NCBI RefSeq assembly: GCF_001422205.1
Contig: NZ_LMMJ01000009.1
Location: forward strand, 186,001-250,000
Source of the DNA: Curtobacterium sp. Leaf261
GTDB taxonomy: Bacteria > Actinomycetota > Actinomycetes > Actinomycetales > Microbacteriaceae
Direction: 5' to 3'
DNA: 64,000 nt
Position 1 is the first letter of the stretch; each line of letters begins with the position of its first letter. A program made the position numbers and the translations under genes. Positions 1 to 64,000 of the stretch are shown one piece after another. The notes below the pieces were generated by a model. The model ran no database searches. It was given only the letters and a program-made list of their open reading frames with translations, and had not been told where the DNA came from.

Positions 1-1220
1 CCGGCGGTGCGGATACCGAGCTCGCGGGCGAGTCCGACGAAGTACGCCGTCTCCTCCGCGTCGGCGACCATCGGCGCCATCACCCAGAGGTCCGCCTCGG
101 TCTCGGCGTCGGCCTCGGCGAGCGCGGTGAGCTGGTCGCGGAGGATCTCCTCGTGGTGCCGGAGCGCCCGGAGTCCACGACGGCCGAGCGCGGGGTTCTC
201 CTCGCCCTTGTCCGTGAGGAACGGCAGGGGCTTGTCGGCACCGGCGTCGAGCGCACGGACGACGACCTTCTTGCCCGGGAACGCCTGGAGCAGCGCGACG
301 TAGGACGCCTTCTGCGACTCGACGGTCGGTGCGGACGGGGAGTCGAGGAAGAGGAACTCGGTGCGGAACAGCCCGACGCCCTCGGCGCCCAGCTCGACCG
401 CGCCCGCGGCGTCGGCGGGGCTTCCGAGGTTCGCGAGGAGCGGCACGGCGGTGCCGTCGGCGAGCGCACCCGGTGTCACCGGAGCGGACAGGGCGGCGGC
501 GCGCTCGGCGACACGGGCCTTCGCCTCGTCGACCTGCGAGGCCGAGGGATCGGTCGTCACGGTGCCGGCGACCGCGTCGACGATGACCTCGTCGCCGTCA
601 GCAAGGTCCGCTGCGCCGTCGACGCCGACGATCGCCGTGATGCCCTTCGCCCGGGCGAGGATCGCGGTGTGCGAGGTCGGGCCGCCGTCGCTCGTCACGA
701 GGGCGAGGACCTTCTCGAGGTCGAGGAGCGCGGTGTCGGCGGGCGCGAGGTCCCGGGCGACGAGGATGAACGGCGTCGCGGACTCCGGGACACCGGGGGC
801 CGGGACGCCGCGGAGCTTCGCGATGATGCGCTGGGCGACGTCACCGAGGTCGGCCGCGCGCTCCCCCATGTAGCCGCCCATGCCGGCGAGGATCTCCTGG
901 AAGGCCGCGAACGCCTCGTGCACCGCACGCTCGGGGTTCGTCCCCCCGTCGATACGTGCGTGCACGTCGTCGATGAGCGTCGGGTCCTGCGCCATGAGCG
1001 CCTGCGCTTCGAGCACCGCCTGGGCGTCGCCGCCCGCGAGGGCCCCGCGCTTGGTCAGATCGTCCGCCACCGCGGCGAGCGCGTCGTGCACGGCGGTCTT
1101 CGCGCTGTCCGCAGGTCCGTCGAGCGGTGTCGTCGCCGGTTCGCCGAGTGGGTCCGCCATGCGCAGGACGGGGCCGGAGGCAACGCCTCGGCCGACTCCG
1201 ATTCCGGGCAGTTCGGACAT
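1..1220 (-). CDS. ptsI: Phosphoenolpyruvate-protein phosphotransferase (PTS enzyme I), 3' end cut by the window edge
   Basis: Enzyme I takes phosphate from PEP and passes it to HPr, the first step of sugar uptake by the PTS. Translating the minus strand from ATG at 1218-1220 gives about 406 residues that stay open to the window edge, so the C-terminal part of the PEP-binding barrel is missing. The N-terminus begins MSELPGIGVGRGVASG. The phosphorylatable histidine is in GGPTSHTAIL (about residue 184), where the family has it, and the barrel segment GVGLFRTEFLF is present. An AAGGAG ribosome site lies about 7 nt before the ATG. It is divergent from a DeoR-type regulator and close to ptsH, an order like the corynebacterial ptsI/sugR/ptsH region but without fruK and ptsF between. 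Confidence 0.95.
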   Translation of the reverse strand, partial: MSELPGIGVGRGVASGPVLRMADPLGEPATTPLDGPADSAKTAVHDALAAVADDLTKRGALAGGDAQAVLEAQALMAQDPTLIDDVHARIDGGTNPERAVHEAFAAFQEILAGMGGYMGERAADLGDVAQRIIAKLRGVPAPGVPESATPFILVARDLAPADTALLDLEKVLALVTSDGGPTSHTAILARAKGITAIVGVDGAADLADGDEVIVDAVAGTVTTDPSASQVDEAKARVAERAAALSAPVTPGALADGTAVPLLANLGSPADAAGAVELGAEGVGLFRTEFLFLDSPSAPTVESQKASYVALLQAFPGKKVVVRALDAGADKPLPFLTDKGEENPALGRRGLRALRHHEEILRDQLTALAEADAETEADLWVMAPMVADAEETAYFVGLARELGIRTA

Positions 1221-1315
1221 CCAGAGACTCCTTCATCTCAACGCGCACGGTGGCACGGGCAGGGCACAGATCACTGCGCACCGGGTGCGCTGCGACGACC
1301 ATACATCGATCTCGG

Positions 1316-1343
1316 TTGACAAACAAACAAATCCGGCGATAAA
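1316..1343 (+). promoter_or_regulatory. Promoter of the deoR-type gene
   Basis: TTGACA (1316-1321) and GATAAA (1338-1343) are 16 bp apart and face the regulator gene. The AT-rich stretch stands out against its surroundings. Transcription would start near 1350. Confidence 0.55.
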
Positions 1344-1353
1344 ACTACAGAAA

Positions 1354-1373
1354 CAGACGCCCGTTTGCGTCTG
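1354..1373. promoter_or_regulatory. Candidate autoregulatory operator (perfect inverted repeat)
   Basis: CAGACGC (1354-1360) and GCGTCTG (1367-1373) form a perfect 7-bp inverted repeat with a 6-nt spacer. It sits just after the predicted start of transcription, a usual place for a repressor site. That the DeoR-type protein encoded next to it binds here is inference. Confidence 0.45.
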
Positions 1374-1466
1374 ACACCGAACGAGCTCCCGGATCGATGC
1401 CCGATTGCATCGTTTCGTGCCCGCTCGTCCGCACGTTCCACCCGGTATGCACGACAACGAGGTCCG

Positions 1467-2237
1467 ATGTACGCACCAGAACGCCACCAGCGCATCGTCG
1501 AGCAGGCGAGACAGCACGGCAGAGTCGACGTCAAGGACCTCGCCGAGCTCCTCGCCGTCACGCCGGAGACCATCCGCCGCGACCTGACGAGCCTCGAGCG
1601 CCGCGGCCTCGTCCGTCGCGCACACGGCGGCGCGATCCCGGTCGAGCGGATCACCATCCACGCCGGTGTCGGCGACCGCGGCGGGATCAACACCACGGAG
1701 AAGATGGTCATCGCCGAGGCCGCCCTCGACGAGCTCCCGGAGAACGGCTCGATCATCATCGACGCCGGCACCTCGACGATCTGCCTCGCCGAGATGCTCC
1801 CGACCGACCGGGGGCTCACCGTCGTGACGCACTCGCTCCCGGTCGCGATGGCCGTCGCGAACCGCCCGGGCATCGACCTGCACTTCCTGGGCGGGAACAT
1901 CCGGAACGACTCGCTCGCCGGGGTCGGCACCTGGACGCACCAGCTCGTCGGCATGGTGAGCGTCGACGTCGCCTTCATCAGCATCAACGGGATCACGCCG
2001 GAGCGCGGGCTGACGACCCACAACATCGCCGAGGCCGCCGTCAAGTCCGCGCTGATCAAGGCGGCGCGTCGGAGCATCCTGCTCGCCGACCACACGAAGT
2101 TCGGCCGCGAGGAGTTCGGGCGGGTCGCACCGCTCGCCGCGATCGACACGATCATCACCGATCCGGCCGTCAACCTCGACCTCGTCCGCGAGGTCGAGGG
2201 CGCGGGGACCGAGGTGTTCTGGCCCGGACGGGTCTGA
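1467..2237 (+). CDS. DeoR-family transcriptional regulator (SugR/FruR-like)
   Basis: A 256-residue sugar-responsive repressor. Residues about 3-57 are a DeoR winged helix (RHQRIVEQ, then TPETIRRDLTSLERRGLVRR). The rest is the DeoR C-terminal sensor fold, with the effector-site motif IIDAGTSTICL; effectors in this family are usually sugar phosphates. The ATG at 1467 is chosen because the protein then begins MYAPERHQRI, as homologues do; upstream in-frame starts add sequence unlike the family. It is divergent from ptsI and just before ptsH, so it probably controls general PTS genes, as SugR does in Corynebacterium. A perfect inverted repeat lies in its leader. Confidence 0.9.
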   Translation: MYAPERHQRIVEQARQHGRVDVKDLAELLAVTPETIRRDLTSLERRGLVRRAHGGAIPVERITIHAGVGDRGGINTTEKMVIAEAALDELPENGSIIIDAGTSTICLAEMLPTDRGLTVVTHSLPVAMAVANRPGIDLHFLGGNIRNDSLAGVGTWTHQLVGMVSVDVAFISINGITPERGLTTHNIAEAAVKSALIKAARRSILLADHTKFGREEFGRVAPLAAIDTIITDPAVNLDLVREVEGAGTEVFWPGRV

Positions 2238-2337
2238 CCGACCGCCTCGCGTCCACCGCTCCCCCAGCACCGCGCTCGCTACCATGAGGGCGCACACCGA
2301 CAGGGCCCGATTGGCCCGACCACCGACAGGAGTCCCG

Positions 2338-2610
2338 ATGTCCGAAGCCACCCGCACCGTCACCGTCGCCAGCGCGTCCGGCCTGCATGCCCGCCCCGCC
2401 TCCCTCTTCGTCCAGACCATCACCGCGTCCGGACACCAGGTCACCATCGCCAAGGGCGACAAGACGGCCAACGCGGGCAGCATCCTCGGCCTGCTGGGGC
2501 TCGGCGTCGAGACGGGCAACGAGGTCGTCCTCACCGTGACCGGCGACGACGCCGAGAAGGTCGCCGACGACCTCGTCACGTTCCTGCAGACGGACCACGA
2601 CGCGGCGTAG
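2338..2610 (+). CDS. ptsH: Phosphocarrier protein HPr
   Basis: The 90-residue PTS phosphocarrier moves phosphate from enzyme I to sugar-specific EIIA domains. The active-site histidine is H17 in SGLHARPA, and the Ser-loop region NAGSILGLLGLG is present. AGGAG lies 7 nt before the ATG. It follows the DeoR gene after 100 nt, and ptsI is divergent on the other side, so the two general PTS proteins sit around one regulator. A run of nine C follows the stop codon directly, then a palindromic repeat that may act as terminator. Confidence 0.96.
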   Translation: MSEATRTVTVASASGLHARPASLFVQTITASGHQVTIAKGDKTANAGSILGLLGLGVETGNEVVLTVTGDDAEKVADDLVTFLQTDHDAA

Positions 2611-2627
2611 CCCCCCCCCAACCGGAA

Positions 2628-2661
2628 TGGAGGGACGGTGCCAGCCCGCACCGTCCCTCCA
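2628..2661. repeat. Palindromic repeat copy A (symmetric form)
   Basis: GGAGGGACGGTGC (2629-2641) pairs perfectly with GCACCGTCCCTCC (2648-2660) around a 6-nt loop; one more flanking pair gives a 14-bp stem. It lies between ptsH and xthA and belongs to a family of at least nine copies in this window. It could terminate ptsH transcription, though no T-run follows. Confidence 0.85.
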
Positions 2662-2702
2662 GTCCGTCTCGGGTCGCGTCCGCGGCCGTCGGCCGCCCTG
2701 GA

Positions 2703-2708
2703 TAGGGT
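2703..2708 (+). promoter_or_regulatory. Leaderless -10 element of xthA
   Basis: TAGGGT ends 7 nt before the xthA ATG and no ribosome-binding site is visible, so the mRNA probably starts at or within a base of the start codon. Confidence 0.5.
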
Positions 2709-2715
2709 TGGTGGC

Positions 2716-4654
<1,939 letters not shown>

Positions 4655-4669
4655 CGACGGGACCGCGCC

Positions 4670-5236
4670 GTGCTGCCCGTCACCCTGTCATCGCCGGTGG
4701 TCCGGCTCGACATGCCGACGCGCGCGGACACCGTGGCGATCACCGAGGCCTGCGCCGACCCCGCCATCCAGCGGTTCACGACGGTCCCGAGTCCGTACCG
4801 CCCGCAGGACGCCCATGCGTTCATCGACGCCCTCGTCGGACCCGGCTGGGCCTCCGACCGCGAGTACACCTGGGCGATCCGGCGTCCGCACTCGACCTGG
4901 CTCGAGGGGGTCATCGCGTTCCGGACCGCCCACCGCGACCTGGGGTTCTGGCTCGCACCGTCGGCCAGGGGCTCGGGGATGATGACCGCCGCCGTCGGAC
5001 TCGTCGTCGACTGGGCGTTCTCCCGCGGGAATGCCGACGTCTACTGGGAGTGCTTCGTGGGGAACACCGGGTCGGCGGGGGTCGCCCGTCGCGCGGGCTT
5101 CTCGTACACCGGCACCGGGCCGGGGCTCATCCCCGGGCGCGACGGGCGCGACGTCGAGTGCTGGAAGGGACTGCGCCGGGCGGACGGAGTACCGGCAACG
5201 GACAGACCATGGCCAGAGGCCGCTGCTCCGACGTAG
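4670..5236 (+). CDS. GNAT-family N-acetyltransferase (RimJ/RimL-like)
   Basis: A 188-residue protein resembling RimJ/RimL-type GNAT enzymes, which acetylate protein N-termini or small amines with acetyl-CoA. It begins with a typical LDMPTRADTVAITEACADP segment, and the acetyl-CoA loop is ARGSGMMTAA (about residues 103-112), followed by NTGSAGVARRAGFSYTG. The GTG start 16 nt after trpS is the first in-frame start and fits the family N-terminus. The acceptor substrate cannot be told from sequence. The stop codon overlaps a candidate -10 element for the next gene. Confidence 0.85.
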   Translation: MLPVTLSSPVVRLDMPTRADTVAITEACADPAIQRFTTVPSPYRPQDAHAFIDALVGPGWASDREYTWAIRRPHSTWLEGVIAFRTAHRDLGFWLAPSARGSGMMTAAVGLVVDWAFSRGNADVYWECFVGNTGSAGVARRAGFSYTGTGPGLIPGRDGRDVECWKGLRRADGVPATDRPWPEAAAPT

Positions 5237-5239
5237 AGT
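5234..5239 (+). promoter_or_regulatory. Candidate -10 element of the structured leader
   Basis: TAGAGT overlaps the stop codon of the acetyltransferase gene. Transcription from it would start near 5246, so the RNA would begin almost at the first stem at 5250. No convincing -35 is seen. Confidence 0.35.
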
Positions 5240-5249
5240 CTGTGTGGAA

Positions 5250-5307
5250 GCGATGACGATTCCGGGAGTGGACTCCGCCCTTCCTCAGTCATCGCCTCCG
5301 GAGTCCA
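5250..5307 (+). promoter_or_regulatory. Interleaved double stem (possible pseudoknot or two-state leader)
   Basis: GCGATGAC (5250-5257) is complementary to GTCATCGC (5288-5295), and TGGACTCCG (5269-5277) to CGGAGTCCA (5299-5307). The two perfect stems are interleaved, not nested, the arrangement of an H-type pseudoknot. It lies in the probable 5' UTR of the next gene, 30 nt before its start codon. Confidence 0.4.
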
Positions 5308-5337
5308 TGGTCCCGGTGACCGACCCGATCCGGAACC

Positions 5338-5697
5338 ATGAACCACACCATCGAATTCGTCACACGCGACCACAGCGGGATCACCACCCTCGTCACGACG
5401 ACCGGCGTCATCGACGTCGACTCGGCCATCGACGAGATCAAGTCGGGATCGACGTACTTCGCAGGTCCCTCGTCGTTCGACCGGGCGCGCGTCCGGATCA
5501 TGACCGCACTCGGTGTCGCCTACCTCTCGGCGAACTGGGACGGCTCGAAGCGGAACAACCTGCATGACCTGGCGCAGCAGATGACGCGCCCCGTGCCGAC
5601 GATCGCCCGGCCACGTCCGGCATCGCGAACGGTCGGCGCACTCTGGACCGCGGTCGCCGCGCTCCGCGGCCGTGGGCAGGGCCGCACCGACTCCTGA
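5338..5697 (+). CDS. Small DUF3892-like protein of unknown function
   Basis: A 119-residue cytosolic protein with no signal peptide or membrane segment. Residues about 5-80 resemble DUF3892: a short strand-rich unit with VDVDSAIDEIKSG, then ARVRIMTALGVAYLSANWDGSKRNNLHDL, matching the family pattern of an alternating strand region and a closing NNL motif. The function of DUF3892 is unknown. The C-terminal 35 residues are Arg/Pro/Ala-rich and look disordered. The gene stands alone between the acetyltransferase and ribD and is preceded by an unusual RNA structure, so it may be controlled after transcription. Confidence 0.7.
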   Translation: MNHTIEFVTRDHSGITTLVTTTGVIDVDSAIDEIKSGSTYFAGPSSFDRARVRIMTALGVAYLSANWDGSKRNNLHDLAQQMTRPVPTIARPRPASRTVGALWTAVAALRGRGQGRTDS

Positions 5698-5729
5698 GGT
5701 CTCCAGGCGGATCGGTCCGTGCTCGTCGA

Positions 5730-5735
5730 TATGCT
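5730..5735 (+). promoter_or_regulatory. Leaderless -10 element of ribD
   Basis: TATGCT ends 6 nt before the GTG start of ribD and leaves no room for a ribosome site. No FMN riboswitch is found upstream. Confidence 0.5.
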
Positions 5736-5741
5736 CGATCG

Positions 5742-6800
5742 GTGCGCACCGCCAACAGCTCTGAGCCCTCCGGGCCGGTCTCCGCCGCAGAGGAACGAGC
5801 GATGCGTCGCGCGTTCACGCTCGCGGCCGAGGGGCCGCGCGTGGGCGACCACGCCCGGGTCGGCGCCGTGATCCTCGCCCCCGACGGTACCGTCCTCGCC
5901 GAGGGCCACCACCGCGGTGCCGGGACCCCGCATGCCGAGGTCGACGCCCTCATGGACCTCCCCGCCGGCGGTGCTGCCGGAGCGACCGCCGTCGTGACGC
6001 TCGAGCCCTGCAACCACCACGGTCGGACGGGACCGTGTTCGCTCGCGCTCGTCGAGGCCGGCATCGCACGGGTGGTCTACGCGATCGACGACCCAAACGA
6101 CACCGTGCACGGTGGCGGCGATCGACTCCGCGATGCGGGGGTCGAGGTCGTCTCCGGGCTCCTCGCCGACGAGGCCGAGGCGTTCCTCGAACGGTGGCTG
6201 CACTCGATCCGCACCGGGCGACCGTGGGTGACCGTGAAGTGGGCCGCGAGCCTCGACGGGCGTGCCGCGGCGGCCGACGGGTCGAGCCGGTGGATCACGG
6301 GCGCTGCGGCACGACAGCACGTCCACGAGCAGCGCGCCGACCACGACGCGATCCTCGTCGGGACCGGGACGGTGCTCGCCGACGACCCCGGGCTCACCGC
6401 GCGGGGCGACGGCGGGGAGCTCCTCCGGACGCAGCCGCTCCCCGTCGTCGTCGGCGACCGCGAGGTCCCGGAGTCCGCCGTGGTCAGGTCGCATCCCCGC
6501 GGTCTCGTCACGGTCCCGGGCCACGACCTCGACGCCGCGCTCCGGTCACTCCGTCCGCACGGGGTGCACTCGGTGTTCGTCGAGGGTGGCCCGACCGTCG
6601 CGAGCGCGATGATCGCCGCCGGCCTGGCCGACGAGCTGCTCGTGTACCTCGCCCCGGTGCTGCTCGGCGGCCCCGGGCTCGCCCTGGGCGACCTCGGGGT
6701 GGGAAGCATGAACGAACGTCTGCGGTTGGACGTACTATCGACCACCGAACTCGGCCCGGACCTCCTGATCCGCGCCCGTCCCTCCCGGAGCACACCATGA
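5742..6800 (+). CDS. ribD: Bifunctional riboflavin biosynthesis deaminase/reductase
   Basis: A 352-residue enzyme for the second and third steps of riboflavin synthesis. The N-terminal cytidine-deaminase-like half carries the zinc ligands H64/E66 (TPHAEVDAL) and C90/C99 (LEPCNHHGRTGPC). The C-terminal half is a dihydrofolate-reductase-like RibD_C domain (VTVKWAASLDGR, then VEGGPTVASAMI). The usual PNPxVG motif near the substrate site reads DHARVG here, a small deviation. Its stop overlaps the ribA start (ATGA), so the two are translationally coupled. ribE and ribH are not in the window. Confidence 0.93.
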   Translation: MRTANSSEPSGPVSAAEERAMRRAFTLAAEGPRVGDHARVGAVILAPDGTVLAEGHHRGAGTPHAEVDALMDLPAGGAAGATAVVTLEPCNHHGRTGPCSLALVEAGIARVVYAIDDPNDTVHGGGDRLRDAGVEVVSGLLADEAEAFLERWLHSIRTGRPWVTVKWAASLDGRAAAADGSSRWITGAAARQHVHEQRADHDAILVGTGTVLADDPGLTARGDGGELLRTQPLPVVVGDREVPESAVVRSHPRGLVTVPGHDLDAALRSLRPHGVHSVFVEGGPTVASAMIAAGLADELLVYLAPVLLGGPGLALGDLGVGSMNERLRLDVLSTTELGPDLLIRARPSRSTP

Positions 6801-7441
6801 CCGACGCCCTGACCTCCCCCACCCCCGGGAGTCCCGTGCGGTTCGAGGTCGCCACGAACGTCCCGACGGTGCACGGCTCGTTCGAGATGCGCGCGTACCG
6901 CGACCTCGTGACCGGCGCCGAGCACGTCGCCGTGGTCGGCACCGCGCCGGACGGATCGGCGCCGACCGACGGCGCCCTCGTCCGGGTGCACTCGGAGTGC
7001 CTGACCGGCGAGGCGTTCGGATCCTTGAAGTGCGAGTGCGGCCCGCAGCTCGACGCCGCACTCGACACGATCGCGACGGAGGGCGGGGTCGTCGTCTACC
7101 TCCGTGGCCACGAGGGTCGCGGCATCGGCCTCGTCAACAAGCTCCGCGCCTACCGCCTGCAGGAGGACGGCCTCGACACGCTCGACGCGAACCTCGCGCT
7201 CGGGCTCCCCGGCGACGCCCGCGAGTACGGTGCCGCGGCGGGCATCCTCGCCGACCTCGGCATGACGCGGATCCGGCTGCTGTCGAACAACCCCGAGAAG
7301 CAGCGACAGCTCGAGGAGCACGGCATCGAGGTGCAGGCGCTCGTGCCGCTGGTGGTGGGCGTGTCCATGCAGAACGAGGGCTACCTCGCGACCAAGCGTG
7401 AGCGGATGGGACACGCGCTCCCGGAGCACCTCCGAACATGA
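6797..7441 (+). CDS. ribA: GTP cyclohydrolase II
   Basis: A 214-residue enzyme for the committed step of riboflavin synthesis, opening GTP to a diaminopyrimidine. The zinc cysteines are C68, C79 and C81 in HSECLTGEAFGSLKCECG, and the catalytic region GHEGRGIGLVNKLRAY and NNPEKQRQL are present. It is a stand-alone cyclohydrolase, not the RibBA fusion found in many Actinobacteria, so a separate ribB is expected elsewhere. It overlaps ribD by 4 nt. Confidence 0.93.
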   Translation: MTDALTSPTPGSPVRFEVATNVPTVHGSFEMRAYRDLVTGAEHVAVVGTAPDGSAPTDGALVRVHSECLTGEAFGSLKCECGPQLDAALDTIATEGGVVVYLRGHEGRGIGLVNKLRAYRLQEDGLDTLDANLALGLPGDAREYGAAAGILADLGMTRIRLLSNNPEKQRQLEEHGIEVQALVPLVVGVSMQNEGYLATKRERMGHALPEHLRT

Positions 7442-7509
7442 CGGTCACTCGACGACAGGTGTTGGTATCCCACCCTCTGGGCGGATTCGCAGGATCGCTG
7501 GATCCCGCG

Positions 7510-7553
7510 TAGACTCGGGCACACCCGCCACAAGCGGGGTCCGCCACGAGCGG
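7510..7553 (+). promoter_or_regulatory. Promoter and twin mini-hairpins before the MFS gene
   Basis: TAGACT (7510-7515) is a good -10, placing the RNA start near 7522. Two adjacent hairpins of almost the same sequence follow: CCCGC-cacaa-GCGGG (7524-7538) and CCGC-cacga-GCGG (7541-7553). The leader is about 155 nt. The twin hairpins could be an operator or a leader element; nothing shows which. The rest of 7442-7676 holds nothing recognised. Confidence 0.4.
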
Positions 7554-7676
7554 AACCCATCCGGACAGACGCACTCGACCGGCGCCGCGCCACCTGCGCG
7601 AACCGACTGACGACCGCGACGTCCGACGATTCCTCCGCGCCGCATGTCGGTGCGATCCCCACGGAGTTGATCCAGC

Positions 7677-9080
7677 ATGTCCGCATCGACATCGACACCC
7701 GCCGCCCCCGCGGTGAACCCACGATCCCGCGTGGTCATCGCGAGCCTCGTCGGGACCTCCATCGAGTTCTACGACTTCTACGTGTACGCGACCGCCGCGG
7801 TGCTCGTGTTCCCGGCCCTGTTCTTCCCGAACGAGAGCGCCGTCGCCTCGCAGCTGTCGTCGTTCGTGACCTTCGCGCTCGCGTTCTTCGCGCGGCCCGT
7901 CGGCTCGATCATCTTCGGGCACTTCGGCGACCGGATCGGCCGCAAGGCGACCCTCGTCGCGTCACTCATCGTGATGGGTGCGGCGACGTTCCTCATCGGC
8001 TGCCTGCCGACCTTCGCCACGATCGGTGTGTGGGCGCCGGTGCTGCTCGCGGTCATGCGGTTCTGCCAGGGTGTCGGGCTCGGTGGCGAGTGGAGCGGTG
8101 CGGCGCTCCTCGCGACCGAGAACGCACCGCGGGCGAAGCGGGGGGTGTTCGGATCGCTCCCGCAGCTCGGCGCGCCGATCGGATTCCTCATCGCGAACGG
8201 CGTGTTCATCATCATCAACGCGGCCATGCCCGCCGGCCCCGGTGAGACGTCGTCGGCGGCGTTCCAGGCCTACGGGTGGCGGATCCCGTTCCTCCTCAGC
8301 GCCGTGCTGGTGATCGTCGGCCTGTACGTGCGGTTCAAGCTCATCGAGTCCCCGGTGTTCACCGGTGTCGTCAAGTCCGGGTCGGTCGCCAAGGTGCCGC
8401 TCGCCCGGGTGTTCAGGACCTCGTGGCGGCGGCTCATCGTCGGGACGCTCGTCATGGTCGCGACCTACGTGCTCTTCTACTTCATGACGACGTTCACGCT
8501 GACGTACGGCACCGCCCCCGCGGTCGCGACCGAGGGCGCGAAGATCGGCCTCGGCTACTCCCGCGGCGAGTTCCTCGGACTGCTCATGATCGGCGTGGTG
8601 TTCTTCGGCATCCTGACCCCGATCGCGGGCATGCTCGCGGACCGGTTCGGGCGGAAGCCGACACTCATCGCCACGACCGTCGGGATCATCCTGTTCGGCC
8701 TGACGTTCCAGATCTGGTTCGCATCGGCCTCCGGGCCGATCGGGGTCGTCACGTTCCTCATCGTCGGGCTGTCCCTGATGGGGCTGACGTTCGGACCGAT
8801 GGGTGCCCTGCTCCCGGAGCTGTTCCCGACGAACGTCCGGTACACCGGGTCCGCGATCGCCTACAACGTCGCGAGCATCCTCGGTGCGTCGCTCGCGCCC
8901 ACCGTGGCGATCGCCCTGTGGAGCGCGCAGGGGAACATCACGCTGGTCGGGCTGTACCTGACGGGGGCCGCTGTCCTGACCCTCGTCGCGCTGTTCTTCG
9001 TCAAGGAGACGCGTGGGAGCGACTTCGGCGAGGCGGACGCGGCCGCCGCAGCCGCCGACGAGCCGGTGCTCGCGCCGTAG
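7677..9080 (+). CDS. MFS transporter of the metabolite:H+ symporter (MHS) type
   Basis: A 467-residue membrane protein with the 12-helix pattern of the major facilitator superfamily. The loop 2-3 signature GHFGDRIGRKATL and its second-half equivalent DRFGRKPTL are clear, and GTSIEFYDFYVYA near the N-terminus is typical of the MHS subfamily (ShiA, KgtP, ProP relatives). A proton-coupled importer of an organic acid or osmolyte is likely; the substrate cannot be read from sequence. It is monocistronic, with a 150-nt leader and a strong palindrome after the gene. The acidic, Ala-rich tail is probably cytosolic. Confidence 0.9.
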   Translation: MSASTSTPAAPAVNPRSRVVIASLVGTSIEFYDFYVYATAAVLVFPALFFPNESAVASQLSSFVTFALAFFARPVGSIIFGHFGDRIGRKATLVASLIVMGAATFLIGCLPTFATIGVWAPVLLAVMRFCQGVGLGGEWSGAALLATENAPRAKRGVFGSLPQLGAPIGFLIANGVFIIINAAMPAGPGETSSAAFQAYGWRIPFLLSAVLVIVGLYVRFKLIESPVFTGVVKSGSVAKVPLARVFRTSWRRLIVGTLVMVATYVLFYFMTTFTLTYGTAPAVATEGAKIGLGYSRGEFLGLLMIGVVFFGILTPIAGMLADRFGRKPTLIATTVGIILFGLTFQIWFASASGPIGVVTFLIVGLSLMGLTFGPMGALLPELFPTNVRYTGSAIAYNVASILGASLAPTVAIALWSAQGNITLVGLYLTGAAVLTLVALFFVKETRGSDFGEADAAAAAADEPVLAP

Positions 9081-9137
9081 CCCCGCGTCGGGCGGCCGCG
9101 CGCCGCGCGCCCGCGCCCGCCGCGCGCCCCGCTCCCG

Positions 9138-9193
9138 TGAGAAGTGCCCATCTGTCGCCTGCCGTCCGGCTGGCGACAGATGGGCACTTCTCA
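9138..9193. terminator. Perfect 22-bp inverted repeat between the MFS and ABC genes
   Basis: Arms 9138-9159 and 9172-9193 pair without a mismatch around a 12-nt loop (9160-9171). It lies 58 nt after the MFS stop and 100 nt before the ABC start. The stem suits a terminator, but no T-run follows on either strand, so a DNA-level repeat element is possible. Its sequence is unrelated to the nine-copy family. Confidence 0.6.
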
Positions 9194-9293
9194 TCAGTGC
9201 CAGGAGTGGTCCCGCGTCCGTGTGCGGCGGACCCAGCGGGACGACGTACCGTTGGAGGAGAGACGAAACCCTGACCGAGTCCGAGAAGGAACG

Positions 9294-11222
9294 ATGAGCA
9301 ACTTCCTGAGCCGCCGCCGCAAGCAACCGGACGGCCCCCGCGCGACGTTCGGCACGCTGCTGCCGTACCTGTTCGAGAACCGCCGGGTGATGGGCTTCAT
9401 CATCTTCCTGAGCGTCATCGGCGCAGCGACCTCGCTCGCGCAGCCGCTGCTCATCCGCGAGGTCATCACCGCCGTCCAGAAGCACGAGACCGTCGCGAGC
9501 CTCGTGGCGCTCCTCGCCGTCCTCGTCGTCGTGTCGGGCCTCCTCAGCGGGTTCCAGCACTTCCTCCTCCAGCGCGCCGGCGAGGGTGTCGTGCTCTCGA
9601 GCCGCCGCCGGCTCGTCGCCAAGATCCTGCACCTGCCGATCTCCGAGTTCGACGTCCGGCGGACGGGCGACCTGGTCTCCCGAATCGGCAGCGACACGAC
9701 GCTGCTCCGCGCGGTCCTCACGCAGGGGCTGATCGAGGCGATCGGCGGTGCGCTGACGTTCATCGGCGCGGTCGTCGTGATGGCGGTCATCGACCCGCTC
9801 CTCCTCGGCATCACCGTCGTGATCATCGCGCTGTCGATCGTGTTCGTCGGAGCCCTGAGCCGTCGGATCCGCGTCGCGAGCAAGCGCGCCCAGGAGAAGG
9901 TCGGCGACCTCACATCCGCGGTCGAGCGCGGCATCAGTGCCGTCCGGACGATCCGCGCCGCAGGAGCCACCGAGCGCGAGGTCGCCGAGATCGACGGCCA
10001 CGCGACGGAGGCCTACCGTCGCGGCCTCGACATCGCGAAGATGTCCGCCTTCGTCGTGCCGGTGTCCTTCATCGCGCTGCAGGTCTCGTTCATCGTCGTG
10101 ATCGGCGTCGGCGGCGCCCAGGTCGCCGCCGGCACCGTGTCGATCGCCACCCTCGTCACCTTCATCCTGCTGCTCTTCATGATGATCACCCCGCTCGGCC
10201 AGGCGATGGGTGCCGCCATCGCGGTGAACCAGGCACTCGGAGCGCTCGGACGGATCCAGGAGATCCTCGACCTGCCGGACGAGGACCACGACGACGCCGC
10301 ATTCTCCGCCGCCCCGGCCGTCGCGACCCAGGACGCGATCACGTTCGACCACGTGTCGTTCCGCTACCGCGAGGACGCCCTCGTCACCACCGGGTCGCCG
10401 GACGGGGCCGACGGCGCGACCGCGACCGGCGGGGCGGACGCGATCCGTGCCTCCCGTCCGTCCGGTTCCGGTCCGGTGGGCACCGCCGGACTGCCGGGAG
10501 GCACGGCTGGCGTCACCGACGCCGACGCACGCCCGCAGGACCCGACCGTCCTGCACGACGTCTCGTTCAGCGTCCCGCGCGGCAGTCGCGTCGCCCTCGT
10601 CGGGCCCTCCGGCGCCGGGAAGAGCACCACCCTCGCGCTGATCGAGCGCTTCTACGACCCGACCGACGGGGTCATCCGGCTCGGCGGCATCGACGTCCGC
10701 GGGCTCGACCGCGCCGAGCTGCGTGCCCAGATCGGCTACGTCGAACAGGATGCTCCGGTGCTGGCCGGCACGATCCGCGCGAACCTGCTCCTCGGCTCAC
10801 CGACCGCGACCGAGGAGGAGTGCGTCCGCGTGCTCGAGGCGGTGAACCTGACCGAGGTACTCGAGCGCGACGAACGGGGGCTCGACGCCCAGGTCGGCGA
10901 GGACGGTGTGATGCTCTCCGGGGGTGAACGGCAGCGGCTCGCGATCGCGCGGACCCTGCTCGCGGCTCCCCCGATCCTGCTGCTCGACGAGTCGACCTCG
11001 AGCCTCGACGGCATTAACGAGCAGCGGCTCCGCCTGGCGATCGACGCCGTGGCCGAGAACCGGACGCTCATCGTCATCGCGCACCGGCTGTCCACCGTGG
11101 TCGACTCCGACGTCATCGTCGTGCTCGAGCACGGGCGGGTCGTCGGTGTCGGGACGCACTCGGAGCTGGTGCAGACGACGCCGCTCTACCGGGACCTGGC
11201 GAAGCACCAGCTCCTCGTCTGA
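9294..11222 (+). CDS. ABC exporter, fused permease and ATPase half-transporter
   Basis: A 642-residue type IV (MsbA/LmrA-like) half-transporter, probably a homodimer exporting a drug, lipid or peptide. Residues about 30-310 hold six membrane helices. The nucleotide-binding domain has Walker A GPSGAGKST (from about 437), signature LSGGERQRL, Walker B ILLLDEST and the H-loop IAHRLST. Between the first NBD strand (SFRYRED, about 360) and VLHDVSFSV (about 418) lies a Gly/Ala/Pro/Thr-rich insert of about 55 residues absent from usual members. The ATG at 9294 follows GAAGGA and is preferred over an upstream GTG that would translate the palindrome. The substrate is unknown. Confidence 0.92.
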   Translation: MSNFLSRRRKQPDGPRATFGTLLPYLFENRRVMGFIIFLSVIGAATSLAQPLLIREVITAVQKHETVASLVALLAVLVVVSGLLSGFQHFLLQRAGEGVVLSSRRRLVAKILHLPISEFDVRRTGDLVSRIGSDTTLLRAVLTQGLIEAIGGALTFIGAVVVMAVIDPLLLGITVVIIALSIVFVGALSRRIRVASKRAQEKVGDLTSAVERGISAVRTIRAAGATEREVAEIDGHATEAYRRGLDIAKMSAFVVPVSFIALQVSFIVVIGVGGAQVAAGTVSIATLVTFILLLFMMITPLGQAMGAAIAVNQALGALGRIQEILDLPDEDHDDAAFSAAPAVATQDAITFDHVSFRYREDALVTTGSPDGADGATATGGADAIRASRPSGSGPVGTAGLPGGTAGVTDADARPQDPTVLHDVSFSVPRGSRVALVGPSGAGKSTTLALIERFYDPTDGVIRLGGIDVRGLDRAELRAQIGYVEQDAPVLAGTIRANLLLGSPTATEEECVRVLEAVNLTEVLERDERGLDAQVGEDGVMLSGGERQRLAIARTLLAAPPILLLDESTSSLDGINEQRLRLAIDAVAENRTLIVIAHRLSTVVDSDVIVVLEHGRVVGVGTHSELVQTTPLYRDLAKHQLLV

Positions 11223-11259
11223 CCCAGCGTCCCCGTCCGACGCCCAGTCCGAGTCCCGT

Positions 11260-11333
11260 CCGCAAAACACCAGGTCGGCGGCTTCTCGCAGGGCAATACC
11301 TTTGCGAGACCCGGCCAACTCGGTGTTTTGCGG
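11260..11333. terminator. Large nested inverted repeat between convergent genes
   Basis: CCGCAAAACACC (11260-11271) pairs with GGTGTTTTGCGG (11322-11333), with partial pairing inside and an inner stem TCTCGCA/TGCGAGA (11284-11290, 11303-11309). It sits 38 nt after the ABC gene and 13 nt beyond the gabD stop, so it probably ends transcription from both sides. Confidence 0.65.
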
Positions 11334-11345
11334 GAGGCGGGGGGG

Positions 11346-12854
11346 TCAGACGCTGAACGGGTCCGGCGTCAGCATGTAGACCGTCTCCAGGTACTCCTCG
11401 ATGCCCTCGTGGGCGCCCTCGCGCCCGAGGCCCGAGGACTTCACGCCGCCGAACGGGGCGCTCGCGTTCGAGATGACACCCATGTTCACGCCGAGCATCC
11501 CGGACTCCAGGCGCTCCGCGAGCCGCTGCGCACGTGCGAGGTCCTTGGTGAACGCGTACGACACGAGGCCGAACTCGGTGTCGTTCGCGAGGCGGATCCC
11601 TTCTTCCTCGGTGCTGAAGCGGGTGATCGACACCACCGGCGCGAAGATCTCGGTCGTGAGGATCCGCGAGCCGGGCTGGACGTCATCGAGGATCGTCGGC
11701 GCGAAGTAGGTCCCGGGGCGGTCCACGGGCTCACCCCCGACGACGAGCCGGGCACCCCGCGTCACCGCGTCGTCCACGAGGTCGGACGCCTTGCCGACGG
11801 CCTTGGCGTCGATGAGCGGCCCCATCGTGGTGCCGTCCTCGCGCCCCCGGCCGATCACGAACCCACGGACCCGCTCGGTGAGGCGTGCCGTGAACTCGTC
11901 CGCGATGCCGTCCTGCACGAAGAACCGGTTCGCGGCCGTGCAGGCCTCGCCGACGTTCCGGAACTTCGCGAGCATCGCCGCGGTCACCGCGGTGTCGACG
12001 TCGGCGTCGTCGAAGACCAGGAGCGGGGCGTTCCCGCCGAGCTCCATGCTGGTCTTCAGGACGTTGTCCGCGGCGAGCTTGAGGAGCGCCGAGCCGACGG
12101 GAGTCGATCCGGTGAAGGTGAGCTTCCGGAGCCGCGGGTCGGCGAGCAGCGGACCGGACTGACCGGGAGCGTCCGAGGTCGGGACGACGTTCAGCACACC
12201 CGCGGGCAGTCCGGCCTCGACGAAGAGCTGCGCGAGGTACAGGGTCGTCAGCGGCGTCAGGTCCGCCGGCTTCACGACGATGGTGCACCCGGCGGCGAGT
12301 GCCGGGGCGATCTTCCGGGTGGCCATCGCCAGGGGGAAGTTCCACGGGGTGATCGCGTACACCGGACCGACCGGACGCTTCAGCACGACCGCGCGACCAG
12401 TGCCCTCGGGGTTGGTCGAGTAGCCGCCGGTGATCCGCACAGCCTCCTCACTGAACCACCGGAGGAACTCCGCCCCGTAGGTGACCTCGCCCCGCGACTC
12501 GGCGAGGGGCTTGCCCATCTCGAGCGTCATGAGCGCGGCCATGTCCTCGGCGTGCTCGTGGACGAGGTCGAACGCGCGACGGAGCACGTCGGACCGCTGC
12601 CTCGGCGGCGTGGACGCCCAAGCCTCCTGGGCCGCGACGGCTGCGTCGAGGGCGGCCATGGCGTCGGCCGGGGTGCCGTCGGCGACCGACGCGATGACCT
12701 CGCCCGTGGAGGGGTCGCGCACGTCGAAGGTCGCGCCGGAACCCGAGGAGCGCCAGGTGCCGTCGACGAACACGCCGGTCGGTACCCCGTGGATCGTGAC
12801 GACCCCGTCCGTGATCGTGGTCATCGTGGTCGTGGTGGACGTCGTGTCGGTCAT
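11346..12854 (-). CDS. gabD: NAD(P)+-dependent succinate-semialdehyde dehydrogenase
   Basis: A 502-residue aldehyde dehydrogenase that oxidises succinate semialdehyde to succinate. The catalytic Cys is about residue 305 (NVGEACTAANRF) and the general-base Glu about 271 (MELGGNAP); PWNFPLAMATRKIAPALAAG and FTGSTPVGSALLK are typical of GabD-like members. An N-terminal run of Thr and Ser precedes the fold. Its ATG overlaps the pncA stop, so pncA-gabD is one operon. Specificity for succinate semialdehyde is by family resemblance; another short-chain semialdehyde is possible. Confidence 0.88.
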   Translation of the reverse strand: MTDTTSTTTTMTTITDGVVTIHGVPTGVFVDGTWRSSGSGATFDVRDPSTGEVIASVADGTPADAMAALDAAVAAQEAWASTPPRQRSDVLRRAFDLVHEHAEDMAALMTLEMGKPLAESRGEVTYGAEFLRWFSEEAVRITGGYSTNPEGTGRAVVLKRPVGPVYAITPWNFPLAMATRKIAPALAAGCTIVVKPADLTPLTTLYLAQLFVEAGLPAGVLNVVPTSDAPGQSGPLLADPRLRKLTFTGSTPVGSALLKLAADNVLKTSMELGGNAPLLVFDDADVDTAVTAAMLAKFRNVGEACTAANRFFVQDGIADEFTARLTERVRGFVIGRGREDGTTMGPLIDAKAVGKASDLVDDAVTRGARLVVGGEPVDRPGTYFAPTILDDVQPGSRILTTEIFAPVVSITRFSTEEEGIRLANDTEFGLVSYAFTKDLARAQRLAERLESGMLGVNMGVISNASAPFGGVKSSGLGREGAHEGIEEYLETVYMLTPDPFSV

Positions 12855-13543
12855 CGTTCCTCCTGCTCGGTCGGTTCTGCGGTCGCCGCGGCCGCCGCTG
12901 TCGCCGCTGTCACTGCTGTCGCTGCGGTCGCCGCTGTCGCTGGGGTCGCCGCGGTCGCTGTGGTCCCTCTGGCGCTCGGCACGACCGTCGCACCGGCGGC
13001 ACGCACCTCGACGAGGGCCGCCGCACTCGAGTCGGGGGCGACCCCGGCGACGAGGTCGTCGAACACCCGGACGTCGAACCCCGCGGCGATCCCGTCGAGC
13101 GCGGTGGCCCGGACGCAGTGGTCGGTCGCGATGCCGACGATGTCGATGGCGTTCACGGCGGCCTCGGACAGGACCGCGCGGAGCGTCCGGCCGGTGTCGT
13201 CGGTGCCCTCGAACGCCGAGTACGCGGGCTCGCCCTGTCCCTTCCGGACGTGCACGTCGAAGCCGGTCGTGTCGAGCGCCGGGTGGTACTCGGCACCGGG
13301 GGTCCCGCCGACGCAGTGCACCGGCCAGGTCGTCACGAAGTCCGGCTCGGGGGCGAAGTGCCCGCCGTTGTCATCGTCGCCGTGGTGCCAGTCGCGCGAG
13401 CCGACGACGAGGTCGTACTCGGGGCCGTGTGCTGCGAGGAAGCGAGTGATGCGCTCCGCCGTGGCGATCCCGCCCTGGACCCCGAGCGCGCCACCCTCCG
13501 TGAAGTCGTTCTGGACGTCGACGATCAGGAGCGCGCGGGTCAT
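12851..13543 (-). CDS. pncA: Nicotinamidase with a low-complexity C-terminal tail
   Basis: A 230-residue isochorismatase-fold enzyme converting nicotinamide to nicotinic acid for NAD salvage. The catalytic triad is visible as Asp9 (VDVQNDF), the Lys in HVRKGQG and the Cys in GIATDHCVRATA; the metal site is SRDWHHGDDDNGGHF. The enzyme fold ends near residue 190. About 40 residues of Ala, Thr, Val and Pro follow, coded by degenerate GCYGTC-like hexamers, a tail not needed by the family. It overlaps gabD by 4 nt. Confidence 0.9.
   Translation of the reverse strand: MTRALLIVDVQNDFTEGGALGVQGGIATAERITRFLAAHGPEYDLVVGSRDWHHGDDDNGGHFAPEPDFVTTWPVHCVGGTPGAEYHPALDTTGFDVHVRKGQGEPAYSAFEGTDDTGRTLRAVLSEAAVNAIDIVGIATDHCVRATALDGIAAGFDVRVFDDLVAGVAPDSSAAALVEVRAAGATVVPSARGTTATAATPATAATAATAVTAATAAAAATAEPTEQEER
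12879..12963. repeat. Hexanucleotide tandem repeat in the pncA 3' end
   Basis: About 14 degenerate units of the type gctgtc/gcggtc/gccgct encode the Ala/Thr-rich PncA tail. The unit is a multiple of three, so copy-number change keeps the frame. Confidence 0.75.
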
Positions 13544-13595
13544 GGACCCATCCTGGCCCAGCAGCCCGAGGACGCGCTGGTGCCCGGACCCGGGG

Positions 13596-15188
13596 TCACC
13601 CGTTCGACAGGTTGTTCCCGCAGCGGTAGACGGCGGCGGTGATCGCGTCGAGCGCCGGCAGGGCCGCGGCCCGCGAGGAGCCGAGTGCGTAGAACCCGAA
13701 GGTCAGGCGGGTGCCGTCGGCGGCGTCGATGTAGCCCCCGAGCGTGTTCGCGGTGTCGATCCACCCCGTCTTCGCGTGCACCTTGCCCCGCGCCACGGCG
13801 CTCGCGCCGGTGAACCGCGATGACAGCGTCCCCGACACCCCCGCGACGGGCAGCGACTGCGCGAGCGTCCCGAGGCCCTTCTCGCCGGCGGCGACCTTGA
13901 CCATGAGCTGCGACACCAGGGCGGGCGACACGGCGTTGTCACCGCTCTCGCCGGAACCGTCCTTGATCACGATGCCCGAGGCGTTCAGCCCGTAGGCGCC
14001 GAGCGCCTTCTGGTAGACGCCGGTCAGCGAGGCGGCGGACCCGTCCGAGCCGGACTGCTTCGACGAGATCCGCGCCAGCATCTCGGCGAGGGTGTTGTCG
14101 GAGTTCGGGATCATCTGCCCGATGAGCGTCGAGACCGGCTGCGACTGCACCTGGGCGATGGTGTCCGAGCCGGTCGTGGCGCGCTTGGTGATCGTCGCCG
14201 AGCCGGCCCCGACCACACCGGCGTTCGCGAGTGCCGAGCGGAACGCGGCGCCCGCACGGCCGACGGGGTCGGTGGACCGTGGCGACGTCGCCGCGGCGGG
14301 GTTCGCCCGGTCGCCGTCGACCATGAGCGCCATCACCTCGGGCTGGTACCCGATGGTCCGCTCGCTCACCGGCCACGACGGGTCCCACGCGTCGGCGTCG
14401 TTCCAGTAGGTGTCGTCGGTGACGATCGTGCCCACGGGCGTGTCGCCGAGCCGCGCCTTGACCTGCTGCGCCAGGTCCGCGAGGGTCGGCGCCCCCGGGT
14501 ACACCGTGCCGCCGCCGGCGCTGAGCGTCGGGTCGCCGTGTCCGACGATCGCGATCGTGCCGGCACCTTCGGACACCACGGTCGTCGGGATCCGGTAGTC
14601 ACCCCCGAGGTCGGTCAGCGCGGTCGCGGTGGTGAGCGTCTTCATCACACTGCCGGTCCGGGCCGGGGTCTGACCGTTCCGGTCGAAGAGGGTCTCGCCG
14701 GTGCTGGCGTTCATCACGAAGCCCTCGAACTGGCCGAGCCCCGCGGCACCGGCTGGACCGGCGACCGAGCACGTCCGGAGCGCACTCGGGCCGGCGACGT
14801 CGGCGGGGACGGAGCGGGCCGGAGCCGTCGGGGTGGCGCTGGCCGACGGGGCTGCGGACGACGAGGACGACGGACGGGAGGCAGTGCTCACCGGACCGGG
14901 GCCGGCCGCGGTCGACGACGGGGTCGGCATGGTCGCCGCGGCCATCGCGACGGCGCCACCGGAACCGACCATGAGGATGGCGGCGAAGCCACCGATCGCC
15001 CATGCGACCGGCTTCCGCGCGACGGACCGGCGGATGCCTGCGAGGGCCGACCCGAGCCTCCCGTCCGACGGAGCGCTCGCAGTCTCCGGACTGTCGCCGG
15101 CGTCGTCGCCAGGCGTGGACGAGGCGGCGGGCGCGGCAGGCTCGTCGGAGGTGGCGGGCTCGTCGGGGCGGTCGGTGGCGTCGGACAT
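13596..15188 (-). CDS. dacB: D-alanyl-D-alanine carboxypeptidase / PBP4-type (DacB, family S13)
   Basis: A 530-residue penicillin-binding protein trimming or cutting peptidoglycan peptides outside the membrane. A 60-residue acidic, Pro/Ala-rich cytosolic start precedes one membrane helix (about 62-83), then a Ser/Pro linker and the catalytic domain. The three active-site motifs are SVMK (SxxK), SDN (SxN) and HAKTG (KTG). Only one helix is present, so the enzyme is tethered, not secreted. TAGAAT (15197-15202, minus) ends 8 nt before the ATG, suggesting a nearly leaderless mRNA. Confidence 0.92.
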   Translation of the reverse strand: MSDATDRPDEPATSDEPAAPAASSTPGDDAGDSPETASAPSDGRLGSALAGIRRSVARKPVAWAIGGFAAILMVGSGGAVAMAAATMPTPSSTAAGPGPVSTASRPSSSSSAAPSASATPTAPARSVPADVAGPSALRTCSVAGPAGAAGLGQFEGFVMNASTGETLFDRNGQTPARTGSVMKTLTTATALTDLGGDYRIPTTVVSEGAGTIAIVGHGDPTLSAGGGTVYPGAPTLADLAQQVKARLGDTPVGTIVTDDTYWNDADAWDPSWPVSERTIGYQPEVMALMVDGDRANPAAATSPRSTDPVGRAGAAFRSALANAGVVGAGSATITKRATTGSDTIAQVQSQPVSTLIGQMIPNSDNTLAEMLARISSKQSGSDGSAASLTGVYQKALGAYGLNASGIVIKDGSGESGDNAVSPALVSQLMVKVAAGEKGLGTLAQSLPVAGVSGTLSSRFTGASAVARGKVHAKTGWIDTANTLGGYIDAADGTRLTFGFYALGSSRAAALPALDAITAAVYRCGNNLSNG

Positions 15189-15257
15189 TGCCGACGATTC
15201 TACGGCGAGCCCACCGACATGCCTAGGCCCCCGTCACCATCGCGGCCCGGTTCTCCG

Positions 15258-16271
15258 TCAGAGCGCCGCGGAACGCCGTCCGGTCGACGCGGTCCCCTCG
15301 CTCGGGTAGCGCACGCCGACCTGACGACGCGCCTCGTCCATCACCGCCATGATGGCGACCGACTGCTCGGCGTCCATCGGGCCGCCGTCGTGCTCCCCGG
15401 ACTCGATCATCCGCTCGAACGCCCGCGCCTCGTGGTGGTATCCCGCGAGTTCCTCACGCCCGTCGAACTCCTCCACGACCGCACCGTCGCGGTCGCGGAG
15501 CCGGAACGTCGTCGGCGTGAAGAACGTGGCGTCGACGTCGATCCGACCGTCGTCGCCGATGATCGACGCGGTGTTCGGCGACCGCACGTCGAGGGCGAAG
15601 TGGAGCATCGACTGGGCGCCGCCCGCGTGGGTCATCACGAGGCCCATCTGCGTGTCGACCCCCTGCTCGCTCAGGGTCCCGCTCGCGATGACGCTCTCCG
15701 GCACTCCGAGGGCGTCGACCGCGAACGAGATCGGGTAGATGCCGAGGTCGAGGATCGCGCCGCCACCGAGCGCCGGGTCGTTCAACCGGTGCCGGGGATC
15801 GGTCGGCAGGGCCTGGTGGTGTGTCGCCTCGACGAGACGGGGGCGGCCGATCCTGCCGTCCTGCACGAGCCGGCGGATCATGGCACTCTGCGGCAGGAAC
15901 CGCGTCCACATCGCCTCGGTGATCGCGACGCCCCGCTCGCGGGCGGCGTCGACGATGGTCCTGGCCTCCGGCGCGTTGAGCGTGAAGGCCTTCTCGACGA
16001 GCACGTGCTTGCCGGCGCCGATCGCACGGAGCGCGTCCTCGGCGTGCATCGGGTGCGGGGTCGCGACGTAGACCGCGTCCACGGTGTCGTCCGCCACGAG
16101 GTCGTCGTAGGACCCGTGCGCGTGTGGGATGTCGTACTCGGCGGCGAACGCGGCCGCGCTGTCCGCCGTCCGCGACCCGACCGCCGAGAACACCACACCG
16201 GCCGCACGGCAGGCGCGCACGAACGAGTGGGCGATGCCGCCGGTGCCGAGGACACCCCATCGAATGGTCAT
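15258..16271 (-). CDS. Gfo/Idh/MocA-family oxidoreductase
   Basis: A 337-residue NAD(P)-dependent dehydrogenase of the Gfo/Idh/MocA family, which mostly act on sugars and inositols. The N-terminal Rossmann motif is GVLGTGGIAHSF (residues 6-17); the family motif AGKHVLVEKAFTLN holds the catalytic Lys of the EKP-like sequence (here EKA), and GGGAILDLGIYPI is the second-domain signature. The EKA form occurs in trans-dihydrodiol-dehydrogenase-like members. AGGAG precedes the ATG. It has no operon partner, and the substrate is unknown. Confidence 0.88.
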   Translation of the reverse strand: MTIRWGVLGTGGIAHSFVRACRAAGVVFSAVGSRTADSAAAFAAEYDIPHAHGSYDDLVADDTVDAVYVATPHPMHAEDALRAIGAGKHVLVEKAFTLNAPEARTIVDAARERGVAITEAMWTRFLPQSAMIRRLVQDGRIGRPRLVEATHHQALPTDPRHRLNDPALGGGAILDLGIYPISFAVDALGVPESVIASGTLSEQGVDTQMGLVMTHAGGAQSMLHFALDVRSPNTASIIGDDGRIDVDATFFTPTTFRLRDRDGAVVEEFDGREELAGYHHEARAFERMIESGEHDGGPMDAEQSVAIMAVMDEARRQVGVRYPSEGTASTGRRSAAL

Positions 16272-16398
16272 GGCTCCTGTCTACCCGAGTGCACGGGCCC
16301 GTGGGGGCGGCGGGTCCCCGCCTGTGGAGAAGTCGATCCCCCTCCGGACGCCGATGACGCCCTGTGGATGGACATCGACTCCATGGTCGATTCCCAGC

Positions 16399-16404
16399 TA
16401 AGGT
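16399..16404 (+). promoter_or_regulatory. Candidate -10 of the HAD phosphatase gene
   Basis: TAAGGT, with TCGACT at 16375-16380 as a possible -35, 18 bp apart. The leader would be about 75 nt and contains a CCCGATCGGG palindrome. Nothing else is recognised in 16272-16483. Confidence 0.35.
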
Positions 16405-16483
16405 GCTGCCGTACCCCCGATCGGGGGCCACCAGCTCCCGATGGAACGCCGGGGGCCGAACCCGCCCGACGAAACGGTGACAC

Positions 16484-18202
16484 GTGATCAGACGCACCAT
16501 CTCCTCCCCGCTCCGGCTCCTCGCGGTCGGGGCCACCACGGCGGCCCTGGTACTCGGCTCGACCCTCGTCGGCACGACGACCGCGTCCGCGCACGGCTGG
16601 CCGGGGCACGGTGGCGGTGGATGGCACGGGCCGGGATCCGGCCAGGACGCCGGGTTGACCCCGCGGACGCAGTTCACGATGGCCGCCGACGGGAGCTCTG
16701 GAGCGACCCAGGGCGGCGAGGGCATCCCGAACATCGACTCCGACAAGAAGACCATCGCGACCTACTACGGCGATCCGGGCACGGGCATCGCGAACAAGAC
16801 GACCTCGCCGTACATCAGCGAGATGGCCTCGATCGTGTCGAGGCAGACCGCTGGCCTCCGCGCGCAGTACGACGCCGCGGTCGCGAAGGGCCAGAAGCCG
16901 GCGATCGTGCTCGACAGCGACGACACGACGCTGTTCACCTACGACATGGAGGTCGGGGACATGCACTTCACGTTCTCCCCCGCCGAGCAGGACGTCTGGG
17001 TGCAGGACCAGCGGTTCCCTGCGACGCCGAGCATGGTGTCGTTCTTGAACGCCGCGGAGGCCATGGGCTTCACGATCTTCGGCGTGACCGGTCGGAACGA
17101 CGACCAGAAGACAGCGACACTCGCCAATCTGACGAAGGTCGGGTACCAGGGCTTCGCAGCGGACGACTTCTTCACGAAGTGGACCGGTACGGGTACCAGC
17201 ACGCAGCCGTCGTACGTCACGTGCGTGTCGACCTGTACGACGGTCGAGTTCAAGGCGGGCACCCGCAAGCACATCGAGCAGGACCTCGGTTACACGATCA
17301 CGCTCAACGTCGGCGACCAGTGGTCCGACCTGCAGGGCGGCTACGCGGAGAACACCCTGAAGCTCCCGAACCCTACGTACTACCTCCCCTCAGCAGACCT
17401 GCCGGGCGTCTCCGAGCCGCAGTTCGCCCCGCGCACGCACTTCACCATGGCGGCCGACGGTTCCTCGGGCACCACCCAGGGCGGTGAGGGCATCCCGAAC
17501 ATCGACTCCGTCAAGAAGACGATCGCGACCTACTACGGCGACCCCGGCACGGGCATCGCGAACAAGGCGGACAGCCCCTACATCCGCGAGATGCGCGCGA
17601 TCGTCGCCCGGCAGATCCCCGAGGTCGCAGCACGCTGCTTCGTCGCGCAGAAGACCCACCGGAACCCTGCGATCGTCCTCGACGCCGACGACACGACCCT
17701 CTGGACCTACGACATGGAGGTGGCGGACATGCACTTCACGTTCTCCCCCGCCGAGCAGGACGTCTGGGTGCAGGACCAGCGGTTCCCCGCGACGCCGTCG
17801 ATGACCTCGCTCGTCCAGGTCGCCGAGCGGTCCGGCTGTACCGTGATCGGACTCACCGGTCGGAACGACGACCAGAAGACCGCGACGATCGCGAACCTGC
17901 ACAAGGTCGGGTTCCCGCAGTTCGAGGCCACCGGCCGGTCCTCCGCCACGCGCTCGACGATCCCGACCTACTACACCAAGTGGACCGGGGTCGGGGTGTC
18001 GCAGCAGCCGTCGTACGTGACCTGCGCGACGGCCAAGTGCTCCACCGTCGAGTACAAGTCGCAGACCCGTGCGCACATCGAATCGCGTGACGGAGGACGG
18101 TACGACATCGTCGCGAACTACGGCGACCAGTTCAGCGACCTCATCGGCGGATCGGCCGACCAGTCCGTGAAACTGCCGAACCCGACGTACTACCTGCCGT
18201 AG
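16484..18202 (+). CDS. Secreted protein with two tandem HAD acid-phosphatase (class B-like) domains
   Basis: A 572-residue exported protein. Residues 1-36 are a signal peptide ending in TASA; a Gly/His-rich linker follows. The remainder is two copies of one HAD domain (about 60-305 and 315-572) of the acid phosphatase/HAD subfamily IIIB type. Each has the motif I pair of aspartates (LDSDDTT and LDADDTT), the motif II Thr in TGRNDDQKTAT and the late YGDQFSD/VGDQWSD region. A nearly identical segment, FSPAEQDVWVQDQRFPATPS, appears in both. Phosphomonoester hydrolysis outside the cell is likely. The start is GTG. Confidence 0.88.
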   Translation: MIRRTISSPLRLLAVGATTAALVLGSTLVGTTTASAHGWPGHGGGGWHGPGSGQDAGLTPRTQFTMAADGSSGATQGGEGIPNIDSDKKTIATYYGDPGTGIANKTTSPYISEMASIVSRQTAGLRAQYDAAVAKGQKPAIVLDSDDTTLFTYDMEVGDMHFTFSPAEQDVWVQDQRFPATPSMVSFLNAAEAMGFTIFGVTGRNDDQKTATLANLTKVGYQGFAADDFFTKWTGTGTSTQPSYVTCVSTCTTVEFKAGTRKHIEQDLGYTITLNVGDQWSDLQGGYAENTLKLPNPTYYLPSADLPGVSEPQFAPRTHFTMAADGSSGTTQGGEGIPNIDSVKKTIATYYGDPGTGIANKADSPYIREMRAIVARQIPEVAARCFVAQKTHRNPAIVLDADDTTLWTYDMEVADMHFTFSPAEQDVWVQDQRFPATPSMTSLVQVAERSGCTVIGLTGRNDDQKTATIANLHKVGFPQFEATGRSSATRSTIPTYYTKWTGVGVSQQPSYVTCATAKCSTVEYKSQTRAHIESRDGGRYDIVANYGDQFSDLIGGSADQSVKLPNPTYYLP

Positions 18203-18237
18203 GCATCCGTAGGTTCGACGTGAGCATCTGACGGTCT

Positions 18238-18269
18238 GGAGGGACGGTGCCAGCTGGCACCGTCCCTCC
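18238..18269. repeat. Palindromic repeat copy B (perfect 32-bp palindrome)
   Basis: GGAGGGACGGTGCCAG followed directly by its exact complement. It lies 36 nt after the HAD gene and 61 nt before the GH13 start. It is the most symmetric copy of the family. Confidence 0.9.
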
Positions 18270-18330
18270 CCTCCGTCCCGCGTCCCGTCGCGAACCGGCG
18301 GCCGGACGCACGACGCAAGGAGGCGTGCCC

Positions 18331-19989
18331 GTGCCCGCAGGAGTCCCGACCCAGCCAGCGTGGTGGACGAAGGCCGTCGTCTACCAGATCTACCCGCGGA
18401 GCTTCGCGGACGCGAGCGGCGACGGGGTCGGCGACCTCGGTGGGATCCGGCAGCACCTCGACCACATCGCGGACCTCGGCGTCGACGTCGTCTGGCTGTC
18501 CCCGATCTACCGGTCACCGCAGGCGGACAACGGCTACGACATCAGCGACTACGAGGACATCGACCCGCTGTTCGGCACGCTCGACGAGTTCGACGCCCTG
18601 CTCGGCGAGGTGCACCAGCGTGGGATGAAGCTCGTGATGGACCTCGTCGTGAACCACTCGTCCGACGAACACCCGTGGTTCCAGGCGTCTCGCGCGTCCA
18701 CCACGTGCCCGAAACGCGACTGGTACATCTGGCGCGACCCGGTCGACGGCCACGAGCCCAACGGCTGGCGCGGCGCGTTCGGCGGACCCGCGTGGACGCT
18801 CGACGACACGACCGGGCAGTACTACCTGCACATGTTCGCCCCGGAGCAGCCCGACCTCAACTGGGACGACGCGGACATGCGCGACGCCGTGTACTCGATG
18901 ATGAACCACTGGCTCGACCGTGGTGTCGACGGCTTCCGGATGGACGTCATCAACCACATCGCGAAGAACCCGGACGACCTGGTCGGCGACAGCACCGGGT
19001 ACGTGATGGCTCCGCGTATCCACGAGCACCTGCAGGAGATGCACCGCAGGGTGTTCGCCGACCGACCGGACGCACTGCTGACCGTCGGCGAGATGCCCGG
19101 CGTCACGGTCGAGGACGCCGTGCTCTTCACCGATCCGGACCGGCACGAGCTCGACATGGTCTTCCAGTTCGAGCACGTCGGGCTCGACCACGGCCCGGCG
19201 TCGAAGTTCGACACCCGGGCCCTGTCGCTCCCCGCGCTCAAGCGCTCGCTCGCCCGCTGGCAGGACGGGCTCGCGGAGCGGGGCTGGAACTCGCTGTACA
19301 CGGCGAACCACGACCAGCCGCGGACGGTGTCCCGGTTCGGGTCGGAGTCGTACCGGATCGAGTCGGCGACACTCCTCGCGACCGTGCTGCACCTGCACCG
19401 AGGAACGCCCTACGTGTACCAGGGCGACGAGATCGGGATGGTGAACGCCGGGTTCCGCACCATCGAGCAGTACCGCGACATCGAGTCGCTGAACCGGTAC
19501 CGCTCTGAGGTCGACGACGGCGCGGACCCGTCCCCGGTGCTCGACTCGCTCGTGTCCCGGAGCCGGGACAACGCCAGGACCCCGATCCCGTGGACCGCCG
19601 CCGAGCCCTCCGGCGGATTCTCGTCGACCGAAGCGTGGATCGGCATGGGCGTCGGCTGGCCCGACATCACGGTGGAGGCGGACCGTGCGGCCGGCGACCG
19701 GTCCGTGTTCGAGCACTTTCGACGGCTCGTCGCGCTGCGACACGAGTCCGCGGTGGTGCAGCTCGGGGCGTTCGCGCTCCTGGAACCGGATCACCCGACG
19801 CTGTGGGCGTTCACGCGGACGCTCGACGACGAGGCGCTCGTCGTGGTCGCGAACCTGTCCTCGTCGGCGCTGGCGCTCCCCCAGGACGTCCTCGGGCTGC
19901 TCGGAGCGGTTGTGCTCCGGAACCCCGCCGGCGGGGACGACGGTCCGTCGCTCGCGCCGTGGGAGGCGCGGATCCACCGGAGGGTGTGA
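18331..19989 (+). CDS. GH13 alpha-glucosidase (oligo-1,6-glucosidase type)
   Basis: A 552-residue cytosolic glycoside hydrolase of family 13, cutting alpha-1,4 or alpha-1,6 links in short malto-, isomalto-oligosaccharides or related disaccharides. The N-terminal WWTKAVVYQIYPRSFADASG is typical of subfamily 31 enzymes. The catalytic triad is Asp205 (DGFRMD), Glu254 (VGEMPG) and Asp328 (ANHDQPR). GTG 18331 is chosen because AAGGAGG lies 7 nt upstream; the GTG at 18325 would be only 1 nt from it. There is no signal peptide. Trehalose-6-phosphate hydrolase cannot be fully excluded. Confidence 0.9.
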   Translation: MPAGVPTQPAWWTKAVVYQIYPRSFADASGDGVGDLGGIRQHLDHIADLGVDVVWLSPIYRSPQADNGYDISDYEDIDPLFGTLDEFDALLGEVHQRGMKLVMDLVVNHSSDEHPWFQASRASTTCPKRDWYIWRDPVDGHEPNGWRGAFGGPAWTLDDTTGQYYLHMFAPEQPDLNWDDADMRDAVYSMMNHWLDRGVDGFRMDVINHIAKNPDDLVGDSTGYVMAPRIHEHLQEMHRRVFADRPDALLTVGEMPGVTVEDAVLFTDPDRHELDMVFQFEHVGLDHGPASKFDTRALSLPALKRSLARWQDGLAERGWNSLYTANHDQPRTVSRFGSESYRIESATLLATVLHLHRGTPYVYQGDEIGMVNAGFRTIEQYRDIESLNRYRSEVDDGADPSPVLDSLVSRSRDNARTPIPWTAAEPSGGFSSTEAWIGMGVGWPDITVEADRAAGDRSVFEHFRRLVALRHESAVVQLGAFALLEPDHPTLWAFTRTLDDEALVVVANLSSSALALPQDVLGLLGAVVLRNPAGGDDGPSLAPWEARIHRRV

Positions 19990-20073
19990 GGCCGGGGGCG
20001 GGTGTGCGCGGTCCGCGCGTACCGGTGCGGCCGGCGCGGGTGTGGCGGGTGCGGCCGGTGCGGGTGTGCCCGG

Positions 20074-20111
20074 ACGACGAAGGCCCCCGAGTGACCGGGG
20101 GCCTTCGTCGT
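20074..20111. terminator. Strong bidirectional terminator hairpin
   Basis: A perfect 16-bp stem (20074-20089 with 20096-20111) closes a 6-nt loop. It lies 5 nt beyond the tRNA-Thr 3' end on the minus strand and 84 nt after the GH13 gene on the plus strand, so it can serve both. Confidence 0.8.
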
Positions 20112-20115
20112 GCTG

Positions 20116-20191
20116 TGGAGCCGCCTATCAGAATCGAACTGATGACCTATTCATTACGAGTGAATCGCTCTACCGACTGAGCTAAGGCGGC
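20116..20191 (-). tRNA. tRNA-Thr (anticodon CGU)
   Basis: On the minus strand the 76-nt cloverleaf starts GCCGCCT, pairs with AGGCGGC and ends with an encoded CCA. The D-loop has AGTCGGTAGA and the T-arm GTTCGATTC. The anticodon loop CTCGTAA gives CGU, reading the threonine codon ACG. TACAGT (20228-20233, minus) is a good -10 with a short leader. Confidence 0.95.
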
Positions 20192-20238
20192 GGACGCTCC
20201 GACATCGTCGCAGCGGCACGAGAAACTACTGTAGCGGA

Positions 20239-20964
20239 TCAAGCACGCGCACGCGAAACGAGCGCGCCGAGGTCCGCGAACGACGCGCGGAGGCAGTCCA
20301 CGAGACGCCCGTCGCCCTCGAGCGCCGACCACTCCCACCACGCGTGACGCACCGTCGCCATCGCGACGAGTGACGCCAGACGGGCGCGCCGTTCGAGCTC
20401 GGTGCCACCGGCGCGCGGGACGGACGACCGGTCGGCTTCGGCGGCGTCTCCGGGTTCGGAGGCGTCCCCGGGTTCGGAGGCGTCCCCCGATCCGGAGCGC
20501 TGGTCGGGATCCGTGAGCGTGAGACGGCGCATGATGACCGCCGCGAGCTGGGCCTGGAACTCCTTCATCGACGCCATCCGCTGCCCGAACAACTGCGGGT
20601 TCTCCTTGAGGACCTGCTGTCGCTCCGGCATGAGGTCGCGGTCCTCGATGAGCTCCTGGGTCGAGTGCGCGAGGAGCTCACCGATGTCGGACATCAGCTC
20701 GCCGCTCGGGAGTCCGGCAACGAACGCGTCCACCGCCTCGTCGGTCGGCAGGGTCGGGTCCTCGCCGAGGAGCGCCTGGTCCTTGCTCGCGAAGTAGTTG
20801 AAGAAGGTCCGCGGGGAGACGTCGGCGCGCCGGGAGATCTCGTCGACCGTGACCGCGCCGAGCCCCTCGTCGATCGCGATCCGCAGTGCTGCCTGCTGGA
20901 TCGCCGCCTTGGTGGCACGGCGCTTCCGCTCACGCAGGCCGAGTTCGGGTTCGGTGACGCTCAT
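20239..20964 (-). CDS. TetR-family transcriptional regulator
   Basis: A 241-residue repressor with an N-terminal TetR helix-turn-helix: residues about 12-60, with TKAAIQQAALRIAIDEGL, then VDEISRRADVSPRTFFNYFASKDQAL. The C-terminal ligand domain shows no identifiable ligand. Between two helices near residues 165-182 is a Gly/Asp/Ser/Glu/Pro repeat from three tandem 18-bp units (20439-20487). ATG 20964 is chosen because MSVTEPELGLRERKRR is the usual short lead-in; an upstream ATG would overlap the operator-like palindrome. No target neighbour is obvious, so autoregulation or a distant target is likely. Confidence 0.87.
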   Translation of the reverse strand: MSVTEPELGLRERKRRATKAAIQQAALRIAIDEGLGAVTVDEISRRADVSPRTFFNYFASKDQALLGEDPTLPTDEAVDAFVAGLPSGELMSDIGELLAHSTQELIEDRDLMPERQQVLKENPQLFGQRMASMKEFQAQLAAVIMRRLTLTDPDQRSGSGDASEPGDASEPGDAAEADRSSVPRAGGTELERRARLASLVAMATVRHAWWEWSALEGDGRLVDCLRASFADLGALVSRARA

Positions 20965-20984
20965 GCCTCGATCATTGCACACCA

Positions 20985-20996
20985 TGCAAATTTGCA
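20985..20996. promoter_or_regulatory. Candidate TetR operator
   Basis: TGCAAATTTGCA is a perfect 12-bp palindrome 20 bp before the TetR-type start codon, within a wider ATTGCA/TGCAAT-containing stretch. Its AT-rich core is rare here, and its placement suits autorepression. Confidence 0.5.
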
Positions 20997-21087
20997 GTGC
21001 TTCGGCGACGAGTGGTGCGCGTTCTGGGCAGTGGCGACCGGCGAGCGTCGGGACGGCGCGTCAATGGGACCGCGGTGTGTCAGTGCG

Positions 21088-22230
21088 TCAGCGGACCGCA
21101 CGCGCGACGGTGACGAGCAGTGCCTCGAGTGCGAGCAGCGCGGCCACGTTCGCGGCGATCCGACGCCGTGCGAGTCCGACGGCGTCGAGGACCTCGAGTG
21201 CGGACGCGGGCGGGACCATCGGCAGGGCCCGGTCGAGCTGGTCACGCATCGAGAGGTTCACCGGCTCGGTCGCCGCCCCGAGGCCCATGAGCAGGAGGTC
21301 GCGGTACAGCGACATGACGTCGACGAGGATGCGGTCGAGGCCGTCGCGGAGGCTCCGCGTCGCCCGTCGCTTCTGGTCCTCCTCGAGCACGCGGAGCTGC
21401 GATCGGAGCGCCGGGGGCACCGTGCCACCCGGCTCGACACCGAGCGACCGGAGGGCTGCGTCGCGCTCCTCCGCGTCCCGCTCCTGGGTGATCGACTTGG
21501 CGTCCTCGTCCGCGACCGCCATGAGCTCCGCCGCCGCGAGCACCGCATCGCCGACGCTCCGGATCCGGAGCACGGTGTCGAGCGTCCGCCGCCGACGATC
21601 CCGGGCGTTTGGGCTGGTCGCGAGCCGCTGCGCCATGCCGATGTGGCTCTGTGCCTGCCGTGCCGCGTCGAGGGCGAGTGCACGGTCCACGCCGCTCCGG
21701 GCCACGAGGAGATCCGCGACCGACTCGATGTCCGGCACACGGAGGCGGACCGACCGGACGCGCGAGCGGATCGTCGGGATGAGGTCGGCTTCGCTCGGCG
21801 CGCAGAGGATCCACACGGTGCGCTCCGGGGGTTCCTCGAGGGCCTTGAGGAGGAGGTTCGACGTGCGCTCGGTCATGCGGTCGGCGTCCTCGACGATCAC
21901 GACGCGGTAGCGCCCGACCGACGGTGAGTAGTACGACCCCGTGACGAGGGTACGGATCTCGTCGATGGTGATGATCACGCGCTGCGTCGTGAGCACGGCG
22001 ACGTCCGGGTGCGTCCGCGCGGTGACCTGCGCCAGGGCACGCTCGTCGTCCGACCCGCCGCTGACCAGTGCTGCGGCGAACGCCAGCGCGACGTTCGACC
22101 GACCGGACCCGGGTGGACCGGTGATCAGCCATGAGTGCGTCATGCTCCCGCTGCCGTCCGGGGCCTCTGCGGCCGCCCGGAGACTCGCCACCGCCTCGGC
22201 CTGCCCGGTCAGCCCGTCCCACACGCTCAC
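21088..22230 (-). CDS. holB: DNA polymerase III subunit delta'
   Basis: A 380-residue AAA+ clamp-loader subunit working with the DnaX product and delta to load the sliding clamp. It starts VWDGLTGQAEAVASL; the P-loop-like motif is GPPGSGRSNVALAF, in which the usual Lys of GKT is Arg (GRS), fitting the non-hydrolysing role of delta'. VVIVEDADRMTERTSNLLLKALEEPP is typical. Its GTG overlaps the tmk stop by 4 nt (GTGA). The order topA-tmk-holB is common in Actinobacteria. Confidence 0.93.
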   Translation of the reverse strand: MSVWDGLTGQAEAVASLRAAAEAPDGSGSMTHSWLITGPPGSGRSNVALAFAAALVSGGSDDERALAQVTARTHPDVAVLTTQRVIITIDEIRTLVTGSYYSPSVGRYRVVIVEDADRMTERTSNLLLKALEEPPERTVWILCAPSEADLIPTIRSRVRSVRLRVPDIESVADLLVARSGVDRALALDAARQAQSHIGMAQRLATSPNARDRRRRTLDTVLRIRSVGDAVLAAAELMAVADEDAKSITQERDAEERDAALRSLGVEPGGTVPPALRSQLRVLEEDQKRRATRSLRDGLDRILVDVMSLYRDLLLMGLGAATEPVNLSMRDQLDRALPMVPPASALEVLDAVGLARRRIAANVAALLALEALLVTVARAVR

Positions 22231-22877
22231 GCCGCGACTCCGAGGAGGACGCCGACCCGGGTCCGGATGCGGTCGGCGATGTCGTCCGGCACCGCTGTCG
22301 CGTCGACCACGAGGAACCGGTCTGGTTCGGCACCGGCCATGCCGAGGAACGACTGTCGGACGGTCTCGTGGAAGGTGGACGCCTCGGCCTCGAGGCGGTC
22401 GAAGACCCCCCGCGCAGCAGCGACCCGCGCTCGTCCGACGGCGACGTCGAGGTCGAGCAGGACCGTCAGGTCGGGGACGAGCCCGTCCGCGGCCCAGTCG
22501 GACACCGACCGGATGTGATCGGCCCCGAGTCCGCGCGCGGCACCCTGGTAGGCGACCGACGAGTCGATGTACCGGTCCTGCACGACGACGTCCCCGCGGT
22601 CGAGCGCCGGGCGGACGAGCGTCTCGACGTGGTGTGCGCGGTCCGCGGCGTAGAGGAGCGCCTCGGCACGTGGCGCGATGTGTCCGCGCTCGTGCAACAC
22701 CATCTCGCGGATGCGGCCGCCGAGCTCGGTACCGCCGGGTTCGCGCGTGCGCACCACGGTCCTCCCGACCGTCTGCAACCACTCTTCGAGTCGCGCTGCC
22801 TGTGTCGTCTTGCCCGCGCCGTCGCCGCCCTCGAACGTGATGAACCGTCCGAGGGGCACCGGTGCCGCGTCGGTCAC
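22227..22877 (-). CDS. tmk: Thymidylate kinase
   Basis: A 216-residue kinase converting dTMP to dTDP. The P-loop is GGDGAGKTTQAARL; the dTMP-binding TREPGGTELG and the DRY-like QDRYIDSSVAYQG are present. Length and motifs are those of bacterial Tmk. Its start overlaps the topA stop and its stop overlaps the holB start, making topA-tmk-holB one translationally coupled unit. Confidence 0.95.
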   Translation of the reverse strand: MTDAAPVPLGRFITFEGGDGAGKTTQAARLEEWLQTVGRTVVRTREPGGTELGGRIREMVLHERGHIAPRAEALLYAADRAHHVETLVRPALDRGDVVVQDRYIDSSVAYQGAARGLGADHIRSVSDWAADGLVPDLTVLLDLDVAVGRARVAAARGVFDRLEAEASTFHETVRQSFLGMAGAEPDRFLVVDATAVPDDIADRIRTRVGVLLGVAA

Positions 22878-25729
22878 TTCTTCTTCGCCGGGGCCTTGCG
22901 GGTCGTGGTCCGCTTGGCCTTCGGCTTGGCGGGACCCTTCGCGCGCTTGTCGGCGATGAGCTGCACCGCACGCTCGAAGTCGACCTCGTCGATGTCCTCG
23001 CCGCGCGGGATGGTCGCGTTCGTCTCGCCGTCGGTGACGTACGGCCCGAAACGGCCGTCCTTCATCTTGATCGGCTTGCCGCTCACGGGGTCCGCTTCGA
23101 ACTCCTTGAGCGCGCTCGACGCCTGGCGACCGCCGTACTTCGGCTGCGCGAACAGCTCGGTGGCACCGGCGAGGTCGATGTCGAAGATCGCGTCCTCGCC
23201 CGGTAGCGTCCGGGTGTCCGTGCCCTTCTTGAGGTACGGACCGTAGCGGCCGTTCGCCGCGAAGATCTCGTTGCCGGTCTCCGGGTCCGTCCCGACGAGG
23301 CGGGGCAGGTCGAGCAACTTGAGGGCGGTCTCGAGGTCGACGGTCATCGGGTCCATGGACTTGAAGAGGGATGCGGTGCGCTCCTTGGGAGCCGCCGCCT
23401 TCTTCACGGGCTTCTTCTTCGCCGGTGCCTCGGGCTCCCCCGCGGCGGCCTTCGAGGCTTTCGTCGTCCGGGTGGCGGTCTTCGTGGCCGTCGCGGTCGC
23501 TGTCGCTGCGGCCGACGTGCCTGCGGCCGACGCGGTCGTGGCATCGGCCGCAGCCGTCTCGAGCACCTCACCGGTCGCCGGGTCCACGGTGGGCTCCGGC
23601 TCGGGAGTCCGCTCGGTCACGTAGGGACCGAACCGGCCGTCCTTGGCCAGGACCTCCTTGCCGGTCGCGGGGTTGACGCCGACGACGCGATCGCCGACCA
23701 CGGGAGCATCGACGAGCTCCCGCGCCTTGTCCACCGTGAGCTCGTCCGGTGCGAGGTCCTCGGGGACGTTCACCCGACGCGGGGTCTCCGGATCGTCGCT
23801 CGGTGTCTCGATGTACGGGCCGTACTTGCCGATGCGGAGCACCAGCCCGGGCGCGAGCTCGACGGAGTTGATCTCCCTGGCGTCGATCTCGCCGAGGTTG
23901 TCGATCACCCCGCGGAGTCCGCGCTGGTCGTCGTTGCCGAAGTAGAAGCCGTTCAGCCAGTCGACGCGATCCGCCTCGCCACCGGCGATGCGGTCGAGGT
24001 CGTCCTCCATGCCCGCCGTGAAGTCGTACTCCACGAGGTCGTGGAAGTACTCCTCGAGAAGTCGGACCACGCTGAACGCGATCCAGTTCGGGACGAGCGC
24101 CGTGCCTCGGGGCGTGACGTAGCCGCGGTCCACGATGGTCGAGATGATCGCGGCGTAGGTCGACGGGCGACCGATGCCGAGTTCCTCGAGGGTCTTCACG
24201 AGGCTCGCTTCGGTGTAGCGCGGCGGTGCGGAGGTGTCGTGCCCCTTCGCCTCGATCTCCTCGACCGAGAGGCGGTCGCGCTCGGCCATCTGCGGGAGCG
24301 TCGTGTCGGCCTGCTCGGAGGACTCGTGCCGGTCCTCGTCCTTGCCTTCTTCGTACGCGTTGAGGAACCCGCGGAAGGTGATCACCGTGCCTGACGCGGT
24401 GAACTCCGCATCCGTGCCGGAGGCGGTGACGGCGAGACCCTCGACGGGCTCCGGCGACGCGATGCCGATGACGACCGAGGCGGTGGAGCCCTTGGCGTCG
24501 GCCATCTGCGAGGCCACGGTGCGCTTCCAGATGAGGTCGTAGAGCTTCCAGTCGTTGCCCCGGATGACGTTCTGCATCTGGGACGGCGTCTTGAAGGTGT
24601 CGCCCGCGGGGCGAATCGCCTCGTGGGCCTCCTGCGCGTTCTTGCTCTTGCCGGCGTAGGACCGGGGCTTGTCCGGGACCGTGTCGGCGCCGTACAGATC
24701 GGACGCCTGCTTGCGCGCCGCGGAGACGGCCTGCTGCGAGAGCGACGCAGAGTCCGTTCGCATGTAGGTGATGTGGCCGTTCTCGTACAGCGACTGCGCG
24801 ACGCTCATCGTCTGCCGTGCCGAGAACCGCAGCTTGCGGGCCGCCTCCTGCTGGAGGGTCGAGGTCGTGAACGGCGCAGCAGGTCGACGCGTGTAGGGCT
24901 TGGACTCGACGCTCCGGACGACGGCACCGTCCGCGCGACGGAGCACCGCCGACAGCGCGTGCGCCGACGCGTCGTCGAGCCGGACGGCGTCGCCCTTGGC
25001 GTTCCCCCGGTCGTCGAAGTCACGGCCGGACGCGACACGCGTCCCGCCGAGCCTGGCGAGGCGAGCGGTGAAGGGCGAGGTGGCGTCGGGCTTCGCGAAC
25101 CGCGCGGTGAGGTCCCAGTAGTTGACCGACACGAAGGCGAGGCGTTCGCGCTCACGATCGACCACGAGGCGCGTCGCCGCGGACTGGACCCGACCTGCTG
25201 AGAGTCCGGGGCCGACCTTGCGCCAGAGCACCGGCGAGATCTCGTACCCGTAGAGACGGTCGAGGATCCGGCGGGTCTCCTGCGCATCGACGAGCGCGGT
25301 GTCGAGCTCGCGAGTGGCGTCCTTCGCGCGCTGGATCGCCTCCTTCGTGATCTCGTGGAACACCATGCGGTGCACGGGGACCTTGGGCTTCAGGACCTGG
25401 AGCAGGTGCCACGCGATGGCTTCGCCCTCGCGGTCCTCATCTGTCGCGAGGAAGAGCTCGTCGGCGTCCTTGAGCGCGCGCTTGAGGTCGGCGACCGTCT
25501 TCTTCTTGGCGTCCGAGACGACGTAGTACGGCTCGAACCCGTTCTCGACGTCCACCGAGAACTTGCCGAGGGAGCCCTTCTTGAGCTCAGCGGGCAGGTT
25601 CTTCGGCTCGACGAGGTCCCTGATGTGGCCGACGGAGGCCTGGACCTCGTAGCCGTCTCCGAGGTACTGGGCGATCGTCTTGGCCTTCGCGGGGCTCTCG
25701 ACGATCACGAGCTTTTTCGTGCCTGGCAC
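22874..25729 (-). CDS. topA: DNA topoisomerase I
   Basis: A 951-residue type IA topoisomerase that relaxes negative supercoils. The Toprim domain starts KKLVIVESPAKAKTIAQYLG and holds DEDREGEAIAWH; the active-site Tyr is about residue 322 in ITYMRTDS. Several C-terminal basic repeat units (GRFGPYVTxG, GRYGPYL) replace zinc fingers, as usual in Actinobacteria, and the tail is Lys/Ala-rich. The GTG at 25727-25729 is chosen for AAGGAG just upstream and the family N-terminus. The same reading frame stays open upstream into a TadE-like gene with no stop. Confidence 0.94.
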   Translation of the reverse strand: MPGTKKLVIVESPAKAKTIAQYLGDGYEVQASVGHIRDLVEPKNLPAELKKGSLGKFSVDVENGFEPYYVVSDAKKKTVADLKRALKDADELFLATDEDREGEAIAWHLLQVLKPKVPVHRMVFHEITKEAIQRAKDATRELDTALVDAQETRRILDRLYGYEISPVLWRKVGPGLSAGRVQSAATRLVVDRERERLAFVSVNYWDLTARFAKPDATSPFTARLARLGGTRVASGRDFDDRGNAKGDAVRLDDASAHALSAVLRRADGAVVRSVESKPYTRRPAAPFTTSTLQQEAARKLRFSARQTMSVAQSLYENGHITYMRTDSASLSQQAVSAARKQASDLYGADTVPDKPRSYAGKSKNAQEAHEAIRPAGDTFKTPSQMQNVIRGNDWKLYDLIWKRTVASQMADAKGSTASVVIGIASPEPVEGLAVTASGTDAEFTASGTVITFRGFLNAYEEGKDEDRHESSEQADTTLPQMAERDRLSVEEIEAKGHDTSAPPRYTEASLVKTLEELGIGRPSTYAAIISTIVDRGYVTPRGTALVPNWIAFSVVRLLEEYFHDLVEYDFTAGMEDDLDRIAGGEADRVDWLNGFYFGNDDQRGLRGVIDNLGEIDAREINSVELAPGLVLRIGKYGPYIETPSDDPETPRRVNVPEDLAPDELTVDKARELVDAPVVGDRVVGVNPATGKEVLAKDGRFGPYVTERTPEPEPTVDPATGEVLETAAADATTASAAGTSAAATATATATKTATRTTKASKAAAGEPEAPAKKKPVKKAAAPKERTASLFKSMDPMTVDLETALKLLDLPRLVGTDPETGNEIFAANGRYGPYLKKGTDTRTLPGEDAIFDIDLAGATELFAQPKYGGRQASSALKEFEADPVSGKPIKMKDGRFGPYVTDGETNATIPRGEDIDEVDFERAVQLIADKRAKGPAKPKAKRTTTRKAPAKKK

Positions 25730-26218
25730 GTGACTCCTTGATCGATGGTGCAGACGGTGACCGGACGCAGATCGCGTCGATCGACCGGAGGTGTCGGGCG
25801 GCGGTGGACCGACAGGCACACCATACACACGGTGTCCCGACGCTCCACTATCGGATCCGCTCCTATATATCGCCGGATCGTCATCCGGACCGGCCCGTGA
25901 CGTGGCGCCCACAGCGAACACACCGGAGACGACCACTGCTCGTACGGTCACCGTCGCGTCGTCGACCACGCACGCGTCGAGCCGGGCACCCGATCGGACG
26001 GCGACATCCGCCGCCCGGACGCACGGGGGTCCGGCGACGAGTCCGACCGCCGAGGCCGCGCCGGCGATCGCAGCGGAGTCCGCCACGGTCGCTGCCCGGA
26101 CGAGGTCGACCTGCACGCGTACGGCAGCGCCGAGCACGCTGACGCCGAGCACGACCGCTGCGATGACGCCGACGAGGACCACCGAGGTGCTCCCCCGGGT
26201 GTCCTGGAACCGCGTCAC
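25730..26218 (-). CDS. TadE/TadG-like secretion-neighbourhood protein, open in frame into topA
   Basis: A pseudopilin-like protein of the type encoded last in actinobacterial tad loci (Rv3654c-like). One membrane helix (about 10-32) is followed by a small exported domain with two cysteines (PPCVRAADVAVRSGARLDACVVD). Family members end near the motif ARAGP; here SRAGP falls at about residue 112, but no stop follows, and the frame continues about 50 more codons into topA. A TGA lies one base out of frame immediately after AGP (25881-25883), as if one base had been gained or lost. The GTG start overlaps the previous gene's stop (GTGA). The true 3' end is uncertain. Confidence 0.7.
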
Positions 26219-26724
26219 CGGCCACCGTTCGCCGCACAGACCGTCGCGGTGGCGGGCAGCCGGACGGCTCCGAGCACCGGCACCGGGGCCGATGCCGTGG
26301 CGCACACCACGGAACCGCTCATGATGGTCCTGACCGTGCCACCGGGCGCGAGTTCAGCCGCCAGCGCCGTCGCACTCGCGGAGTCACCGCGGCCGACCGC
26401 GCGAGCGACGGCCGCACCGGCGACCTGGAGCCGGATCTCCATCGCCGCACCGGCGACGAGCCCGGCTGCGAGTCCGACCACCACGACGACCGCGGGGAGC
26501 ACCACGGCGAACTCGACGGTGACCGAGCCGCGCGCATCGCCCAGCTGCGCCGTCCTGCCGCGAGCACCCACATCGACGCTCGCGGCAGCGCCCGGTCCGG
26601 CGCCGGAGCCAGATCCGGGCCCAGAGCCGGAGCCCGAGCCACTGCTCAGGCCGGGGCCCCTGTCCTGGCGGAGCCCAGCAACCACGGCGCGCGCACGCCG
26701 GACCAGGACGGGCCCGCCGGTCAC
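26215..26724 (-). CDS. TadE-like minor pilin
   Basis: A 169-residue TadE-family protein. After a Gly/Ser-rich start (with SGSGSGSGPGSGSG) comes the typical GSVTVEFAVVLPAVVVVVGL segment, whose Glu is conserved in TadE pseudopilins, then one membrane helix and an exported C-terminal domain with two Cys (VVCATASA, ATVCAANG). The GTG start overlaps the pilin-gene stop by 4 nt. It is the fourth gene of the tad operon. Confidence 0.82.
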   Translation of the reverse strand: MTGGPVLVRRARAVVAGLRQDRGPGLSSGSGSGSGPGSGSGAGPGAAASVDVGARGRTAQLGDARGSVTVEFAVVLPAVVVVVGLAAGLVAGAAMEIRLQVAGAAVARAVGRGDSASATALAAELAPGGTVRTIMSGSVVCATASAPVPVLGAVRLPATATVCAANGGR

Positions 26725-27107
26725 AACGACAGCGCCCCGCGAACGATCCCGACGAGGAGCGCCTGCACCTCACCAGACCGCATCACCGCGACCAGGACCC
26801 CGGCGAACGCGACCGCGGCCAGGATCACCACCGCGTACTCGGCCGTCGCCGACCCGGTGTCGTCGACGACGATCCGGCCGAGAGCACCGGAACGCCGGCC
26901 GGCCACGCGCGACCCGCCGGCAGCCCGACCCACCGACCACCCGCTCCGACCTGCCCCACCCACGGCCGCATCCGCTCCACCCACGGCCGCATCCGCTCCG
27001 CACACAGCCGGATCCGCCCCGCCCACAGCCGCATCTGCTCCGCCCACAGCCGGATCCGCCCCGCCCCCGACTGGATCTGCTCCGGCCACCGCTCTGCTCG
27101 CTCCCAT
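26721..27107 (-). CDS. Flp-type pilin (DUF4244) with a repeat-bearing long leader
   Basis: A 128-residue prepilin. The mature part is ordinary: cleavage after Gly85 would give SATAEYAVVILAAVAFAG..., with Glu at +5 and Tyr at +6 as in Flp pilins, 43 residues in all. The leader is not ordinary: 85 residues containing about six copies of a VGGADPA-like heptad from 21-bp DNA repeats, then an Arg-rich stretch. Related actinobacterial pilins have leaders of roughly 15-30 residues. ATG 27107 is chosen because GGAGG lies about 10 nt upstream (GGAGGGGGACTC). It is the third gene of the tad operon, 102 nt after tadBC. Confidence 0.82.
   Translation of the reverse strand: MGASRAVAGADPVGGGADPAVGGADAAVGGADPAVCGADAAVGGADAAVGGAGRSGWSVGRAAGGSRVAGRRSGALGRIVVDDTGSATAEYAVVILAAVAFAGVLVAVMRSGEVQALLVGIVRGALSL
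26958..27078. repeat. 21-bp tandem repeat in the pilin leader
   Basis: About six copies of a CCCACGGCCGCATCCGCTCC-like unit (plus strand) encode the leader heptads. Units differ at a few positions. Each is a multiple of three, so gain or loss of a copy preserves the frame. Confidence 0.85.
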
Positions 27108-27209
27108 GGTGAGTCCCCCTCCGTCCGGCCCGGTGATTCCGCGCCCCTGGTTCCCATCGTCGCGGCCGCACCGGGAGCTCACGCCGGATCGGAGTGGCGC
27201 TGTGGACGG

Positions 27210-28112
27210 TCACCGCAATCCCGCGATGGTGGAGGACAGGATCCCCGCGATCACCGGCACGATCCCCACGAGGACGAACGCGGGCAGCAGGCACACACCG
27301 AGCGGCAGCACCAGGAGCACCCCGAGCCGCTCGGCCGCCGCGAGCTGGTCCGCAGCGGTGTCCCGACGAACGTCCGTCGCCGCGGCCCGGAGCAGTCCCG
27401 CTGCGGGCACGCCGACCGCGTCCGCCAGCTCGAGCGTGGCGGTGATCGCGGTTCGTTCCGCCTCGGGCAGCGCACGGTCCCCCGCGGCCTCGGCGACGAC
27501 ACGGGACGCCGCCGACCGGGCGCCCCCGGACGACAGCGCGACCGCCCAGAGTTCGAGGCCGAGCCCGGGAACCGGGCCGGACGGATCCGCGCGTGCGACG
27601 AGGCGTCGTGTCCAGTGTCCGGCGCACAGCACGAGGCCGCCCGCGAGCACCAGGCAGCCCCATCCGAGGACGCTCGCGAACAGGAACCGCACGGACTCGA
27701 TCCCCCACATGAGCCCGAAGAGCACGCCGACCACCGGGAGCGCGAGGACCACACGGCCGCTCGCCCGCGGCCCGGCCAGTGCGACCTCGACGGCGCGATC
27801 GGCGTCGGCGCGTTCCCGGAGCGCCGCCGCCAGTGCGTCGAGCGTCGGTGCGACGGGCGATCCGGTCCGTTCGGCCACCGCCCAGAGGACCGCGACGTCC
27901 TGCCACACCGCCTGGCCGGTCCCGCGCACCCGGCAGAGGCCCTCCGCGACGGTCGCGCCCGCGGCGATCGACCGTGCGACGGGCAGGAGTGCCGGCTCCC
28001 GCTCCGCGACCACCGTCCACGCTCGGCGGGCCGTGATCCCCGCCCGGACGAGCGTGGCGACGCGGTCGAGTGTCCGCGCGGCCGATGCGGACTCAGCGGC
28101 CTGCCGACGCAT
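27210..28112 (-). CDS. Tad pilus inner-membrane protein combining TadB-like and TadC-like parts
   Basis: A 300-residue membrane protein with two type II secretion system F-like helical regions. The first (about 10-110, GSPVAPTLDALAAALRERADA) resembles TadB without its usual N-terminal helices; two membrane helices follow (about 115-160). The second (about 190-265) resembles TadC, then a closing pair of helices. In mycobacteria these roles are split between two proteins (Rv3658c, Rv3657c). It anchors the assembly ATPase. It overlaps tadA by 20 nt. Confidence 0.78.
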   Translation of the reverse strand: MRRQAAESASAARTLDRVATLVRAGITARRAWTVVAEREPALLPVARSIAAGATVAEGLCRVRGTGQAVWQDVAVLWAVAERTGSPVAPTLDALAAALRERADADRAVEVALAGPRASGRVVLALPVVGVLFGLMWGIESVRFLFASVLGWGCLVLAGGLVLCAGHWTRRLVARADPSGPVPGLGLELWAVALSSGGARSAASRVVAEAAGDRALPEAERTAITATLELADAVGVPAAGLLRAAATDVRRDTAADQLAAAERLGVLLVLPLGVCLLPAFVLVGIVPVIAGILSSTIAGLR

Positions 28113-29244
28113 GACCCGTCCGGTCGAAGGCCACGGCCGGATGCGTGCCGTCGGTGACCCGGCCCTCCGTCGTCGGGCGCTCCTCGGCCACCACGAGACG
28201 GTCCCGACCGTCCAGCGCGAGCCGGCCCACGGCAGCTAACCCGCGCCTCCCGTCCGTGCGATCGAGGTGCAGGACCAGGTCGAACGCGCTCACCGCCTGC
28301 CGTGCCAACGGCTCTGCGCCGAGCCCGGCGAGCGCCCCGAGCGCCTCGAGCCGGGTCGCCACGTCCTGGACGCTGTTCGCGTGGACCGTCCCCGCCCCAC
28401 CGTCGTGGCCGGTGTTGAGCGCGGCCATGAGCACCCGCACCTCGGCTCCTCGGCACTCGCCCACGACGACGCGGTCCGGACGCATCCGGAGCGCCTCCCG
28501 CACCAGTCGCTCGAGGCCGATCGATCCGACGCGCTCCGCGTTCGCCTGCCGTGCCTGCAGTCGGACGACGTGCGGATGGTCGATCCGGAGCTCCGCGACG
28601 TCCTCCACCGTCACGATGCGCTCGTCGTGCGGCACCAGCTGGAGCATCGCGCCGAGCAGCGTCGTCTTGCCGCTGCCGGTCGCACCGCTCACGAGCACGT
28701 TCCGCCGTGCGACGACGGCCGCCTCGACGAGATCGCGTGGGATCCGCTCGAAGAACCCTCGACGATCGAGGTCGTCGAGTCCGAGGCCGACGGTGCTCGG
28801 GAGCCGGATCGAGATCGCTGTGCCGGACTGCGAGATGGGCGCCAGCACGACGTGCACCCGGATGCCCCCGCCGTGGTGGACGTCGGCGCAGGGGGTCGCC
28901 TCGTCGACATGACGCCCGGCGATCTCGACCAGCCTCGTACCGAGCTGCTGGGTCCGCGGTTCCGAGAGGAGCATGGACGTCCGGCGCAGTCCGGCACCCT
29001 CGTCGACCCACACGCCGCGGTCTCCGAGCACGAGGACGTCGGTGATGCCCGGGGCGCGCACGAACGGCAACAGCTCCTCGAACTCGACGAGGTCGGGACC
29101 GGCACGATCCGGATCCGCGACCCCGGTCCCGGACACATCGACGCGCTCCCCTCCGACGACCGGGACGAACAGCGCGGACGAGGACAGCGCGGACGAGGAC
29201 AGCGCAGACGAGGACGAGAACGATGAGAACGGACTGTGGACCAT
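28093..29244 (-). CDS. tadA: Tad pilus assembly/secretion ATPase (TadA/CpaF)
   Basis: A 383-residue VirB11/CpaF-type ATPase powering Flp pilus assembly. The P-loop is SGATGSGKTTLLGAML, with Asp/His boxes (TVEDVAELRIDHPHVVRLQAR, then GECRGAEVRVLMAALNTGHDG). The N-terminal domain is GITDVLVLGDRGVWVDEG. The start is uncertain: ATG 29244 is taken; ATG 29277 is an alternative, and neither has a clear ribosome site. Near the start is a SSSALSSSAL repeat from three 15-bp units (about 29171-29215). It is first of five tad genes read toward topA. No CpaE/Ssd gene is seen upstream. Confidence 0.85.
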   Translation of the reverse strand: MVHSPFSSFSSSSALSSSALSSSALFVPVVGGERVDVSGTGVADPDRAGPDLVEFEELLPFVRAPGITDVLVLGDRGVWVDEGAGLRRTSMLLSEPRTQQLGTRLVEIAGRHVDEATPCADVHHGGGIRVHVVLAPISQSGTAISIRLPSTVGLGLDDLDRRGFFERIPRDLVEAAVVARRNVLVSGATGSGKTTLLGAMLQLVPHDERIVTVEDVAELRIDHPHVVRLQARQANAERVGSIGLERLVREALRMRPDRVVVGECRGAEVRVLMAALNTGHDGGAGTVHANSVQDVATRLEALGALAGLGAEPLARQAVSAFDLVLHLDRTDGRRGLAAVGRLALDGRDRLVVAEERPTTEGRVTDGTHPAVAFDRTGHASAGR

Positions 29245-29659
29245 GCTCGAGGACCGTAGGGAGCCCTCCACCGGCATCAGCGAAGGACCGACCGTTCTGG
29301 GGACCGACGAGGCCGACACCGCGCTGGGGAGGACGAGCGACAGCGTCACTGTTTGTACCCCGAACAGCCGTACGTACCCCACTCGGGCACAGTGTGGTCA
29401 CGACGAGGTGGAACACGCCCGCACACCTCCGGAGTGCGGAACACGCGATGATCCGGTGCCCCACAGCTCGCCCAGAGAATCCCGGCCACACTGCGGAGCG
29501 CCCCGCCGATCGGCGATCTCGGACCAGGCGGACGGTTCTGTCCACCCGTTCGTCCAGAGCGCCGGAAGCGCGCGGATCGCACCATGCCGCGCCGACTTCG
29601 CGATCGACGACGTCGGCCGGACAGCCGCGGGGATGAGCCCGGAAACGAGACGATCGTCC
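29245..29659. other. Non-coding stretch upstream of the tad operon
   Basis: No convincing gene on either strand. On the minus strand two GGGGTAC motifs occur 20 bp apart, one being TTCGGGGTACA (29354-29364), repeated exactly upstream of the histidine kinase gene at 43188-43198. The tad promoter is probably here, but no clear -35/-10 pair could be fixed. Confidence 0.5.
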
Positions 29660-29761
29660 CGACAACGAGAAAGGGCGGCACCTGTTGGGGGGAACGGGTG
29701 CCGCCACGGCAACGGAGGATTGGGGGGAATCCGGTCCGCTGCCGCCGGAACAAGTCCGGCA
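29660..29761 (-). ncRNA. 6C small RNA (two C6-loop hairpins)
   Basis: On the minus strand a roughly 100-nt transcript would hold a 5' hairpin (GCCGGA/TCCGGC), then GGATT-CCCCCC-AATCC (29717-29732) and a longer stem GGCGGCACC...GTT-CCCCCC-AAC...GGTGCCGCC (29674-29705) followed by CTTTCTCGTT. Two hairpins each with six C in the loop define the actinobacterial 6C RNA family (M. tuberculosis B11). The position, between the tad locus and its upstream neighbour, also matches the mycobacterial site by Rv3660c. Known 6C RNAs act on G-rich mRNA sites. The second hairpin doubles as terminator. Ends are approximate. Confidence 0.85.
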
Positions 29762-29767
29762 TGGTCA

Positions 29768-29773
29768 AGTGTA
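29768..29773 (-). promoter_or_regulatory. -10 element of the 6C RNA
   Basis: TACACT on the minus strand, preceded by GGGG, sets the RNA start near 29761. No clear -35 is visible. Confidence 0.55.
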
Positions 29774-29983
29774 CCCCATGTGTCGCCCGCAGATCACGTG
29801 CGGGAGACAATTCATCGCATGTGACATGCACGGCACACATCACCGGCGTCGCACCGCCAGACGTCATCCGGCACGCGAGCGCGGTAATGTCCGACACGAC
29901 CGCCGACCTGATCGCGGACGCCACCGGAGCGGTGTGGCGCCCGTGGACGACGGCGGCAACCGCAACGACGCGAGAGGACGCTG

Positions 29984-31990
<2,007 letters not shown>

Positions 31991-32037
31991 TCACGGAACT
32001 GATGTAGGTCGGCTCGGCTCCGGAACGAGCCACACAA

Positions 32038-32081
32038 CGGACTGGAGGGACGGTGCCAACTGGCACCGTCCCTCCAGTCCG
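32038..32081. repeat. Palindromic repeat copy C (perfect 21-bp arms)
   Basis: Arms 32038-32058 and 32061-32081 pair perfectly around 2 nt. It lies between convergent acs and ridA, 48 nt after the acs stop and 17 nt beyond the ridA stop, and probably terminates both. Confidence 0.92.
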
Positions 32082-32098
32082 TCATCCGGTGACGCTGG

Positions 32099-32560
32099 TC
32101 AGTCCGTGATCTCGACCACGATCTCGACCTCGACCGGGGCGTCGAGCGGCAGGGCCGCGACGCCCACGGCGCTCCGCGCGTGGACTCCGGCGTCGCCGAA
32201 GACCTGGCCGAGGAGCTCGGAGGCTCCGTTGACGACCCCGGGCTGCCCGGTGAACGACGGATCGGACGCGACGAACCCGGTGACCTTGACGATCCGGGCG
32301 ACGCGGTCGAGTGACCCGACGACCGACTGCACGGCGGCGATGGCGTTCAACGCGCACTGCCGCGCCTGGGCCTGTGCGACGGCGGCGTCGACCGTTCCGC
32401 CGACCTTGCCGGTCACCGGGAGAGCGCCGTCGACGAAGGGCAGCTGACCCGACGTGAACACGTGGTGCCCGGAGATCACCGCGGGGACGTAGCTGGCGAC
32501 GGGCGCCGCGACCTCCGGGACCGTGATCCCGAGTTCGGTCAGGCGGTCCGCGACACTCAC
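32099..32560 (-). CDS. RidA-family enamine/imine deaminase
   Basis: A 153-residue Rid-family protein. RidA proteins hydrolyse reactive enamines and imines such as 2-aminoacrylate. The family pattern is present: HHVFTSGQLPFVDGAL, then a trimer-forming region and the C-terminal VEVEIVVEI, although the Arg of classical RidA (R105) is not obvious, so it may be a Rid1-7 relative. The GTG start overlaps the DUF4177 stop (GTGA). The pair also lies together near ponA2 in mycobacteria. Confidence 0.85.
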   Translation of the reverse strand: MSVADRLTELGITVPEVAAPVASYVPAVISGHHVFTSGQLPFVDGALPVTGKVGGTVDAAVAQAQARQCALNAIAAVQSVVGSLDRVARIVKVTGFVASDPSFTGQPGVVNGASELLGQVFGDAGVHARSAVGVAALPLDAPVEVEIVVEITD

Positions 32561-32715
32561 GCCTCGGCCTTCGGGCGCTTGAGGTAGGCGACGAGTCCGC
32601 CCTCGGGGCCCTGGATCACCTGCACGAGCTCCCACCCCTCATCACCGAAGTTGTTGAGGATCGCGGTGGTGTTGTGGATGATCAGCGGGGTGGTGAGGTA
32701 CTCCCAGCGAGGCAT
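32557..32715 (-). CDS. DUF4177 small protein
   Basis: A 52-residue protein beginning MPRWEYLTTPL and containing NNFGDEGWELVQVI, the DUF4177 signature; function unknown. AAGGAG lies 5 nt before the ATG. It overlaps ridA and is divergent from ponA, the arrangement seen near mycobacterial Rv3678-Rv3682. Confidence 0.88.
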   Translation of the reverse strand: MPRWEYLTTPLIIHNTTAILNNFGDEGWELVQVIQGPEGGLVAYLKRPKAEA

Positions 32716-32752
32716 GCGGCTCCTTGTCAGCTCGACAGTCGGTCGAATCATT

Positions 32753-32758
32753 TAGGCT
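32753..32758 (+). promoter_or_regulatory. Leaderless -10 element of ponA
   Basis: TAGGCT ends 7 nt before the ATG; no ribosome site fits between. TCGACA (32732-32737) may be a poor -35. Confidence 0.45.
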
Positions 32759-32765
32759 GCATCCT

Positions 32766-35315
32766 ATGTCTGCCCAGAAGACGAAGCCCGTCTCCGCCGT
32801 TGGTGCCTTCATCGGCTTCGTCGGCTTCAGCGCGCTCGCCGGTCTGCTCGTGACGATCGGGGTCACTCCCGCGATCGCCGTCGCCGGAGTCACCACCACC
32901 TCCACCATCGGCGTGTTCGAGTCACTCCCCGAGTACATCGAGATCGGTGACCTGCCGCAGCGCAACGAGCTCTTCGCGTACCAGGGCGGTCAGCCCGTGC
33001 AGTTCGCGACGGTCTACGACCAGAACCGTCAGGAACTCACGTTCGACCAGATCTCGCCGATGCTCAAGGACGCCGCCATCGACGGCGAGGACCGCCGGTT
33101 CTACGAGCACGGCGGTGTCGACGTCCCGTCCCTCGTCCGCGCCGGACTCGGCAGTGTCGCCGGTGGTGGCCTCGGTGACTCCGGTGGAGCCTCGACGCTG
33201 ACGATGCAACTCGTCCGCAACATCAAGATGCAGCAGGCCCTCGAGAAGCCGACCAAGGAAGAACAGGTCAAGGCGTACAACGACGCCGTCGAGCAGACCA
33301 TCCCCCGGAAGCTCGAGGAGATGAAGCTCGCGATCGGCCTCGCGAAGAAGTACACCAAGAAGCAGATCCTCACGGCGTACCTGAACATCGCGTTCTTCGG
33401 GGACAACACCTACGGCGTGCAGGCGGCAGCGCAGCACTACTACGGCAAGGACGCCACGAACCTCGATGCGAAGGAGGCGGCGTCGATCCTCGCGATCGTG
33501 CAGTCGCCCAACACGCGGAACCTCTCCGACGCCAAGTACTACGACGCCAACAAGGGTCGCCGCGACGTCATCCTCAAGGCGATGTACGCCGAGAAGCACA
33601 TCGACAAGCCGACGCTCGACGCCGCGCTTGCGACGAACCCCGGGGACTACGTGCACCTGACCCCGGCCACCGAGGGGTGTCAGGCCGCCGCCGGCAACGG
33701 GTCGCAGTTCTTCTGCGACTACGCGGTCAAGATCGTCAAGGAGATGGACCAGCTCGGGTCCACGGACAAGGAGCGCGCGGCCGCCTGGCGGACCGGCGGG
33801 TACAAGATCCAGACCACGCTCGACCTCGACCTGAACGGCGCGCAGAAGGACATCCTCAACCGGTACGACCGGAACACCGAGACGCGGCTGTCGCTCGGCG
33901 CGGTCGCCGACTCGCTCGAGTCCTCGACCGGGCGCATCCTGACGATGGCGCAGAACAAGGACTACGACCAGTCGCAGACCTCGCCGCCCACGTCGACGTC
34001 GATCAACTACAGCGTCGACAGCAAGTACGGCGGCGGTATCGGGTTCCAGACCGGATCGACCTACAAGCTGTTCACCCTGCTCGACTGGCTCGAGAACGGG
34101 CACGGCCTGAACGAGGTCGTGAACGGCACACCACACGCGCAGACCATCTGGAAGCACTGCGGTGAGACCTATCGCGGGAACTGGGCTCCGAAGAACGACT
34201 CCATCGGGGAACGCGGTAACTTCTCCGTGATCAACGCGACGGCAGAGTCCGTCAATGCGGCGTTCGCCTCGATGGCCGCCAAGCTCGACCTGTGTGACAT
34301 CCGCGACAACGCCAAGAAGCTCGGTGTCCACGTCGCACGCGGAACGCAGGAGCTCGACTCCTACCCGTCGTCGGTCCTCGGGACCAACAACATCGCGCCC
34401 ATGACGATGGCAGCTGCATACGCGACGGTCGCGAACAACGGCATCTATTGCAAGCCGATCGCGATCGACAACATCACCGACGCAGACGGCAAGTCGCTCG
34501 GGGGTCAGACCAAGGAATGCAACCAGGTCATCGACCCGACGGTGGCCCAGTCCGCCGTGTACGCACTGAAGCGGACGATCACGGGCGGAACCGCAGTCGG
34601 CGCGCAGACGGCCGACGGGATGCAGATGTTCGGCAAGACCGGCACGACCGACAACGCGGACCAGATCTGGCTCGTCGGCGGTACTTCCCGCGTCACGACC
34701 GCGTACTGGCAGGGCAACACCGACGGCAAGCTGCTGAACCTCCGTCACTACTCGAACGGCGTCACCAACACCTACGCCGGTGCTCGGGCGAATGTCTTCA
34801 AGCAGCTCCAGGCGCCGTTGAACTCGCAGTACCCGGCGGGTCCGTTCACCAACCCGTCGTCCTCCGCGATCAACGGGAACACTGTGGCCGTCCCCAACGT
34901 CGCCGGGAAGACCACGGCCGAGGCCCAGGCTGCCCTGGCGGCTGCCGGCTTCCGGTTCGTCGACGGCGGCACGCAGGCCGGCGGCGGCACCGCCGGCACG
35001 GTCTCGTCGACATCGCCCGCCAGCGGATCGCTCCTGTCGAAGGGCTCGAGCGTCACGGTGTACACCACCGACGGCTCGCAGTCGTCGGTGCCCAACGTGG
35101 CTGGACAGACCGTCAAGGACGCGGCGAAGTCGCTCAACGGAGCCGGGTTCGCGTCGGTGCAGCTGAGCGGGCAGTTCCAGAAGGGGGCGAACGGCCAGGC
35201 CTGCAAGGTGGTCTCGACCGATCCCGCCGCGGGGACCGCCACCGCGAAGAGCAGCACGGTGACGATCACCGCGTACGGCACCCCTGACGGCAAGGACCCG
35301 GGGAACTGTTCGTGA
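32766..35315 (+). CDS. Bifunctional class A penicillin-binding protein with PASTA domains
   Basis: An 849-residue peptidoglycan synthase (PonA2-like). One N-terminal membrane helix (about 10-45), a glycosyltransferase domain with DGEDRRFYEHGGVD (catalytic Glu) and STLTMQLVRN, then the transpeptidase with STYKLF (SxxK), SVN (SxN) and KTGTTD (KTG). Two C-terminal PASTA domains (VPNVAGKTTAEAQAAL and VPNVAGQTVKDAAKSL) bind muropeptide or beta-lactam-like ligands. The ATG at 32766 is chosen over an upstream GTG because it follows the leaderless -10. It overlaps the phosphoesterase gene by 4 nt. Confidence 0.94.
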   Translation: MSAQKTKPVSAVGAFIGFVGFSALAGLLVTIGVTPAIAVAGVTTTSTIGVFESLPEYIEIGDLPQRNELFAYQGGQPVQFATVYDQNRQELTFDQISPMLKDAAIDGEDRRFYEHGGVDVPSLVRAGLGSVAGGGLGDSGGASTLTMQLVRNIKMQQALEKPTKEEQVKAYNDAVEQTIPRKLEEMKLAIGLAKKYTKKQILTAYLNIAFFGDNTYGVQAAAQHYYGKDATNLDAKEAASILAIVQSPNTRNLSDAKYYDANKGRRDVILKAMYAEKHIDKPTLDAALATNPGDYVHLTPATEGCQAAAGNGSQFFCDYAVKIVKEMDQLGSTDKERAAAWRTGGYKIQTTLDLDLNGAQKDILNRYDRNTETRLSLGAVADSLESSTGRILTMAQNKDYDQSQTSPPTSTSINYSVDSKYGGGIGFQTGSTYKLFTLLDWLENGHGLNEVVNGTPHAQTIWKHCGETYRGNWAPKNDSIGERGNFSVINATAESVNAAFASMAAKLDLCDIRDNAKKLGVHVARGTQELDSYPSSVLGTNNIAPMTMAAAYATVANNGIYCKPIAIDNITDADGKSLGGQTKECNQVIDPTVAQSAVYALKRTITGGTAVGAQTADGMQMFGKTGTTDNADQIWLVGGTSRVTTAYWQGNTDGKLLNLRHYSNGVTNTYAGARANVFKQLQAPLNSQYPAGPFTNPSSSAINGNTVAVPNVAGKTTAEAQAALAAAGFRFVDGGTQAGGGTAGTVSSTSPASGSLLSKGSSVTVYTTDGSQSSVPNVAGQTVKDAAKSLNGAGFASVQLSGQFQKGANGQACKVVSTDPAAGTATAKSSTVTITAYGTPDGKDPGNCS

Positions 35316-36268
35316 GCCAGGGCCGTGGCGGCGGTGCCCTCGGCGTCATCGCCGCGGGCGCTCTGCTCGGGGCGGGGGCAGCAGCATGGGGAACCATCGT
35401 CGAGCGACGACGCTTCTCACTGCGGTGGGAGACGGTCCCGGTGCTCCCGCCTGGATCGCGCGATCTGACGGTCCTGCACCTGTCCGACATCCACATGGCA
35501 CCGTGGCAGTCGGACAAGCAGCAGTGGCTGCGTGACCTGAGCCTCGTCGAGCCCGACTTCATCGTCAATACCGGCGACAACCTGGGGCATGCCACAGCGA
35601 ACGCGGCGGTCGAGTACGCGCTCGAGCCGTTCCGGGGCATCCCCGGTGCGTTCGTGTACGGCTCGAATGACTACTACGGGCCCTCTCCGCGCAACCCGCT
35701 GAAGTACTTCGGCGGACCGAGTTCCATGCACGGTGTGCAGCAGGTCGACCTCGACATCGAGCGGCAGACCGCGTACTTCGAGTCGCTCGGCTGGCTCGAC
35801 CTCAACGACCATGCCCGTGCCGTCGAGGTCAAGGGATCACGCCTGGAGCTCTTCGGGACCTCGGACGCACACCGCGGCTGGGATCGACTGGACCTGCTGC
35901 CGAACCACGTCGACGAGCTGCGCGAAGAAGTGCCGTGGAACGACGAGCCCGGCCCCGACCCCGTCTCCATCGGTGTCACGCACGCGCCGTACCAGCGGGT
36001 GCTCAACGCCTTCGTGTCGCAGGGTGCCGACGTGATCTTTGCCGGCCACACCCACGGCGGCCAGGTGGCCGTCCCCGGCTACGGCGCACTCGTCACGAAC
36101 TGCGACCTCCCCCGCGAGTATGCGAGCGGCCTGCACCGCTGGCAGAACCGGACGCACTGGTCCTGGCTCAACGTCTCCGCGGGAATCGGCACGTCGATCT
36201 ACTCCCCCGTGCGCTTCGCGTGCCGTCCCGAGGCGGTCGTCGTGACGCTCACCGCCCGAACCGCGTAG
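35312..36268 (+). CDS. Membrane-anchored metallophosphoesterase
   Basis: A 318-residue calcineurin-like phosphoesterase. An N-terminal helix (about 7-28) is followed by metal motifs LSDIHMAP, NTGDNLG, GSNDYYG (in place of GNHE) and GHTHGGQ. Similar proteins sit beside PBP genes in mycobacteria (Rv3683) and may act on a cell-envelope phosphate ester; the substrate is unknown. The GTG start overlaps the ponA stop, so the two are translationally coupled. Confidence 0.88.
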   Translation: MSQGRGGGALGVIAAGALLGAGAAAWGTIVERRRFSLRWETVPVLPPGSRDLTVLHLSDIHMAPWQSDKQQWLRDLSLVEPDFIVNTGDNLGHATANAAVEYALEPFRGIPGAFVYGSNDYYGPSPRNPLKYFGGPSSMHGVQQVDLDIERQTAYFESLGWLDLNDHARAVEVKGSRLELFGTSDAHRGWDRLDLLPNHVDELREEVPWNDEPGPDPVSIGVTHAPYQRVLNAFVSQGADVIFAGHTHGGQVAVPGYGALVTNCDLPREYASGLHRWQNRTHWSWLNVSAGIGTSIYSPVRFACRPEAVVVTLTARTA

Positions 36269-36327
36269 CGACGGCGCGACTCGCCCGGGCGGGTGCGCGA
36301 TGGTGCGGAGCACCCGTTTGCATCGGG

Positions 36328-36333
36328 TAGACT
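36328..36333 (+). promoter_or_regulatory. -10 element of tRNA-Pro
   Basis: TAGACT about 35 nt before the mature 5' end gives a short precursor leader. Confidence 0.5.
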
Positions 36334-36367
36334 TCCATGGTTGCTTCGATTCGAAGTGACCACACCG

Positions 36368-36442
<75 letters not shown>

Positions 36443-36445
36443 AGC

Positions 36446-36476
36446 AGGCCCTGAACTCCCCTGGAGTTCAGGGCCT
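36446..36476 (+). terminator. Terminator of tRNA-Pro
   Basis: A perfect 14-bp stem (36446-36459 with 36463-36476) with a 3-nt loop, 5 nt after the tRNA, followed by TCCTGATT. Confidence 0.85.
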
Positions 36477-36721
36477 TCCTGATTGACCCGGGCCTTCCGG
36501 GTTGGCCGGGATGGTGTACGCCTTCGGGCACATTCATTCCGAGCAACGGCATCCGCTCTGCATCGAGGCGCTAGCGTTCCGAGCACTGTGCAGACCAACT
36601 CAGAACACCATCGCAGTCGGAGCACGCCCCCGCGCATGGAAGCCGTCAGTCTCAGGCCCACCGCGCTGCCACCGGGGGCGGTCGCCGCAGCGAGCCCATC
36701 CGAGCGACGGTGGCAGGCTCG

Positions 36722-37246
36722 ATGAACACCGTCGCGCGGGTGATCGCGTCCATCGCCGTGCCGATCCTGCCCGTGGCCATGGTGATCATCGAATTCCTCG
36801 CCTGGATTCGTTTCGGTGACTGGCTGACGCGCAATGCTCCCGCGTCGTTCGTGCCGTACATGTTGTACGGATCAGGCTGCGCTGTAGGCATTCTCGCGTT
36901 CGGCCTGATCGCCTTGTGGGCGCGCCCTCGGGTCGGCGACATCTCACGCGATTACGGCCTCATCATCGGATGGTCCATCCTCGCGATGCTCGTTCTCGTC
37001 AGCCTGTCCACCGGTTTCCTGCCGGGCCACGCGCCTTGGGAGGGTGATCTCGCTCTGAGGGCGATCGAGGTGCTCCTGGGCCTCCACATCTGGTTCGGCT
37101 GCTCCATGACTGCGTTCACGATCGCTCTGCGACCGCGGCGGGTTCAGCGGCGCAAACCGCTGATGGTGTCGTGTGCAGTGGCACCGCTGGTCGTGCTCAT
37201 CCCCCTCGCCATCCTCGATGATCGCCTGAACTGGCCTTGGTGCTAG
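36722..37246 (+). CDS. Hypothetical integral membrane protein
   Basis: A 174-residue protein with four or five predicted membrane helices (about 4-28, 42-63, 78-98, 110-135, 150-168) and no recognised family. Its G+C is lower than that of its neighbours, and it is followed by a two-component pair, so it may belong to that signalling unit or be an immigrant near the tRNA. ATG 36722 is used; a GTG four codons upstream is possible. The 245-nt stretch before it holds nothing recognised. Confidence 0.6.
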   Translation: MNTVARVIASIAVPILPVAMVIIEFLAWIRFGDWLTRNAPASFVPYMLYGSGCAVGILAFGLIALWARPRVGDISRDYGLIIGWSILAMLVLVSLSTGFLPGHAPWEGDLALRAIEVLLGLHIWFGCSMTAFTIALRPRRVQRRKPLMVSCAVAPLVVLIPLAILDDRLNWPWC

Positions 37247-37344
37247 CGCTGCCGCGGACGGCTCCCGCTGGGCTGGTAGAGCGGCTGGGGAGGGTGCGTC
37301 TCGATGGGCGGCGCCGGTCGCGAGTGCGCTACGGTCGTGGAGCA

Positions 37345-38370
37345 ATGCAGAACATCACATCCGCAGCCGACCTCCTCCCGCAACTGATCGACGCGCTCGA
37401 GCCCGACGCCCTCCACCCCGACCTGATCGAGAGCCTGGCCGAGAACGTCCGCTCGATGATCGAGGAAGCGCACGCTCGCTGGACGACGGGCGATCTGCGC
37501 GCGTGGACGTCAGACACCGAGCTGGCGGAGACCCACCTCGCGACCGGGGCCCTGCACGCTGAGCACCTGCAGCATCCCGCCGATGCGCTCATCGCCGCCG
37601 AGATGCTGTTCGACGCCTACCTCCCGGTGTTCATCGACGAGGTCGGAGCGTCCACGACGAGCGAGGTGATCCGCGCCACCAAAGCCCTGCACGCGGGGAT
37701 CTGGAGTCGTTTCCCGGCGGGTGCCGTCGCGTACACCGCGGCGCTCCGCAGCCGTGTGACGACCGCGAACCTCGACTCGCGGACCCAGATCGCGCGGGAC
37801 CTGCACGATCGGATCGCGCCGGGCGTGCTCGCAGGCATCCAGCGCGTGGACCTGGCCCTCGTCACGGACCCCACGCCCCTCGAGCTGAAGCTGCTCCTGC
37901 AGGAGACGACGGACCTGCTGCGCACGGCCATGCGTGATCTGCAGAGCGTCGCAGTCTCGCTGCACGCACGGGTCGGCGACCAGACGATCGACGTCGCGGT
38001 CGCCCGTTCCGCACGAGACCTGTTCCCGACCGACGAGCGGATCTGCGTGCGCACGCACGGGACGCCCGAGCCGATCGCCCCCTGGCGTGCCGAGGAAGCG
38101 TTGACCATCGTCCTCGAGGCACTCGTCAACTGCCACAAGCACGCCCCGGGAGCCCCCGTCGTCGTGGAGTTCCGGTGGTGCGGCAAGGATCTCGTCATCA
38201 CGGTCTCGGACGAGGGGCCAGGCTTCGACACGCGATCAGCCGCCACGGGCCGACTCGGTCAGCACACGATGCGCGAACGAGCGGACCTCATCGGTGGCGC
38301 GCTCGACATCGAGAGCGCTCCGGGCGCAGGGACTGTGGTCAGGCTGGCCATACCGCGGGACCACGGATGA
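37345..38370 (+). CDS. Cytosolic histidine kinase (HisKA_3/NarL-type)
   Basis: A 341-residue kinase without membrane helices. Residues 1-180 form an uncharacterised helical sensor region. The phosphoacceptor His is in ARDLHDRIAPGVLAGIQRVD, the HisKA_3 pattern. The ATPase has the N-box EALVNCHKHAPG, G1 DEGPGFD and the late GGALDIESAPGAGTVVRL. ATG 37345 follows GGAG and TACGGT; an upstream GTG would add a basic, unconserved tail. Its stop overlaps the response-regulator start (ATGA). The signal is unknown. Confidence 0.87.
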   Translation: MQNITSAADLLPQLIDALEPDALHPDLIESLAENVRSMIEEAHARWTTGDLRAWTSDTELAETHLATGALHAEHLQHPADALIAAEMLFDAYLPVFIDEVGASTTSEVIRATKALHAGIWSRFPAGAVAYTAALRSRVTTANLDSRTQIARDLHDRIAPGVLAGIQRVDLALVTDPTPLELKLLLQETTDLLRTAMRDLQSVAVSLHARVGDQTIDVAVARSARDLFPTDERICVRTHGTPEPIAPWRAEEALTIVLEALVNCHKHAPGAPVVVEFRWCGKDLVITVSDEGPGFDTRSAATGRLGQHTMRERADLIGGALDIESAPGAGTVVRLAIPRDHG

Positions 38371-38993
38371 ACGACCCCACTCGTGGACTCGTCCACGTGG
38401 CGCTCGTGGACGACCATCGACTCTTCCGAGAGGGGCTCGCGACGCTCCTCTCGACGGTCCCCACGATGCGTGTCGTCGCGCACGCCGCACGGCCGAGCGA
38501 CGTCCTGGACTCCCCCGAGGCCCGCGCGATCGACGTGCTGCTCCTGGACGTCGAGCTCGACGGTCCGCCGGCTCGCACGACGATCGCCGCCCTCCGGCGA
38601 ACCCATCCGGCGATCGCGGTCGTGATCCTCACCATGCACCGCGATGCCGTGCTCCAGCGATCACTCCTCGAAGCCGGGGCGAGGGACTTCCTGACGAAGG
38701 ACACCCCGTTCCAGGAGCTCTGCGCGCGGATCGCTGCGGCCGCAGACCCGCGGTCGTCTCCCCCGTCGCTCAGGTCCGCCCCACCGGGAGCCGCACGCAC
38801 GACACTCAGCCCGCGCGAACAAGAGGTGCTCCGGCTTGTCGCCGCGGCCCTGACGAACACCGAGATTGCGGCCGAACTGCACATCGCCCCCGGCACCGCG
38901 AAACGACACGTGTTCAACATCTTCCGGAAGCTCGACGTCTCGTCCCGGATCGCGGCCGTCGACAGCGCACGTCGCCTCGGCATCCTGCGCTGA
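38367..38993 (+). CDS. NarL/LuxR-type response regulator
   Basis: A 208-residue regulator. The receiver domain has the acidic pair VDDH, phospho-acceptor Asp in LLLDVELD and Lys in LTKDTP. The C-terminal LuxR helix-turn-helix is LSPREQEVLRLVAAALTNTE, then AAELHIAPGTAKRHVFNIFRKL. It overlaps the kinase gene by 4 nt and is its cognate partner. Two palindromic repeats follow. Confidence 0.92.
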   Translation: MNDPTRGLVHVALVDDHRLFREGLATLLSTVPTMRVVAHAARPSDVLDSPEARAIDVLLLDVELDGPPARTTIAALRRTHPAIAVVILTMHRDAVLQRSLLEAGARDFLTKDTPFQELCARIAAAADPRSSPPSLRSAPPGAARTTLSPREQEVLRLVAAALTNTEIAAELHIAPGTAKRHVFNIFRKLDVSSRIAAVDSARRLGILR

Positions 38994-39003
38994 CGCGCAC
39001 CGA

Positions 39004-39047
39004 CGGACTGGAGGGACGGTGCGGGGCCGGACCGCGCCTCCCGTCCG
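39004..39047. repeat. Palindromic repeat copy D1 (asymmetric form)
   Basis: CGGACTGGAGGGACGGTGC ... ACCGCGCCTCCCGTCCG. The arms pair with three mismatches. First of a tandem pair between the convergent response-regulator and tdk genes. Confidence 0.88.
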
Positions 39048-39069
39048 GACTGCGGAGCCGGCCACGCGA

Positions 39070-39113
39070 CGGACTTGAGGGACGGTGCGGTGCCGGACCG
39101 CGCCTCCCGTCCG
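39070..39113. repeat. Palindromic repeat copy D2 (asymmetric form)
   Basis: Same orientation as D1, starting 66 bp later and differing at a few bases (CGGACTTGAGG). Both lie in the 169-bp gap between convergent genes. Confidence 0.88.
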
Positions 39114-39162
39114 CAACGCCGTAGCGGCGCCGCAGCAGCACCGCAGCGGCGCTGCGCGCCCC

Positions 39163-39789
39163 TCAGGACCCGTCGAGGGTCCCGCCGGACTCGGTGAGGT
39201 AGCAGACCGCACAGAGCGACTCGTAGGTGACGGCGGCGCCGTCGATCGCGACCTGCGAACCGTCGAAGACGAACACGCCGTCGACCTTCCGCGCGTTGAA
39301 GACCGCCTTGCGACCGCAGCGGCAGATGGTCTTGAGCTCCTCGAGCGAGTGCGCGACCTCGAGGAGGCGTCGGCTGCCCGGGAACGCCTCCGTCCGGAAG
39401 TCCGTGCGGATGCCGTACGCGAGCACCGGGACGTCGTCGAGGACGGCGATGCGGAGGAGGTCGTCGACCTGCCGGGGTGTCAGGAACTGCGCCTCGTCGA
39501 CCAGCACGCAGCTGACACGCCGCGACATGCCGTCGAGCTCAGTACGTTCCGGATCGGTGGGAGCGGCAGCCGAGACCGCGGCACGGACGTCGTCCCCCGG
39601 GGTGAACACCAGGTCGACGTCGCGGGTGACACCGAGCCGCGAGACGATCGACCGGTCCCCCTTCGTGTCGACCGACGGCTTGGCGAGCAGGACCCGCTGG
39701 CCGCGTTCCTCGTAGTTGAAGGCGGCCTGCAGGAGCGCCGTGCTCTTGCCGCTGTTCATCGCCCCGTAGCGGAAGTACAGCTTCGCCAC
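39163..39789 (-). CDS. tdk: Thymidine kinase
   Basis: A 208-residue type II thymidine kinase for dT salvage. P-loop GAMNSGKSTALLQ, VDEAQFLTPRQVDDL, and a zinc site with ICRCGRKA and CAVC. The GTG start overlaps the last base of the response-regulator stop (TAGTG), so it is co-translated with a signalling operon to which it has no obvious functional tie. Confidence 0.94.
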   Translation of the reverse strand: MAKLYFRYGAMNSGKSTALLQAAFNYEERGQRVLLAKPSVDTKGDRSIVSRLGVTRDVDLVFTPGDDVRAAVSAAAPTDPERTELDGMSRRVSCVLVDEAQFLTPRQVDDLLRIAVLDDVPVLAYGIRTDFRTEAFPGSRRLLEVAHSLEELKTICRCGRKAVFNARKVDGVFVFDGSQVAIDGAAVTYESLCAVCYLTESGGTLDGS

Positions 39790-40628
39790 TACTGCAGGTA
39801 CCCGTCCTCGGCAGCCCGTCGGATCAGGTCGCTCTTCTTGGATGCCGGACGACCGACCTTGCCGTACTTCTCCCGCACGCGACGGAGGTAGGTCTTGGCC
39901 GTCTCGTACTGCACGTTCATCTGGGCGGCGACCTCGTTGGTCGAGAACCCGGAGACGTAGAGCCGGAGGGCTTCTTCCTCGCCGTGGCTCAACTTCGGGC
40001 GCTGGTGACCAGCCGCACCGGTCGGGAGCGGACGCCAGTCGCGCTGCGGCGCGGACTCGCGGGCGACACCCATGACCTCGCGCGCGACGTCCATCACCTC
40101 GCGCATAGGCAGCGACTTCGAGAGGAACGCGGCAGCACCGGCCTGCACGGCACGGTCGCGCGACTCGCGGGTGTCGACGCTCGAGAGCACGATCACCTTG
40201 GCTCCGGCGGCGCGACAGGTGCGGACGCGGGCCTCGATCGACACCGGCTCCTTGAGCTGGAAGTCGAGGAACACGAGGTCGGTCGGGAAGCTGTCGCTGT
40301 GCACCATCTCGACCCAGGTATGTGCCGTGAGCGCCAGGTCGAAGTCGTACGCGTTGACCGCGATCCAGCTCGACAGGCTGTCCAGGAGCACCTCGTGGTC
40401 GTCGAGGATGGCGAGGCGGACGCGGCGGGTCTGGCCGTTCGCGTCGGTCGGGCCGTTCGCGTCGGTCGTCCTGTTCGCGTCGGTCGTCCTGTTCGCGTCG
40501 GTCGGGCCGTTCTGTGCGCCGAGACTCGCCGAGGGTGTCGCCCCAGCGTCCGGCGAGATCCGACGGTCGGCGCCGGCGAACCCCGCGGGGCCACCGTTCG
40601 TCAGCCTGTTCGGGTCAGTGCTGGTCAT
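39789..40628 (-). CDS. LuxR-type response regulator with a repeat-rich N-terminus
   Basis: A 279-residue regulator. The receiver domain starts near residue 68 (RLAILDDHEVLLDSL), with phospho-acceptor Asp in LVFLDFQL. The C-terminal helix-turn-helix is GEEEALRLYVSGFSTNEVAA, then VQYETAKTYLRRVREKYGK. The first 67 residues are disordered and hold TDANRT-type hexapeptide repeats (40435-40512) and the segment GFAGADRRISPD, similar to one in the kinase of the same operon. It overlaps both neighbours. Confidence 0.9.
   Translation of the reverse strand: MTSTDPNRLTNGGPAGFAGADRRISPDAGATPSASLGAQNGPTDANRTTDANRTTDANGPTDANGQTRRVRLAILDDHEVLLDSLSSWIAVNAYDFDLALTAHTWVEMVHSDSFPTDLVFLDFQLKEPVSIEARVRTCRAAGAKVIVLSSVDTRESRDRAVQAGAAAFLSKSLPMREVMDVAREVMGVARESAPQRDWRPLPTGAAGHQRPKLSHGEEEALRLYVSGFSTNEVAAQMNVQYETAKTYLRRVREKYGKVGRPASKKSDLIRRAAEDGYLQ
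40435..40512. repeat. 18-bp tandem repeat in the response-regulator N-terminus
   Basis: About four copies of an 18-bp unit (GTCGGTCGKSCSKTTCGC type) encode TDANRT/TDANGP hexapeptides. Confidence 0.8.
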
Positions 40629-41844
40629 AAGAGAACCTTAGTGCGAGCGACGACGGACGCACCGCGACGTCGAGGTCGGGGAACGTCACCCGGAGGACGG
40701 CGAGGTAGGCGTCGAAGCTCCGGTGGATGCCGACGTCAGAGTCGGCCACGGACATCTGCACGTCGAAGCAGGTCCGGGACGGGTCCTCGGCGTGCGGCTC
40801 GACCAGCAGCCGGACCCCGGCGGGATCGACGGCCGGTGCGGCCAGCGCGGCACGCAGGAACGTCCGGACGACGGTGCGCTGATCGACGTCCATGCCGCGG
40901 ATCGCACCGTCCGGGTCCGTCACGACGGTGCGCTCCCCGCCATCCGCCAGGACCGCCTGTTCGAGCCAGGTCCGGTCGGCGTCGGCGACCATCACCCGAC
41001 GGATCCCGTCCGAGATCTGCCTCGCGCGCTCGCGGTCAGCGTCACCGATCGACTCGCGCGTCCGGAGCTCCTCGAAGAACGGGGCGACGTCGCGGGTGAG
41101 GATCGTCACCCGGTCCTGCTGCACGCTCCGCGCGATGCCGTCGCGGTCCGCGCGCTCGACCGAGTACGACCCGGCGCGGATCTGCACCCGTTCGGCGAGG
41201 CGGACGAACGTCGCGGCGTACACGGTCGCGGCGGTGGTGAGCACCACGGTGGGCGCGCTCGCGAGCAGCACGACGACCGCCACGGGGACCGACGTCGGGA
41301 AGGCGGCGGCGGCGATGCCCCAGACGACACCGTTCACGACGGCGAACGCGATCCCGGCGAGCAGCACCTCGCGCCACGGTCGGTACGGGCCGAGCACGAG
41401 TACCCCCACGGCCGTGACCAGCGCCATGAAGTCGTTCTGGGCATTCGTGTCCGGGCCCCACTGCGCGGCGACGCTCGTGACGGTCGCGAGTCCGAGGAGC
41501 ACGACGAACGACACGGCTGCAGGGCGCGAGAAGGGCGCACGGAACGGGCTCGTGCTGAACGCCACGACCCCCGCGGCGGCGGCCACGAGGAGCACCGTCA
41601 TGGCACTCATCGTCGGGCTCCCACCCACGTCGCGCGAGAACACCGACACGAGGATCGCCCAGAGCACCGAGCCGAAGACCGCGAGGGCCACCAGGGACCG
41701 AACACCCTGCGCGCCGAGCGGGTCGTACTGCTGTGCGGCGCGCTGTGGCGTCCGCCGCGCGCCGCGCTGTGCTGTGCCGGGCCCGGTGTCGAACCGCCGT
41801 GCGCCCGGACGGTCCGGACCGCCTCGTCGAGGGGCTGCGCTCAC
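40615..41844 (-). CDS. Membrane kinase-like protein lacking ATPase motifs
   Basis: A 409-residue protein, second in a kinase - this protein - response regulator operon. After a basic 45-residue start come about six membrane helices (about 48-215), then a cytosolic part laid out like a kinase transmitter: a helical segment (about 220-290) and a region (about 300-400) with QRTVVRTFLRAAL where an N-box would be. No phospho-histidine box and no DxGxG glycine motif are found, so it is probably a catalytically dead partner of the upstream kinase. The GTG start overlaps the kinase stop (GTGA), and its end overlaps the regulator. Confidence 0.72.
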   Translation of the reverse strand: MSAAPRRGGPDRPGARRFDTGPGTAQRGARRTPQRAAQQYDPLGAQGVRSLVALAVFGSVLWAILVSVFSRDVGGSPTMSAMTVLLVAAAAGVVAFSTSPFRAPFSRPAAVSFVVLLGLATVTSVAAQWGPDTNAQNDFMALVTAVGVLVLGPYRPWREVLLAGIAFAVVNGVVWGIAAAAFPTSVPVAVVVLLASAPTVVLTTAATVYAATFVRLAERVQIRAGSYSVERADRDGIARSVQQDRVTILTRDVAPFFEELRTRESIGDADRERARQISDGIRRVMVADADRTWLEQAVLADGGERTVVTDPDGAIRGMDVDQRTVVRTFLRAALAAPAVDPAGVRLLVEPHAEDPSRTCFDVQMSVADSDVGIHRSFDAYLAVLRVTFPDLDVAVRPSSLALRFSYDQH

Positions 41845-43124
41845 GACGCCCGCTCCAGGCGGCCGACCTCCGGCACGTCGGCCGGTGTCGTCGGGAACGG
41901 CACGGTCATCATCACGCTCGTCCCCGTGCCGGGCGAGGACCACACCTGGACGCTGCCGCCGACACGCTCGACGCGCTGGCGGACCGAGTTCTTGAGTCCG
42001 AGACGGTCCGCGGCGGTGGCGGACTCCTCGAACCCGCGGCCGTCGTCGACCACCATGACGGTGCACGTCGATTCGTCGTCGAAGACACTCACCTCGGCGC
42101 AGTCCGTCTCGGCGTGCTTCTGCACGTTCGCCAGGCACTGCGCCACTGCCCGTGCGAGTGCCGTGCCCGTCTCCGGGTCGAGCCGCGCGATCGCCGACGT
42201 GTTCCCGGTCAGATCGACGTCGAACTCGGCCGATCGTGCCGCCTCCACCACCGCCGTCAGTGCATCGCCGCCGCATGATGCAGCCGCGGGACCGTCCGGG
42301 ATCGAACGGTCGGCACCGGCGAAGCCGGCCCCCGTGGACGAACCGCGTGGGCTGGTGTCGGCACCCGGGACGAGCCATTCGCGGCTGACGAGCATCGACA
42401 CGTCGGCGTCGACGGCGCGCGCCAGGTGGTCGTCCATCGGGCCGGACGGTGCGACCGCGATCGCGTTCAGGTGGTTGAGCACGGTGTCATGCAGGATCGC
42501 TGCTGCCTCGAGTTCCATCCGCTGGCGGTACGCGGCGACGTGCTCTTCACGGGCAGACCGGAGGAACTCGGGCTGGATGCGTTGCAGCCGTGCCGTGACC
42601 CGGGTACCGAATCCCACGATCCCGATCACGAGCACCATCGTGAGCCAGGCGAGCACGGCAGGCTCGACCCGGCCTCCGACGAGCTCCGCACCGATCACGG
42701 TGGCCACTCGACCGACCGCGAACCCGACGACCGACCACGCGATCACCCTGCCCGGCCGGGCCCCGGCGCCGCCGACGAGCACGAGCGGGATGATCGCGAG
42801 GGACACCAGGTAGGACACGACGTAGTCGGCGTCCCCGAGCTGGGATTCGACGACCGCCGCGAACCACACGGCAGACACGCCCCCGACGAGCAGGAACGCC
42901 GCCGCCGAACGCCAGGTGCCGAACCGGGCGTGCACGCCCATCATGACGGCAGTCGGCACGAGCGCGAGCAGGCCGGGAACGACGTGCACCGACGGCATGG
43001 CCAGGCCGTAGACGACCAGGAGGCCGGCGGAGACCGCGAGCGAGGCCACCGCAGCAGCGTGGAAGGAGCGGATCAGCGACCACGCGTTCACCCGCGGCGC
43101 GAGATGCGTGGGAATGCCGAGCAC
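41841..43124 (-). CDS. Membrane histidine kinase
   Basis: A 427-residue sensor kinase. Five or six membrane helices (about 15-175) precede the transmitter. The phosphoacceptor is probably the His in AAAILHDTVLNHLNAI; the ATPase has ALARAVAQCLANVQKHAET (N-box), VVDDGRGFEE (G1) and SSPGTGTSVMMTVPF (G2). A disordered loop (about 258-285) contains GFAGADRSIPDG, akin to a segment in the cognate regulator. GTG 43124 is chosen for GGAAGG upstream. It leads an operon ending in tdk. TTCGGGGTACA lies 64 bp upstream. Confidence 0.87.
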   Translation of the reverse strand: MLGIPTHLAPRVNAWSLIRSFHAAAVASLAVSAGLLVVYGLAMPSVHVVPGLLALVPTAVMMGVHARFGTWRSAAAFLLVGGVSAVWFAAVVESQLGDADYVVSYLVSLAIIPLVLVGGAGARPGRVIAWSVVGFAVGRVATVIGAELVGGRVEPAVLAWLTMVLVIGIVGFGTRVTARLQRIQPEFLRSAREEHVAAYRQRMELEAAAILHDTVLNHLNAIAVAPSGPMDDHLARAVDADVSMLVSREWLVPGADTSPRGSSTGAGFAGADRSIPDGPAAASCGGDALTAVVEAARSAEFDVDLTGNTSAIARLDPETGTALARAVAQCLANVQKHAETDCAEVSVFDDESTCTVMVVDDGRGFEESATAADRLGLKNSVRQRVERVGGSVQVWSSPGTGTSVMMTVPFPTTPADVPEVGRLERAS

Positions 43125-43187
43125 CTGGACCGCCCTTCCGCGAAACTCGCAACGACGTCCGCCATTCAACCACCGCGACACTGAACG

Positions 43188-43198
43188 TGTACCCCGAA
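43188..43198 (-). promoter_or_regulatory. Sequence shared with the tad operon upstream region
   Basis: TTCGGGGTACA (minus strand) is identical to 29354-29364. It precedes the kinase gene; GGGGTACACG may include a -10. Confidence 0.35.
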
Positions 43199-43303
43199 GC
43201 CCGCTTCGATGCGGTGCCGAGACGACCTCGGCGGGCGCATCTCGTCCTGGTTGTCCCCCGAATCCGGTTCGAAGCACCGCCTGAGGCTCACCACGGCAGT
43301 ACG

Positions 43304-44446
43304 TCAGAAGAGCGGTGCCAGGAGCGGCTCCTTCTCTGCCGTGGGCGCCGCGGGCATGCGACGCGCCGTCCGGAGCGGGTCGGCACGCTGCAGCGGCGAC
43401 GCGGTCCCCGGGATCGCACCCTCGCGCCCCGCGATGCGTCCCTGTGCCACCGCACCGTCACCGCGGAAGCCCATCGATCCGGTGGCGGGATCGACCCGAC
43501 CGATCTCGAGCCGGTGCTCGCGCAGGATCGGGGCGATGCGGTCCGCGAGCCACCGCCGGTAGTCCTTCGGGGCGTAGGCGTTGTCGAGGTACATCTGTCG
43601 GTAGCGGGGCACGAGATCGGGGTTCGTCCGACCGAGCCACTCCATGAACCACGGCTTCACCCCGGGCCGCAGGTGCAGCGCCGAGTACATCACGCTCGTC
43701 GCCCCGGCGGCGGCCGACTGCTCGATCGCGCGCGTCAGGTGGGCTCGGGTGTCCGTGATGTACGGCACGATCGGCATGAGGAACACCGAGCAGTCGAGCC
43801 CGGCGTCGCGGACAGCCCTGACCGTGGCCAGTCGCGCTGCGGTGGTCGGGGTCCCCGGTTCGACGGACTGCTGCAGCGCGTCGTCATACACCGCGATCGA
43901 CATCGCCAGGTCGACCGGCACCCGTTCCGCGGCCGATGCGAGCAGGGGGATGTCCCGCCGGAGCAGCGTGCCCTTGGTCAGGATGCTGAACGGGGTGCCC
44001 GAGTCCGCCAACGCCTCGATGATGCCCGGCATGAGGCGGTACCTGCCCTCGGCCCGTTGGTAGGGATCGGTGTTCGTGCCGAGCGCCACCGGGTGTCGGT
44101 CCCAGCCGGGCCTCGCGAGTTCGCGCCGCAGCACGTCCGCCACGTTGGTCTTCACGACGATCTGCTGGTCGAAGTCCGCGCCGGCGTCGAACTCGAGGTA
44201 CGTGTGCGTCGGCCGCGCGAAGCAGTACACGCACGCATGACTGCAGCCCCGGTACGGGTTGATCGTCACCCCGTAGAGGTCGTTCGCCGCCCCGACCCGG
44301 TTGAGCGCCGACTTCGCGAGGACCTCGTGGAACGTGACCCCGGCGAACTCCGGGGTCGTGACGCTCCGCACGAACCCCGCGTTCGACGACAACCCGGGCA
44401 GCATGGCGTCGTCGTCGGCATCGAGTGCCTGCTTGTTCCATCGCAT
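43304..44446 (-). CDS. Radical SAM protein of the Rv2578c family, SOS-controlled
   Basis: A 380-residue radical SAM protein. The iron-sulfur motif is in NPYRGCSHACVYCFARP (CxxxCxxC). Further conserved stretches are LGTNTDPYQRAEGRYRL and ILTKGTLLRRD. It resembles M. tuberculosis Rv2578c and, more distantly, spore photoproduct lyase-like proteins; its biochemical role is unsettled. A perfect LexA box lies in the promoter, matching the DNA-damage control reported for Rv2578c, so a damage-response role is likely. ATG 44446 is 6 nt after a -10 element, implying a leaderless mRNA. The C-terminal 40 residues are variable. Confidence 0.9.
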   Translation of the reverse strand: MRWNKQALDADDDAMLPGLSSNAGFVRSVTTPEFAGVTFHEVLAKSALNRVGAANDLYGVTINPYRGCSHACVYCFARPTHTYLEFDAGADFDQQIVVKTNVADVLRRELARPGWDRHPVALGTNTDPYQRAEGRYRLMPGIIEALADSGTPFSILTKGTLLRRDIPLLASAAERVPVDLAMSIAVYDDALQQSVEPGTPTTAARLATVRAVRDAGLDCSVFLMPIVPYITDTRAHLTRAIEQSAAAGATSVMYSALHLRPGVKPWFMEWLGRTNPDLVPRYRQMYLDNAYAPKDYRRWLADRIAPILREHRLEIGRVDPATGSMGFRGDGAVAQGRIAGREGAIPGTASPLQRADPLRTARRMPAAPTAEKEPLLAPLF

Positions 44447-44452
44447 GAGCCC

Positions 44453-44481
44453 ATTCGAACATGTGTTCGAACGATGGTCAA
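44453..44481 (-). promoter_or_regulatory. LexA (SOS) box within a leaderless promoter
   Basis: On the minus strand TTGACC (44476-44481) and TCGAAT (44453-44458) are 17 bp apart. Between and over the -10 lies the palindrome TCGAACATGTGTTCGA (44455-44470 as read on the plus strand), a perfect match to the Gram-positive and mycobacterial SOS box (CGAAC-N4-GTTCG). Confidence 0.85.
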
Positions 44482-44516
44482 GCACCCGCGAGCCAGGTGC
44501 GCAGCCCGCGGAACGC

Positions 44517-46004
44517 TCAGTGCTGCAGGTGGAGCACTCCCGCGGTCCGCTCGAGGGTTGCGTCCGCGAGTGCCGCGTCGCCGCCGAGGTCCTTGCCGTA
44601 GGTCGGGACCATCGTCCGGATGGCCTCCGCCCACTTCGCACGGTGGTCCGGGAAGCACTTGTCGATGAGGCCGAGCATGATCGGCACGGCGGTCGATGCA
44701 CCCGGGGAGGCTCCGAGGAGACCGGCGATGGAGCCGTCGGCGCTCGTGATGACCTCGGTCCCGAACTGCAGGACCCCGCCCTTGTCGGCATCGGGCTTGA
44801 TGACCTGCACCCGCTGGCCCGCGACGATCTTGTGCCAGTCCCCCGGCTCGGCGGTCGGCATGAACTCCCGCAGCGCGTCGAACTTCTCGGTCCGGCTCGC
44901 AGCGAGCTGCCCGATGAGGTACTTGAGCAGGTCGAAGTTCGAGAGTGCGACACTCAGCATCGGCCGGATGTTGTGCAACCGGATCGATGCGAACAGGTCG
45001 AGCATCGACCCCTGCTTGAGGAACTTCGGGCTGAACCCGGCGTACGGCCCGAACATGAGCGAGGCGTCGCCGTCGACGATCCGGGTGTCGAGGTGCGGCA
45101 CGGACATGGGCGGCGCACCGACCGACGCCTTGCCGTAGACCTTCGCAGCGTGCTTGCCGACGACGTGCGGGTCGTCCGACCGGAGGAACTCGCCGGAGAC
45201 CGGAAAGCCCCCGAACCCGCGGATCTCGGGGATGCCGGTCTTCTGGAGCAGCCGCAGCGCACCACCGCCGGCACCGACGAACACGAACTTGGCCGCGATG
45301 TCGGTCACCGTCTGACCGACCTCGCTCTTGACCTTGATCCGCCAGAGCCCGTCCTCCCAGCGCCTGATGGTCTTGACGCGATTGTTCGGCATGAACTCGA
45401 CGCCCTCGGCCTGGAGGCCCTCGACGAGCTGCCGGGTGATCGACCCGAAGTCGACGTCCGAGCCCGCGGCCGAGTAGGTCGCGGCGATCGGCTGGTCCTT
45501 CTTGCGGCCGGGGATGAGCGCCGGTGCCCACTCCCGGATCTGTGCCGCGTCCTCGCTGTACTCGATGCCGGCGAACAGGGGGTGGTCCTTCATCGCCTCG
45601 TAGCGCGCACGCATGTAGGCGACGTTCTTCTCGCCCCAGACGAAGCTGATGTGCGGTGTCGGGTTGATGAACGACTCCGGTTCGGCGAGGCCACCAGTCT
45701 CGACGAGGTACGACCAGAACTGCCGCGAGACCTGGAACTGCTCGTTGACGCCGACCGCCTTGCTGATGTCGACGGTTCCGTCCGGACGCTCCGGCGTGTA
45801 GTTCAGCTCGCAGAGCGCAGAGTGTCCCGTCCCGGCGTTGTTCCACGGGTTCGACGACTCCTCGGCGACACCACCGAGCTGCTCGTAGATCCGGATGGAC
45901 CAATCGGGCTCGAGGCGGTGCAGGATCGCTGCGAGCGTCGCACTCATGACTCCGCCGCCGATCATGACGACGTCGAGGGGCTTCACTGACTTCTCTGACG
46001 GCAC
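44517..46004 (-). CDS. mqo: Malate:quinone oxidoreductase
   Basis: A 495-residue FAD enzyme oxidising malate to oxaloacetate and passing electrons to quinone, peripheral on the membrane. FAD motif DVVMIGGGVMSATLAAIL (residues 11-28), then NNAGTGHSALCELNYTP, GAGGGALRLLQ and the C-terminal GASPGASTAVPIML. Length matches bacterial Mqo. TAGGAT (46011-46016, minus) ends 6 nt before the GTG, so the transcript is probably leaderless. Confidence 0.95.
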   Translation of the reverse strand: MPSEKSVKPLDVVMIGGGVMSATLAAILHRLEPDWSIRIYEQLGGVAEESSNPWNNAGTGHSALCELNYTPERPDGTVDISKAVGVNEQFQVSRQFWSYLVETGGLAEPESFINPTPHISFVWGEKNVAYMRARYEAMKDHPLFAGIEYSEDAAQIREWAPALIPGRKKDQPIAATYSAAGSDVDFGSITRQLVEGLQAEGVEFMPNNRVKTIRRWEDGLWRIKVKSEVGQTVTDIAAKFVFVGAGGGALRLLQKTGIPEIRGFGGFPVSGEFLRSDDPHVVGKHAAKVYGKASVGAPPMSVPHLDTRIVDGDASLMFGPYAGFSPKFLKQGSMLDLFASIRLHNIRPMLSVALSNFDLLKYLIGQLAASRTEKFDALREFMPTAEPGDWHKIVAGQRVQVIKPDADKGGVLQFGTEVITSADGSIAGLLGASPGASTAVPIMLGLIDKCFPDHRAKWAEAIRTMVPTYGKDLGGDAALADATLERTAGVLHLQH

Positions 46005-46086
46005 CCCACGATCCTACAAGCGCCTGCTGGCGAGGTTCACGGCTGCCGCGCATCGCGGACTCGAATGCGGACAGGTGAGAGTCAAT

Positions 46087-46111
46087 CCGATATTCAGGAT
46101 ATTGGTAGGGT
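46087..46111 (+). promoter_or_regulatory. Promoter with AT-rich imperfect palindrome
   Basis: TAGGGT (46106-46111) is the -10. Directly upstream, 46087-46105 reads as an imperfect 19-bp palindrome (CCGATATTC A GGATATTGG) that also contains the direct repeat GATATT-N3-GATATT. It fills the space between -35 and -10 and is a good operator candidate for the surface-protein gene. Confidence 0.5.
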
Positions 46112-46145
46112 TCCGTGCACCTGTTCCTCCACCGAAAGACCCTTC

Positions 46146-47615
46146 GTGTCACCCCTCACCACACCCCGCGCACCCCAGGCCGGCCTTCCGACAGCCAACC
46201 GCACGACAGCCAGCCGCACGACAGCCAGCCGCACGACAGCCAGCCGCACGACAGCCAGCCGCGCGACAGCCGGACGCACGACAGCCAGCCGCTCAGCGAC
46301 CATCGCCGCCCGCACCGCCGTCACGGCCGCCACCTCGGCCGCCCTCCTCCTCATGCTCTCCGACGTCGCCCAGGCCGCGGCACCCACCGGCACCCCGCAC
46401 AGCCCAGCGGCCCATGGACCGGACACCCGCGAAGCAGGCACCCTCGCGACGCAGTCGCTCCGGGTGGCAGGATCGACCACGTTCGTCGGGAACGCGTCGG
46501 CCGACGGCGCGACGTTCTGGTCCGACGTCGCCGCGTCCGCCGAAGCGTCCTCCATCCCCGCGACCGGCACGACCGGCCCGCTCGTCATCGGCGGTACCTG
46601 TCTGCCGAAGATCGCCTCGCCGATCCTGCCGTTCGCCCCCACGGTCCCGGCGACGGACGAGGACGACTGCCTGACCTTCGCCGCCGTCGACCAGGCGGGC
46701 TCCGTCCGGTTCCGGGTCGACGACGCTGCCGCCGCCCCGGACACCGACGGCGCCTGGCTCGCGACCACGGCCGCGACCCGTCTCACCCTGGCGACGGAGG
46801 GGACCGACTTCGAGCGGCTGGCAGCACCGGGCGCACCGACCGTCACGACCGAACTGATGGCGACGTCGCGCGGTCCGATCGAGGGCACCACCGACCCGGG
46901 TACGACCGTCACGGTGCACGCCGACGACGGCACCGTCCTGTGCGACACGGTGGTCCCGAACGCCGCCGGCGAGTGGTCCTGCACCCTCGCGTCCGCGCTC
47001 ACCCCGGGCGCGCACGACATCGCGGTCATCGCCACCGACGCCGCCGGACAGCTCTCCCCCGTCACCGAGACCACCGTCCTCACGCCGCTGGTCGAGACGC
47101 CGGAGCCGCCCGTCATCGACGCGACGGAGGTGGTCGTCGGGGCGGCGATCGTCGGCACCGCGACGCCGGGCACACTGGTCACGATCCGCGACACCGAAGG
47201 CGCCGTCATCTGCTTCGCCGCACCCGCCGACGAGAACGGCGCCTGGACCTGCGAGCCCGCCGAACCCCTCGCGATCGGATCCCACGAACTGACCGCGACC
47301 GCGCGGTTCCCCGGTGGTTCGGAGAGCGCGCTCCGCACGTTCACGATCGAGATCACGGACGCCGCAGTCGACCCGGTCGACCCGGTGGACCCGGTCGACC
47401 CCGTGGACCCGGTCGACCCGACGGACCCGGTCGTGATCGTCGACCCGATCGGCACACCCGACGCCGGCGACGGCCACGGAACGACCACGACGCCGACCCA
47501 CGGCGCGGAACTCGCCTTCACCGGCGCACCCGTCGCTGTCGCACTCACGCTCGGCGGCCTGCTGCTCGCCGCCGGCGCGGCTGTCGTCATGATCGTGAGG
47601 CGCCGCCGAGCCTGA
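46146..47615 (+). CDS. LAFTG-anchored cell-wall protein with Ig-like domains
   Basis: A 489-residue surface protein. Its signal peptide is unusually long: the n-region (about 12-45) consists of RTTAS repeats, then a hydrophobic core (SAALLLMLSDVAQA) cut before AAPTG. The exported part includes a Ser/Thr-rich domain with paired Cys, then two Ig-like repeats (PGTTVTVHADDGTVLCDTVV and PGTLVTIRDTEGAVICFAAP). A DPVDPVDP wall spacer leads to the sorting signal LAFTG, a hydrophobic helix and RRRRA. LAxTG is used by actinobacterial class E-type sortases. The start (GTG 46146) follows GAAAGA; no sortase gene is in the window. Confidence 0.82.
   Translation: MSPLTTPRAPQAGLPTANRTTASRTTASRTTASRTTASRATAGRTTASRSATIAARTAVTAATSAALLLMLSDVAQAAAPTGTPHSPAAHGPDTREAGTLATQSLRVAGSTTFVGNASADGATFWSDVAASAEASSIPATGTTGPLVIGGTCLPKIASPILPFAPTVPATDEDDCLTFAAVDQAGSVRFRVDDAAAAPDTDGAWLATTAATRLTLATEGTDFERLAAPGAPTVTTELMATSRGPIEGTTDPGTTVTVHADDGTVLCDTVVPNAAGEWSCTLASALTPGAHDIAVIATDAAGQLSPVTETTVLTPLVETPEPPVIDATEVVVGAAIVGTATPGTLVTIRDTEGAVICFAAPADENGAWTCEPAEPLAIGSHELTATARFPGGSESALRTFTIEITDAAVDPVDPVDPVDPVDPVDPTDPVVIVDPIGTPDAGDGHGTTTTPTHGAELAFTGAPVAVALTLGGLLLAAGAAVVMIVRRRRA
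46200..46289. repeat. 15-bp tandem repeat in a signal-peptide n-region
   Basis: Six units of CGCACGACAGCCAGC type, two of them diverged, encode RTTAS pentads. Confidence 0.88.
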
Positions 47616-47642
47616 CCGCGCCCTGCCGGACGCGATCCGACG

Positions 47643-47688
47643 CCGGACTGGAGGCGCGGTGCCACCCCGCACCGTCCCTCCAGTCCGG
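47643..47688. repeat. Palindromic repeat copy E1 (asymmetric, inverted relative to D and F)
   Basis: CCGGACTGGAGGCGCGGTGC ... GCACCGTCCCTCCAGTCCGG. Its reverse complement matches the D and F copies. Lies between the surface-protein gene and the convergent asd. Confidence 0.9.
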
Positions 47689-47701
47689 AACGGCCCCAGT
47701 A

Positions 47702-47747
47702 CCGGACGGGAGTCGCGGTGCCACCCCGCACCGTCCCTCCAGTCCGG
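47702..47747. repeat. Palindromic repeat copy E2
   Basis: Same orientation as E1, 59 bp later, with a diverged left arm (CCGGACGGGAGTCGCGG). The remaining 94 nt before the asd stop hold nothing recognised. Confidence 0.9.
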
Positions 47748-47841
47748 AACGGTCCGGGTGACCACCCTCATCCGCCCTGAACACGCGGATCCGTGTGTTC
47801 GGGACGGACGCAGGTGTGCAGGGCGCGAGTGCGAGCGGACG

Positions 47842-50172
<2,331 letters not shown>

Positions 50173-50221
50173 GTGTTCACTCCTGGGGCTGGGCGCCGCG
50201 CCGAACGGACGCGGTCCGAGA

Positions 50222-50227
50222 ATTCTA
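50222..50227 (-). promoter_or_regulatory. -10 element of the lysC-asd operon
   Basis: TAGAAT on the minus strand; start of transcription near 50215. No lysine riboswitch is recognisable in the short leader. Confidence 0.5.
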
Positions 50228-50308
50228 CCGGGGGTTTCCGGATCGTTGCGTCGTCGGCGGCGGCACGCAACGATCGAGCGTGACGCTCGCGCCGCGTCCG
50301 GGGACCGT

Positions 50309-50354
50309 CCGGACTGGAGGGACGGTGCGGGCTGGAACCGCGCCTCCCGTCCGG
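50309..50354. repeat. Palindromic repeat copy F1 (asymmetric form)
   Basis: CCGGACTGGAGGGACGGTGC ... ACCGCGCCTCCCGTCCGG, same orientation as the D copies. Lies between recR (3' end) and lysC (5' end), both on the minus strand. Confidence 0.9.
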
Positions 50355-50360
50355 CAGTCG

Positions 50361-50397
50361 CGACGGGAGGGACGGTGCGGGCTGGAGCCGCGCCTGG
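50361..50397. repeat. Palindromic repeat copy F2 (truncated)
   Basis: CGACGGGAGGGACGGTGC ... GCCGCGCCTGG; the distal arm is lost 10 bp before the recR stop. Confidence 0.82.
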
Positions 50398-50406
50398 ACA
50401 CGGCGG

Positions 50407-51006
50407 TCAGCCGCCGACGAGCCGCCGGCCCTCGAAGGCGCGGCCGAGCGTGACCTCGTCCGCGTACTCCAGGTCGCCGCCCACCGGCAGACCGGACGCG
50501 AGACGCGTCGTCCTGATGCCCATCGGCACGAGGAGGCGACTCAGGTAGGTGGCCGTGGCCTCGCCCTCGAGGTTTGGGTCGGTGGCGATGATGACCTCGT
50601 CGACGGTGCCGTCCGCGAGCCGCGTCATGAGGCTCTGGATCCGCAGGTCGTCCGGGCCGACGCCGTCGATCGGGCTGATCGCACCACCGAGGACGTGGTA
50701 CAGCCCGCGGAACTCCCGGGTGCGTTCGATCGCCGCGACGTCCTTGGCCTCCTCGACCACGCAGATCGTGGCGGGGGAACGCCGGGGATCGCGGCAGATG
50801 CTGCAGCGCTCGGACTCGGTTACGTTGCCACAGACCTCGCAGAAGCGCACCTTCTCCTTGACCGTCATGAGGAGCTCGGCGAGCCGGGTCGGGTCGAACG
50901 ACTCGGTCTGGAGGATGTGGAACGCGATGCGCTGTGCCGACTTCGGGCCGATCCCGGGCAGCCTGCCGAACTCGTCGATGATGTCCTGGACGATGCCGTC
51001 GTACAT
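50407..51006 (-). CDS. recR: Recombination mediator RecR
   Basis: A 199-residue protein loading RecA at gaps with RecF/RecO. It begins with a helix-hairpin-helix ([18 protein letters not shown]), a four-Cys zinc finger (CEVCGN, CSICRD) and a Toprim domain ([16 protein letters not shown], then [16 protein letters not shown]). Two nt separate it from dnaX; the dnaX-recR order is widespread. Confidence 0.96.
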
Positions 51007-51008
51007 GG

Positions 51009-54000
51009 TCAGATCCCTCCGCGTCCGCTGTCGTCGAGCGCGGTCTCCTCGATGAACTGGGCGCCGAGGATCTCACGGACGACCGCCTCGCCGTACCGGC
51101 CGGGGACGGGCGTGCGGCGGACCGATGGTGTGGTCTGCTGCTGGGCCTGGCGGACCGGGGCGGCCTGCTGCTGTGTGGTCTGCTGCGGCTGCGCCGTCGT
51201 CTGCTGCGGTGCCGTCGGCTGCCGGGGCGCGGTCGGCTGTTGCGGGGCCGAGCGGTTCGGCGCGGGTGCGCCTCCGCCGAAGCCCGGGTCCGGGAAGGGC
51301 GCACCGTCGTCGTACGGGGCATCGTCGAGCGGGTAGTCGTCGATCGGCAGGTCGTCCGCGGACCCCTGCTCACGAGCGGGGGTCCCGCGCGGGTCTTCGG
51401 GGTCCGCGCCGGCGGGGACCTCCCGCGTGGAGGCGGTCTCGGGCCCGGACGCAGCACTGGGCCGGGTGGCCGGTCCGGGTGCCGAGGCCGGTCCGGGCTG
51501 CGAGGTCGACTCGTGCTCGTCGCCGGGCTCCGGCCTGCTGGTGTCGGGGGTGGGGGCCGCTGGCGCTCCGGCGTCCTGGACCTCCGGTGCCGCGGCGTCG
51601 GCGGCTGCCGGTGCCACCGATCCTGACGCCGTCGGTGCGGACGCCGGTGCCGGTGCCGGTGCCGGTGCGGACATGGCGTCCATCGCGGCGCGGAGTTCGT
51701 CCGGCGTGAGCTTGGTCGGCGGGGTCGACTCCGCTGAGGAACCGTCCGGGGTCGAGCCGAACTGCGGTGCCCACGCGGAGCCGTCCTCGGACACGGGCGG
51801 GCCGGGATCCATGGTCGGGATCGTCGCGACGGCCCAGTCGGTCACCGGCCCACTCGGGACCGGGGCAGGCTGCGCGGGAGTCTGCGCCGCCGGGGTCCGC
51901 GGCTCCGGGTTCTCGGTTCCCGAGTCCGGCATCCCCGTGTTCCGCGGTGCCGGGTTCCGGGACGCCGAGTCCTGGGTCACAGTGTTCTGAGGTGCCGTGT
52001 TCTGCGGCGCCGTGTTCTGCGGCGCCGTGTTCTGCGGCGCACGAGCCTGACGGTCCGATGCCCGCTCGGTGTCCTGGCGGTCGGGAGTCGCGGAAGCCGG
52101 GGGCTGCTCGCCTGTCGGGGACTGCTGGACTGTCGGGGGCTGCTCGACTGTCGGAGGCTGCTGGACTGTCGGAGGCTGCTGGGCAGCCGGGGACTGCTGG
52201 GCAGCCGGGGGCTGGGACGCGCGGGGGCCCCTCGCCACGAACTTCACCCGGACGCCGAGGAGGTCGAGGATCGCCGCGCGGACGTACTCGCTGACCGAGG
52301 AGTGCTCGCCGTCCGCCGGCTGCTTGAAGGACGCCACGTCCTGGGCGCTCGGGAACGTCAGGGTGAGGACGTCGTCGGCGAACCCGGTCACCTGGGCGGT
52401 CACGACGACCGTCCACGCGGAGCGCCTGGCGTGCTGCACGTGGTCGAGGACCTGCGGCCAGCTGTCGCGCATCTGCTGGACGCCGACGGTGCCGATCGGC
52501 GGGGTGGGCTCGACCGCCTCGACCGCGGGAGCCGCACCGACGACCTCTCCGATGCCGGTCGACGACGACGAGGCCGGGGTCGCACCAGCCGGAGCGTCCT
52601 CGCCGGAACGCTGCCGCTGCTCGGACCGGACAGCATCCTCTGCTCCGTCGGACCCGGCGGGCCCTGAAGCAGCACGCCCCGGACCGGCGGACTCCGGAGC
52701 GGAGGCCCCGGAGTCCGCCGGAGGGGTCCCCCAGGCTGCCGCTGCCGCGGACGCGACATCGGGCGCGGTCTCGTGCTGCGGCGCGCCCGCGGCACGTGCT
52801 GCGTCGGCTCCGCCGGTGGTGGACGGGGCGCCGTCGGAAGCGCGGTCCGGCCGCGCCGAGGAGCGCGAGGCCGACGACGGTGCAGCCGGGGCCTCAGCCG
52901 CGGTCGACGTCCCCGGTGCCGACGAACCGGATGCCGCTGCTCCCGATGCCGACGAACCGGATGCCGCTGCTCCCGATGCCGACGCACCGGAGGCCGACAC
53001 GGCGGGTGCCGAGCCGACCGACCGACGATCGGTGACGGGCGAGGCGGGCTGCTGGCGGCCCTCCCGTCCGGATCCGGGACCGTCCGCCGGACCGGCGGCC
53101 GGCGCTGCCGTCGCCTGGTGTCCACCCGCGTCGCCGACGCCCACGCGGCGCTCGAGCCGCTCGACGCGTGCGAGGGCGCCCCGCCCGGAGTCGTCGGTCT
53201 CGGGCACGAGCATCCGCGCGACCATCAGCTCGAGGTGCAGGCGCGGCGAGGTGGCACCGGTCATCTCGGTGAGGGCGGCGTTCGCGATGTCGGCCGACCG
53301 GGACAGTGCCGCGGCGCCGAACATGCCGGCCTGCCGGGTCATGGTGTCGAGCTCTTCCGGGGACACGCCACGGAGGACGGCCGAGGCGCCCTCGTTCGTC
53401 GCGGCGACCACGATGAGGTCCCTGACGCGCTCGAGGAGGTCCTCGACGAAGCGGCGCGGGTCCTGCCCGGTCTGGACGACACGGTCGACGGCGGTGAACA
53501 CGGAGGGCGGGTCCGCGACGGCGAGCGCGTCGACGACGTCGTCGAGGAGGGCGGCGTCGGTGTAGCCGAGCAGCGCGACGGCGCGGTCGTACGCGATCGC
53601 CCGGTCTTCGGACCCGGCCATCAGCTGGTCGAGCAGCGAGAGGGTGTCGCGGACGGAACCCCCGCCGGCACGGACCACCAGGGGGAGCACGCCCGGCGCG
53701 ACCGTGACGCTCTCCGCGGTGCAGAGCTGGTCGATGTACTCGAGCATGACCGCCGGCGGCACGAGTCGGAACGGGTAGTGGTGTGTCCGCGAGCGGATCG
53801 TGCCGATCACCTTCTCCGGCTCGGTCGTGGCGAAGATGAACTTGACGTGCTCCGGCGGCTCCTCGACCAGCTTGAGGAGCGCGTTGAAGCCCTGCGGCGT
53901 GACCATGTGGGCCTCGTCGAGGATGAAGATCTTGTAGCGGTCACGCGCGGGGGCGAAGATCGCTCGGTCGCGGAGGTCGCGCGCGTCGTCGACGCCGTTG

Positions 54001-54296
54001 TGGCTCGCGGCGTCGATCTCGATGACGTCGAGCGACCCGCTGCCGTCGCGCGCCAGCTCGACGCAGCTGGGGCAGACACCGCACGGGGTGTCCGTCGGGC
54101 CCTCCGCGCAGTTGAGACAGCGCGCGAGGATCCGGGCCGAGGTGGTCTTGCCGCAGCCGCGTGGGCCGCTGAACAGGTAGGCGTGGTTGACACGGTTCGT
54201 CCGGAGCGCCGTCCGGAGCGGATCGGTCACCTGCGACTGACCGATCAGTTCGGCGAAGTTCTCGGGCCGGTAACGGCGATACAGGGCGGTGACCAC
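51009..54296 (-). CDS. dnaX: DNA polymerase III tau subunit with an extended disordered tail
   Basis: A 1,095-residue clamp-loader ATPase, longer than usual for the family. Residues 1-370 are the AAA+ core: [20 protein letters not shown] (P-loop), zinc Cys (PCGVCPSC), [29 protein letters not shown] small folded domain (about 615-705, [14 protein letters not shown]) lies within long Ala/Pro/Ser/Gln-rich stretches with tandem repeats (APQNT, QQPPTV, ASGSS). The extreme C-terminus [17 protein letters not shown] is conserved in Actinobacteria. GTG 54296 is chosen because the family starts [10 protein letters not shown] and TACCCT ends 6 nt upstream, implying a leaderless mRNA. No slippery site for a gamma form was recognised. 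Confidence 0.93.
51995..52215. repeat. Short tandem repeats in the dnaX tail
   Basis: 15-bp units encode APQNT (around 51995-52043) and 18- to 21-bp units encode [10 protein letters not shown] (around 52098-52215). All are multiples of three. A third set ([10 protein letters not shown]) lies near 52915-52990. Confidence 0.8.
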
Positions 54297-54302
54297 GGGT
54301 CC

Positions 54303-54308
54303 AGGGTA
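54303..54308 (-). promoter_or_regulatory. Leaderless -10 element of dnaX
   Basis: TACCCT (minus) ends 6 nt before the GTG start. Confidence 0.45.
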
Positions 54309-54399
54309 GCCGTCGCCGCCGACACCGCGGGCAACCGTCCACAGGCCGTGACACCGGCGCGACAGCGGGTGCGAGCGGGCGTTCCTGAGAGAAACGGCG

Positions 54400-54435
54400 A
54401 GGGGGGATGACGCCGTCCCCCCTGGGCGGTATGGT
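54400..54435 (+). promoter_or_regulatory. Promoter and inverted repeat of the TasA-like gene
   Basis: TATGGT (54430-54435) is the -10. The perfect inverted repeat AGGGGGGA (54400-54407) and TCCCCCCT (54416-54423) overlaps the expected -35, a likely operator. The 84-nt leader contains two similar RACCARCCCGC segments of unknown meaning. Confidence 0.45.
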
Positions 54436-54519
54436 CTCGGTAACCAACCCGCTGCGGGGCGACTGACCATCGCGCAACCAGCCCGCGGCACCAACGGATC
54501 AGGATCAGGAGTCCCGCTC

Positions 54520-55140
54520 ATGAGCGGACAGACGTCGCTTCGGCGACCCGGGAAATGGACACGATCGGCTCGCGTGCGGGCCGGACTCGCACTCGGTGCG
54601 GTCGTCGGCATCGGCACCGTCGCGACCCTCGCGGCGTGGAGCGACACCGTCACGGCGACCGGCACGTTCAGCACCGGGACACTCGACCTCAAGCTGAACG
54701 ACCAGGACACCACGACGGCGCTGACCTCGCTCGCGATGACCGCCGCGAAGCCGGGCGACGCGACCTACGCGCTGCTCACGGTCCGGAACGCCGGGACGGT
54801 GGGCTTCGGCTACACGTGGACCACCGCGAGCACGAACACCGGGACCGGGACCCCGGCACTGAACACGGTGCTGACCCTCGGTGTCGCGAGCATCGGCACG
54901 GCGGCGTACCCGGACACCGGGACGGTCCCGACGTGCAACGCGACGACCTACGCGGCCGGCACCTCCGTCCAGGGCGACGCGGCGCTCAGCACGAACCCCG
55001 CCCCGGCCACCGCCAGACCGCTCGGCACAGCCAGGCTCGAGTACCTCTGCGTCAAGGCGGCGCTGCCCACGTCGGCCCCGAGCGGTGTCCAGGGGCAGAC
55101 GTCCACGGCGACACTCACCGTGACGGCGACGAACTCCTAG
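54520..55140 (+). CDS. TasA/camelysin-like secreted protein with a SipW-type signal peptide
   Basis: A 206-residue exported protein. After a basic start, a hydrophobic helix (ALGAVVGIGTVATLAAW) is followed by SDTVTATGTFSTGTLDLKLN, the hallmark of substrates of SipW-type signal peptidases. The mature part is a beta-rich domain like TasA/camelysin, proteins that form fibres in biofilm matrices of bacilli. Two Cys may form a disulfide. AGGAG lies about 10 nt before the ATG. The next gene encodes a matching signal peptidase, so the pair is probably a secretion unit. Confidence 0.82.
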   Translation: MSGQTSLRRPGKWTRSARVRAGLALGAVVGIGTVATLAAWSDTVTATGTFSTGTLDLKLNDQDTTTALTSLAMTAAKPGDATYALLTVRNAGTVGFGYTWTTASTNTGTGTPALNTVLTLGVASIGTAAYPDTGTVPTCNATTYAAGTSVQGDAALSTNPAPATARPLGTARLEYLCVKAALPTSAPSGVQGQTSTATLTVTATNS

Positions 55141-55185
55141 TCGTCACGGCCGCCGGCCGGCGATCCGCCGACCGGCCACACAGAC

Positions 55186-55209
55186 CCCCGGGCGCGGGAA
55201 CGCCCGGGG
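55186..55209 (+). promoter_or_regulatory. Intergenic hairpin between the TasA-like and signal-peptidase genes
   Basis: CCCCGGGCG (55186-55194) pairs with CGCCCGGGG (55201-55209) around 6 nt, ending 10 nt before the next start. It may attenuate transcription or hide the ribosome site, lowering peptidase relative to substrate. Confidence 0.45.
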
Positions 55210-55219
55210 AAACGGAACG

Positions 55220-56479
55220 GTGGGGACGATGTTCGGGTCATTGTCCACCAGCGCTCCACACGCGGGGCGACGGGCGCAGATGATCGGGTCATCCGCGGCC
55301 GTCGCCCCGACACCTCCCGGCGACACCGGGCGGCCGTCCCTCCCCCGTGGCGTCGTGGTCGCGCGGACCCTGCGCGAGGTCGTGCTGTGGGTCGCCGCCG
55401 CCATCGGGGTGCTCTGCCTCCTCGTCGCCGCGGCCGCCGTCCTGCTCCACGTCACACCCCTCGTGTTCCGATCGGGGTCGATGGGGCCCGGCATCCCCAC
55501 GGGGTCCGTCGGACTCGCGCAGCCGATCCCCCCGACGATGGTCCGGGTCGGACAGATCGTCTCGGTGGTGCTCCCGGACGGCACGCGGGTGACGCACCGG
55601 GTCCACGACGTCGTGATGCAGGGCGACGCCGCGCGCATCACGCTGAAGGGCGACGCGAACGCGCACCCCGATCCGGTGCCCGTCGTCACGACCTCGGTCG
55701 ACCGGGTGTTCTGGTCGACGCCCGGGCTCGGGTACCTGCTCGAGGGGGCGGCCAGACCCGCGGTCGTCTTCGTCGGCGGCGCGCTCATCGGCATGATCGC
55801 CATGTGGGGGTTCCGTCGCCCGACGCCCCTGCCGGGCGAGATCGACGACCAGGCGCCGTCGGACGACGAGTCGGGTCCCGTCGACGGGATGCCCACCGAC
55901 ACCGGCCGGGAGGCCCGCGGCCGGGTCCCCGCATCGGCTCGCGTCGCACACGCCGGCGGTCCCCGACACGCCGTGGCCGATGCCCGCCGGCCACGGCGGC
56001 ATCCCGTCGAGCGCGGTGAGCACGGGGGCGGGCACGTCGCGGCCCTGATCGCCGGCGGCGTGGTCGTCGCACTCGGCGCGACCATCGCGGTCGGTGCCGA
56101 TCCCGCGGCGGCGGCGCCGTGGACCGACCAGGTGACGGCGACGTCGCCGACGCTACAGGCCGGGAGCATGCTCCCCCCGGTGTCGTTCACGTGCAGTGCC
56201 ACGAACGGGATCACCCTGACGTGGCAACCCCCGGCGACCGGTTCGGTGCCCGTCCAGTCCTACCGGATCGACGTGGCCAACGCCGGCCTCGGGGCGAACC
56301 TGCCGAGCTCCGGGGCCCTGCCGTCGACGGCGACCAGCTACAACTACTCGTCGGCGGCGATCTCGCTGCTCACGGTCGGGAACACGTACACGTTCACCCT
56401 GTCGGCGTCGAACGGCAACTGGACCGCCTCGACCACGAGGTCCGCGACGGTGCTGCTCTCCATCGTCCGCTGCAACTGA
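55220..56479 (+). CDS. S26B (SipW/archaeal-type) signal peptidase fused to a SipW-type substrate with an Fn3-like domain
   Basis: A 419-residue fusion. Residues about 45-75 are a membrane helix followed by FRSGSMGPGIPTGSVG, whose Ser is the nucleophile; the usual bacterial Lys is replaced by His in GTRVTHRVHDV, as in S26B enzymes, and KGDANAHPDP is the conserved Asp box. A second helix follows (about 172-195). After a charged linker comes a third helix ending in ADPAAAAPWTDQVTAT, matching the start of a SipW substrate (compare WSDTVTAT in the preceding protein), and an Fn3-like exported domain (about 315-419). It may cut itself. Start GTG 55220 or ATG 55229 is uncertain. Confidence 0.8.
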   Translation: MGTMFGSLSTSAPHAGRRAQMIGSSAAVAPTPPGDTGRPSLPRGVVVARTLREVVLWVAAAIGVLCLLVAAAAVLLHVTPLVFRSGSMGPGIPTGSVGLAQPIPPTMVRVGQIVSVVLPDGTRVTHRVHDVVMQGDAARITLKGDANAHPDPVPVVTTSVDRVFWSTPGLGYLLEGAARPAVVFVGGALIGMIAMWGFRRPTPLPGEIDDQAPSDDESGPVDGMPTDTGREARGRVPASARVAHAGGPRHAVADARRPRRHPVERGEHGGGHVAALIAGGVVVALGATIAVGADPAAAAPWTDQVTATSPTLQAGSMLPPVSFTCSATNGITLTWQPPATGSVPVQSYRIDVANAGLGANLPSSGALPSTATSYNYSSAAISLLTVGNTYTFTLSASNGNWTASTTRSATVLLSIVRCN

Positions 56480-56482
56480 GCG

Positions 56483-57430
56483 TCAGCCGGATCCGGTCGG
56501 TCGGTCGGGCCCGCGCCGACCGCGCACGCGGTCGCGGCGCGGGACCGTGCGCGCGAGGACCCCGATCATCGCGAGGAGGCCGCCGAGCCCGACGCCCACG
56601 ATGAGCGGGACCACGGTGCCGGTCCATGCCAGCGCGCCCCCGATCCTCCCGTCCGGATGCGCGCGGCCCGCACGACCGGCGCCCGCGTCGTCCGGTCCTG
56701 GACTGTCCGTCGACGCGCTCCCGTCCGCGGTCCCGCTCCCGTCCCCGGTCTCGTTCTCGTTCTCGTTCTCGTTCTCGTTCGACGGTTGGTTCGACGACCC
56801 GCCGACCGCACCGACCGCGCCGAAGGTCAGGTCGACCGTGGCGGTCACCACCGGGGCGTTCGGTGGGGCGGTCGCCGTCCGGACCGCCGCGAGGAGGTGC
56901 ACGCCACGTCCCGCTCGCACGTGTCCGAGGGGGAAGGACGCGTTCGCGACGTCGGCGAGCGGACGGTTCGCGCTGACCGTCGCGATGCTGCCGTCGCAGG
57001 TCGCCACGGCGTGGTCGATGCGCCAGCCCCCGGAGCACCGGCGGATCTCGAGCCACAGACCGTCGGCTCCTGCGGAGAGGTCTCCCGACGCCCGGACCCG
57101 GACGCTGACGTCGGCATCGGCCGTGGGGGTGCCGGTGACCCGCCACTCGGCGGGTTCGCCGGGAACGATGCCCTGCGCGGTGAACCCGGGGACCTTGTCG
57201 GACACCACGGTGATCGCGCCGTCGTCGACGGGGTCGGCGGGGTCGGCGGGGTCGGCGGGATCGGCCGGCAGCGCGACAGCCACGGTCGCGGGCGGTGCCG
57301 CCGCGGCCAGGGGCGGTGCCGCCGCGGCCGGGAGCGGTGCCGCCGCGGCCGGGGGAGGAACGGAGGAGAGCGTGACGACCGCGGCGAGGCCGACGACGAC
57401 CATCGTCGTCGTCGGCCAGGCCGGGGTCAT
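56483..57430 (-). CDS. LAWTG-anchored surface protein
   Basis: A 315-residue exported protein. A signal peptide (about 1-29, ending PAAAA) is followed by a low-complexity stretch of AAAAP and PADPAD repeats, a beta-rich domain (about 70-225) with one Cys pair (EIRRCSGGW, ATCDGS), and an acidic ENENENE spacer. The C-terminus has the sorting signal LAWTG, a helix and RRDRVRGRR. The ATG overlaps the stop of the giant adhesin gene (ATGA), so the two are co-translated. Its stop lies 3 nt from that of the convergent signal-peptidase gene. No known family was recognised for the central domain. Confidence 0.75.
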   Translation of the reverse strand: MTPAWPTTTMVVVGLAAVVTLSSVPPPAAAAPLPAAAAPPLAAAAPPATVAVALPADPADPADPADPVDDGAITVVSDKVPGFTAQGIVPGEPAEWRVTGTPTADADVSVRVRASGDLSAGADGLWLEIRRCSGGWRIDHAVATCDGSIATVSANRPLADVANASFPLGHVRAGRGVHLLAAVRTATAPPNAPVVTATVDLTFGAVGAVGGSSNQPSNENENENENETGDGSGTADGSASTDSPGPDDAGAGRAGRAHPDGRIGGALAWTGTVVPLIVGVGLGGLLAMIGVLARTVPRRDRVRGRRGPDRPTGSG

Positions 57431-60400
57431 CGCCGTGACCGCCGGCGGACCGACGCGGCGAACCGGGACAGTCCGAGCATCAGGAACCCGAGCAGCAGGA
57501 TCCCGAGTCCGGAGGCCGTGATCGGGAGCACCTCCGAGCCCGTGAAGGCGAGTCCACCGGTGCGCGGCCCCGACCCGGTGGCGGTGCCGACGCCGATCAG
57601 CGTTCCCGTCCCGGGGGCGCCGACGCCGGGGGTGCCCGGCGTCCCGGGGAGACCCGGTGTGCCCGGCGTCCCCGGCGTGCCCGGAGTCCCAGGCGTGCCC
57701 GGTGTGCCGGGAGTGCCGGGGTTGCCCGGTGTCGTGTCGGCCGCGGTCACGACGACCACGATGGACTGCGGCGCCGTCGTCGCCCCGTCGACCGTCTCCG
57801 TGACGGCGACCACGTGCGTCCCGACGCCCAGGCCCGGGACCGTCACCGACCATGCCCCGGTCACCGGGTCGGCCGTCACCGTGACGGGAGTCCGCCCGTC
57901 GACGGAGATCGACACGGTCGCGCCCGGCTGGGCGGTCCCGCTCATCGGCCAGTCCGTGGACCCGTCCGCGTTCGCCTGCCGTGTCGCGCCGTTCGCCGGT
58001 GAGACGATCTCGACGGGCGCCACCGCCATGAGCGCGACCGTCTGCGGGACCGCCGAGGACGTCCGTCCGTCCACCTCCTGCGTCGCCGTGATCACGTAGC
58101 GACCGACGACGAGGTTCCGGAACGTCACGGTCCAGCGCCCGGAGGCAGCCGCACGGGTCGTGATCGAGTCGCCGTTCGAGAGCGTCACCGTCACGAGTGC
58201 ACCCGGTGTTGCGAGACCGCTCACGACCAGGTCCTGCCTGCCGTCCATCCCGGTGTCGGGGATGAGCTCGTCCGGGGTCGGCGAGGTGATGGTGATCGTC
58301 CCCGCCGGTGCCGCTGTGGACACCGTGAAGGTCGTCGATGCGGGATCGGAGACCGAACCGTCGACCGTCTGCGTCGCGACGACCCGGTGCGGACCCACCT
58401 CGAGGCCGTTCGCCGGCACCGACCAGACCCCGTCGAACCCGGCCGTGACCGTCACCGGTGTGCGACCGTCGATGCTGACCGACACCGTGGCGAGGGGTGC
58501 CGCGGTGCCCCGGATCGGGACGTCCGCCGTGCCGTCGGGACCGGACGGGCCGCCCGTGCCCGCGGGGATCGTGGCGCCGTTGGTCGGGCTCGTGATCACC
58601 GGTGCTGCCGTCGGACGGACCACGAAGGTGGTCCCGACCGCAGCCGAGGTCCCGCCGCCGACCGTCTGGGTCGCAGATGCCGTGTGGCTCCCGACACCGA
58701 CGGCGGGCACGGTCACGGACCATGCTCCGGACGGCCCGGCGGTGCTCGTCCTGGCAGTCCCGCCGTCGACCCGCACCGTGACGGTGGCGTTCGCCGCAGC
58801 GGACCCGGACAGGATCACCGGGGTGGTGTCCGTGCGCGTCCCCACCGTGTACGGCGCACCGCCGTTCGGCGTGGCGATCGTGATCGGTGCGGCCGGCCCG
58901 ACCGTCACCGGCTGGAGCACCGGGGCGCTGGTCGCACCCGAGACCGTCTCGGTGACCGAGACGACACCGACGCCGGACGGGACGCCGGGGACGTCGACGG
59001 ACCAGTTGCCGTCGCCGCCCGCGGTCGTCGTCACGCTGTGTCCGTCGCCGAGGTCGACGGTGACCGACGCCCCCGGCTCCGCGGTCCCCGCGACCGGCAC
59101 CGTCGCGGTGCCGTCCGGGGCCGCGGTGAGCACCGGGGTGCCCCCCGTCGGCGCCGTGACGGTCACGCCGTCGGCGACCACGACCGTGACGACACGGGTC
59201 TCCGGGTCCGACGTGACCCCGCCGGTGGTCTGCGTGACGGACACGGTGTGTGCGCCGTCACCGACCCCGGGGACCGAGACGGACCATCCGCCGTCGTCCC
59301 CGGCGGTCGTCGTGACCGGTGTCGTCCCGGTCCCGAGGTCGACCGTCACCGTCGCACCGGGCTCCGCGGTCCCGGCGACCGGGACGGTGACCGTCGTCGC
59401 CGGCCCGAACGCGACCGGTGTGGCTCCGTCGGCAGGCGTGTCGATGACGACCGGCGCGGCCTGTCGGACCGTGAGGTCGACCTCCGTCGCCGCGGAGACG
59501 ACACCACCGACGTCCTCGGTGACCTTCGCCGTGAAGGTGCCCGTCGGGACACCGGGGACCGTGAGGCTCCAGGTGCCGTCCGGGGCCACGACGGAGGCGG
59601 TGAGTCCGCCGCCGAGGTCGACCGTCACGACCGCGCCGGGTTCGGCGGTCCCGCGGAACGGGACCGCGAGCGTGTCGCCGCCGTCCACGATCGTGAGGCG
59701 TGCACCGTCGGCGGGGCTCGACACCGTCACCGTCGCGGCCTGCCGGATCCGGAAGGTCGTCGCCGCGGCGGACGACGTGGAGTCGTCGACGGTCTGCGTG
59801 GCGTGCACCGTGTAGCTGTCCACGCCGAGCGCCCGGAACGTGACCGTCCAGGAGCCGTCCGCCGGATCCGCGGTGGTCGTCTCGGCCTGCCCACCGACGT
59901 CGACCGACACGGCCGCACGCGGGTCGGCGACACCGGACACCACGACGTCACGCGTCCCGGATGCACCGACCACCGTGTACGCGGTGCCCGACGGCGGCGT
60001 CTGCACGACGATGCCGTCGACCCCGTCCACCCGGAAGTCGCGGGTCTCGGCCGTCGAGGTCGTCCCCTGCACCGTCTGGGTGACCGATGCGGTCTGCGGG
60101 CCGACCGGCACGCCGCCGATCTGGACGCTCCACGCGCCACCGGGGCCCGCCGTGGTCCGGGCGGTGCGGCCGGAGCCGAGGTCGACCGAGATCGCCGCCA
60201 GCGGTTCGGCGGATCCGGCGACGACCACCGTGGCCGTCCCGTCGGATCCGGCGACCACGATCCGCGCACCGTCACCCGGGGTCCGGATGACCACGGGAGC
60301 AGCTGCGGCGACCACGACCTGCCGGGTCGAGGCGTCCGAGGTCGTCGCGCCGACCGTCTGGGTCACGCTGATCGTCTGCGTGCCGACCCCGACACCGGGC

Positions 60401-63400
60401 ACCGACACCGACCACGCCCCCGATCCGTCCGCCGTCCTGGTCACGGTCGCGCCCGCCCCGAGGGTGACGGAGATCGTCGCCCCGGGTGCGGCCGTACCGG
60501 ACACCGGGACCGTCGTGGTCTGACCGTCGTCGGCGACGGTGATCGTCGTGCCGGTCGCCGGCGTGACGATGGTGACACCGGCCGCGGCCGCGACGGTCAC
60601 GCTCCTGGTGTCGGGGGCCGACGTCGTGCCGGCGACGGTCTGCGTCGTCGTCACGGTGTGCTGCCCGACGGGGACGGCGTCGACCGTGATTGTGAACCGG
60701 CCGTCGTCGCCCGCCGTCGCCTGACCGGACAGGCCGTCACCGAGCGTGGTGTCGACGCGTGCACCCGGTTCGGCGCTGCCCGTCACGGTGACCGTGGCGG
60801 TGCCGTCCGGACCGACGCCCGCGAGCGTCGTGCCGTCCGCCGGAGCATCCACCCCGAGTGCCGCGGCGACGTCGATCGTCACGTCGCGGGTGGCCGGGGC
60901 CGAGGTCGTCCCGGCGACGACCTGCGAGACCGACGCCGTGTACGAGCCCTCCGGCACGCCGGCGACGGTCACCGACCACGCACCCGACGCGTCGGCGCGG
61001 GTCGTCGCCGTGTGGCCGAACCCGAGGTCGACCTCGACGACGGCCCGAGGCTCCGCGGTGCCGCTGACGGGGACGTCCGCGGTGGTCGCCGGCGCGAAGA
61101 CCGTCGTGGTCGTGCCGGACCTCGGTGAGTCGATCGTCACGACCGCGGCCGCCACGACCGTGATCGGGCGTTCGACCGGATCCGAGAGGACACCCCCGAC
61201 GGTCTCCGTGACCGAGACGGTGTGATCGCCGACCGCGACGCCCGTGACCGAGCCGGACCAGGAGCCCGACGCGTCCGCGGTGGCGGTCGTGGTGCGGCCG
61301 CCGATCGCGATCGCGACGGTCGCCCCGGGCTCGGCGGTGCCGGACACGGGGACGGTCGCCGTCTGGTCGCGGTCCGCGACCCGAACGGTCGTGCCGGACG
61401 CCGGGGTCGTGATCACGACGTCCTCCGCGGCCCGGATCGAGAAGGTGGTCGCCGGTGCGTCGGCAGTGGTGCCGCCGACGTCCTGGGTGGCCCGGACGGT
61501 GTACCCGTCGACACCGAGACCGGTGAAGGTGACCGACCACGTGCCGGTCGAGCCGTCCGCGGTGGTCTGCTCGGTGTCGCCGCCGGTCCGGACCGTGACG
61601 CCGGCGCCCGGTTCGGCGACACCGGACACGACCACGTCGCGGGTCCCGTCGGCGCCGACCACGGAGTACGTCGTGCCGGTGGCGGGGGTCTGGACGACGA
61701 TGCCCTCGCCCGCGGCCACCGAGAACGGGTGCTCGACCGCGGCGGAGGTGGTCCCGCCGACCGACTGGGTCACCGACGCCGTGTACGCGCCGACGTGGAC
61801 GCCGTCGACGGTGACCGACCACACGCCCCCCGGGCCTGCCGTGGTCGTGGCCGTGCCGGCCGCGCCGAGGTCGACGGTGATCGTGGCGCCCGGCTCCGCG
61901 GAGCCGCTCACCACGACGGACGCGACGGCCGTCGGTCCGGCGACCACCACGGTGGATCCGGACGCCGGCGTGCGGACGACGAGCTCTGCACCCGGGGCGA
62001 CCGTGACCGGCCGGGTGACCGGTTCGGACACACCACCGCCGACGGTCTGCGTCGCGACGATGGTCCGGTCGCCGACGGGCACCCCGGGGATCGTGACCGA
62101 CCACGTGCCGTTCGCCGCGACCGTCGTCGTCGCGGAGCGGCCGGAGCCGATCGCGACGTCGATCGTGGCACCGGACTGTGCGCTGCCGGAGACCCGGATG
62201 GTCGCGGTCTGGTCGGCATCCGCGACGGTGATCGTCGCACCGGTGTCCGGGCTCGTGATCGCGAGGGCGGTCGCCGGTCGGACGGACAGGGTCTGCGTGA
62301 CCGGCGACGACGTGGTGTCGCCGACGGTCTGGGTGACCGAGATCGAGTGCGCGCCGACGGCGACACCGGGGACCGACGTCGCCCAGCGGCCGTCACCGCC
62401 CGCGGTCGTGGTCACCGGGGTGTTCCCGCTGATGGTCACGACGACCGCAGCCCCCGCCTGGGCAGAGCCGGAGACCGGGATGGAGGCGGTGGTGCCGGCA
62501 TCGACGACGGTGACCGTGGCGCCGGGGGTCGGCGCGGCGATCGACAGCGCATCCCCCGGTGCGACGGTGAACGTGGTCGTGACGGCGGCGGAGGTCGACC
62601 CCGCGACCGTCTGGGTCGCGGAGGCGCGGTGGTTCCCGACTGCGACACCGGTGAAGTCGGCGCTCCATGCACCGTCCCTCCCGGCCGTGACGGTCTGCGC
62701 CGTCCCGTCGTCGAGCGTGACGCGGACGGCTGCGGCCGCCTCCGCGGCCCCGCTGACGGTCACGGTCGTGGCCGAGTCGCCCTGGGCGACCGCGATCGTC
62801 GAGCCGTCACCCGGCCGCGCGATCGAGATCGGGTCGGCGACACCGACGCGGATCGGCACGTCGACGGCCGTCGAGACGGTGTCGCCGACGCGCTGGGTGA
62901 CGCGCACCACCTGGTCGCCGGCGGTGACGCCGGCCACGTCCACGCTCCATGCGCCGTCGCGGTCCGCCTGCACCGAGGCCGAGTGGTCGCCACCGAGCTC
63001 GACCACGACGGTCGCGGTGGGCTCGGCGGTACCGGAGACCGTGACGGTCGTCGAGCTCGTGTCGTCCGCGACGGTGTACGCCTGGTTCCGCGCGGGAGCG
63101 GCGACGACGAGCGATGCACCGGCCGCGACGGTGAAGGTGGACCGGACGACCGACGAGGTCGACCCGTCGACGGTCTGGGTCGCGGCGAGGCGGTGGTCGC
63201 CGGTGCCGAGGCCCGGCACCTGGACGGACCAGCTGCCGCCGGCGTCCGCAGACGTCGTGACGGGGGTGCCGCCGTCGACCGTCAGCGTGACGGTCGCACC
63301 CGGCGCGGCGTCACCGGCCACGGTGGCCGTCGTCGTCGAGGAGTCCTCCGCCACGGTGATCGTGCTGCCGCCGGCGGGCTGGCGGACGTCGAGCGCCGGG

Positions 63401-64000
63401 GCGGCGATGATCGTCACGGTCCGGGCGACGGCGGTGCTCGTCGTGCCGCCGATCGACTGCACGACGGTCCCGACGTGTCGGCCGACCGGGACGCCGGGAA
63501 CGCTCGTCGACCATGCGCCGTCACCGTCGACGGTCGCCGTCGCGGTGAGACCGGACCCGAGGTCGACCCGGACGAGTGCGCCGACCTGTCCCGTCCCGGA
63601 GAAGGGCACGTCGCGCGTGGCGTCGACGTCGGCGACGGTGCGGGACACGTCCCCGGCGGGGTCGGTCACGACGAGCGGGGAGCCGGCCGTCACGGTCACC
63701 GTGCGCGTCACCGCCCGCCCGATGAGACCGTCGACGGTCTGCGTCGCGCTCACGGAGTACTCCCCGACCGGCAGACCGGCGAACGAGGTCGTCCAGGTCC
63801 CGTCGGTCGCGGTGACCGTCCGGGACGCACCGGTCGACAGCGTCACGGTGACGCTCGCCCCGACGGCGGCCGTGCCGGACACCGGGAGGTCGACGCTCGA
63901 CGCGGTGTCCGCGACGACGACGTCGGTGACGGGCTGCGCCGGGTCGGTGACGGCGAGCGGCGCGCTCGCGGCGACCGTGAGCGGCTGGTCCGGACTGGAG
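57427..64000 (-). CDS. Giant repeat adhesin with collagen-like stalk and LAFTG anchor, N-terminus beyond the window
   Basis: At least 2,190 residues, open to the window edge, so start, signal peptide and any ligand domain are not seen. The visible part has about 22 Ig-like units of roughly 93-95 residues, each with VxVSGTAEPGATVxVxLG, then GxWSVxVPGVxVGxHT and VTQTVxGTTS, as in large bacterial adhesins. After the last unit is a PGTPGTPG collagen-like stretch (57626-57725), then the sorting signal LAFTG, a helix and RRRSRR. It is a wall-anchored surface fibre, probably for adhesion or biofilm. It is translationally coupled to the LAWTG protein. Confidence 0.88.
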   Translation of the reverse strand, partial: SSPDQPLTVAASAPLAVTDPAQPVTDVVVADTASSVDLPVSGTAAVGASVTVTLSTGASRTVTATDGTWTTSFAGLPVGEYSVSATQTVDGLIGRAVTRTVTVTAGSPLVVTDPAGDVSRTVADVDATRDVPFSGTGQVGALVRVDLGSGLTATATVDGDGAWSTSVPGVPVGRHVGTVVQSIGGTTSTAVARTVTIIAAPALDVRQPAGGSTITVAEDSSTTTATVAGDAAPGATVTLTVDGGTPVTTSADAGGSWSVQVPGLGTGDHRLAATQTVDGSTSSVVRSTFTVAAGASLVVAAPARNQAYTVADDTSSTTVTVSGTAEPTATVVVELGGDHSASVQADRDGAWSVDVAGVTAGDQVVRVTQRVGDTVSTAVDVPIRVGVADPISIARPGDGSTIAVAQGDSATTVTVSGAAEAAAAVRVTLDDGTAQTVTAGRDGAWSADFTGVAVGNHRASATQTVAGSTSAAVTTTFTVAPGDALSIAAPTPGATVTVVDAGTTASIPVSGSAQAGAAVVVTISGNTPVTTTAGGDGRWATSVPGVAVGAHSISVTQTVGDTTSSPVTQTLSVRPATALAITSPDTGATITVADADQTATIRVSGSAQSGATIDVAIGSGRSATTTVAANGTWSVTIPGVPVGDRTIVATQTVGGGVSEPVTRPVTVAPGAELVVRTPASGSTVVVAGPTAVASVVVSGSAEPGATITVDLGAAGTATTTAGPGGVWSVTVDGVHVGAYTASVTQSVGGTTSAAVEHPFSVAAGEGIVVQTPATGTTYSVVGADGTRDVVVSGVAEPGAGVTVRTGGDTEQTTADGSTGTWSVTFTGLGVDGYTVRATQDVGGTTADAPATTFSIRAAEDVVITTPASGTTVRVADRDQTATVPVSGTAEPGATVAIAIGGRTTTATADASGSWSGSVTGVAVGDHTVSVTETVGGVLSDPVERPITVVAAAVVTIDSPRSGTTTTVFAPATTADVPVSGTAEPRAVVEVDLGFGHTATTRADASGAWSVTVAGVPEGSYTASVSQVVAGTTSAPATRDVTIDVAAALGVDAPADGTTLAGVGPDGTATVTVTGSAEPGARVDTTLGDGLSGQATAGDDGRFTITVDAVPVGQHTVTTTQTVAGTTSAPDTRSVTVAAAAGVTIVTPATGTTITVADDGQTTTVPVSGTAAPGATISVTLGAGATVTRTADGSGAWSVSVPGVGVGTQTISVTQTVGATTSDASTRQVVVAAAAPVVIRTPGDGARIVVAGSDGTATVVVAGSAEPLAAISVDLGSGRTARTTAGPGGAWSVQIGGVPVGPQTASVTQTVQGTTSTAETRDFRVDGVDGIVVQTPPSGTAYTVVGASGTRDVVVSGVADPRAAVSVDVGGQAETTTADPADGSWTVTFRALGVDSYTVHATQTVDDSTSSAAATTFRIRQAATVTVSSPADGARLTIVDGGDTLAVPFRGTAEPGAVVTVDLGGGLTASVVAPDGTWSLTVPGVPTGTFTAKVTEDVGGVVSAATEVDLTVRQAAPVVIDTPADGATPVAFGPATTVTVPVAGTAEPGATVTVDLGTGTTPVTTTAGDDGGWSVSVPGVGDGAHTVSVTQTTGGVTSDPETRVVTVVVADGVTVTAPTGGTPVLTAAPDGTATVPVAGTAEPGASVTVDLGDGHSVTTTAGGDGNWSVDVPGVPSGVGVVSVTETVSGATSAPVLQPVTVGPAAPITIATPNGGAPYTVGTRTDTTPVILSGSAAANATVTVRVDGGTARTSTAGPSGAWSVTVPAVGVGSHTASATQTVGGGTSAAVGTTFVVRPTAAPVITSPTNGATIPAGTGGPSGPDGTADVPIRGTAAPLATVSVSIDGRTPVTVTAGFDGVWSVPANGLEVGPHRVVATQTVDGSVSDPASTTFTVSTAAPAGTITITSPTPDELIPDTGMDGRQDLVVSGLATPGALVTVTLSNGDSITTRAAASGRWTVTFRNLVVGRYVITATQEVDGRTSSAVPQTVALMAVAPVEIVSPANGATRQANADGSTDWPMSGTAQPGATVSISVDGRTPVTVTADPVTGAWSVTVPGLGVGTHVVAVTETVDGATTAPQSIVVVVTAADTTPGNPGTPGTPGTPGTPGTPGTPGTPGLPGTPGTPGVGAPGTGTLIGVGTATGSGPRTGGLAFTGSEVLPITASGLGILLLGFLMLGLSRFAASVRRRSRR
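57626..57725. repeat. Collagen-like GTP repeat in the adhesin stalk
   Basis: About ten tandem 9-bp units encode PGT triplets (some PGN, PGL or PGV) next to the anchor. Confidence 0.88.

Follow-up and report, generated by a model that had tools for sequence, protein, structure and literature searches.

Organization of the locus and reading frame of the fusion

The window (the whole stretch of 64,000 nucleotides analysed here) derives from contig C9 of a 3.93 Mb Curtobacterium genome. Two open reading frames on its forward strand form the locus described in this work, and our analysis confirms both at the coordinates given by the first-pass annotation. The first (54520–55140) encodes a TasA/camelysin-type fibre subunit of 206 amino acids with an N-terminal SipW-type signal. 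The second (55220–56479) encodes a single chain in which an S26B signal peptidase is followed by a linker, a third membrane helix, a SipW-type junction and an Fn3 domain. This fusion is 419 amino acids in length when read from the GTG at 55220 and 399 amino acids when read from the ATG at 55280 (residue 21), which was chosen by codon-usage gene calling and may be the actual start. The peptidase and tail portions of the 419-residue reading frame have their highest GC3 (0.95 and 0.97, respectively) in one common frame, while in the linker (0.86 vs 0.88) and the third helix (0.89 vs 0.91) the frames are not separated by this measure.

The AlphaFold2 model of the fusion (mean pLDDT 58.7) contains three long helices, spanning residues 43–75, 178–197 and 272–290, and strands from residue 323 onwards. 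The model is poor in the catalytic part (block means 40–76) and in the linker (39–51), so whether the active site reaches its own tail in cis is beyond judging from the structure.

The upstream subunit has a TasA-like fold

The 206-residue subunit is matched by TIGR04088 (cognate_SipW) over residues 23–55 with 30.2 bits (cut-off 19) and by the Pfam camelysin family PF12389 with 24.4 bits (cut-off 22.5). Its sequence suggests a cut at T-L-A|A-W, after base 54633 of the forward strand. The AlphaFold2 model of the subunit has a mean pLDDT of 69, which is higher in residues 70–206. Its best match in the PDB is the TasA fibre (8aur, E 2.5e-4), followed by the archaeal bundling pili (7ueg, E 4.2e-4); these are the only two fold matches below E 0.001, and their TM-scores of 0.38–0.45 are moderate. 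Several FimA-type pilins appear above E 0.001, amid other folds, and the profile of the subunit matches AbpX weakly (E 0.036). The subunit scores 19.2 bits against the TasA equivalog NF046066, far under its cut-off of 450 bits. This notwithstanding, the term TasA-like fits the modelled fold.

The N-terminal part is an S26B signal peptidase

S26B signal peptidases are characterized by a Ser-His pair, a GD.N motif downstream of it and an Asp. The archaeal-type signal peptidase I model TIGR02228 matches residues 55–173 of the fusion with 56.7 bits (cut-off 51.85), and it also matches all 29 members of our alignment of Fn3-type fusions (alignment A1) at E ≤ 10. The first membrane helix (residues 43–75; 55346–55444, forward strand as for all features below) precedes Ser87 of an SGSM motif (55478–55480), the catalytic serine, which is invariant in the 29 sequences. 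The catalytic histidine is most likely His126 in a THRV motif (55595–55597), as read against the ITHRV of the related enzyme L004, while the corresponding column of A1 holds His129. Asp145 (55652–55654) lies in a KGDAN motif, and all five residues of this motif (K143, G144, D145, A146 and N147) as well as D151 are invariant in the alignment. The second membrane helix (residues 178–197; 55751–55810) is again taken from the AlphaFold2 model. These observations bear out the earlier assignment of an S26B peptidase with Ser and His motifs, the His by reading. The fusion scores 45.4 bits against the Bacillus SipW equivalog NF046067, whose cut-off is 190 bits. By sequence, the peptidase is of the same class as Bacillus SipW and lies outside that orthologue group.

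The third helix and its junction resemble a SipW-type signal

A hydrophilic and variable linker follows the second helix (approximately residues 201–263; 55820–56008). It would be cytoplasmic by the inferred topology; its residues 200–262 show a mean column entropy of 1.97 bits and many gaps in A1. The third helix (residues 272–290; 56033–56089), present in the model and in the hydropathy profile, is a candidate internal signal. It is followed by A296-A297-A298 (56105–56113), which would occupy positions –3 to –1 of a predicted cut at A298|A299-P300-W301, between bases 56113 and 56114. The segment after this cut, APWTDQVTATSPTLQAGSML (56114–56173), is the putative counterpart of the TasA donor strand, as suggested by the weight-matrix ranks given below.

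Position –3 is Ala in all 29 sequences of A1 and position –1 is Ala in 27 and Gly in two, while –2 (V, I, D, A, F or Q) and +1 are varied. Pro is found at +2 in 28 of the 29, and Phe or Trp at +3 in every one. The column entropies at positions –5 to +1 are 2.10, 2.00, 0.00, 1.68, 0.36 and 1.52 bits. Taken as a block, residues 294–301 are as conserved as helix 3 (1.10 bits each); the case for a cleavage site therefore rests on the alternation of conserved and variable positions and not on block conservation.

A small-x-small-x(1,2)-aromatic motif is present in all 36 Fn3-type and all 22 LamG-type tails of the long S26B proteins described below, a count that is weak alone because the stretches are Ala-rich and the rows are related. 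We also scored the junctions with a weight matrix built from 66 unique TasA-like junctions in 17 clusters, in which the window's own TasA segment is mis-registered. The scored set comprises 65 of 77 long S26B proteins; of the other 12, 11 have no findable junction (six of a 294-residue type, two of sortase type and the fusions L041, L048 and L203) and one more was dropped. The third-helix junction ranks first in 42 and among the top three in 54 of the 65 proteins, a few of which are non-fusions (L097, L099, L101 and L126). When the matrix is cut to the 15 positions after the aromatic residue, the junction ranks first in 17 of the 65, with a median rank of 4. In the 419-residue window fusion, it ranks second among 379 positions with the full matrix and fourth with the 15 post-aromatic positions only. 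The third helix with its junction thus appears to behave like a SipW-type signal, and this sequence comparison supports a likeness to TasA-like junctions beyond chance. The resemblance to the signal of the neighbouring TasA-like protein, proposed earlier from the letters of the two junctions, is borne out by the matrix scores.

As a detector of such internal signals, TIGR04088 is too insensitive and was set aside: among the 29 full-length Fn3 fusions it gives no match at the third helix at E ≤ 10 (cut-off 19 bits), and at E ≤ 0.1 it finds only the TasA-like gene of the window in the entire host genome.

The tail carries an Fn3 domain

The Fn3 domain spans residues 320–419 (56177–56476). The Pfam model PF00041 matches residues 322–401 with 33.6 bits (cut-off 25), and alignment of the modelled residues 314–415 to Fn3 domains with VIA-align gives Z-scores of up to 12.0 (rmsd 2.1, 90 residues aligned). 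Cys325, near the start of the domain, and Cys418, at its end, are kept in all 29 sequences of A1. The modelled Fn3 fold of the tail is clear, and the first-pass reading of a third helix and an Fn3-like domain behind the peptidase is thus upheld. Nothing in the matches listed favours a direct relationship of the tail to TapA; TapA is not among the 50 matches listed for the fused tail, which is no proof of its absence.

Recurrence of the fusion

The first-pass annotation had proposed a search for the same domain order in other Actinobacteria, and this order was found within Curtobacterium as well as in other genera and families. A match to the window fusion protein is present in 59 of 66 Curtobacterium genomes. 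Fused reading frames were read through at 41 loci in 35 of the 66 genomes. In 25 of the 66, a LamG-fusion profile found 27 matches that are full-length and in a single frame; nine of these genomes are additional to the 35. Fusions of the peptidase to Fn3 or LamG cargo are therefore present in at least 44 of the 66 genomes, which belong to different species; this figure combines the 35 genomes read with the nine known by single-frame profile match alone, and is a lower bound because the other 22 genomes were not read through. Most of the Fn3-type loci read have the order TasA-like gene, fusion, sbcD, sbcC, where the names sbcD, sbcC and, outside the locus of the window, TasA-like were assigned by reading. 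The same order of parts is found outside the genus in Frigoribacterium, in Marmoricola sp. URHB0036 and in a metagenome-assembled genome (MAG) of Intrasporangiaceae.

In a sample of 198 Actinomycetota genomes, the LamG-fusion profile was matched in 12 (own genome included) at E ≤ 1e-25, again a lower bound because this threshold is strict. Fused forms occur in the own genome and in five genomes of other families (G156, G208, G151, G110 and G259), the cargo not being LamG in every one. Split forms are present in G205, G072 and G138; G194 and G178 have an S26B gene, with such cargo not seen in the stretches read, and G172 has LamG proteins, with the peptidase absent from the stretches read. Since many related soil and plant bacteria have fusions of this kind, we consider the fusion a real protein design. 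Our data support a peptidase-substrate fusion that is real, conserved and recurrent.

Fused and stand-alone forms of the two cargo types

Out of 162 distinct S26B reading frames, 62 extend more than 230 residues past the catalytic Ser. The C-terminal pattern of the long S26B reading frames is of Fn3 type in 36 and of LamG type in 22, labels that denote C-terminal letter patterns; Pfam was run on the window protein and on three LamG fusions only (L052, L047 and L165), and confirmed LamG in all three. TafC (NF052521) was considered as a name for the LamG tails and rejected, as they reach at best 39.7 bits against a cut-off of 410 bits; the tails are therefore referred to as LamG only. No paper on a TafC fimbria is among the matches listed in the open-access literature. 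A lamin-tail version of the fusion was observed in a Microgenomates MAG.

The host genome contains five S26B genes by TIGR02228, three of them fused: that of the window to Fn3 and those on contigs C10 and C12 to LamG. The other two are split, with a LamG protein on C4 and, by reading, another SipW-type cargo on C1, where a gap of 44 bases separates the S26B gene from the cargo gene. A TasA-like gene (by reading) lies just upstream of each of the five. The three ordinary type I signal peptidases of this genome have no such tail.

A hidden Markov model (HMM) built from the LamG tails of 22 fusions together with their third helix finds 10 distinct stand-alone matches among 11,019 reading frames (E 2.5e-75 to 1.6e-68), nine of which span model positions 7–16 to 279–281 and so include the helix; one further non-fused match is partial (E 5.8e-5). 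All nine Curtobacterium S26B/LamG pairs listed overlap by 4 bases as called, gene starts and overlaps in these loci being predictions of a simple codon-usage script. In Planobispora (L162), whose enzyme both trees place close to the main fusion clade, the gene following an unfused S26B gene encodes a signal-bearing LamG protein, and the two genes do not overlap as called.

Of four stand-alone Fn3-type relatives, the HMM of the fused Fn3 tails matches only L051 (E 1.1e-6). One gene lies between the peptidase and the stand-alone Fn3-type tail in L051 and in L070–L072, while in L202 the tail gene and the S26B gene share 4 bases. In profile comparison, the fused Fn3 tails gave 92.8% against the four stand-alone tails of L051 and L070–L072 and 94.5% against L202; LamG against LamG gave 100% and the control, Fn3 against LamG, 0.7%. 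The two stand-alone Fn3-type sets do not match each other in this comparison (3.5%). The stand-alone relative L070 passes TIGR04088 with 28.1 bits, and the stand-alone homologues begin with the matching segment and have at most one helix by hydropathy. Judged by their sequences, the tails represent independent SipW-type secreted proteins, and both cargo types exist unfused beside S26B genes.

Origin of the fusions

A tree built from 64 S26B domains places the peptidase of the window in a clade of 12 rows together with 11 unfused enzymes (support 100/100), apart from the main fusion clade. The nearest relatives of this peptidase are L004–L006, with a support of only 89/68, whose operons contain a stand-alone Fn3-type tail. 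The sequence pattern used for the first tree had missed the 294-residue S26B type, of which four members were added to the 64-domain tree. A single origin of 27 Fn3 and LamG fusions is rejected by the AU test (p 0.003), in which the other 37 rows included the lamin-tail fusion and four further ones; the p value needs care because the grouping was set after the first tree had separated the window and because the branch of the window is long. These trees suggest that the fusions arose more than once, and the long branches urge caution. Selection for physical coupling would be in keeping with the two functions having been joined repeatedly.

Proposed processing of the fused tail and alternatives

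Taken together, we favour, with reasonable though incomplete confidence, the reading of the locus as an actinobacterial TasA-SipW matrix unit. In this reading, the dedicated peptidase and a second SipW substrate are made as a single polypeptide, which would then be severed at the membrane. Helices 1 and 2 would flank the S26B domain on the outer side of the membrane, and the flexible cytoplasmic linker would lead to helix 3, an internal SipW-type signal by which the Fn3 domain would be exported. The cut at A298|A299 would be made by an S26B active site, either that of the same chain (in cis) or that of a neighbour (in trans), leaving an ordinary SipW-like peptidase in the membrane and a free Fn3 protein with a TasA-like donor-strand segment at its N-terminus. 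The same peptidase would process the TasA-like subunit encoded just upstream. From the features of the junction, cleavage of the fused tail is probable, and we hold this with good confidence; processing of the upstream subunit by the fusion peptidase is also quite likely. That the cut occurs in cis is possible, at somewhat less than an even chance.

In the known fibre systems, mature N-terminal residues 28–38 of TasA are reported to act as donor strand for the next subunit (PMC9674648), TapA to start TasA fibres with a mature N-terminus resembling this strand (PMC10151520), and CapP of B. cereus to be a chaperone-like third component (PMC13082335). With its complete Fn3 fold and two conserved cysteines, the tail, once freed, would be best read as a minor subunit of the TapA/CapP type, which might give its donor strand to the TasA-like subunit and start or cap the fibre; LamG tails might play the same part with a lectin-like domain. 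A TapA-like role is tentative, and it is an analogy, since the tail is Fn3 and TapA is described as a V-set Ig fold (PMC10151520).

The strongest alternative is that the site is cut by an ordinary type I signal peptidase or by another S26B enzyme, the fusion merely coupling production and location. The host genome encodes three type I peptidases and four other S26B enzymes that might perform this task, and AAA|A, a general signal-peptidase site, counts in favour of such an assignment. However, the TasA site has an aromatic residue at P2', and such sites are reported to be poor for LepB (PMC10269814); if cut after small-x-small, the LamG fusions from Frigoribacterium and Marmoricola would carry an aromatic residue at P2'. 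This argument counts weakly because the window site is without a P2' aromatic: in the Curtobacterium Fn3 sites the aromatic residue is at +3, after Pro, in contrast to the Phe of TasA at P2'. We regard cleavage by another enzyme as somewhat unlikely.

It is also conceivable that the tail is never cut, helix 3 being an anchor and the Fn3 or LamG domain remaining attached to the peptidase, where it would serve as a platform for assembly or as a receptor for substrates; its segment nearest the membrane might hold the fibre base. The three-helix AlphaFold2 model and the Pro at +2 of the Curtobacterium site agree with an anchor, and a tethered initiator is plausible because TapA has been reported to be membrane-associated (PMC10151520). 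A plain anchor would not be expected, however, to conserve –3 and –1 while –2 (Asp, Gln and Phe included) and +1 vary. Against it also stand the stand-alone homologues, with their matching N-terminal segment and at most one helix, and the intermingling, in the trees, of Fn3 and LamG tails, which follow one and the same type of junction. An uncut tail thus appears improbable.

The last alternative, a stop codon missing by sequencing error, a missing stop having been allowed for by the first-pass annotation, or a lost stop joining two genes, has a negligible chance: split neighbours with 4-base overlaps exist, so that a small change could join such genes, but both the fused and the split states are real and the fusion, with one GC3 frame in peptidase and tail, recurs in at least 44 of 66 Curtobacterium genomes of different species and in other genera, which refutes an error.

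Returning to the preferred reading, in which the tail is cut and released, a more speculative extension, which we think rather unlikely as a whole, is that of a self-loading fibre initiator. The peptidase would carry its own starter subunit, and a single cut in cis would deliver one initiator per peptidase at the membrane site where TasA-like subunits come out. Swapping the tail (Fn3, LamG or other) would alter binding at the fibre end, and such single-chain units would have arisen more than once in Actinomycetota and perhaps elsewhere.

Novelty and comparison with known systems

Among the matches listed in our search of the open-access literature (titles and abstract openings; subscription papers and preprints were outside its scope), none describes a fusion between an S26B peptidase and a SipW-type substrate. 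A processing enzyme that carries a probable fibre component would be a new design. Most knowledge of TasA-type fibres comes from Bacillus and archaea; the actinobacteria, including leaf and soil genera, now gain a recurring layout of the matrix unit, with three fused and two split versions in the host genome alone. Three questions become testable: whether an S26B peptidase processes in cis, which protein serves as the minor subunit of TasA systems in actinobacteria, and whether fibre binding is retuned when the cargo (Fn3, LamG) is exchanged.

The archaeal bundling pili (AbpA/AbpX) are likewise built from TasA-like donor-strand subunits, in line with the match of the subunit model to 7ueg and the weak profile match to AbpX. 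A fusion of an S26B peptidase to a class B sortase in a Pseudobutyrivibrio MAG (L157) also has a C-terminal domain behind an added helix; unlike the Fn3 and LamG tails, its added part is an enzyme, and the small-x-small-aromatic junction was not found in it. The sipW-tasA/capP/calY system of Bacillus cereus combines two TasA-type subunits with a chaperone-like, SipW-processed factor; these are encoded by separate genes, and the available part of that source describes no peptidase fusion (PMC13082335).

The closest parallel described is tapA-sipW-tasA of Bacillus subtilis, in which, like here, a dedicated S26B peptidase is encoded together with a TasA-fold subunit and, in the form of TapA, a minor SipW-processed protein (PMC10151520, PMC9674648). 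TapA has a TasA-like N-terminal segment and a complete beta-sandwich (PMC10151520, PMC9674648); its Ig-like domain is reported to be complete, with a Cys92-Cys188 disulfide that reaches near the domain end (PMC10151520). The fused tail follows a similar plan, with a TasA-like segment behind the predicted cut, a complete Fn3 domain and the conserved pair Cys325 and Cys418. In B. subtilis, the stop of tapA overlaps the start of sipW (PMC10151520), so peptidase and minor subunit are the products of separate, overlapping genes, whereas in Curtobacterium they form one chain. The domain of the minor subunit differs as well, being the Ig domain of TapA in B. subtilis and Fn3 or LamG in the fusions.

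TasA-SipW units in the genome

The genome to which the window belongs carries five TasA-SipW units, namely the one in the window and those on contigs C4 (locus L065), C10 (L196), C12 (L052) and C1 (L217). Two of the four units outside the window are fusions of the S26B peptidase to a LamG cargo domain and two are split, with peptidase and SipW-type cargo encoded by separate genes, and a TasA-like gene lies upstream in each. An S26B type of 294 aa is encoded at L065:5807-6691 and at eight similar loci, and has an additional stretch separating helix 2 from the C-terminal helix. By reading, this stretch (VNVTTITNTA or a variant) resembles the N-terminal part of SipW-type proteins. The unfused S26B gene of a Curtobacterium cluster (L067, L068 and L069) is preceded by two to three consecutive small proteins, whose signals were recognized by reading.

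Surface proteins and other S26B fusions

Genes for large surface proteins are found close to the unit of the window. One such protein, with bacterial Ig repeats (Big_6), is encoded at 57427-63999 (-); it spans at least 2,190 aa, extends past the window edge and ends C-terminally in LAFTG, followed by a helix and a basic tail. A smaller surface protein (56483-57430, -) carries LAWTG, and an Ig-repeat surface protein of 489 aa (46146-47615, +) carries LAFTG. With these motifs, all three are likely sortase-anchored. A single protein of a Pseudobutyrivibrio MAG (L157:4740-6185) joins an S26B peptidase and a class B sortase identified by TIGR03064 (E 2.1e-49); another Lachnospiraceae MAG (L169) encodes a comparable long S26B protein, in which the sortase-like part was assigned by reading only.

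In a Candidatus Microgenomatus MAG, a single ORF (L182:117-1226) comprises an S26B peptidase, an extra helix, a segment that reads as SipW-like, and a lamin tail domain (PF00932, E 1.4e-16). Perhaps, this ORF represents the peptidase-substrate fusion design beyond Actinomycetota.
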